Assembly: GCA_014859645.1 (NCBI GenBank)
Contig: JACUTV010000014.1
Coordinates: 1 to 35,192 of the forward strand
Direction: 5' to 3'
DNA: 35,192 nucleotides
From: Campylobacterales bacterium
Lineage (GTDB): Bacteria; Campylobacterota; Campylobacteria; Campylobacterales; Campylobacteraceae
Shown here: one piece after another, positions 1 to 35,192 of the stretch
Layout of the letters: each line of letters starts with the position of its first letter
How positions within the stretch are numbered: position 1 is the first letter of the stretch
The notes under the pieces: generated by a model
Database searches by the model: none
What the model was told of the DNA's origin: nothing
Seen by the model: only the letters and a program-made list of their open reading frames with translations
Made by a program: the position numbers and the translations under genes

Positions 1-602
1 TCTTCCCCAAACTGTATCCTCGAAGCCACAAACATCGTGGGCTGGTTCTCATTGGGCACGTAAGATTGCATGTCGGCAAAAATAGGCCGAGGGCTTTGCA
101 GGGCTTCTTTCCAAAGCTTGGCAAGAGGGTTGGTTGCGTTTGCGCTCAAGCTCATGCCCAAATCGCTCCGCTTTGCAGCGGTGTACATCACGTGCCCGTA
201 CACAGGGTCAAGCACGTACACGTCCCCGTATCCGTAATCCCTCTGATAGGTTTTCAAAAAAGCGTCATGGCGGGCGGTTTTAAACTTCAACGAAGGGTGG
301 TCTATGGGAAAAACATCCTGCGCGCCAATCTCGGCCCGACGGTAAATGTACAACAAATCATGCACAACAGTATGAAACTCATCAAGCTGGGCAAGGGCGC
401 GAATCCCCGCCTCTTGATCACTAAAAAACTTTTCCAAGAAAAAGCGTTTCATGTCCCGTGCAACGGTGAGTTTTTCATAGTTTTTTTGAATCAACACGTC
501 ACGGGTTTTATAAGAAGAAACCATCATCACACACACCGACGACACCCCAAGTGCCACCAACACCAACAATGCCATTTGCATTCTCAACGAAAACCGATTC
601 AT
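1..602 (-). CDS. methyl-accepting chemotaxis protein or related dCache sensor, N-terminal part (runs off left edge)
   Basis: About 200 codons are open from an ATG at 602 to the window edge, with a strong ribosome site (GGAGGT) four bases upstream. The protein starts MNRFSLRMQMALL, with one membrane segment at about residues 8-28, followed by a periplasmic-looking region with a coiled start. The stretch LDPVYGHVMYT, then a segment ending in PTMFVASRI, resembles the double-Cache ligand-binding domain of chemoreceptors and sensor kinases. The output domain is outside the window, so receptor, kinase and cyclase cannot be told apart. An opposite-strand open frame at 66-644 is its shadow. No clear promoter box was found in the T-rich spacer upstream. 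Confidence 0.75.
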   Translation of the reverse strand, partial: MNRFSLRMQMALLVLVALGVSSVCVMMVSSYKTRDVLIQKNYEKLTVARDMKRFFLEKFFSDQEAGIRALAQLDEFHTVVHDLLYIYRRAEIGAQDVFPIDHPSLKFKTARHDAFLKTYQRDYGYGDVYVLDPVYGHVMYTAAKRSDLGMSLSANATNPLAKLWKEALQSPRPIFADMQSYVPNENQPTMFVASRIQFGE

Positions 603-823
603 CCTACCTCCAGACATTCAAGCACTTCTGTGTCGTTTAATTAAACCATATTTTTCACCAATTTTTTCAAAAATCTGGTCAAAAAAAATACAATTTGATT
701 ACAATAATGCCAAAAACATACGCACTCTTTTTTTCATACCACTTAAGGCTATCAAACGCCACAGGTTTATCATATTTCTAGCCCCTAAGCAAAAATTTTA
801 CGCACTTTTTACCCAAGCCTCTG

Positions 824-829
824 TACAAT
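824..829 (+). promoter_or_regulatory. probable -10 box of the fatty acid-CoA ligase gene
   Basis: TGTACAAT places a TACAAT box about 30 bases before the ATG at 859, preceded by A/T-rich runs at 791-810 of the kind that often replace a -35 box in Campylobacterota. The leader would be about 23 nt and contains the ribosome site CAGGAG at 848-853. The rest of the 603-858 spacer is AT-rich with no other feature seen. Confidence 0.4.
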
Positions 830-858
830 GGCTACCATTAATCCACACAGGAGCGTCT

Positions 859-2460
859 ATGAGTCCTTCATACCCCCTACTGATAACCTCTTTACTGCAA
901 CACCCCATTGCCAGCAACCCTGACCAAGAAATCATCTACCACGCCACGCGGCTAACCTACACCCAGTTTCACGCCCGCGTGTGCCAGCTTGCCAACACCC
1001 TCACACGCATGGGCGTGAAGCAAGGCGACACGGTTGCGGTGATGGATTACGACTCCAACCGTTACTTAGAGTGCTATTTTGCGGTGCCGATGATTGGGGC
1101 GGTTTTGCACACCATCAACGTGCGCCTAAGCCCCGAACAAATCCTCTACACCATCGACCACGCCGAAGATGATGTCATCTTGGTCCACCACGATTTTCTC
1201 CCCATCCTAGAGCAAATCCGCGGCCGCATCGACACGGCAAAGCACTTCATCCTCCTTTGTGAAACAGGGGAGATTCCCGCAACGTCAGTAGAGATCGCAG
1301 GAGAATACGAAGCCTTGCTGGCCCAAGAACCCGCCACCTACACCTTTCCTCGTTTTGATGAAAACACCCGCGCGACGACTTTTTACACCACGGGCACTAC
1401 TGGCATGCCCAAAGGCGTCTATTTTTCCCACCGCCAACTGGTCCTTCACACCCTCACTGTCGCGGCGACCATGGGTTCTGCCCTTGGGCAAAATTTTCAT
1501 CAAAATGACGTTTACATGCCCATCACACCCATGTTTCACGTCCACGCGTGGGGTTTTCCTTACATCGCCACTTTTATGGGCATCAAGCAAGTGTATCCAG
1601 GCAAATACGTCCCCGACACCTTGGTGGAACTCCTCGTCAAAGAAAAAGTCACCTTTTCCCACTGCGTGCCGACTATCTTGCACATGCTTGCCCAAACCGC
1701 CGCGTACCAAGAAGCCGATTTGTCCCGTTGGAAAGTGGTCATCGGAGGAGCAACCTTACCCAAAGCCATGTGCCTCGCCGCCCTTAAAAAAGGTATCGAC
1801 ATCTTCACAGGGTATGGCATGAGCGAAACCTGTCCTATCCTCACCCTCGCCCAACTCACCCCGCAGATGCTTGCCCAACCCCTTGACACCCAAGCCGCAC
1901 TGCGTGCCAAAACAGGGCGACCCATCGGTCTTGTGGACATCAAAATCGTCGATGAAGCCATGGAGGAAGTCCCTGCCCACACCCCAGGCGAACTGGTAGT
2001 GCGCGCCCCTTGGCTCACGCAAGCTTACTTTAAAGACACCAAAAACAGCGAAGCGCTGTGGGCGGGCGGGTACTTGCACACGGGCGACGTGGCCTACAAA
2101 GACGAAGAAGGGTTTTTTAAAATCACCGACCGCTCCAAAGACATCATCAAAATCGGCGGCGAGTGGGTGAGTTCATTGGAACTTGAAGACATCATCATGC
2201 AACATTCCGAAGTCAAAGAAGTCGCCGTCATCGGCATCGACGATGAGCGGTGGGGTGAGCGTCCCCTTGCCCTTGTGGTGCCTAAATCGCACATCCACGA
2301 AGGGCTTGAAAAAGAGCTCATGCACCACACCAAAGAGTACATCAAAAAAGGAGTCATTGCCCGCGAAGGGATGCTGGTCAAAATCGTTTTTGTAGAAAGC
2401 ATCGCCAAAACCAGTGTGGGAAAAATCGACAAAAAAACCCTCAGGTCCTTGCACCGCTAA
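859..2460 (+). CDS. AMP-forming fatty acid-CoA ligase (AlkK/DmdB-like)
   Basis: A 533-residue ANL-superfamily adenylating enzyme that activates a carboxylic acid with ATP and loads it on CoA. Visible motifs are the phosphate loop TTGTTGMPKG (about 177-186), GYGMSET (318-324), HTGD (407-410), the hinge region DRSKDIIKIGGEW (424-436) and the C-terminal catalytic lysine in SVGKIDKK (about K522). The segment FHVHAWGFP (226-234) is typical of the medium/long-chain and 3-methylmercaptopropionate-CoA ligase branch. Length is normal and the start has a good ribosome site (CAGGAG). It appears to be a single-gene unit, closed by a pair of TTACATGTAA palindromes. Exact substrate cannot be read from the sequence. 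Confidence 0.88.
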   Translation: MSPSYPLLITSLLQHPIASNPDQEIIYHATRLTYTQFHARVCQLANTLTRMGVKQGDTVAVMDYDSNRYLECYFAVPMIGAVLHTINVRLSPEQILYTIDHAEDDVILVHHDFLPILEQIRGRIDTAKHFILLCETGEIPATSVEIAGEYEALLAQEPATYTFPRFDENTRATTFYTTGTTGMPKGVYFSHRQLVLHTLTVAATMGSALGQNFHQNDVYMPITPMFHVHAWGFPYIATFMGIKQVYPGKYVPDTLVELLVKEKVTFSHCVPTILHMLAQTAAYQEADLSRWKVVIGGATLPKAMCLAALKKGIDIFTGYGMSETCPILTLAQLTPQMLAQPLDTQAALRAKTGRPIGLVDIKIVDEAMEEVPAHTPGELVVRAPWLTQAYFKDTKNSEALWAGGYLHTGDVAYKDEEGFFKITDRSKDIIKIGGEWVSSLELEDIIMQHSEVKEVAVIGIDDERWGERPLALVVPKSHIHEGLEKELMHHTKEYIKKGVIAREGMLVKIVFVESIAKTSVGKIDKKTLRSLHR

Positions 2461-2463
2461 GGG

Positions 2464-2486
2464 TTACATGTAAGCCTTACATGTAA
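2464..2486. repeat. two copies of the TTACATGTAA palindrome, possible terminator
   Basis: Exact copies lie at 2464-2473 and 2477-2486 with GCC between them, just after the ligase stop codon. As RNA they could fold into a 10-bp stem with a 3-nt loop, or into two small self-stems, followed by AGGTTTT. A terminator role is inferred; the repeat itself is seen directly. Confidence 0.7.
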
Positions 2487-2536
2487 AGGTTTTCTGAACT
2501 TATCAGACAATAATTATCCCTTTAAGTGAGGGCAAT

Positions 2537-2565
2537 GATAATGGGGTATAATGCGCCCCATTATC
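2537..2565 (+). promoter_or_regulatory. promoter with -10 box inside a perfect 10-bp inverted repeat (operator)
   Basis: GATAATGGGG (2537-2546) is inverted exactly as CCCCATTATC (2556-2565), with a 9-bp spacer that contains a perfect TATAAT at 2547-2552. A repressor bound here would cover the RNA polymerase site of the efflux operon. A further half-site ATTATCCC lies at 2513-2520. TetR- or MarR-type repressors of efflux pumps bind palindromes of this kind, but no regulator gene is adjacent, so the protein is unknown. Confidence 0.7.
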
Positions 2566-2586
2566 GTCTCGTGTGGGAGGCAGACT

Positions 2587-3927
2587 GTGAAACGATTTTT
2601 ACTCCTTTTGTGGGTTCCCGTGCTTGTGTGGAGCGCGCCCCTAACGCACCTTCGCTTAGAAGATGCTCTTGTTTTACTGCAAGAACGCAACCCTGAACTT
2701 GTGGTTTCAAGTTTTGAAGCGCAACTGCGTAGCCTCGATGTTTCTCTCGTGGAAGCCAGTGCGTGGGGCAGTGTAGACCTTGTGCAAACGGCTACGCGTT
2801 CCAACGATGCCATGAATGTCTTTGGGTTTAAACTCCAAAGCCGCGAAGCTACATTTCAAGATTTTGGCTTTGCAGACTTTGATAGCACCAACCCCAACGT
2901 CTTACATGTAAAGTCCGATGACCTCAACCATCCCAAAGCGCGCAACCATTTTAGCACCGCCGTTGAACTGCGCGTGCCTCTTTACACAGGCGGAAGGCGT
3001 GCTACTAGCCAACACCTCGCCCAAACCTTTCACGCCCTTAGTCGCCTTGATACCCAAAGCCTTTTAGCGGAAAAAATCCTCGAACTCAAACGCAGTTTTT
3101 ATGCCCTTTCCTTATTGCACGACCAAGAGGCCACCTTAAATGTTTTACTTGAAAATACCCGCACCCTTGAACGCACCGCAGTAGCCATGCACGAAGAAGG
3201 GTACGCCACATCCACAGATGTACTGGAAGTAGAAGCGCGTTTGGCTGCAGTTTCAAGGATGCTCTACGACACCCAAGCCAATGCCCGCTTGTTGTTACAT
3301 GTACTCTCTTTTTTGCTCGACCAAGAGGTAGTTTCCATCGCCCCTAGCTTGCCTGCGTTGCAAGCGCCTAGCGCACTTCCAAAGGAGACGTTGGACGTGC
3401 AAAAAGCCGCCCTTGGCACACAGATTGGCTCCTTGGGCGTGAAGCTCAACCAAGCTTCTTACCTGCCTACCGTTGGCCTTTTGGGACAGTACGGCTGGAG
3501 TGGAAAAGAGGCCCTTGAACTCTCTTCACGCAACGATGCGTACACGGTGGGGGTAGAGTTTCGTTGGAACCTCTTTCAAGGAGGCGGACACAGCATCGCT
3601 TTGGAAAAAGCGCACCTTGCCCATCTCAAAAGCCAACACCAACTTTCCCTTGCCAAACAAGGCACCGCCCTTGCCTTTGCCAAGCTTCACACCCAACTTG
3701 CCCAACACGATCACCAACTTCAAAGCCTTGAAGCCGAACGCGCCCTTTTTGAACGCATTTACGACCACCACGTAGGACGCTACCACGAAAACCTCGCCTC
3801 CATGAGCGACGTGCTTACTAAACATGCCGAACTTTTAGGCAAAATCTTGGAGCACAACGCGGCCAAAAACAAGCGGGTCGAAACCCTGCTTTCCCTTGAA
3901 AAACTTTCCCACGGAGCCCGCCCATGA
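2587..3927 (+). CDS. TolC-family outer membrane efflux protein
   Basis: A 446-residue outer membrane channel subunit for a tripartite pump. The chosen start is GTG at 2587, six bases after GGGAGG (2575-2580). The ATG at 2551 overlaps the -10 box and would lack a leader. The mature protein follows a short signal peptide (MKRFLLLLWVPVLVWSA). Two long helical repeats with alternating polar and hydrophobic heptads, broken by short strand segments such as ELRVPLYTGGRR and VEFRWNLFQGGGHS, are the usual OEP-domain pattern. First gene of the efflux operon; it overlaps the adaptor gene by 4 bp. It carries one exact TTACATGTAA copy (2902) and one near copy (3295), both read as Leu-His-Val. Confidence 0.88.
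   Translation: MKRFLLLLWVPVLVWSAPLTHLRLEDALVLLQERNPELVVSSFEAQLRSLDVSLVEASAWGSVDLVQTATRSNDAMNVFGFKLQSREATFQDFGFADFDSTNPNVLHVKSDDLNHPKARNHFSTAVELRVPLYTGGRRATSQHLAQTFHALSRLDTQSLLAEKILELKRSFYALSLLHDQEATLNVLLENTRTLERTAVAMHEEGYATSTDVLEVEARLAAVSRMLYDTQANARLLLHVLSFLLDQEVVSIAPSLPALQAPSALPKETLDVQKAALGTQIGSLGVKLNQASYLPTVGLLGQYGWSGKEALELSSRNDAYTVGVEFRWNLFQGGGHSIALEKAHLAHLKSQHQLSLAKQGTALAFAKLHTQLAQHDHQLQSLEAERALFERIYDHHVGRYHENLASMSDVLTKHAELLGKILEHNAAKNKRVETLLSLEKLSHGARP
2902..2911. repeat. TTACATGTAA palindrome inside the TolC-like gene
   Basis: Exact copy read in frame as Leu-His-Val-Lys in a loop-like, non-conserved part of the protein. Confidence 0.8.
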
Positions 3928-4700
3928 AATCCTTTGTTCTCTTTTTCCTCCTCTTTTCCTCTGTTTTTGGCGACACCCTTTCTCTCTCTGGCACCGTCGT
4001 TTCGGAGCGCGAAATCACCATCACGAGCCGTTCCACGGGCTTTATTAAGCGCATCCATGTAGAAGAAGGTCAAAATGTCCGCAAAGGGGACGTGCTCTAT
4101 GAGATTGACACCAACGAACTCGACCAGTCCAAACGCCAAGTGGAGCTTTCCATCGCCGCGGCTACCTTGTCGTGGCAAATGCACCTCAACCAACTTCACA
4201 ATGCTTCGCTCAACCTTGCCCGCCACCAACGCCTCTACGCCAAAGCCATGGTCGCGAAAGCCGAGGTAGAACACCTAGAACTTTCCGTGAAAAATCTCCA
4301 AGCTATGACAGACATCGCCGCCAAACAAATCGACCAAGCCAAAGCACAGCTTGCCACCTTGATGCACCAATACGCCTACCTCACCATCCAAGCCCCCCAT
4401 GATGGCCTCGTTACGCAAAAATACTTGCGCGAAGGGGAGATGGCCATGCCAGGCGTGCCCGCCTTGCGCCTTGTTGACATGGAAAGTTTGCGCATCCACG
4501 CCCAACTGCCCGAAAGCTACCTCTCCCATGTTCGCGTTGGAAGTACAGTAGAAGTGGAGATTCCAGCCCTTGGACTCCTCACCCAAGGCACCGTGGAAGC
4601 CATCATTCCTGTTGCGGCCACCCACACCTTTAAACTCAAAATTGCTTTTGAGGGCACAGCATACCCAGGGATGTTTGCCCGTGTTGGATTAGAGCAATGA
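3924..4700 (+). CDS. periplasmic adaptor (membrane fusion protein) of an RND efflux pump
   Basis: A 258-residue HlyD/AcrA-type adaptor, short for the family. Signal peptide at 1-16 (MKSFVLFFLLFSSVFG). The lipoyl half-motif GFIKRIHVEEGQNVRKGDVL (about 34-53) and its partner YLTIQAPHDGLVTQKYLREG flank an alpha-hairpin of about 90 residues, followed by a beta-barrel with LRIHAQLPESYL. It lacks the extended membrane-proximal domain of longer adaptors. The start ATG overlaps the TolC stop, and its own stop TGA overlaps the ATG of the pump gene, so the genes are translationally coupled. It would bridge the inner-membrane pump and the outer-membrane channel. Confidence 0.87.
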   Translation: MKSFVLFFLLFSSVFGDTLSLSGTVVSEREITITSRSTGFIKRIHVEEGQNVRKGDVLYEIDTNELDQSKRQVELSIAAATLSWQMHLNQLHNASLNLARHQRLYAKAMVAKAEVEHLELSVKNLQAMTDIAAKQIDQAKAQLATLMHQYAYLTIQAPHDGLVTQKYLREGEMAMPGVPALRLVDMESLRIHAQLPESYLSHVRVGSTVEVEIPALGLLTQGTVEAIIPVAATHTFKLKIAFEGTAYPGMFARVGLEQ

Positions 4701-6277
4701 ACCAACCTCTCCAACCTCACACCATTGCAGGGCGCATTGCCGCGGCGTTTTTACACAATCCGCTCACATTACTTTTAGGCATCACCTTGCTCTTGCTAGG
4801 CTACTTGGCCCTCGTGATTACCCCGCGCGAAGAAGACCCGCAGATTGCCATCAGTGGTGGGACTATCATGGTTATGCTTCCTGGTGCCTCTCCCGAAGAA
4901 ATACGCAACGTCATCATCCAACCCCTTGAACGCAAAATCAAAGAAATCCAAGGGGTTGAGCACATCTACGGGGTCGCCATGCAAAACATGGGCATGCTCA
5001 ACGTCATGTACACCATTGGGGAAGACCGCGAAACTTCTAACGTCAAGCTTTACGACAAAGTCATGCAAAACATGGACCAACTTCCTAGAGGCGCCCTTGC
5101 CCCTCTAGTGCGACCTTTTGATATTGACATTGACATCCCTATCCTCTCTATTGCTTTTTACCTTAAACCTGATTCTCCCCTTGATTATGTGGGGCTAACC
5201 CAACGTGTCGATGCGGTACGCTCTCGCCTTGGCAGTGTAGAAAACCTTGCCAAGATGGAAATCAAAGGGGGAGCAAAAGAGCAATACAACATCCTTGTTG
5301 ATGCCCACAAGCTCTCCTTTTACGGCCTCTCTTTAGGGCAAGTTGCTACCCAGCTTGACGCGCTTCTTTCCAAAAACCCCGACATGGAAGCGCGCACCAA
5401 GGAGGGCGAACTGGTTGTTTTTGGCGTACAAGGGGTACTTGAAGACAAAGTCCAACTCCAACACCTCATCGTCGCCTTGCACCAAGGGGCACCCGTTTAC
5501 CTCCAAGACATTGCCACTATCACCCAAAGCGAAGCGGTACAAACCTTTGAACGCGCCTACGTGTACCTCTCCGACACCCTTGAAACTTCCCACCGTCAAG
5601 TCACCCTCACCCTCTCCAAGTTGCGCGGATCCAACGCCGTCGTCATCGCCAAAGAGGTGCTTGAAAGCCTTGAGGGCATGGAAGAACTCTTTGCCAAAGA
5701 AGGTATAGGCACCCTTGTAACTCGAAATTACGGCACGCGCGCAGACGAGGCGGTGAACGGTTTGGTGAGCAATCTTGCCGTTTCTATTGTGATTATTTCC
5801 CTTTTGTTGGTCTTTACCCTTGGCTGGCGCGAGTCGCTCATCGTAACCTTTTTAGTGCCTGCTATCTTTGCAGTCACGCTGTTTGTGGCTTACTTGGGTG
5901 ACCAGACCATCAACCGCATCACCTTGTTTGCCTTCTTGCTCAGCCTTGGTATCTTGGTAGACGCGGCGATTATTGTCATCGAAAACATTCACCGCCACTT
6001 GCACATCAAAACCTCCACCGCCATCTCAATGGACACCATTATCATCGAAGCCACCGATGAAATCAGTGCGCCCACCAACATCGCTACCATCGCCATCGTG
6101 CTTACCATGGTGCCCATGGCGTTTGTGGGGCAAATGATGGGGCAGTTTATGCGCCCTATTCCCCTTAACGTGCCAGTGACCATCCTTGCTTCCTTGGTGA
6201 TTGCCTACATTTTTGCCCCCTATTTGGCACGCAGAATCCTCAAACGCACCCTCAAAGGAGGCTCCCATGAAGTTTGA
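4697..6277 (+). CDS. RND efflux pump, N-terminal half as a separate protein
   Basis: A 526-residue protein matching only the first half of an RND permease: TM1 at about 21-38, a periplasmic porter domain (GATIMVMLPGASPEEI-like segment at about 54-70), then TM2-TM6 from about residue 355. TM4 reads LGILVDAAIIVIENI: the first aspartate of the usual Asp-Asp proton relay is present, the second is alanine, as in heavy-metal RND pumps such as CusA. It ends after TM6 with RRILKRTLKGGSHEV. The next gene starts within its last 11 bp and encodes the other half. Both halves should be needed for function; the split seems natural rather than a decayed frame. Confidence 0.85.
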   Translation: MNQPLQPHTIAGRIAAAFLHNPLTLLLGITLLLLGYLALVITPREEDPQIAISGGTIMVMLPGASPEEIRNVIIQPLERKIKEIQGVEHIYGVAMQNMGMLNVMYTIGEDRETSNVKLYDKVMQNMDQLPRGALAPLVRPFDIDIDIPILSIAFYLKPDSPLDYVGLTQRVDAVRSRLGSVENLAKMEIKGGAKEQYNILVDAHKLSFYGLSLGQVATQLDALLSKNPDMEARTKEGELVVFGVQGVLEDKVQLQHLIVALHQGAPVYLQDIATITQSEAVQTFERAYVYLSDTLETSHRQVTLTLSKLRGSNAVVIAKEVLESLEGMEELFAKEGIGTLVTRNYGTRADEAVNGLVSNLAVSIVIISLLLVFTLGWRESLIVTFLVPAIFAVTLFVAYLGDQTINRITLFAFLLSLGILVDAAIIVIENIHRHLHIKTSTAISMDTIIIEATDEISAPTNIATIAIVLTMVPMAFVGQMMGQFMRPIPLNVPVTILASLVIAYIFAPYLARRILKRTLKGGSHEV

Positions 6278-7919
6278 GCGTTGGCTTTTGAGGATTTTGG
6301 CCTCGCCTTTTAAAAAACGCACCGTCATTGGCGTAACACTGCTCGCCTTTGTGGGTTCCCTTTGGATGTTTCCTTCCCAACTGGTCAAAGCCAAAATGCT
6401 TCCGGGTAAAAGTGCCGACACCTTTTCGGTGTATGTGGATTTGCCCAAAGGGAGTTCCCATGTGCAAACCTCAGCGGTAACCCAATGCGTCACTTCCTTA
6501 CTCTCCCTTGAACCTCATGTGCGTTCTATGAGTGTGTATGCGGGCATGGGCGCACCCCTTGATTACGCGGGGCTTGTTAAAGGTTCGGGGTTAAAGCGAG
6601 GTGAGCATGTGGCGGAGATTGTCGTTAACCTTACGGATAAAACGACGCGCGAGGAAGCCAGTTTTGCGTTAGTCCACCGCGTGCGCCCTGTGGTGCAACA
6701 CGACTGCGAACCTCTTGTGGAAGGAACGCGCATCAAGATGGTCGAAGAACCCGCTGGCCCGCCTACCCTTGCGGCCATTGTGGTGGAACTGTACGGGGAA
6801 AATGACGCGCTATTGCGGGAGTTAAACGCCCACGTCCAAGAAGTCTTGCGCGGCACGCCTGGCCTTGTGGATGTGGACACCCTCGAAGAAGCCGCCCATG
6901 ACACCTTTACCCTCGAAATAGACGCGGCGCGCGTACTGAGCACGGGCGTTGACCTCAAACAAGTACACGACATTGTCTATCTTGCGTATGAAGGTACTCA
7001 GGTTGCTGCCCAAAACCGTGGGGATTCTTACACGCAAGTGCCTCTGTTTTTGCGCCTTGACGCACCCCATACCTCCTTACATGTAAAGAGTGCTAACGCC
7101 TTGCACGCACGCCTTGCTTCCTTGCACCTGCACACCAATACGGGCGCGTTGGTACCCGTGAGTGAACTGGTGCGCATCGTGCCTAGTCGCTTGGCACCTA
7201 CGCTCTTTTCCAAAAACCTTCGGCGGATGCACACGGTGGTGGCCGAAACCGACCTTGTCTCCCAAGTGTACCCTTTGTTAGAAGCCAGAAGCCGCCTCAA
7301 AGAGGTGCTTGGCGCTTCGTACACCATCACCAACGGCTCGCTTTTTGACTTAAAACTCGTCCACAAAGCAACGGGCGAACCCATCGAACTGGTGTGGGAT
7401 GGGGAGATGAAAGTGACTATGGACACCTTTGCTGACCTTGGCGGCGCGTTTATTGCCGCGCTTGTGGTTATCTTTTTGCTGATGGTGGTCTATTACAAAA
7501 GTTTTGCGTTGGGCGGCATCATCTTGCTGGGGAGTTTTTTGTCTATCATCGGCGTTATTGTGGGGCATTGGATTATGGATATTTTCACCCACACCACCTT
7601 TTTCCTTACCGCCACGTCGCTCATAGGCTTCATCGCCCTTATGGGCATTAACTCGCGCAATTCCCTGCTCATCATCGATTTTGCTAAAAGCATGATGGAC
7701 GCGGGAATGCCCAAACGCAACGCCATCGCCCACTCAGCGGCAACGCGGGCAAAGCCTATTTTCCTCACAGCTATCACCGTCGTACTCGCTAGCGCGATGC
7801 TTGCCCTTGACCCCATCTTTGGAGGCCTTGGCGTCGCGCTCATCTTTGGAACCATGGCTTCGGTGATTGTCTCGTTGGTATTTGTGCCGGTGTTGCTCGA
7901 CCAAAGCCCTGCCATCTAG
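6267..7919 (+). CDS. RND efflux pump, C-terminal half as a separate protein
   Basis: 550 residues, read from ATG 6267 after a strong AAAGGAGG site; an upstream frame extension to 6201 has no ribosome site. It begins with TM7 (about 20-40), then the second porter domain, then TM8-TM12 from about residue 395. TM10 reads INSRNSLLIIDFAK, where AcrB has the relay lysine (K940) in AAKNAILIVEFAK; here it is arginine. Together with the upstream half the total is about 1076 residues, the normal size of one RND monomer. It carries one exact TTACATGTAA (7077), read Leu-His-Val-Lys. Last gene of the efflux operon, followed by a hairpin terminator. Substrate unknown. Confidence 0.85.
   Translation: MKFERWLLRILASPFKKRTVIGVTLLAFVGSLWMFPSQLVKAKMLPGKSADTFSVYVDLPKGSSHVQTSAVTQCVTSLLSLEPHVRSMSVYAGMGAPLDYAGLVKGSGLKRGEHVAEIVVNLTDKTTREEASFALVHRVRPVVQHDCEPLVEGTRIKMVEEPAGPPTLAAIVVELYGENDALLRELNAHVQEVLRGTPGLVDVDTLEEAAHDTFTLEIDAARVLSTGVDLKQVHDIVYLAYEGTQVAAQNRGDSYTQVPLFLRLDAPHTSLHVKSANALHARLASLHLHTNTGALVPVSELVRIVPSRLAPTLFSKNLRRMHTVVAETDLVSQVYPLLEARSRLKEVLGASYTITNGSLFDLKLVHKATGEPIELVWDGEMKVTMDTFADLGGAFIAALVVIFLLMVVYYKSFALGGIILLGSFLSIIGVIVGHWIMDIFTHTTFFLTATSLIGFIALMGINSRNSLLIIDFAKSMMDAGMPKRNAIAHSAATRAKPIFLTAITVVLASAMLALDPIFGGLGVALIFGTMASVIVSLVFVPVLLDQSPAI
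7077..7086. repeat. TTACATGTAA palindrome inside the RND C-half gene
   Basis: Exact copy, in frame as Leu-His-Val-Lys in the second porter domain. Confidence 0.8.
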
Positions 7920-7942
7920 GCAAAAAGAGTCGTACTATCGTG

Positions 7943-7983
7943 GCTTACATGTAAGGCGTGTGCTTTACATGTAAGCTCTTTTT
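7943..7983 (+). terminator. rho-independent terminator built from two TTACATGTAA copies
   Basis: GCTTACATGTAA (7943-7954) and TTACATGTAAGC (7965-7976) pair as a perfect 12-bp stem with a 10-nt loop, followed by TCTTTTTTC. It sits 23 bp after the efflux operon stop and before the rsmG promoter. Both arms contain an exact copy of the repeated palindrome (7945-7954, 7965-7974). Confidence 0.75.
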
Positions 7984-8017
7984 CTTGCCTCGCAGAAAAG
8001 CCTAAACCTCCTTTTGT

Positions 8018-8023
8018 TATAAT
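8018..8023 (+). promoter_or_regulatory. -10 box of the rsmG-htpX operon
   Basis: A perfect TATAAT about 28 bp before the rsmG start. The ATG at 8022 lies inside this box, which rules it out as the gene start. Confidence 0.65.
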
Positions 8024-8051
8024 GGTGCGATTTGACAACAAGGGAGTATAC

Positions 8052-8630
8052 ATGGCGTGGCTAGACCCGTTAAACGCGTATCCGTTGCCTGCGGATTTTG
8101 CTTCAAAAGCCGAAGCGTACAGTACGTTGCTTTTGACGTACAACAAAACGCACAATATTTCGGGCGCCAAAACCACCCAAGCGGTTGAGGAAAATATCCT
8201 CGATAGTCTTTACCCGCTCTTGTTCATGGAAGCGTGGCCAAACCGTTGCATCGACATTGGCAGTGGGGCAGGGTTTCCGGGCATCCCTTTGGCGCTTGCG
8301 TTGCCGCAGATGGAAGTACATTTGTTTGAACCTATCGCCAAAAAAAGTGCGTTTTTGCATCTGGTTAAAAGCGAACTTGGGCTTACAAACGTGGTGGTAA
8401 AAACTGAGCGTATTGAAGCGACGGAAGCCTTTCCTTGCGCGCTTATTTGCTCCCGCGCCGTGACCAACACCAAAGCCTTATTGTCCCTAGCTAAGGCGTT
8501 TATCACCCCCACTACCTGCGCCCTTTTGTACAAAGGTTCACGGGCCAACGAAGAGCTTGAGGGCTTTTCAAACTATACACTTTTTGAGCGCAACCAACGG
8601 CGCTATGTTCTTGTGAAGGAGTTGATGTGA
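8052..8630 (+). CDS. rsmG: 16S rRNA (guanine-N7)-methyltransferase RsmG
   Basis: A 192-residue SAM-dependent enzyme that methylates G527 of 16S rRNA. The SAM-binding motif CIDIGSGAGFPGIPLAL (about 66-82), the FEPIAKKSAFLH segment and CSRAVTN (about 138-144) are typical of RsmG (GidB). The ATG at 8052 follows GGGAGT at good spacing. First gene of a five-gene operon. Confidence 0.9.
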   Translation: MAWLDPLNAYPLPADFASKAEAYSTLLLTYNKTHNISGAKTTQAVEENILDSLYPLLFMEAWPNRCIDIGSGAGFPGIPLALALPQMEVHLFEPIAKKSAFLHLVKSELGLTNVVVKTERIEATEAFPCALICSRAVTNTKALLSLAKAFITPTTCALLYKGSRANEELEGFSNYTLFERNQRRYVLVKELM

Positions 8631-8848
8631 TTTTAAAAATTTTAGGTCTTGTCGCTGTTTTGTTTCTCATTTATTTTTTCTTTTTTAAAGTGGCGCGCAC
8701 GAGTGGCGGAACCTCTCCTAAAAAACCCAAAAAACTCCAAGGGGAGACCATGCTTGAATGCGCCAACTGCTCTACGTTTGTGAGTGATAGCGATGCCATC
8801 ATCAAAGATGGCCAGTTTTTCTGCTCCCGCGAATGTGCTAAGGCGTAA
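8627..8848 (+). CDS. small PP0621-like membrane protein with a cysteine-pair tail
   Basis: 73 residues from a GTG start that overlaps the rsmG stop (GTGA), with AAGGAG upstream. One membrane segment (about 3-21), a basic linker (PKKPKK), then LECANCSTFVSDSDA and FFCSRECAKA, giving CxxC...CxxxC that could hold a zinc ion. Similar one-TM proteins with this tail are annotated as the PP0621 family, function unknown. Confidence 0.7.
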   Translation: MILKILGLVAVLFLIYFFFFKVARTSGGTSPKKPKKLQGETMLECANCSTFVSDSDAIIKDGQFFCSRECAKA

Positions 8849-8859
8849 AGGAGAAACCC

Positions 8860-9243
8860 ATGCTTTTAATCGGCCATCGCCTCGTTCCCTTTCAACCGCT
8901 CTACCCTATTGAAACCGTCGATGAGATTGTGCTTACCCCTGCTGGCAGTACGGTTTTGTTTGAGTACTCCCCTGATTTGATTTGGCATTGCCAACAAAAC
9001 CGCGTCCCTTTTGCCTTACATGTAAGCGCGGCCACGGAAGCCATCATTGGCAATGGCGCGGGCGCGACCTTGCTCATCGCCTCTTCCCACGTGGTACCCG
9101 AACTTCAAGAGTTGGCCGAACATTACCTCTTTGATGCAAAAATTGCCCTCATGGTAGACAACGAAGAGGGCATCGCACTTGCGGCGCTCAAGCGGGTCGA
9201 CGCGGTCATTTTGCCCGAAGGAATCGTGACATGGAAATCGTAA
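8860..9243 (+). CDS. conserved hypothetical protein upstream of htpX
   Basis: 127 residues with AGGAGA before the ATG. I do not recognise the family. It is a soluble alpha/beta-looking protein, with hydrophobic strands such as GATLLIASSHVV and DAKIALMVDNEEG. The 3' end overlaps htpX by 13 bp, so the two are coupled. It carries TTACATGTAA at 9016, read Leu-His-Val-Ser. Confidence 0.7.
   Translation: MLLIGHRLVPFQPLYPIETVDEIVLTPAGSTVLFEYSPDLIWHCQQNRVPFALHVSAATEAIIGNGAGATLLIASSHVVPELQELAEHYLFDAKIALMVDNEEGIALAALKRVDAVILPEGIVTWKS
9016..9025. repeat. TTACATGTAA palindrome in the hypothetical gene before htpX
   Basis: Exact copy, in frame as Leu-His-Val-Ser. Confidence 0.8.
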
Positions 9244-10079
9244 AAACCATTGTACTCATGATGGGTCTCACCTTGCTACTCGTGGTCATTGGCGGCGTGT
9301 TTGGCGGCCAACAAGGCATGGTCATCGCGCTCATCTTTGCCACGGCGATGAATTTTTTTAGTTACTTTTACTCGGACACGCTCGTCTTGCGCCATTTTAA
9401 AGCACTCAAAGTAAATGAGCGCCAAGCCAGTGGGCTTTTTCGCATCGTGCGCCGCTTGTGCGAACGCTCCAACACGCCCATGCCAAAGGTGTACATCATC
9501 AAAGATGGCACACCCAATGCCTTTGCCACGGGGCGTAACCCCAACAACGCCGCTGTGGCGGTCACTGAAGGCTTGCTCAACTTGTTAGATGAAAACGAAA
9601 TCGAAGCCGTGCTTGCCCATGAACTAAGCCACGTGCGCCATTATGACATCCTCATTGGCACCGTGGCGGCCACCGTGGCGGGAGCCATCGCCATTTTGGC
9701 CAACATGATGCAATTTAGCGCCATGTTTGGGCGCAGTGAAAACCGCAATGTGCACCCTGCTCTCATGATTTTGATGGCTATCTTACTGCCCATCGCCGCG
9801 AGTGTCATCCAAATGGCCATCAGCCGAAACCGCGAATACCTAGCCGACGCGGGTGCCGCACGCCTAACGGGGCATCCTGAATGGCTCCAAAGCGCCCTAG
9901 CAAAACTAGAAAACCACAACCGCCGTAGCACCCTCAAAGAAGCCACGCCCCAAAGCGCCCATATGTTCATCATCAACCCTTTCGCGGGCAAAAAAATCGA
10001 CTTTGGCTCCTTGTTTGCCACCCATCCCTCCACCCAGGAGCGCATCGCGCGCCTTGAACAGCTTAAGCGTCAGAGGTAA
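9231..10079 (+). CDS. htpX: HtpX-like membrane zinc metalloprotease (M48)
   Basis: 282 residues. Two N-terminal membrane segments (about 5-25 and 29-47), the zinc site AHELSHVRHYD (HExxH at 130-134), two more membrane segments, and the third ligand in NREYLADAGAA (E202). HtpX degrades misfolded inner-membrane proteins on the cytoplasmic side. Length and order of elements are normal. Confidence 0.93.
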   Translation: MEIVKTIVLMMGLTLLLVVIGGVFGGQQGMVIALIFATAMNFFSYFYSDTLVLRHFKALKVNERQASGLFRIVRRLCERSNTPMPKVYIIKDGTPNAFATGRNPNNAAVAVTEGLLNLLDENEIEAVLAHELSHVRHYDILIGTVAATVAGAIAILANMMQFSAMFGRSENRNVHPALMILMAILLPIAASVIQMAISRNREYLADAGAARLTGHPEWLQSALAKLENHNRRSTLKEATPQSAHMFIINPFAGKKIDFGSLFATHPSTQERIARLEQLKRQR

Positions 10080-10083
10080 CACC

Positions 10084-11319
10084 ATGCACCCCAAAAATAC
10101 CGTCGCCCTTGCAACACTTGCAGCAATTATTCTGTACTGGGCGATTGATATGGGCGTTTTTCACGGACACTTAATGCTTTCCCAAGCCTTTGCACAAAAC
10201 CTTGGAAGCAGAGGCGTTGTAACAGGACTTTTGGCATTTTTAGGCCTCCTCTCTTTCGTGCTTCTCTCCAAAGAACCCTTGCTTGAAGAACAGCTTCTTC
10301 CCAAAGAAGCAAGCTTGCACGAAGCCATTATTGGGATTGTTTTCTCTCCCGCGCCCTTACATGTAAGGCTTGAAAAAAGTTTACAAAAAGTCGCTCAGGT
10401 GTTTAGCCTAGAACAATTGGTTGTCGCCCAATACCAATCCGACGCCCTCAAACGGCTCTACCAACTCAACGAGACATACCCGTTGGCCCAAACCCTCATG
10501 TTTTCAAACCAAACGCCAGATTCGCCTTTGGAAAAAGAGATGTTGAACTTTCACGAACACAAACACGAAACCCACACCGTCACCTTGCCCCTTGGCGGGC
10601 ACTCCCATCCGGTCTGTTTTGTCTCTCTCAAAGCCGACCATTTGCTCAAACCCTCAGGGATTTTAGGGGCGGTTTTCAAAAAAGGAGTAATGCCCTCTAG
10701 CGAAGATGTTGGTGCTTTGGGTTTTTTGGCCCAAAACATCGCCTTTGCTCTGAGTGTTGCCGAGAAAAAAGAAGCAACCCTGCGTGCCAACGAGCGGCAA
10801 ATCGAACAACAATCCGACGAAGACCCGCGGTTTGATATTTTCACCAATCTCAAACTTCGGCAAATCATTCTCTACGAAATCAAGCGCAACCAACGCCACA
10901 AAACTGACCTTTCGTTGTTACTCTTTGGGATTGACCATTTTGCCAACCTTCAAGGCATGCTCTCCCCAGAAAAAGCCCTAGGCGTTCAAAAAGAGGTATC
11001 AAACCTCGTCAAAAGTAGCTTGCGCAATACGGATGTGTTTGGGATTTGGGATGAGAATATCTTTGCGATTGTGTTGCCCGACATTGCCTTTCAATCGGCC
11101 AATGCCCTCGCACAAAAACTCACGTTGCTTATCTCAAAAAGGCGTTTTGAAGGGGCAGGAAAGCTTACATGTAGCTTTGGGATTACGACGTTTATCTCGC
11201 CTGAAGATACCATTGAAACCTTCCGAAGACGTGCGGAGAGTGCCCTTGAAAAAGCGCACAAAGAAGGGGGCAATAAAACCGAGATAAAACTACTCGTCTC
11301 GGCCAATCACAAGACGTGA
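10084..11319 (+). CDS. membrane protein with GAF-like region and degenerate GGDEF domain
   Basis: 411 residues. Two membrane segments (about 6-24 and 45-62), a middle region (about 80-225) that could be a GAF-type sensor, a short linker helix and a C-terminal domain (about 250-400) with the GGDEF fold. Supporting segments are LSLLLFGIDHFANLQ and LTCSFGITTF. At the active site it reads FGIWDENIFAIVLP where active enzymes have the GGDEF residues, so the catalytic glycines and aspartate are missing and diguanylate cyclase activity is unlikely. It may bind GTP or act as a scaffold. Last gene of the rsmG operon; its final 30 bp overlap the 3' end of alr on the other strand. Confidence 0.78.
   Translation: MHPKNTVALATLAAIILYWAIDMGVFHGHLMLSQAFAQNLGSRGVVTGLLAFLGLLSFVLLSKEPLLEEQLLPKEASLHEAIIGIVFSPAPLHVRLEKSLQKVAQVFSLEQLVVAQYQSDALKRLYQLNETYPLAQTLMFSNQTPDSPLEKEMLNFHEHKHETHTVTLPLGGHSHPVCFVSLKADHLLKPSGILGAVFKKGVMPSSEDVGALGFLAQNIAFALSVAEKKEATLRANERQIEQQSDEDPRFDIFTNLKLRQIILYEIKRNQRHKTDLSLLLFGIDHFANLQGMLSPEKALGVQKEVSNLVKSSLRNTDVFGIWDENIFAIVLPDIAFQSANALAQKLTLLISKRRFEGAGKLTCSFGITTFISPEDTIETFRRRAESALEKAHKEGGNKTEIKLLVSANHKT
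10357..10366. repeat. TTACATGTAA palindrome in the degenerate GGDEF gene
   Basis: Exact copy, in frame as Leu-His-Val-Arg. A near copy (TTACATGTAG) lies in the same gene at 11165-11174, read in another frame as Leu-Thr-Cys-Ser. Confidence 0.8.
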
Positions 11320-12327
11320 TAGCCACGGAGAAAGACGGGTTAGCACTTCGTAGGTGATGGTATTGGCCGCGCACGCAAGGGCCGTTGCATCCGAAAACAC
11401 ACACACTTCTTCCGCTTCCCCCTCAACCGTAAAACTATCCATGGAAACCCGCCCCAGCAAAGGCTGACCCTCTTGAAGCAACGCCTCTTTGGTGCCATCA
11501 AAGCGAAACAAGCCATCTCCATAGCCCACGTCATAGGTAGAAACAACCATGGTGCGAGGCGCTTCAAATATGCCTCCGTAGCCCACTTTTTGCCCTTTGT
11601 GCAAGGTGCGCGTACTCATGCGTTTTGCCCACAAGGCCAACACGGGTTTTAAGTCAAACACGCCTAGCGTCGAGGGCATATCCACATACCCATAGCTCGC
11701 AATCCCTACCCGCGCCAAATCATCGTCAAAAGGGCCACAGTGGCGCAATACTCCTGCTGAATTGCTCGCGTGAAATTTTGGAATCGGCACGCCAAAGCGT
11801 AGGGCGAGGGTGCGTGCAGTTGCTTTAACTTCATCAAAACGACTGCGTTGCACAAAGTAATCGCTGCCCAACATGTCGGCACTGTGAAAGTGGGTAAAGA
11901 CTCCTTCAAGTACCAAATTGTGCCCCACGACAACCTCAAACGCACGCTCCAACGCAGAAGGAAGAATCCCATTGCGGTGCATACCTGTGTCGATGTTGAG
12001 GTGTATGATGGTGCCTGAAGGAAGGGTTTCGAGGCTTTCTAGGGAGTGGATGGCAAAGGCTAACGACGCGCAAGCAGATGAGCTAGAAAGGTCGGAGAGC
12101 ACCAATACGCGCTCAAACAATCCCTCAATCTTCAGCCCCTCCGTGCAGTCTTTCACTGCCGCATACCGCACACCCACGGCTGCTGCTAAGGGTGCCATGT
12201 GGCTGATACCGTGGCCATAGGCATTGTTTTTGAGTACCACCATGAGCTTTTTCATGTCGCCGCATTTGGCGGCCAAAAGCTCTAAATTGTGGCGGTAATG
12301 GTGAAAATTAAGGGTAATATGTGCCAT
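11290..12327 (-). CDS. alr: alanine racemase
   Basis: 345 residues, PLP enzyme interconverting L- and D-alanine for peptidoglycan. The PLP lysine lies in VVLKNNAYGHG (K33). The second catalytic base is the tyrosine in DVGYGDG (Y269), with GRVSMD at about 292-297 and RVGIASYG (R207) as the pyridine contact. The start ATG overlaps the upstream stop (TAATG), with no strong ribosome site of its own, which suggests translational coupling. It ends inside the convergent GGDEF gene. Confidence 0.92.
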   Translation of the reverse strand: MAHITLNFHHYRHNLELLAAKCGDMKKLMVVLKNNAYGHGISHMAPLAAAVGVRYAAVKDCTEGLKIEGLFERVLVLSDLSSSSACASLAFAIHSLESLETLPSGTIIHLNIDTGMHRNGILPSALERAFEVVVGHNLVLEGVFTHFHSADMLGSDYFVQRSRFDEVKATARTLALRFGVPIPKFHASNSAGVLRHCGPFDDDLARVGIASYGYVDMPSTLGVFDLKPVLALWAKRMSTRTLHKGQKVGYGGIFEAPRTMVVSTYDVGYGDGLFRFDGTKEALLQEGQPLLGRVSMDSFTVEGEAEEVCVFSDATALACAANTITYEVLTRLSPWLSRLVIGRDE

Positions 12328-12563
12328 TAGTTTGGGCTTAGGTCGTAAGTCCTAATAAGCATTCCTGCAAGTTTTCGCGCCTGATAATCTAGCTTGTAAA
12401 AATGCGCATAAACCGTTTTGGCATCCAATGTCGGTGCTTGGGAAAAGTCAAAGCCCAAGCCATTGGGGTCTTTGGGCAAGGTAGCGTCGAGGTAGTCTAA
12501 AAACGCCGTTCGCGCTTGCGAAAGTTTCTTTAACTCTTCTTTTACTTTTTCTTTTTCTTCCAT
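12327..12563 (-). CDS. small hypothetical protein between pgp2-like gene and alr
   Basis: 78 residues with GGAGC before the ATG. The charged N-terminus (MEEKEKVKEELKKLSQ) could form a coiled coil; the rest contains YAHFYKLDYQARKLAGML. No family recognised. Nine bp after the upstream gene and 1-bp overlap with alr, so it belongs to this cell-wall operon. Confidence 0.7.
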   Translation of the reverse strand: MEEKEKVKEELKKLSQARTAFLDYLDATLPKDPNGLGFDFSQAPTLDAKTVYAHFYKLDYQARKLAGMLIRTYDLSPN

Positions 12564-12572
12564 GTTCGCTCC

Positions 12573-13544
12573 TTATTGCTCCACAAGTATTTTCATTTGG
12601 TTGTCGGAAAAATCCACATAAATCTCTTTGTTGCCGCGGTATTGATAATTTTTGGTTTCGTAGGTTTGATGGTACGAAACACGAAACAGCGGTCGCCCTT
12701 CTTCGTTAGGGTAAGGCACAACAGCCAAGTCATTAAACAAAATAGTCTTGTCTTCATTTCGGGAAAAAATCGTGCGCTTCATACGGGTAAATTCTTCCAA
12801 ACGCATCCCATCAAACCGCCTAAAATCTTCATGGTAAAACTTCATATAGCGGTTTACATCGCTGTATTTCCAAGCATTGCGCCACTCAAACACTTGGGTC
12901 AACAACGCCACGATGGTCTCTTTTTCGACCTTGGGTTCGCCCGCTTCTGAAATCAACGTGAGGGTTTTTTTCTCTTGCACTTTGGCGTCAAACATCCCCA
13001 GCAAATCGTTGGTCATGACCACACAGCCCCGTGTGTTTTGGTCGTACCGTTGAGCGCTGTTGAGGGGATGTCCGTGAATCCAAATCCCGTAACCGTCTTT
13101 TCCCATGCGCTTGTCCATGATGTTGGGATAAGAAAGCGCAAAGGCAATCTGCCCGTAAAAAGGGTCGCTTGGCACAAAACGACGCACCACTTCATACACG
13201 CCTACGGGGGTTTTCAAGTCACCCTCGCGCTGTTTGTCTCCTCCGATGCCGGTGATAACAGGATGCTGCATTTGCAACACAGGATTGCCTTTTTCAAACT
13301 CAAAAACCTTGAGTGTGTCGGCCGTTTTATCCACCAACACCACCATGGGCTCGCTCTCATAATACCCCAATGACACATCTTTTTCGCCGATAAAGGCGTC
13401 CCAATGTTCACGGCTTTGTAACATCTCTTCTGCTTGTTTTTCAAGGGCAGCAATCCCTTGTGTTCGGTACGTTTCCGCCAGAGGAATAGCCCAAAGATGC
13501 ACCCACACAACACTACTAATCAACAACGCTCTAAACACCGACAT
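12573..13544 (-). CDS. pgp2: L,D-carboxypeptidase with YkuD domain (Pgp2/Csd6 type)
   Basis: 323 residues, close to the size of Campylobacter Pgp2 and Helicobacter Csd6, which trim tetrapeptides to tripeptides in the wall and set helical cell shape. N-terminal signal segment (1-23). The YkuD site reads IHGHPLNS (H157, H159) and TRGCVVM with the catalytic cysteine C174. The C-terminal 115 residues fit an NTF2-like domain, as in Pgp2. The ATG at 13544 is almost touching the ribosome site AAGGA; a GTG two codons later (13538) has better spacing and may be the true start. First gene of an operon with a small gene and alr. Confidence 0.85.
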   Translation of the reverse strand: MSVFRALLISSVVWVHLWAIPLAETYRTQGIAALEKQAEEMLQSREHWDAFIGEKDVSLGYYESEPMVVLVDKTADTLKVFEFEKGNPVLQMQHPVITGIGGDKQREGDLKTPVGVYEVVRRFVPSDPFYGQIAFALSYPNIMDKRMGKDGYGIWIHGHPLNSAQRYDQNTRGCVVMTNDLLGMFDAKVQEKKTLTLISEAGEPKVEKETIVALLTQVFEWRNAWKYSDVNRYMKFYHEDFRRFDGMRLEEFTRMKRTIFSRNEDKTILFNDLAVVPYPNEEGRPLFRVSYHQTYETKNYQYRGNKEIYVDFSDNQMKILVEQ

Positions 13545-13626
13545 TCCTTATGGTCTTGGGATTGAATACTTAGACGAAAGCCCTTGCAACCTGTGTCGTG
13601 CAAAAGCCCTTGGTGTAAAAGTGCAT

Positions 13627-13632
13627 ATTATA
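13627..13632 (-). promoter_or_regulatory. -10 box of the pgp2-alr operon
   Basis: Perfect TATAAT on the minus strand preceded by a T-rich run (TTTTTTC), about 83 bp before the start codon. Confidence 0.6.
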
Positions 13633-13683
13633 GAAAAAATTCACTTATAGTTGGTTTTTATGGGCAAAACAGCGCTTCTTTTT

Positions 13684-13731
13684 CCTTTACATGTAACCCT
13701 TTGAAAACCATAGTGACATTTTCTAAAGCCC
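13684..13731. repeat. left copy of the ~47-bp direct repeat flanking the nuclease-like gene
   Basis: Two blocks match the right copy exactly: 13 bp (13684-13696, containing TTACATGTAA at 13687-13696) and 28 bp (13704-13731, from AAAACCATAG to TAAAGCCC). The blocks are separated by 7 bp here and 6 bp in the other copy. Confidence 0.9.
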
Positions 13732-13763
13732 AGCAAGAAGAAGAATAGTCTACCCAAAAGGCT

Positions 13764-15047
13764 TTAGCTACTTTTCATAATATTTTCTAATTTTTTAAAA
13801 TCATTTGATTGTATTGTGACATCCAAGATTTCAACTATTTCATTGATTATCCTCTTTATTTCTTCCGTAGATTTCTTGTATATGCTGTCATCTTTACCAA
13901 AATATACAACAGGGAAGTCTTCCCCCTCAATGAGGATTTTATTATTATCTTGAACCAGCCATCTTGTTTCTTTGAACTTTGTTTTTTTTATTCTCAAAAT
14001 GGTTGTAATGGATTTTTTTGCGCACAAAAAACATTCGCAGTAAAGTTGAAACTCGTAATCATGCCCTATTTGTAAAAATAAATACGCCCCGTTTGTTAAC
14101 TCTTTACACCAATACAATCCAACAAATCCATTACAATTTCTTTTGCTATTTGGCTTTCTGAGCCCCATAATCCACTCAATGTCATCTTCATCAAAGTTCC
14201 AATAAAAGTCTTCACCATTGTAATTCTCGAAACCTGCCAAAGCAGGCGATAATTTATCTTGTAATTCTTTATAAAATTGCATCTCAAACATAGCTTTAGC
14301 CCTTGGAAGCGCATTGGCAATGGAGATTGCTGTTTGCAAATTATCCTTTTGCATTAGTATGTCTGCTATTGCATTATTTTCCTTTTTTGAATTTTTGTTG
14401 CTAAGCTTTTCTAATGTTGTTAAATATTGATTCAAAATTATTTTGATATTTTCAAACTCAACCTTCTCGATGGCCTTTAACAACCAATCATATATATGCG
14501 TTTCGTAACTAAGCAGCTCAATATCATCACTTGTCAAACATTTGTGTAAAGATTGCTCACTTGGCATTTTTCCATCTAACGTTAGGTAGATTATTATGAT
14601 ATTTGAGAATTTTTCATTGGCTTTTGCTTTGTAGTATCTGTAAAGTTGCTTGTGTTGGTCTGGTGCGTAAATCTTATTTTCAATAACAATAGCGGTATTT
14701 CCTGATTCAATAGCAATGTCGATGTAGCTCAGATTCTTTTCCACAAGGTGAAATTGTTCTGTTTCAACTTTTGCTCTCTTGCAAAAACTATGCATATCCA
14801 CATGAATAGTTTCTATTTTGCTTTGCAGGGGCTCTAAGAGTAAAAAATGTTCTAAAAATAAATCTCCACAACCATGACTTCCACTTGGGTTTAAAAGTTC
14901 TGCCAAAAATTTTGAATGCCTTGTTTCAAGTGCTTCAATACCCAAGGTTGCAAATATATTAAAATCCTCGGATGGCTTTTGGCTATTTTTTATTTCCTCT
15001 ACGCCCACATGTATATCTCTTAGAAGATTATCAATTCTTAAATCCAT
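13764..15047 (-). CDS. PD-(D/E)XK nuclease superfamily protein (PDDEXK_4-like)
   Basis: 427 residues from an ATG preceded by GGAGA. The N-terminal part has HSKFLAELLNPSGSHGCGD (about 44-62), then the core YIDIAIES (D110) followed by IVIENKIYAPDQHKQLYRYY (about 120-139), giving the D...ExK catalytic set D110, E123, K125 and the family's trailing QL. The family holds predicted nucleases found as accessory or defence genes; the target of this one is unknown. Composition is very different from neighbours: bases 14341-14400 have 16 G/C of 60, whereas 16621-16680 in the nuo operon have 38 of 60. With the flanking repeats this points to transfer. Its minus strand lies next to the nuoA promoter region but points away from it. 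Confidence 0.8.
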   Translation of the reverse strand: MDLRIDNLLRDIHVGVEEIKNSQKPSEDFNIFATLGIEALETRHSKFLAELLNPSGSHGCGDLFLEHFLLLEPLQSKIETIHVDMHSFCKRAKVETEQFHLVEKNLSYIDIAIESGNTAIVIENKIYAPDQHKQLYRYYKAKANEKFSNIIIIYLTLDGKMPSEQSLHKCLTSDDIELLSYETHIYDWLLKAIEKVEFENIKIILNQYLTTLEKLSNKNSKKENNAIADILMQKDNLQTAISIANALPRAKAMFEMQFYKELQDKLSPALAGFENYNGEDFYWNFDEDDIEWIMGLRKPNSKRNCNGFVGLYWCKELTNGAYLFLQIGHDYEFQLYCECFLCAKKSITTILRIKKTKFKETRWLVQDNNKILIEGEDFPVVYFGKDDSIYKKSTEEIKRIINEIVEILDVTIQSNDFKKLENIMKSS

Positions 15048-15112
15048 CTTTGTTTCTCCAAAATTTTTACTTTGCTACTAATTGTACATATTCTCAACTT
15101 ACAGCTTTTCTG

Positions 15113-15159
15113 CCTTTACATGTAAGCCAAAAAAACCATAGTGACATTTTCTAAAGCCC
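15113..15159. repeat. right copy of the ~47-bp direct repeat flanking the nuclease-like gene
   Basis: Exact 13-bp block at 15113-15125 (with TTACATGTAA at 15116-15125) and exact 28-bp block at 15132-15159. It lies upstream of nuoA, in the region that should carry the nuo promoter. No convincing -10 box was found at 15160-15242; TACCAT at 15205-15210 is the best candidate and is weak. Confidence 0.9.
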
Positions 15160-15242
15160 CATAATCAATCTTTCTATTTTACATCCCCTTTAAGTAGCCT
15201 GTGGTACCATCATTTCAACAAATTGCGCCAAAAAGAGCCCGT

Positions 15243-15605
15243 ATGTCCTCAGAACTGCTTCTTGCTTCGCTTTCTCTTTTTTTCCTTGTCCTTTTACTTC
15301 CTGCCTTGTTTCTCGCCACTCAAAAGCTCGGCCCGCGCTCCTTGGGTAACCAAGCTAAAAACCTCACCTACGAAAGCGGTGTTACGGCACCCTATGGCAA
15401 GCCCAATGCGCCTGTTGGCGTGCGGTTTTACCTCGTGGCTATTTTGTATGTTATTTTCGCCATTGAGGTGACGTTTATGTTCCCGTGGGCCGTGAATTTG
15501 CGCACCCTTGGCACCTCTGGACTTTTTGAAATGTTTGCCTTTATCGGGATGCTGTTGGTGGGCTTGGTGTACGTGTACTGGAAAAAGGCGCTCACATGGC
15601 AGTAG
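15243..15605 (+). CDS. nuoA: NADH-quinone oxidoreductase subunit A
   Basis: 120 residues, three membrane segments, with the family motifs YESG (about 44-47) and [12 protein letters not shown]. It is part of the membrane arm at the quinone entry. The start at 15243 removes a non-conserved extension; its ribosome site is weak (AAGAG). Overlaps nuoB by 10 bp. Confidence 0.92.
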
Positions 15606-16117
15606 GGGCAGAAGCTATCTTTGGAGACAGTGTCATCACCACGCGCCTAGACACGGCCATTAACTGGGCAAGAGAGTCTTCCATGTGGCCTTATGTCTTT
15701 GGGACTGCCTGTTGTGCCATCGAGTTTATGAGCGCGGCGTCAAGCCAGTATGACCTCTCCCGTTTTGGAGCCGAAGTTGTGCGCTTCTCCCCGCGCCAAG
15801 CGGATTTGATGGTCGTCGCGGGCACTATCACTTACAAACAAGCTCCCATCCTAAAGCGTATCTACGACCAAATGCCTGAGCCCAAATGGGTCATCAGCAT
15901 GGGCGCGTGCGCGTGCAGTGGCGGGTTTTACGACAACTACACCACCCTTCAAGGAATCGATGCGGTGATTCCTGTGGACGTGTACGTCGCAGGGTGCCCG
16001 CCCCGCCCTGAAGCGTTTTTAGACGGCCTCATGCGTATCCAAGCCCTGCAAAAATCCCAAGAATCCATCCTCAAAGACCGCGTAAATCGCACCTTTAAAG
16101 GACGCCTTGATGGTTGA
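15596..16117 (+). CDS. nuoB: NADH-quinone oxidoreductase subunit B
   Basis: 173 residues, carrying the last iron-sulfur cluster N2. Ligands C39, C40, C105 and C134 have the same spacing as in E. coli NuoB. It sits in the connecting arm next to the quinone site. Overlaps nuoCD by 8 bp. Confidence 0.94.
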
Positions 16118-17753
16118 ACTCGCCTCTTTACCCAAAGACACCAACGGGGCCTATGAAATTGAACACGCTTCTCTTGTGGAGATTGCAACGCACTTAAAAG
16201 AAACCCTAGGTTACGAACTCTTGCTGGACATCACCGCCATAGACTACCTAGGACTTCCCGACACTCCCAAACGCTTCGCCCTCATTTATCTTTTTCGCAA
16301 CCTCACCACCCCCGAACCCATCACCCTAAAACTGTGGGTGCAAGAGCGCGTACCAAGCTTGTGCCACCTTTATCACAGTGCCAATTGGGCAGAACGGGAA
16401 GTGTGGGACCAGTACGGCGTTGCCTTTGAAGGGCACCCCAACCTCAGACGCATCCTCAACCACCACCAATTCAAAGGCCATCCTTTGCGCAAGGATTATC
16501 CCATCACCCAAGGGCAGTGGTGTGAAACGACCGATGATTTGATGGACCAAATGCACCTGCGTTTAGCACACCATAAACTCCCTTCATTTAAAGAGTTTAA
16601 CTTTTTAAACCTCGGGCCCGCGCACCCTGCCACCCACGGCACTATCCGCACCCTTGTGGCTTTGCACGGCGAAACTATCCGCGCGGCGGTGTGTGAGATT
16701 GGCTATTTGCACCGTGGGTTTGAAAAATCCTGTGAAAACCACACGTACAATCAAATCATCCCCTACACCGACCGTCTTAATTACTGTTCCGCCATCTTAA
16801 ATAACATCGCTTTTGCGCACACGGTAGAAGGCATGCTGGGGCTCACCTTGCCAGAACGGGGAGAGTATTTGCGGGTCATCTTAGGGGAACTTAGCCGCAT
16901 CATCGACCACCTCGTTTGCCTCGCCGCGGGTCTTGTGGACATGGGCGCGCTGACGAATTACTGGTACTTATACAACCCGCGCGAAAAAGTCTACACCCTC
17001 TTTTCCAAACTTACAGGTGCCAGACTCACTAACTCGTTCATGCGCATCGGTGGCATGGCCCATGATACGTACGAGGGATTTGAAGAGGACGTGGAAGCGT
17101 GTTTGAGAGAAATCGAAGCAGGTGTTTCTGATACCCTAGGGCTCATCACCCACAACCGCATCTTTCACGACCGCACCCAAAACGTGGGGGTTATCTCTGC
17201 CAAAGAGGCGTTAAATTACGGCTTTACAGGGCCGAATTTGCGCGCGTGTGGCGTGGCGTACGACCTGCGCTCCGTGGCACCCTATTCGGTGTATGAGCGT
17301 TTTGATTTTGAGATTCCAGTAGGTAGCGTAGGGGATGTATACGACCGCACCATGGTGCGCTTTGAAGAGATTGCCCAAAGTGCTTCTATCATCCGTCAAG
17401 CCCTTAAACAGCTTCCTGGCGGGCCCGTGTGTGTGAAAGAGCGCTCCGTGACCTTGCCTTCCAAACAAGAGGTGTACACCACCATCGAAGGGGCCATGAA
17501 CCACTTCAAGCTCATTTACGAAGGTGTCCACGTCCCGCCCAAAGAGTACTACCGCGCTATCGAAGGAGCCAACGGAGAGTTGGGATTTTTTATCCACAGC
17601 GATGGAAGTGGCACCCCTCGAAAAGTCAAAGTGCGCCCGCCTTGTTTTCCCGCCATGGCGGCCTTGCCCCACCTCATCGAAGGCGGGATGATCGCCGATG
17701 CGGTGTTGGCGCTGGGGAGTCTAAATATTGTCGCAGGAGAATTAGACCGATGA
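16110..17753 (+). CDS. nuoCD: NADH-quinone oxidoreductase fused subunit C/D
   Basis: 547 residues from the ATG at 16110 (AAGGA upstream; a TTG one codon earlier is less likely). The NuoC part covers about 1-150, with [20 protein letters not shown]. The NuoD part begins near 165, with [14 protein letters not shown] and [11 protein letters not shown]. NuoD forms the quinone pocket with NuoB. The fusion is as in E. coli; Campylobacter and Helicobacter encode C and D separately. ATGA overlap with nuoE. Confidence 0.93.
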
Positions 17754-18226
17754 GTTTTTCCTTTAGCCCAGAAAATGAGACCAAATTTGAACACCTGCGC
17801 ACCCGTTACCCTTCTCTTCGGGCGTTAATGTTGCCTGTTTTGTGGATGGTGCAAGAACAAGAAGGGTGGATTTCTCCTGAAGCCATGGAATACCTCGCCC
17901 AAAAACTTTCCATCACCCCCACGGAAGTGTACAGTGTGGCTTCTTTTTACACCATGTTTCATTTTAAGCCCATTGGCACGCACCATATTCAAGTGTGCAA
18001 AACCCTCTCGTGCATGCTTGGAGGGAGTGAGAGCATCCTTGCTTACCTTCAAAAAACACTGGGCATTACCTGTGGTCAAACTACGCCCGATGGACGTTTC
18101 ACCCTCACCCAAGTGGAGTGTTTAGGGGCGTGTGGTGGGGCACCTTGCGTGTGCATCGACACCACCTACTACGAAAAAGTGAGCGAAACAACCCTGAGCG
18201 CTCTTTTAGAGGAGCTTCGCTCATGA
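17750..18226 (+). CDS. nuoE: NADH-quinone oxidoreductase subunit E
   Basis: 158 residues. Thioredoxin-like [2Fe-2S] subunit with ligands C83, C88, C124 and C128 in CKTLSC and CLGACGG. It partners NuoF in the NADH-input module. The ATG overlaps the nuoCD stop. A longer upstream open frame is a shadow of nuoCD. Confidence 0.93.
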   Translation: MSFSFSPENETKFEHLRTRYPSLRALMLPVLWMVQEQEGWISPEAMEYLAQKLSITPTEVYSVASFYTMFHFKPIGTHHIQVCKTLSCMLGGSESILAYLQKTLGITCGQTTPDGRFTLTQVECLGACGGAPCVCIDTTYYEKVSETTLSALLEELRS

Positions 18227-19449
18227 GATGCTCACTCATCAGCCGTCTGTTTTCCATCCCCGGTGCGCACACCCTAGAAGTTGCAAAAGCTAACGGACGC
18301 TACAGTTCCTTGTCTAGGCTCTTTTCTTTAACACCCGAAGCAGTGGTAGAAGAGGTAGTCAAAAGCGGCTTGCGCGGCAAAGGGGGTGGCGGATCTCCCA
18401 CGGGTGAAAAATGGCTTCTTATGCCTCCTCTTGATGGCAAACCACGTCACCTCGTCGTCAACGCCGATGAGAGTGAACCAGGCACCTTTAAAGACCGCCA
18501 AATCTTAGAATACGACCCCCACTTGCTCATCGAAGGTATAATCGCAAGTGCGTATGCTTTACATGTAAAGCACGCATACGTGTACATTCGGGGCGAATAC
18601 CACTTTTGGGCGGCACGCTTTGAAACAGCGCTCAAAGAGGCGTATGGGGCTGGCTTGCTTGGAAAAAGACTAGACATCACCTTGCACAGAGGCGCAGGAG
18701 CGTACATTTGTGGCGAAAAAACTGCCTTGCTTGAATCCCTAGAAGGCAAGCGTGGACACCCAAGACTCAAACCCCACACCAAAGAACCCGAGTGGCTTTT
18801 TGGACACCCAGCAGTTGTTAATAACGTCGAAACCATCGCTTCTGTTCCCTACATCATCGAACACGGCTTTGAGGCGTACCGCGCTTTTGGCACCCCCCAA
18901 AGTCCAGGCACCATGCTCTTTGGCCTTAGTGGTCACGTTACAAATCCTGGTATCTACGAACTGGCTTTTGGCACCTCTATGCAGTGGTTTTTGGACGAAA
19001 TCGGCGGGGGCGTGAAAGAGGGAAAAGCCCTCAAAGCCATTGTTCCTGGAGGCTCATCGTGTTCCATTTTAAAAGCCCAACACATTCCTAATGTGACGCT
19101 AGATTATGAATCCTTAAAATGTAGCAACTCTACCCTTGGTACAGGGGGTATGATTATCATGGATGAGACCGTCAGCATCCCAAAAGCGATGAAAAATCTG
19201 CTAGAATTCTACCACCATGAATCCTGTGGCCAGTGCACGCCCTGTCGTGAGGGCACAGGTTGGATGGATCGCATTTTGGCAAAAGTGCTTAACGGCCAAG
19301 GAAAACGCAGCGACATTGACTTGCTTTTGGAAATTAGCACCACCATGAATGGAAAAACCATTTGTGTTTTCGCCCCCGCAGTAGCAGACATGGCGGTGAG
19401 CTACATTCACGCGTTTCCCGAGGAGTTTTATGCCCTTTGCCCCAGCTAA
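18223..19449 (+). CDS. nuoF: NADH-quinone oxidoreductase subunit F
   Basis: 408 residues, the FMN and NADH binding subunit. FMN/NADH loop at 49-64 reads GLRGKGGGGSPTGEKW, followed by NADESEPGTFKDR (80-92), GAYICGEKTALLESLEG (159-175) and cluster N3 ligands C335, C338, C341 (SCGQCTPCREGTGW) and C381. In most NuoF the loop is GRGGAGF(P/S)TG; here the phenylalanine is serine (S58). The rest is orthodox. The start has GAGGAG upstream and overlaps nuoE by 4 bp. Contains a TTACATGTAA copy at 18559. Confidence 0.93.
   Translation: MRCSLISRLFSIPGAHTLEVAKANGRYSSLSRLFSLTPEAVVEEVVKSGLRGKGGGGSPTGEKWLLMPPLDGKPRHLVVNADESEPGTFKDRQILEYDPHLLIEGIIASAYALHVKHAYVYIRGEYHFWAARFETALKEAYGAGLLGKRLDITLHRGAGAYICGEKTALLESLEGKRGHPRLKPHTKEPEWLFGHPAVVNNVETIASVPYIIEHGFEAYRAFGTPQSPGTMLFGLSGHVTNPGIYELAFGTSMQWFLDEIGGGVKEGKALKAIVPGGSSCSILKAQHIPNVTLDYESLKCSNSTLGTGGMIIMDETVSIPKAMKNLLEFYHHESCGQCTPCREGTGWMDRILAKVLNGQGKRSDIDLLLEISTTMNGKTICVFAPAVADMAVSYIHAFPEEFYALCPS
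18559..18568. repeat. TTACATGTAA palindrome in nuoF
   Basis: Exact copy, in frame as Leu-His-Val-Lys within a variable helix region of NuoF. Confidence 0.8.
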
Positions 19450-19459
19450 GGAACCTTAC

Positions 19460-20110
19460 ATGTACCACTCTCTTGAAAATATTTGCCTCTTTAGTTCACT
19501 CAGCAAAGAACAACTCAAGAAGCTTCACCAAATCAGCACCATCAAGCAGTTTAAAGAGGGCAATATTCTGTTTTACGAAGGAGAAGAGCCAGGGTATTTG
19601 TACTTTTTGCTCGAAGGGTTGGTAAAACTCTACCGCTATGACGCTAAAAATACCATCACTATTTTAGACTACTATTACACCCAAGCCCTCATCGGCGAGG
19701 CCGCGTCCTTGCAACGCACGCCCTACCAAACCACTGCCGAGTGTGACACGGACTCCACGGTTCTCATGGTCGAGTACGAAGAGTTTGCCAAACATTTTTT
19801 GTGCGATCCTGACGTGGCTATTCAGCTCATCATGCAGTTAGTCAAAAAAGTGAAGGCGCTGATGAATAACCGCGTCCCCCAAACGTCCATGCAAAAAATC
19901 GCCCAGCTTATTCACGAAAACAGTGAACTCTTTACAAAAATCAAAAAATACAAAATCGCAAGCATTCTTAACATGGCCCCTGAAACCTTTTCGCGCAACC
20001 TCAAAAAGCTCAAAAAAGAGGGGATTATCACCTACACTAGCACCACGTTTGAAGTGCTAGACGCCAAAAAACTCTGTACCCTGTACGATACATGTAAAAC
20101 CCTCAGATAG
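19460..20110 (+). CDS. Crp/Fnr-family transcriptional regulator
   Basis: 216 residues. N-terminal cyclic-nucleotide-binding-type beta roll with EGNILFYEGEEPGYLYFLLEG (about 34-54), a dimer helix near 110-130 and a C-terminal winged helix with the recognition segment MAPETFSRNLKKLKKEGII. There is no N-terminal cysteine cluster, so it is not a classic oxygen-sensing FNR. It starts 10 bp after nuoF behind AAGGAA, so it is probably read with nuoA-F. Its ATG lies inside a near copy of the palindrome (TTACATGTAC, 19456-19465). The ligand is unknown. Its stop is one base from the convergent nuoN stop. Confidence 0.9.
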   Translation: MYHSLENICLFSSLSKEQLKKLHQISTIKQFKEGNILFYEGEEPGYLYFLLEGLVKLYRYDAKNTITILDYYYTQALIGEAASLQRTPYQTTAECDTDSTVLMVEYEEFAKHFLCDPDVAIQLIMQLVKKVKALMNNRVPQTSMQKIAQLIHENSELFTKIKKYKIASILNMAPETFSRNLKKLKKEGIITYTSTTFEVLDAKKLCTLYDTCKTLR

Positions 20111-20111
20111 G

Positions 20112-21587
20112 TCAGTGCAAAAACAAAGATTTGTGGGCAATGGTCGCTAAATCCATAATCACATCGACCCCGCCGATGCCTCCTAGGACAATCACAAAGG
20201 CCAAGGTTCCAATGATTTTAGGCGTAATACCCCGAAATACCGGCACTGTGGTTAAGGTAGCGGAAGGGTAAAAATACATCATGGCGATGAGCTTAAAATA
20301 ATAATACACCGACACAAAAGTCGCGAGCATCGCAAAGACCGCCAAAGGCGTATAGCCCGCTTGAATGGCTCCCGTGAAAATGTAAAACTTCCCAATAAAC
20401 CCGATGGTCGAAGGAATCCCTGCAAGGGAGAGCATAAACACGCTCATGGCCGCAGCCATGTACGGATGCAACAAGGCAAAGCCCTTAAAATCCTCATAAC
20501 TGATGCGCAATTTATCATCGGAGAGAATGTATGAGAGCAAGCCAAAAGCCCCCACGGCCGAGAGAAAATAGGCCACTTGGTAAAAGATGATAGAAGAAGC
20601 CGCGTGCTGAGGCAAGGCATCCGTGGATAAAAAAGCGATGAGCAAATACCCTGTATGGACGATGGAAGAAGCCGCCAGTAAGCGCTTGATGCTTTGCTGG
20701 ATGATGGCCATCAACGACCCATACACCAAAGTACACACGATAACACCCACAAGCAACATGTTCCACATCGCCTTAATGGACTCAAATTCCACGAGCATCA
20801 ACCGCAACATAAACCCAAACACCGCAATCTTAAAAGCCGCCGCCATAAATCCCGTCACGGGCAACGGCGCCCCATCGTACACATCAATCGCCCATCCTTG
20901 AAAAGGAAACGCGGCAATTTTAAATAAAAAGGTAATCAAAATCAGCGTTCCGCCGATGCGCACGAGAGCCAACTCCTCCAAGGGACGGGTGGTAATTACA
21001 AGCAACAGTTCCCCCAGGCGTGTCGTTTGCGCACCCGCGTAAATACATGCAACGCCGAGCAAAAACAAAGCGCCCGCCAAGGAACCCAACACAAGGTACT
21101 TGTAGGCCGCTTCCGTGCGTTTTTCGTGGCTCTTGTGGTACCCAATCATCACGTACACGCTAATAGAAGCAATCTCAAGGGCAATAAACGCCACCATGAG
21201 TTCCCGCGCTTGGGTAAGCACCATCATCCCAAACACCGAAAACAAAAAGAGTGCAAAAAACTCTCCCTTATAGTAACGGTGGATGATAAAATAATGCTGC
21301 CCAATCAAGATAATCAGCATCGCCGCGATGAGTAAAATCGCGTTAAAATACCCCGAGTAGCTATCGGCAATGAGCATTCCACCAAAGACGTTTGGCAACA
21401 ATTCCACTGCGTACAATTGCCCCAACAACGCTAACTGAAACACCGAAGCCAACCCCAAACACCCAAGGGCAATGTACGAATATTGGCGGATATTTAAAAG
21501 GTCTTTAGCCCCTAAAAGCATCAGCACAGCACCGCCAACGAGGATAATCAATAGCGGCATGAGGTGAAGCATCGCGACATAACTCAT
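20112..21587 (-). CDS. nuoN: NADH-quinone oxidoreductase subunit N
   Basis: 491 residues, antiporter-like membrane subunit with about 14 membrane segments. Marks include IALEIASISVYVMIGY with the channel glutamate, and the lysine in FLFKIAAFPFQGWAIDVYDG. Start at 21587 behind TAGGAGG; a longer frame upstream runs back into nuoM without support. Last gene of the nuoG-N operon. Confidence 0.93.
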   Translation of the reverse strand: MSYVAMLHLMPLLIILVGGAVLMLLGAKDLLNIRQYSYIALGCLGLASVFQLALLGQLYAVELLPNVFGGMLIADSYSGYFNAILLIAAMLIILIGQHYFIIHRYYKGEFFALFLFSVFGMMVLTQARELMVAFIALEIASISVYVMIGYHKSHEKRTEAAYKYLVLGSLAGALFLLGVACIYAGAQTTRLGELLLVITTRPLEELALVRIGGTLILITFLFKIAAFPFQGWAIDVYDGAPLPVTGFMAAAFKIAVFGFMLRLMLVEFESIKAMWNMLLVGVIVCTLVYGSLMAIIQQSIKRLLAASSIVHTGYLLIAFLSTDALPQHAASSIIFYQVAYFLSAVGAFGLLSYILSDDKLRISYEDFKGFALLHPYMAAAMSVFMLSLAGIPSTIGFIGKFYIFTGAIQAGYTPLAVFAMLATFVSVYYYFKLIAMMYFYPSATLTTVPVFRGITPKIIGTLAFVIVLGGIGGVDVIMDLATIAHKSLFLH

Positions 21588-23047
21588 TGCACGCCTCCTA
21601 AAATTCCACCCAAGTAATCCAACACCGTGGGTTCGATTTTCGCAAAAAACCACTCAGGGTCTAGTCCCATCGCCACGATTAACAGCGCGATAGGCAAAAG
21701 CCCAAGGCCTTGCTTCCACGACAAATCCACCATAGTTTTTGCACTTTCTTGCTCTTCTTGGAGGGTTACTCTCCCAAACATCCAGAGCATAAAACTCGCC
21801 GCCACAAGCACACTGAGTGCCGCTACCATTCCCGCAGGAATGCCCACGTGAAACACGCCCAAGATAATCAGCAATTCCGACACAAAACCGCTGGTTCCAG
21901 GTAGCCCCACGATGCACAACATAAACAGCGCAAAATAGACCGTAAACACCGGCGCCCTTGTAGCAATCCCACCCAACGCACGAATGGATTTTGTTTTGGT
22001 ATGAAACTCCAAATGCCCCACCAGTAAAAAAAGACCGCCCGTGGCCATGGCATGGGCGACGATAAGCAACAACGCACCCATCATGCCGTACACATTTAAA
22101 CTAAACACACCCACCACAATAAACCCAAGGTGGGACGCGGACGAGTAGGCCAAGAGTTTTTTCACATCATCTTGCATGAGCGCGGCTATGCCAAAATAGA
22201 CCAAGCCAAACAGCCCCACGCCCATAACCCACGGAGCAAAATAGACGCTGTGTTCAGGAAAAAGAGGAAGTACAAATCGAATCACCCCGTACACGCCCAG
22301 TTTTGCCATGATGGCAGAAAGAAGAAAAACGCCGCCCGTGGGTGCGTTTGAGTAGGTTTTGAGTAGCCACGTATGAAAAGGAAAAAGAGGGATTTTAATG
22401 GCAAAGGCTAGCATAAAGGCACCAAAAAGCCACGCCCGCTCATTCCAACTCAGGTGGGTCAGGTGAGTCAAATGGGAAAGCTCAAAGCTCCAATGCCCAA
22501 ATTCCCTCGCATGGGAAGCGCCGAGGTACAAGATGGCAATAAACATGAGCAAGGAACCAAGCATCGTGTACAAGGTAACTTTGAGGGTTGAAAAAACCTT
22601 ATCTCCCGTGCCAAACATCCCTACAATCATAAACACAGGCAAGAGCATGGTTTCCCAAAAGAGGTAAAACAAAATCAAATCTTGCGCCATCAACGCTCCA
22701 AGCATGCCCCCTTGGATGAGCAACATACTCACCCAATACCCCTTCGTGCGCCCTTTCCACAGCAACATGTACGCACAAGGCATAAGGGTGGCGATGAGCA
22801 TTAAGATGATGAGTGAAACCCCATCAAGGCCCACAGAATAGCCAATCCCATAGGTTGTAATCCACGGCAAAAACTCCTCAAACTGCATCCCGCCCACGGG
22901 TTCAAACTGACCGTAAAGGCTCAAAGACAAGAGAAAAATCACCACACCCGTCACCAACGCGCCGTTACGTGTTTGCGTCGCATTTACTGGCAAAACCAAC
23001 AAACAAAAGGCTACGGCAATGGGGAGGAAAATAAGGATACTCAGCAT
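21584..23047 (-). CDS. nuoM: NADH-quinone oxidoreductase subunit M
   Basis: 487 residues, antiporter-like proton-pumping subunit. LFYLFWETMLLPVF holds the key glutamate, and AFAIKIPLFPFHTWL the key lysine. The ATG at 23047 overlaps the nuoL stop (TGATG). The longer frame to 23173 is an unsupported extension. A short in-frame 9-bp repeat gives SHLTHLTHL near its middle. Overlaps nuoN by 4 bp. Confidence 0.93.
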   Translation of the reverse strand: MLSILIFLPIAVAFCLLVLPVNATQTRNGALVTGVVIFLLSLSLYGQFEPVGGMQFEEFLPWITTYGIGYSVGLDGVSLIILMLIATLMPCAYMLLWKGRTKGYWVSMLLIQGGMLGALMAQDLILFYLFWETMLLPVFMIVGMFGTGDKVFSTLKVTLYTMLGSLLMFIAILYLGASHAREFGHWSFELSHLTHLTHLSWNERAWLFGAFMLAFAIKIPLFPFHTWLLKTYSNAPTGGVFLLSAIMAKLGVYGVIRFVLPLFPEHSVYFAPWVMGVGLFGLVYFGIAALMQDDVKKLLAYSSASHLGFIVVGVFSLNVYGMMGALLLIVAHAMATGGLFLLVGHLEFHTKTKSIRALGGIATRAPVFTVYFALFMLCIVGLPGTSGFVSELLIILGVFHVGIPAGMVAALSVLVAASFMLWMFGRVTLQEEQESAKTMVDLSWKQGLGLLPIALLIVAMGLDPEWFFAKIEPTVLDYLGGILGGVQ

Positions 23048-24888
23048 CACAACACCCCTAGCATGTAAAGGGACACTGCCCCAACGCCCGCTAGCATCGC
23101 AAAAGCATAGGCGCGCACGTTTCCATTTTGAAGTATTTGGGCGCGCTGTCCAAGGCGTACCGCACCCCAACATACGCGCATGATAGTCCCATCAATCCCG
23201 CGATTATCTGCTACTTTCGCAATCCACGCGCTCGTCCATTGCAACGGACGCACAATGCCCCAAGTGACCAGCGTGTCTAGATAAAAAGCGTTTCCTCGCA
23301 CGGAAGAGGCGGTGGAAAATCCTTGTTTAAACTTCCAGTATGCCAACCCAATGCCTCCCAAAACGACTACCGTATTGCCCGCCATTAAGGCGTATTCCAC
23401 GGTGTGGGAAAGGTGGACTTCGCCCCCAAACCAACACCCTATCCAATTCTCTCCGCCCAAGGCTTCAGGCACGCCAATCCACCCAGCACCCACCGCACCA
23501 AACGCCAAAACAACCATGGGCCAACGCATGCTCACAGGCACTACATGTAAAGGTTCCTCTGCCACAGGAGCACCTTCAAACACAAGAAAAAAGAGGCGAA
23601 ACATGTAAAATGCTGTTACGCCCGCCACCGCTACGCCCAACGCCCACAAGCCGTAATGGCCTTGGTTAAAAGCGGCTATTAAAATCGCGTCTTTGCTGAA
23701 AAATCCTGCCAGCGGGAAAATGCCACACAACGCCAAGGTTCCCACAAGCATCAGCCCATACACCAACGGTAAACGCGTGCGAAGGCCACCCATTTTAAAG
23801 ATATTTTGTTGATGCCCAAGAGCTACAATCACCGCCCCCGCACCCAAGAAAAGTAAGGCTTTAAAAAAGGCATGGGTAAACACGTGAAACAATCCCGCCC
23901 CATAACTTCCAATACCCACCGCCACGAACATATACCCAAGCTGTGACATGGTCGAATAAGCCAGAATTTTTTTGATGTCACTTTGGCGCGTTGCCACAAG
24001 GGCCGCAAAGAGCGAGGAGCCTGCACCAATGTAAGCAATCCACAACCCCACAGAAGGAATCAAGTCGTACAAAAACCCAAAACGGGCGACCATGTACACA
24101 CCCGCCGTGACCATGGTCGCAGCGTGAATGAGCGCGGAAACAGGTGTTGGCCCTGCCATCGCATCAGGAAGCCATACATGTAAAGGGAGTTGCGCAGATT
24201 TTCCCATCGCGCCGATAAAGAGCATCGCGCCGATAAAATGCAAGGTGCCGCTTTCTACAAGGTGAATATTTTCCTCCAGAGACGCATAATCAAACCCCGC
24301 ACTTCCTATCATCACAAACAGCGTACACAACCCCACGATAAAGCCAAAGTCTCCCACGCGGTTTGCTAAAAACGCTTTATTGCCTGCTTCCACATTGGCG
24401 CGTTTTTGATGGTAGTACCCAATGAGCGCGTAGGAACAAATCCCCACGCCTTCCCAACCGATAAACATCACCACGGGTGAACTGGCGAGTACGAGTACAA
24501 GCATCGAGGCAAGGAAGAGGTTAAAAAAAGCAAAAAACTTTCCAAAACCCGCATCCTTGGCCATATACCCGCCCGCATACACGTGGATTAATCCGCCAAT
24601 AAAGGTGATAAACAGCGCCATAAACAAGCTTAACGTATCGCCCATAAAGCCCATGCGGATGTGAAAATCCCCTACATGTAACCATGTATAAGCTTCGTAT
24701 ACCACAGGGGCTTGTTGTTCTAAAAAAGTTTTTAAAACCCAAAGACTCATCACAAAACTCATCCACGGTGTTGCTACACCAATAGCAAAAAAAATCTTCT
24801 GCGAAACAGGCCTTACATGTAAGGAAAAAAGATATAGCCCTCCTAACACAATCGCCCCAAACAAGGGCACGAGCACAATCCACATCAT
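23047..24888 (-). CDS. nuoL: NADH-quinone oxidoreductase subunit L
   Basis: 613 residues, the distal antiporter-like subunit with a C-terminal transverse helix region. The conserved QLPLHVWLPDAMAGPTPVSA is present, as is GWEGVGICSYALIGY. It contains the largest local set of palindrome copies in the window: exact at 24813 and near copies at 23541, 24174, 24672, 23599 and 23059. Starts at the ATGA overlap with nuoK. Confidence 0.94.
   Translation of the reverse strand: MMWIVLVPLFGAIVLGGLYLFSLHVRPVSQKIFFAIGVATPWMSFVMSLWVLKTFLEQQAPVVYEAYTWLHVGDFHIRMGFMGDTLSLFMALFITFIGGLIHVYAGGYMAKDAGFGKFFAFFNLFLASMLVLVLASSPVVMFIGWEGVGICSYALIGYYHQKRANVEAGNKAFLANRVGDFGFIVGLCTLFVMIGSAGFDYASLEENIHLVESGTLHFIGAMLFIGAMGKSAQLPLHVWLPDAMAGPTPVSALIHAATMVTAGVYMVARFGFLYDLIPSVGLWIAYIGAGSSLFAALVATRQSDIKKILAYSTMSQLGYMFVAVGIGSYGAGLFHVFTHAFFKALLFLGAGAVIVALGHQQNIFKMGGLRTRLPLVYGLMLVGTLALCGIFPLAGFFSKDAILIAAFNQGHYGLWALGVAVAGVTAFYMFRLFFLVFEGAPVAEEPLHVVPVSMRWPMVVLAFGAVGAGWIGVPEALGGENWIGCWFGGEVHLSHTVEYALMAGNTVVVLGGIGLAYWKFKQGFSTASSVRGNAFYLDTLVTWGIVRPLQWTSAWIAKVADNRGIDGTIMRVCWGAVRLGQRAQILQNGNVRAYAFAMLAGVGAVSLYMLGVL
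24813..24822. repeat. TTACATGTAA palindrome in nuoL
   Basis: Exact copy near the start of nuoL, read on the minus strand as Leu-His-Val-Arg in the loop after the first membrane segment. Confidence 0.8.
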
Positions 24889-25199
24889 CGTGTCCCCTTA
24901 GGACGCAAGGTATTAAACCGGTCGATGTTCAGGGTCCGTCGGTGCTTCACAAGGGTCACGATAAGAGCCAAAAATACCGCCGCTTCCGCTGCGGCGATGG
25001 CGATGATGAGCAAAGCCATCACTTGCCCGTCACTCCCTTCGTGGTAGCGCGAAAGCCCCACTAAAAGGAGGTTTATGCCATTAAGCATGAGTTCGATGCT
25101 CAGATAAACCACAAAGATATTTTTACGCGACACCACGCCCAAAAAGCCGATGCAAAACAACACCAAGGCCACCAAGGCCACCCCTTGAATGCTCATCAT
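24885..25199 (-). CDS. nuoK: NADH-quinone oxidoreductase subunit K
   Basis: 104 residues, three membrane segments. The conserved glutamates lie in YLSIELMLNGINLLLV and IAAAEAAVFLALIV. Overlaps both neighbours by 4 bp. Confidence 0.94.
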   Translation of the reverse strand: MMSIQGVALVALVLFCIGFLGVVSRKNIFVVYLSIELMLNGINLLLVGLSRYHEGSDGQVMALLIIAIAAAEAAVFLALIVTLVKHRRTLNIDRFNTLRPKGTR

Positions 25200-25693
25200 A
25201 CACGTTCCTTTTTTAGCAATACCACCGCGCCAACGAGTGCTGCGAGTAAGAGCAAGGAGATAAGCTCAAAAGGCAAAACCCAGTCCTTAAACAGTGCCAT
25301 TCCAAGCCCATGAATGCCCCCAAAGCCTTCCCCAAGAACAACGAGTTTTTCATTGCCCAAGGTGCTAAAGCCGCGCATACCAAGGGCGACTAGTGGCGCC
25401 AAACACACGGCGCCAAGGACAAGGGTTTTACCCTGACCTTTCTCATCAGGCAAATGGGACGTTTGGACGTTGAGCACCATGATGACAAATAAAATCAACG
25501 TAATCACTGCGCCCGCGTATAAAATGATTTGTACCATGAATAAAAACGTTGCACTCAACAAAGCAAACAACCCCGCTAAGGCAACCACCGTCGCGATAAA
25601 ACTCACCCCCGAATGCACAGGTTGTTTAAAGGTAATCACCCCCACGGCCCCCGCAATGGCGATGATTGAAAGCACCCCAAATACCAACTCCAT
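25196..25693 (-). CDS. nuoJ: NADH-quinone oxidoreductase subunit J
   Basis: 165 residues, five membrane segments, with the family segment FLFMVQIILYAGAVITLILF. The ATG at 25693 is preferred over the GTG one codon earlier, because it has a GGGG ribosome site at better spacing. It overlaps the nuoI stop. Confidence 0.92.
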   Translation of the reverse strand: MELVFGVLSIIAIAGAVGVITFKQPVHSGVSFIATVVALAGLFALLSATFLFMVQIILYAGAVITLILFVIMVLNVQTSHLPDEKGQGKTLVLGAVCLAPLVALGMRGFSTLGNEKLVVLGEGFGGIHGLGMALFKDWVLPFELISLLLLAALVGAVVLLKKERV

Positions 25694-26187
25694 CACACCC
25701 CCTTTGGCGTTGCCAACAACATTTCTTTGGTACGTATAAACGCTTCTCTACTTTCCGCCACGACGCTAAAAATCCCGCTGTCCATGCGAATAGCATCGCA
25801 CGGGCACGCTTCCACACAGGCTCCACAAAATACACATTCAAGCAAGTCAATATCAAAGCGCTCGGGCTCTTTTTCATCCACCCCATCTTCGCGCTCTTTG
25901 GCTACGATAAAAATACACTCCGCTGGACAAGCTGTGGCACACATAAAACACGCCACGCACCGTGCACTTCCGTCTTCGCGTTTAGTAAGTCGATGCACCC
26001 CACGGTAGCGTGACGTGATGTCTTGGGGTTGCTGTTCAGGGTAACTCAACGTTTTAATACGTTTTGAACGGGTAATATTGTCCCAAAAATGGCCAAAGGT
26101 AATCCCAAGACCCTTAAACAGTGCGGGCAAAAAAAGCTTTTCTTTCCACGTATTTCCATGGCGTTTAATCTGTTTGGTCGGTTTCAT
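25693..26187 (-). CDS. nuoI: NADH-quinone oxidoreductase subunit I
   Basis: 164 residues. Two [4Fe-4S] clusters (N6a/N6b) in CVACFMCATACPAEC and CVFCGACVEACPCDAI, which carry electrons from NuoG to NuoB. An N-terminal amphipathic segment lies on the membrane arm. Confidence 0.94.
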   Translation of the reverse strand: MKPTKQIKRHGNTWKEKLFLPALFKGLGITFGHFWDNITRSKRIKTLSYPEQQPQDITSRYRGVHRLTKREDGSARCVACFMCATACPAECIFIVAKEREDGVDEKEPERFDIDLLECVFCGACVEACPCDAIRMDSGIFSVVAESREAFIRTKEMLLATPKGV

Positions 26188-27471
26188 CTACCACCCCATT
26201 CCCACAACCGCTAAGGCCGTGATGACCACATTGGCTAAGGCTAAAGGCAACAACACTTTCCAGCTGAGCATTTGTAAATGATCATACCGAAACCGCGGCA
26301 ACGTCCACCGCACCCAAATGTAGACAAAATTCATGGCGTAGACCTTCATGGCAAAGGTGAGCACTTGAAGGGCGGCAACGCTGATACTTGTGCCATTTTC
26401 CCCCAAGCCACCAAACACCATCCATGCTAATCCAAGCTCTAAAACCACGGTCATACCGATGAAGACGCGGGTTAAATAAAAAGTTTCTTTGGCGCGAGGA
26501 TCAAGAGGGTCAATCCAACGGTTTTGGCGTCGCATCCAGCCAATAAACAAGCCGCATAGCACAGGCAACGCCACCATAATAACCCCAAGAACTTCGCTAA
26601 TGTGCCCTTTTAAAAAAGCGGTCGAAGCCCACGGAATTTGATAGCCACCAAAAAAGAGGGTAACGATAATCGCGCTTGAAGCGCACATGGCAATGTATTC
26701 ACCTACAAAAAACAAGCCAAAACGCATAGCGGAATATTCCGTGTGAAACCCACCTACAATCTCACTCTCCCCTTCTGCCATGTCAAAAGGTGCGCGATTG
26801 GTTTCGGCAAAAGCGGTGATGATGAAAATAAGTGCTGCCAAGGGCTGAAGCACTACGCCCCACGCGGGAATCACCCCAAAGAGCAGTTTTCCTTGAAACG
26901 CAGCAATCTCACTCAAATGCACCGACCCATACACAATAAGCATAGACACCAAAGATAGCCCCATGGCCGCTTCGTAGCTCACCACTTGCGCGCTTGCCCG
27001 AAGAGAGCCTAAAAGGCTGTACTTGTTGTCACTCGCCCAGCCTCCAAGCAAAATCCCATACACCGACAATCCCGCAAACGCCAAAAACCACAAGAGTCCA
27101 AATTCAATAGGCAGGGCTTGCATGAGGTAACGGTTGCCATCTAGCACCAAAACATCGGCTAAAGGCATCACCATGAAGGTCAAAAAGGCGCACACAAAGA
27201 CAAAAGCGGGCGCTAGGGTGTAGATGAGATTTTGTTTGATGTGGCTAGGATGAAAGTCTTCTTTAAAGGCAAGTTTAAGCATATCTGCAACAGACTGCAC
27301 GAGTCCAAAAAGGCGAATTCCTCCGATGTGGCAACGGTTAGGGCCAAAGCGGTCTTGGATGAGGCCCGCGACGCGACGCTCCATCCACACCAGTATGGGC
27401 GCGCCACCCAAGGAAAGCAAGGTTGCCAACAGAATGTTTACCACCACGACCCATACGTTTGGCTCACCCAT
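26188..27471 (-). CDS. nuoH: NADH-quinone oxidoreductase subunit H
   Basis: 427 residues, somewhat long for the family (about 325 in E. coli); the extra length is mostly at the C-terminus. The quinone-channel motifs WMERRVAGLIQDRFGPNR and FAETNRAPFDMAEGESE are intact. It overlaps the nuoG 3' end by 8 bp. Confidence 0.93.
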   Translation of the reverse strand: MGEPNVWVVVVNILLATLLSLGGAPILVWMERRVAGLIQDRFGPNRCHIGGIRLFGLVQSVADMLKLAFKEDFHPSHIKQNLIYTLAPAFVFVCAFLTFMVMPLADVLVLDGNRYLMQALPIEFGLLWFLAFAGLSVYGILLGGWASDNKYSLLGSLRASAQVVSYEAAMGLSLVSMLIVYGSVHLSEIAAFQGKLLFGVIPAWGVVLQPLAALIFIITAFAETNRAPFDMAEGESEIVGGFHTEYSAMRFGLFFVGEYIAMCASSAIIVTLFFGGYQIPWASTAFLKGHISEVLGVIMVALPVLCGLFIGWMRRQNRWIDPLDPRAKETFYLTRVFIGMTVVLELGLAWMVFGGLGENGTSISVAALQVLTFAMKVYAMNFVYIWVRWTLPRFRYDHLQMLSWKVLLPLALANVVITALAVVGMGW

Positions 27472-28915
27472 GGTGCAACCACGCTTCTAGTTTTTCCATC
27501 GCTTCTTCCATAAACGCAGGCGAATAATCAAAAATGCGCCCCAATACCGCGACCAATGAGAGGCGTGGGGTGATTTTGTCTAACCCTGTGTGGCTTGTTT
27601 GCAAGACTCCACCTTGCGCCATAAACCGCCCGCTTCGCTCAAAATGAGAAGCAATAGGCAAACTCCACTGTGCTTTCGGGGATGTTTCGTGGGCATGGAT
27701 GAGCCCAAAAGGAACACTGTGCGCCGTACAGGCTTCCCTCCAGCGATGCACATTTTTTTGCCCAACCAACACCACAAAATGAGCTTCCTTCAACACAATC
27801 TCTGGGTCTGCAATGCATTCAAAACCAAGTAATTTGGCACCTTCAAGGTTCATCTCTTGGTCTGATACGCGCAATAACTCATCTTCAAAGGCGGGGTCAA
27901 GATGGTAGCTCACATAGACTTTCAGGCCCAAAGCGCTCTCAAAAAAGCGCGCCATCCATAACTCTTCCACGCTTGCCGAAGCCGAAATCACCACGACACT
28001 CAAAGGATGCATGATCTCTTTTCTGGCTTGATCAAGCGCTTCTTCAAAGGAGACCTGCACGCCTTTACTAAACGCTTCTACGGGACGTTGTTGGTTTTCT
28101 TTTTCATAGAGCATGCGCCCCGCATCACACATAAAATGCCCATTTACTGCTTCATTGACCCGTGGGCGAATACGGTACATCAAGTCGTCTTCGTATTTTG
28201 CGCGATGGTGGTCTACGAACACGCTGCATCCTCTCGCACATCCAGGGCAAATGGCCTCAAAGCTACGCAAAAACCACACCCGCTTGTGGAAGCGAAATGC
28301 CTTACTTGTAAGCGCGCCCACAGGGCATAAATCGACCACATTCATAGCATAAGCGTTGGTGAGTGTTTTACCTGGATATGTGTCAACCACCGCCCCGTCC
28401 CCTCGCCCAAATACGCCAAGTTCATGGGTTTTAGTAATGTTCGTGGTAAAGCGCACACAGCGGGTACACAACACACAGCGCTCTTGGTCTAACACCACGT
28501 TTGCACCTAGGTCTACGTGTTTTTTTCCTTGGACTTTGGAGGTTTCAAGGCGACTTTCGTACAAACCTGTTTCCATGTAGTACTCTTGGAGTTTGCATTC
28601 TCCAGCTTGGTCGCAAATGGGGCAGTCAACGGGGTGGTTAATGAGTTCAAGTTCTAAAATAGAGCGTCTTACTTCCATGACGGCAGGGGTTTTAGTGCGT
28701 ACCACCAAGCCTTCTTTCACGGGCGTATCACAGGCAATCTGCGGGCGTTTTTTACCTTCAATCTCCACCATGCACATGCGGCAATTGCCGTCTTTTCCAA
28801 GTGCAGGATGGTAACAAAAATGCGGGATGGAAATTCCTTGTTGGAATAAAGCATCAATCAGGAGTGTATTTTCTTTTGCTTCGACCCATTTTCCGTCAAT
28901 GGAGAGTTGAACCAT
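27464..28915 (-). CDS. nuoG: NADH-quinone oxidoreductase subunit G (short form)
   Basis: 483 residues, far shorter than E. coli NuoG (about 900). All cluster sites are present: [2Fe-2S] C34, C45, C48, C62; the His-Cys cluster H94, C98, C101, C107; C147, C150, C153, C197; and the extra cluster N7 at C223, C226, C230, C263. What is missing is most of the molybdopterin-enzyme-like C-terminal domain. The frame is clean into nuoH, so this looks like a natural short form. The start at 28915 follows AAAGG with long spacing; the extension to 28987 is not conserved-looking. First gene of the second nuo operon. Confidence 0.9.
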   Translation of the reverse strand: MVQLSIDGKWVEAKENTLLIDALFQQGISIPHFCYHPALGKDGNCRMCMVEIEGKKRPQIACDTPVKEGLVVRTKTPAVMEVRRSILELELINHPVDCPICDQAGECKLQEYYMETGLYESRLETSKVQGKKHVDLGANVVLDQERCVLCTRCVRFTTNITKTHELGVFGRGDGAVVDTYPGKTLTNAYAMNVVDLCPVGALTSKAFRFHKRVWFLRSFEAICPGCARGCSVFVDHHRAKYEDDLMYRIRPRVNEAVNGHFMCDAGRMLYEKENQQRPVEAFSKGVQVSFEEALDQARKEIMHPLSVVVISASASVEELWMARFFESALGLKVYVSYHLDPAFEDELLRVSDQEMNLEGAKLLGFECIADPEIVLKEAHFVVLVGQKNVHRWREACTAHSVPFGLIHAHETSPKAQWSLPIASHFERSGRFMAQGGVLQTSHTGLDKITPRLSLVAVLGRIFDYSPAFMEEAMEKLEAWLHHG

Positions 28916-28985
28916 GTGGCACATGCCTTTGGAATTTTTTACATGTAGTGTACAGACTTGGCACTTCAAGGCGCCTGTTGTTCCC

Positions 28986-28991
28986 AATATA
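28986..28991 (-). promoter_or_regulatory. candidate -10 box of the nuoG-N operon
   Basis: TATATT on the minus strand after a T-rich run, about 70 bp before nuoG. TACACT nearer the gene is an alternative. A near palindrome copy (TTACATGTAG, 28939-28948) lies in the leader. Confidence 0.35.
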
Positions 28992-29007
28992 AAACACTTC
29001 TCTTAGG

Positions 29008-29053
29008 AAAAGTGTAATTCAACGGATTTTTATCCCCCAAGAGATACACTTTT
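29008..29053. promoter_or_regulatory. 9-bp inverted repeat in the divergent spacer between nuoG and the 29078 gene
   Basis: AAAAGTGTA (29008-29016) and TACACTTTT (29045-29053) are perfect inverted copies, 28 bp apart. A third partial half-site CACTT lies at 28995-28999. They could be operator half-sites for either divergent gene. The protein is unknown. Confidence 0.4.
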
Positions 29054-29058
29054 GCACC

Positions 29059-29068
29059 TTACATGTAA
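29059..29068. repeat. TTACATGTAA palindrome just before the 29078 gene
   Basis: Exact copy ten bases upstream of the GTG start, next to its ribosome site AAAGGA, which overlaps the end of the palindrome. Confidence 0.8.
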
Positions 29069-29077
29069 AGGATTTGC

Positions 29078-29563
29078 GTGAAAAGAACGGGGCGTTTTTA
29101 CCTTCTCTTGCTAGGCCAAGTACTTGGTATTGGCGTGGTTCTGGGATTTATTTTCATAGATGGAATAACATTAGAGCGGTGGCTTGAAGGGGAGGTGGAT
29201 TTTGCCTATCCATCCCAAGAGTGTGACCTTCGTGTTTCTCCTTGCTCCATCACCTTGGCCAATGGCTCCACTATGGAGCTTGATATTCACCCACGCGGGA
29301 TTCCCCTCATGACCCCCCTCTCCTTTTCCCTGCACACCACAGGCATCCAAACGGCAGAACTTCCTCTTAAGATTTACGCCACCAACATGGACATGGGCAT
29401 ACACCGTTTTGTTTTTTCGCATGATGGAGAGGGGCGCTATAGCGCCAAAGGTATTTTGCCTACATGTATTTCAGGAAATATGCACTGGCACGGTGAAGTG
29501 ACATTGGAAAAACAATTTCAAGGAAAAAAGATTGGGGCACAATTTCGGTTTAAAACCAAGTAA
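29078..29563 (+). CDS. hypothetical membrane-anchored protein, possibly FixH/YtkA-like
   Basis: 161 residues from a GTG behind AAAGGA. One N-terminal membrane anchor (about 8-28), then a periplasmic beta-rich domain with CDLRVSPCSITL, IYATNMDMGIHRF and LPTCISGNMHWHG. The NMDMG segment and the order of strands recall FixH/YtkA-type immunoglobulin-like domains, which are linked to copper and cytochrome oxidase assembly, but this match is weak. The methionine, histidine and cysteine residues could bind metal. It stands alone, divergent from nuoG and convergent with tRNA-Arg. Confidence 0.6.
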   Translation: MKRTGRFYLLLLGQVLGIGVVLGFIFIDGITLERWLEGEVDFAYPSQECDLRVSPCSITLANGSTMELDIHPRGIPLMTPLSFSLHTTGIQTAELPLKIYATNMDMGIHRFVFSHDGEGRYSAKGILPTCISGNMHWHGEVTLEKQFQGKKIGAQFRFKTK

Positions 29564-29571
29564 AAAAGCGG

Positions 29572-29648
29572 TGGTGTCCCCAACAGGATTTGAACCTGTG
29601 GCCTCTCGATTAGGAATCAAGTGCTCTATCCAGCTGAGCTATGAGGAC
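29572..29648 (-). tRNA. tRNA-Arg (anticodon CCU)
   Basis: Full cloverleaf on the minus strand. The acceptor arm is GTCCTCA/TGGGGAC with one G-U pair, the anticodon loop is TTCCTAA with anticodon CCT, the T-loop is TTCAAAT, and the 3' CCA is encoded. It decodes AGG. It lies only nine bases after a fusA terminator-like hairpin, with no own promoter visible. Confidence 0.93.
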
Positions 29649-29656
29649 ATGGGACA

Positions 29657-29694
29657 TAAAAAAACGCACACCCCCAAATAAAGGGGCGTGCGTA
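29657..29694 (-). terminator. rho-independent terminator after fusA
   Basis: On the minus strand ACGCACGCCCC pairs with GGGGTGTGCGT (one G-U pair) around an 8-nt loop, followed directly by a run of T. It closes the str operon 16 bp after the fusA stop. Confidence 0.85.
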
Positions 29695-29709
29695 TCAAAA
29701 AAGCAGTGA

Positions 29710-31788
29710 CTAGCCTTTTCGTTTTTTGATGATTTCTTCTGCAACATTCTTTGGAACTTCGGCGTAATGGTCAAATTCCATGGAGTAGCTTGCGCGTCCT
29801 TGGGTCTGACTGCGAAGGTCGGTAGAATAACCGAACATTTCCGAAAGAGGACAAAAGGCGTTGACAATCTTATTGCCACTGCGATCATCCATGGAGTTAA
29901 TCTGTCCACGGCGTCGGTTAAGGTCGCCGATAACATCACCCATAAAGTCTTCTGGTGTTTCCACTTCTACTTTCATCATTGGCTCCAAGATAACAGCGCC
30001 CGCTTTGCGTGCACCTTCTTTAAAGCCCATAGAAGCAGCCAATTTAAAGGCCATCTCAGAGGAGTCAACATCATGGTAAGAACCATCATACAAGGTTACC
30101 TTCACGTCTTCCATGGGGTAGCCAGCTAAAACACCACCTTGCATTGCTTCTTGGCAGCCTTTATCAACGGCAGGAATATATTCACGTGGAATAACCCCAC
30201 CTTTGATGTCGTTCACAAACTCATAGCCTGTGCCCGCATCTTTTGGCTCAAGGCGCAAGTAAACGTGACCAAACTGACCACGACCACCTGATTGCTTGGC
30301 GTATTTGTACTCTTGCTGAACGCTTTGGCGAATGGTTTCACGGTAAGCAACTTGAGGTTGGCCTACTTCAGCGTCTACTTTAAACTCACGAAGCATACGG
30401 TCAACAATAATTTCAAGGTGCAATTCGCCCATTCCTGAAATAATCGTTTGGCCACTTTCTTCGTCTGTTTTTACACGGAAAGAGGGGTCTTCTTGTGCAA
30501 GTTTTTGAAGCGCGATACCCATTTTTTCTTGGTCAGCTTTTGTTTTTGGCTCAACTGCTACAGAAATAACAGGATCTGGAAAATCCATACGCTCTAAAAT
30601 AACTCTGTCTTTTTCGCCGGTAAGTGTTTCGCCTGTAAGGGTATCTTTAAGCCCTACAACCGCGCCAATCTCACCTGCGTAGAGCATTTTAATCTCTTCA
30701 CGTTTGTTGGCATGCATTTTAAGCAAACGGCCTACGCGCTCTTTTTTACCCTTAATGCTGTTGTAAGCGTATGTGCCGCTCTCTAGAGTTCCTCGGTACA
30801 CACGGATAAAGGCCAACTGTCCCACAAAAGGGTCGGTCATGATTTTAAAGGCCAACGCGGCAAATTCACCATCATCGGTCGATTTAACAATCGTTTCAGT
30901 ACCGTCTTCATACTCACCACGGATAGCCGCAACTTCTACGGGTGAGGGCATGTAGGCAACAACGGCGTCAAGCATTGGCTGTACACCTTTGTTTTTAAAG
31001 GAGGTGCCACAAATCATAGGAATCATTGTCATGGCAAGACATCCTGCTTTAATGCCCGCTACAATTTCTTCCTCAGTAAGCGCTTCGCCGCCAAGATATT
31101 TTTCCATCAATTCATCGCTGGTTTCAGAAACAGCTTCTACCATTTTTTCACGGTATGCTTCTGCTTTTTCGCGAAGTTCTGCTGGAATCTCAACCACATC
31201 GTAGTTTGAACCCATAGCAGCTTCGTCTTCCCATATATACGCTTTCATAGTAACAAGGTCAACCATTCCCTTAAAGGTGTCTTCTGCGCCAATAGGAATT
31301 TGGATAGGCACAGGGTTGGCTTTAAGACGCTCTTTGATTTGATTTTCAACGTTGTAAAAATCTGCACCAACGCGGTCCATTTTATTGACATATACCATGC
31401 GAGGAACGCGGTATTTGTTGGCTTGTCGCCATACGGTCTCAGATTGTGGCTGTACGCCGCCAACTGCACAAAAAACAGCAACAGCGCCATCAAGGACGCG
31501 CATAGAACGCTCAACTTCAATGGTGAAGTCAACGTGTCCAGGAGTGTCGATGATATTAATTTGGTGATCTTTCCACATACATGTCGTTGCAGCAGAGGTG
31601 ATTGTAATGCCACGCTCTTTTTCTTGTTCCATCCAGTCCATCGTAGCAGCGCCATCATGAACTTCACCAATCTTATGGGAAATACCTGTATAAAAAAGAA
31701 TACGTTCAGTAGTAGTTGTCTTGCCCGCATCAATATGGGCGGCAATTCCTATGTTTCGTACTCGTTCAATGGGAGTGTTTCGTGACAT
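29710..31788 (-). CDS. fusA: elongation factor G
   Basis: 692 residues, normal length. GTPase motifs [20 protein letters not shown] and NKMDR are present. It moves tRNAs and mRNA through the ribosome. AGGA precedes the ATG. Last protein gene of the str operon. Confidence 0.97.
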
Positions 31789-31823
31789 TTTGGGTTTCCT
31801 TTTGTCGTCTTGTCGTTAGGAGG

Positions 31824-31848
31824 AAGTGGCCCCAAAAAAGGGCCACTT
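31824..31848 (-). promoter_or_regulatory. hairpin between rpsG and fusA
   Basis: AAGTGGCCC and GGGCCACTT form a 9-bp stem with a short A/T loop (read minus), with no U-run after it, so it is not a standard terminator. Possibly an RNA-stability or processing element. Confidence 0.45.
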
Positions 31849-31861
31849 AAAGCTCAAAATC

Positions 31862-32341
<480 letters not shown>

Positions 32342-32408
32342 TCAAATTGAATGACAATTTTACTCAAATATCACCTACATTCAGAGGGTGATACCTGTGT
32401 GTATTGTT

Positions 32409-32783
32409 TTATTTTTTAGGTCGCTTAGTACCGTACTTACTTCTTGCCACTTTTCGATTCGCAACACCCGCAGTATCAAGGGCACCACGCACGATATGAT
32501 ATTTTACACCTGGTAAGTCTTTTACCCTTCCGCCGCGCACCAATACGATGGAGTGCTCTTGGAGATTGTGGCCTTCACCACCGATGTAGCTAATCACTTC
32601 AAAACCGCTGGTCAATCTGACTTTGGCAACTTTACGCAAAGCGGAGTTTGGCTTTTTAGGGGTTGTTGTATAAACCCTAGTGCAAACACCGCGTCGCTGA
32701 GGACACTCAACAAGCGCAGGAGATTTTGATTTTTTAATCACCTTTTTGCGCTCATTTCTTACCAATTGGTTAATGGTAGGCAC
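32409..32783 (-). CDS. rpsL: 30S ribosomal protein S12
   Basis: 124 residues, the canonical length, if read from GTG at 32783 (protein opens [14 protein letters not shown]). The ATG two codons earlier abuts the GGA ribosome site and would add residues not seen in the family. Decoding-site segments [18 protein letters not shown] and the loop [13 protein letters not shown] are present. Confidence 0.96.
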
Positions 32784-32830
32784 ATTCATTCCTTCTCATT
32801 ATAGAGTTTGTATCGATAAAAATACGCGCT

Positions 32831-32836
32831 ATTATA
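32831..32836 (-). promoter_or_regulatory. -10 box of rpsL-rpsG-fusA
   Basis: Perfect TATAAT on the minus strand in an AT-rich stretch, 48 bp before the rpsL start. A second TATAAT at 32808-32813 is too close to the gene to serve well. Confidence 0.6.
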
Positions 32837-32892
32837 TTTAAAATCTACTTAAAAAAAGGTTAACTTAAGGGGGAAAGAGAGAAGAGTGGGGC

Positions 32893-32918
32893 CTTGGCAA
32901 GGCGGGCGCCTTGCCAAG
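32893..32918. other. strong hairpin between rpoC and rpsL
   Basis: CTTGGCAAGGC and GCCTTGCCAAG form a perfect 11-bp GC-rich stem with a 4-nt loop, ten bases after the rpoC stop. Read minus, the T-run precedes rather than follows the stem, so it lacks the U-tract of an intrinsic terminator. It could slow polymerase, protect the rpoBC mRNA end or mark a processing site. Confidence 0.65.
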
Positions 32919-32927
32919 AAAAAACCA

Positions 32928-35192
<2,265 letters not shown>

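Follow-up and report, generated by a model that had tools for sequence, protein, structure and literature searches.

The spacer between pgp2 and the nuo operon in this genome is best read, on the evidence of its sequence, as the site of a single insertion of about 1.4 kb that occurred later than the split between two species of the genus and duplicated 28 bp of its target. The inserted DNA holds a nuclease-family gene and is accompanied at both ends by a short palindrome that recurs about a thousand times in the genome, and this palindrome is a more interesting object than the gene itself. We regard the insertion history as well supported, whereas the mechanism is one that we infer.

The window, that is, the whole stretch of 35,192 bp analysed here, belongs to a genome of 2.78 Mb (G000), and the sister species (G001) is the sole other member of the genus that was compared. 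The features of the locus are as follows.

12573..13544, minus strand: L,D-peptidase/transpeptidase-like gene of the left flank (named pgp2 in the first-pass annotation), an ORF conserved and syntenic in the sister species
13684..13696, no strand: left, resident copy of the palindrome, CCTTTACATGTAA, also present in the empty site of the sister species
13704..13731, plus strand: copy 1 of the 28-bp duplication, with one counterpart in the sister's empty site and no third genomic copy
13732..15131, no strand: inserted DNA, 1,400 bp of 32-34% GC, delimited by its absence from the sister species and its base composition
13764..15047, minus strand: gene for a 427-aa PD-(D/E)XK nuclease-family protein, PDC-S26-like, from the ORF, profile matches and a D110/E123/K125 signature
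15113..15125, no strand: right copy of the palindrome, CCTTTACATGTAA, which probably arrived with the insert, its spacer to the 28-mer being unlike that of the left copy and the empty site
15132..15159, plus strand: copy 2 of the 28-bp duplication, an exact match to copy 1
15243..15605, plus strand: nuoA, first gene of the nuo operon and right flank, an ORF conserved and syntenic in the sister species

Both species also have a second nuoA paralogue, about 40% identical (C93:51078-51392, L006, in G000; C6:21774-22094, L005, in G001), and two clusters of the complex-I type are therefore probable in the genus.

The left repeat (13684-13731) consists of CCTTTACATGTAA, a 7-bp spacer, CCCTTTG, and the 28-mer AAAACCATAGTGACATTTTCTAAAGCCC; the right repeat (15113-15159) consists of CCTTTACATGTAA, a 6-bp spacer, GCCAAA, and an identical 28-mer. 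When re-derived, these positions agreed with the first-pass annotation, which had the anatomy of repeats and gene right and had correctly placed an AT-rich PD-(D/E)XK gene between pgp2 and the nuo operon; our analysis gives this gene about 33% GC and a match to PF14281. The GC fraction of the insert is 0.32-0.34, against about 0.50-0.55 in both flanks. What has to be revised is the view of the repeat as a single 47-bp unit. Its 28-bp part is unique to the locus and duplicated, but its 13-bp part is a copy of a genome-wide palindrome, one of about 1,080, so that sharing it is by itself no evidence of duplication. A search of the genome with the inner 26 bases of the 28-mer, allowing up to 3 mismatches, returned the two sites of this locus only. 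Confinement to two places is far beyond chance and rules out a commonly dispersed 28-bp repeat, the possibility that the first-pass annotation had named as fatal to its proposal. Because the genome has no other copy of the 28-mer, we read the pair as a target duplication from a single insertion.

Comparison with the sister species bears this out. At its pgp2-nuoA junction the gene is absent and exactly one copy of the repeat, CCTTTACATGTAACCCTTTGAAAAGCATAATGACATTTTCTAAAACCC, is present, which is the empty site that had been predicted for a related genome; it is thus not the case that all relatives carry the gene with both repeats. One repeat in the sister, together with a 28-mer unique to the locus, supports the view that the insertion duplicated part of its site. 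The left window copy matches the empty site throughout, in palindrome, spacer and 28-mer, whereas the right window copy matches in palindrome and 28-mer but differs in its spacer (GCCAAA instead of CCCTTTG). Because this spacer is A-rich, the right limit of the insert is uncertain by a few bases. The two window 28-mers are identical and the sister's differs from them at 3 of 28 positions, which indicates that the duplication is recent. If instead the gene and both repeats were ancestral, the repeats would have recombined in the sister and the gene would have been deleted, which would leave one copy, just as is found there. The gene might be lost when the two 28-mers recombine, although no such event was seen. 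Loss from the sister is the less likely course: the composition of the gene is foreign, and no close relative turned up in any related genome. The identity of the window 28-mers beside a diverged sister copy also speaks for recent duplication. We consider an ancestral gene highly improbable.

The insert contains one ORF only and hence, as had been noted from the start, no transposase, nor any other recombinase. In a profile search its 427-aa product matches PF14281 with E=1.2e-34 and 120.3 bits (cut-off 22.3), and it matches the PADLOC candidate PDC-S26 (PDLC04983) with E=6.5e-71 over residues 7-408, nearly the whole protein, no PADLOC cut-off being applied. The catalytic signature, D110 and E123-x-K125 followed by a Q..Y motif, is aligned in full-length relatives; the motif alignment used complete homologue ORFs and left out truncated ones. 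The protein matched no NCBIfam family and, by sequence, no solved structure, and its matches in PHROGs were at chance level only. A defence role for the product is plausible from the PDC-S26 match and from the neighbours of plasmid relatives given below, and a DNA-cleaving one would be a fair guess from what is known of the family. No close homologue was detected in the sister species, in 100 relatives or in 397 genomes of the phylum, and none that would reveal a donor in the genome contigs or viral contigs searched. Plasmids and one phage record yielded distant relatives only, below 45% identity; identities to relatives run from about 26 to 42%, the closest being about 42%. Neighbours of the three plasmid relatives inspected were HipA, reverse-transcriptase, HNH, phospholipase-D-like or WYL genes.

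How the insert arrived is a separate matter. The first-pass annotation had proposed a passively or trans-mobilised element, in which case a recombinase or transposase encoded elsewhere would have moved the insert and the 28-bp repeats would represent either its attachment core or a target duplication of unusual length. A clean insertion flanked by a perfect 28-bp direct repeat, with a single repeat in the empty site and no transposase inside, has the appearance of such an element. However, no terminal inverted repeats were found in the insert, the 28-mer occurs at no other place in the genome, no long direct repeat like it was found at the other species-specific junctions inspected, and no mobile-element relative of the gene is closer than about 42% identity. 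This part of the annotation does not hold up well, and we consider mobilisation from elsewhere unlikely.

We are particularly interested in the palindrome, whose core is TTACATGTAA. The genome of the window has 1,084 TTACATGTAA sites and the sister species 1,059, a density of about 390-420 per Mb. In the sequence used for comparing the two species, it is the commonest 10-mer, with 354 occurrences in 0.87 Mb of G000 and 838 in 1.93 Mb of G001, where base composition predicts about 1.2 and about 3, respectively (an excess of about 280-fold in G001). A related count for CTTTACATGTAA gave 331 on each strand and 0 for the reversed control. Far over-represented across the genome, TTACATGTAA is like a highly iterated palindrome; in its distribution, with about 1,000 dispersed copies, enrichment at gene ends and retention between species, it also resembles an uptake sequence. 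Likeness to one or the other class is what we suggest, by analogy. No published description of the TTACATGTAA palindrome was found in the literature searched.

Some other families of the Campylobacterota have the palindrome at high density; most have next to none. Another genome of the same family, G012, has 804 sites although incomplete; six genomes of one genus (g31) in family f20 have 411-1,496, another f20 genus has 446, and two genomes of family f16 have about 370 sites. Ten relatives picked as palindrome-poor have 0-6. Named records with additional copies include Sulfurospirillum and Sulfuricurvum genomes. Where orthologous DNA is 76-92% identical, most copies have stayed the same and the next outward base often switches between C and T or G and A; sites that lack a copy are usually altered at several positions. 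Inner one-mismatch variants occur at chance level. Intergenic DNA has about 2 copies per kb, as against 0.3 in genes; copies are most frequent in the first 40 bp downstream of stop codons, and close pairs exceed expectation genome-wide at 13-30 bp. Copies in the window start at 2464, 2477, 2902, 7077, 7945, 7965, 9016, 10357, 13687, 15116, 18559, 24813, 29059 and 34819. Some lie inside conserved genes, such as the large ORF at 32928-35186. At 2464-2486, just beyond the ORF at 859-2460 and its stop codon, two palindromes stand in tandem where the sister has one, and at 18550-18590, within a nuo gene, a coding palindrome is extended to a longer inverted repeat, GTGCGTATGCTTTACATGTAAAGCACGCATACG, most of which the sister retains.

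The palindrome is also found at the borders of other species-specific DNA more often than its distribution predicts. We aligned 589 kb of G000 with the sister genome and listed 29 length differences of more than 200 bp. A copy lies within 50 bp of 22 of the 58 borders of the longer alleles, where about 11 would be expected from length-matched intergenic points (18.7% per border, p=5e-4), and copies lie at both borders in 8 of the 29, where random intergenic pairs predict about 1.3 (4.6%, p about 1e-5). The strictest control, points 10-30 bp after stop codons, raises the rate to 23.9% per border and the p-values to 0.012 for single borders and 1.7e-4 for both; across controls the expectation for both borders is 1.3-1.7 of 29. 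Of 35 control 6-mers that are about as abundant between genes, none reaches 8; the highest, CTTTAC, reaches 7 and overlaps the extended palindrome. This word control rests on 6-mers because 7- and 8-mers gave too few words. Neither border has a palindrome nearby in 15 of the 29 length differences. The excess is good but not decisive evidence, because ORFs were simple longest-ORF calls, alignment ends are drawn to conserved words and one species pair was compared, and a shared preference of palindromes and tolerated insertions for gene ends may explain part of the association. Among the lowest-GC inserts, the nuclease gene (0.33) and a SAM-methyltransferase-like gene are bordered by palindromes on both sides and contain no internal copy, and a 3.4-kb insert with a GC fraction of 0.34 has one at one end.

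The SAM-methyltransferase-like gene stands alone at C24:53292-54396 (L060) in G000, with a GC fraction of 0.39 in flanks of 0.51, and the empty site of the sister contains a decayed copy of the palindrome, TTGCATGTAA. At positions 7913-7981 of the window, 69 bp with two palindromes stand opposite about 10.3 kb in the sister, whose insert has palindromes near both ends.

These rates bear directly on whether the right-end palindrome of the nuclease insert has any meaning. The event may have been an illegitimate insertion of the ordinary kind that duplicated 28 bp, with a palindrome at the right end by coincidence, because about one-fifth of intergenic points lie within 50 bp of a copy. The control rates of 19-24% per border agree with this, as does the abundance of the palindrome after stop codons, where insertions are tolerated. 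On the other hand, the distance from palindrome to 28-mer is 6 bp on the right and 7 bp on the left even though the spacer sequences differ, and with the two copies in register to within 1 bp a merely chance proximity is not expected; moreover, palindromes at both borders are in excess even under the strictest control (8 of 29, p=1.7e-4). Coincidence is a serious contender, though we think it rather unlikely.

The reading that we favour, tentatively and as something short of probable, is a one-sided, palindrome-anchored joining of foreign DNA after transformation-type uptake, with the 28-bp duplication as its result. The incoming DNA would have carried its own palindrome beside the gene, ending in gene-CCTTTACATGTAA-GCC, and this CCTTTACATGTAA may have paired in register with the resident CCTTTACATGTAA. 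The right junction would then have formed in the A-rich spacer a few bases on, by a switch to resident sequence, and the left end would have joined without homology 28 bp downstream, which is why those 28 bp would stand on both sides. Of the two palindromes present today, one would have been brought in and the other would be resident. As read from the recipient sequence, the right junction lies in register at the 13-bp palindrome and the left junction is without visible homology. Such a process would be of the kind expected when DNA enters by natural transformation, namely homology-facilitated illegitimate recombination, and the palindrome would be its short anchor; an anchor of 13 bp is short for homology-driven joining, which counts against the mechanism. 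The palindrome itself would most likely be a genome-wide uptake or recombination signal, and the gene product would most likely be directed against invading DNA. All steps beyond insertion with a 28-bp duplication are ones that we infer.

A broader proposal, which we think rather unlikely, is that TTACATGTAA serves several families of the Campylobacterota as a signal, so far undescribed, for uptake or recombination. Foreign genes such as this nuclease would then be gained preferentially where it occurs and would have its copies at their borders. If that were true, any gene adjoining the palindrome would become a cassette that can be exchanged although it encodes no recombinase. If we are right, Campylobacterota lineages such as Sulfurospirillum and Sulfuricurvum have a genome-wide palindrome, like HIP1 or an uptake sequence, that contributes to where the chromosome acquires accessory genes, among them defence-like genes. 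The function of highly iterated palindromes is a long-standing question, and palindrome-rich and palindrome-poor lineages, together with paired empty and filled sites, would make a role in uptake or recombination directly testable.

Several known systems invite comparison. With a transposon or integrative element the locus shares a target duplication, here of 28 bp, and one copy in the empty site, but the window insert has neither recombinase nor terminal inverted repeats. With the PDC-S26/PF14281 family the gene shares a near full-length match and the D...E-x-K signature; it differs in standing solitary between housekeeping operons and in its identity of only about 26-42% to the relatives found. 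One-sided joining by homology-facilitated illegitimate recombination has been described for naturally competent bacteria (PMC3240628). As in that process, one end apparently lies at homology and the other elsewhere, and DNA is gained while recipient sequence is duplicated; the anchor here, however, would be only 13 bp. The DNA uptake sequences of Neisseria and Haemophilus resemble TTACATGTAA in having about 1,000 copies per genome, which lie in genes but are denser just after stop codons, and in forming close pairs and being common to related species; the chance-level frequency of inner one-mismatch variants of TTACATGTAA sets it apart. Nor are the established uptake sequences known to be perfect palindromes, as TTACATGTAA is. 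These sequences and HIP1 (GCGATCGC), the highly iterated palindrome of cyanobacteria, are the nearest concepts to TTACATGTAA, and both are treated in one study, which links HIP1 to site-specific and illegitimate recombination and to the insertion of small repeats (PMC4390886). TTACATGTAA differs from HIP1 in sequence (with a central CATG), in phylum and in strongly favouring intergenic space and gene ends, but like HIP1 it is a perfect short palindrome that occurs hundreds of times per Mb, within and between genes, and is high in some lineages and lost in their relatives.
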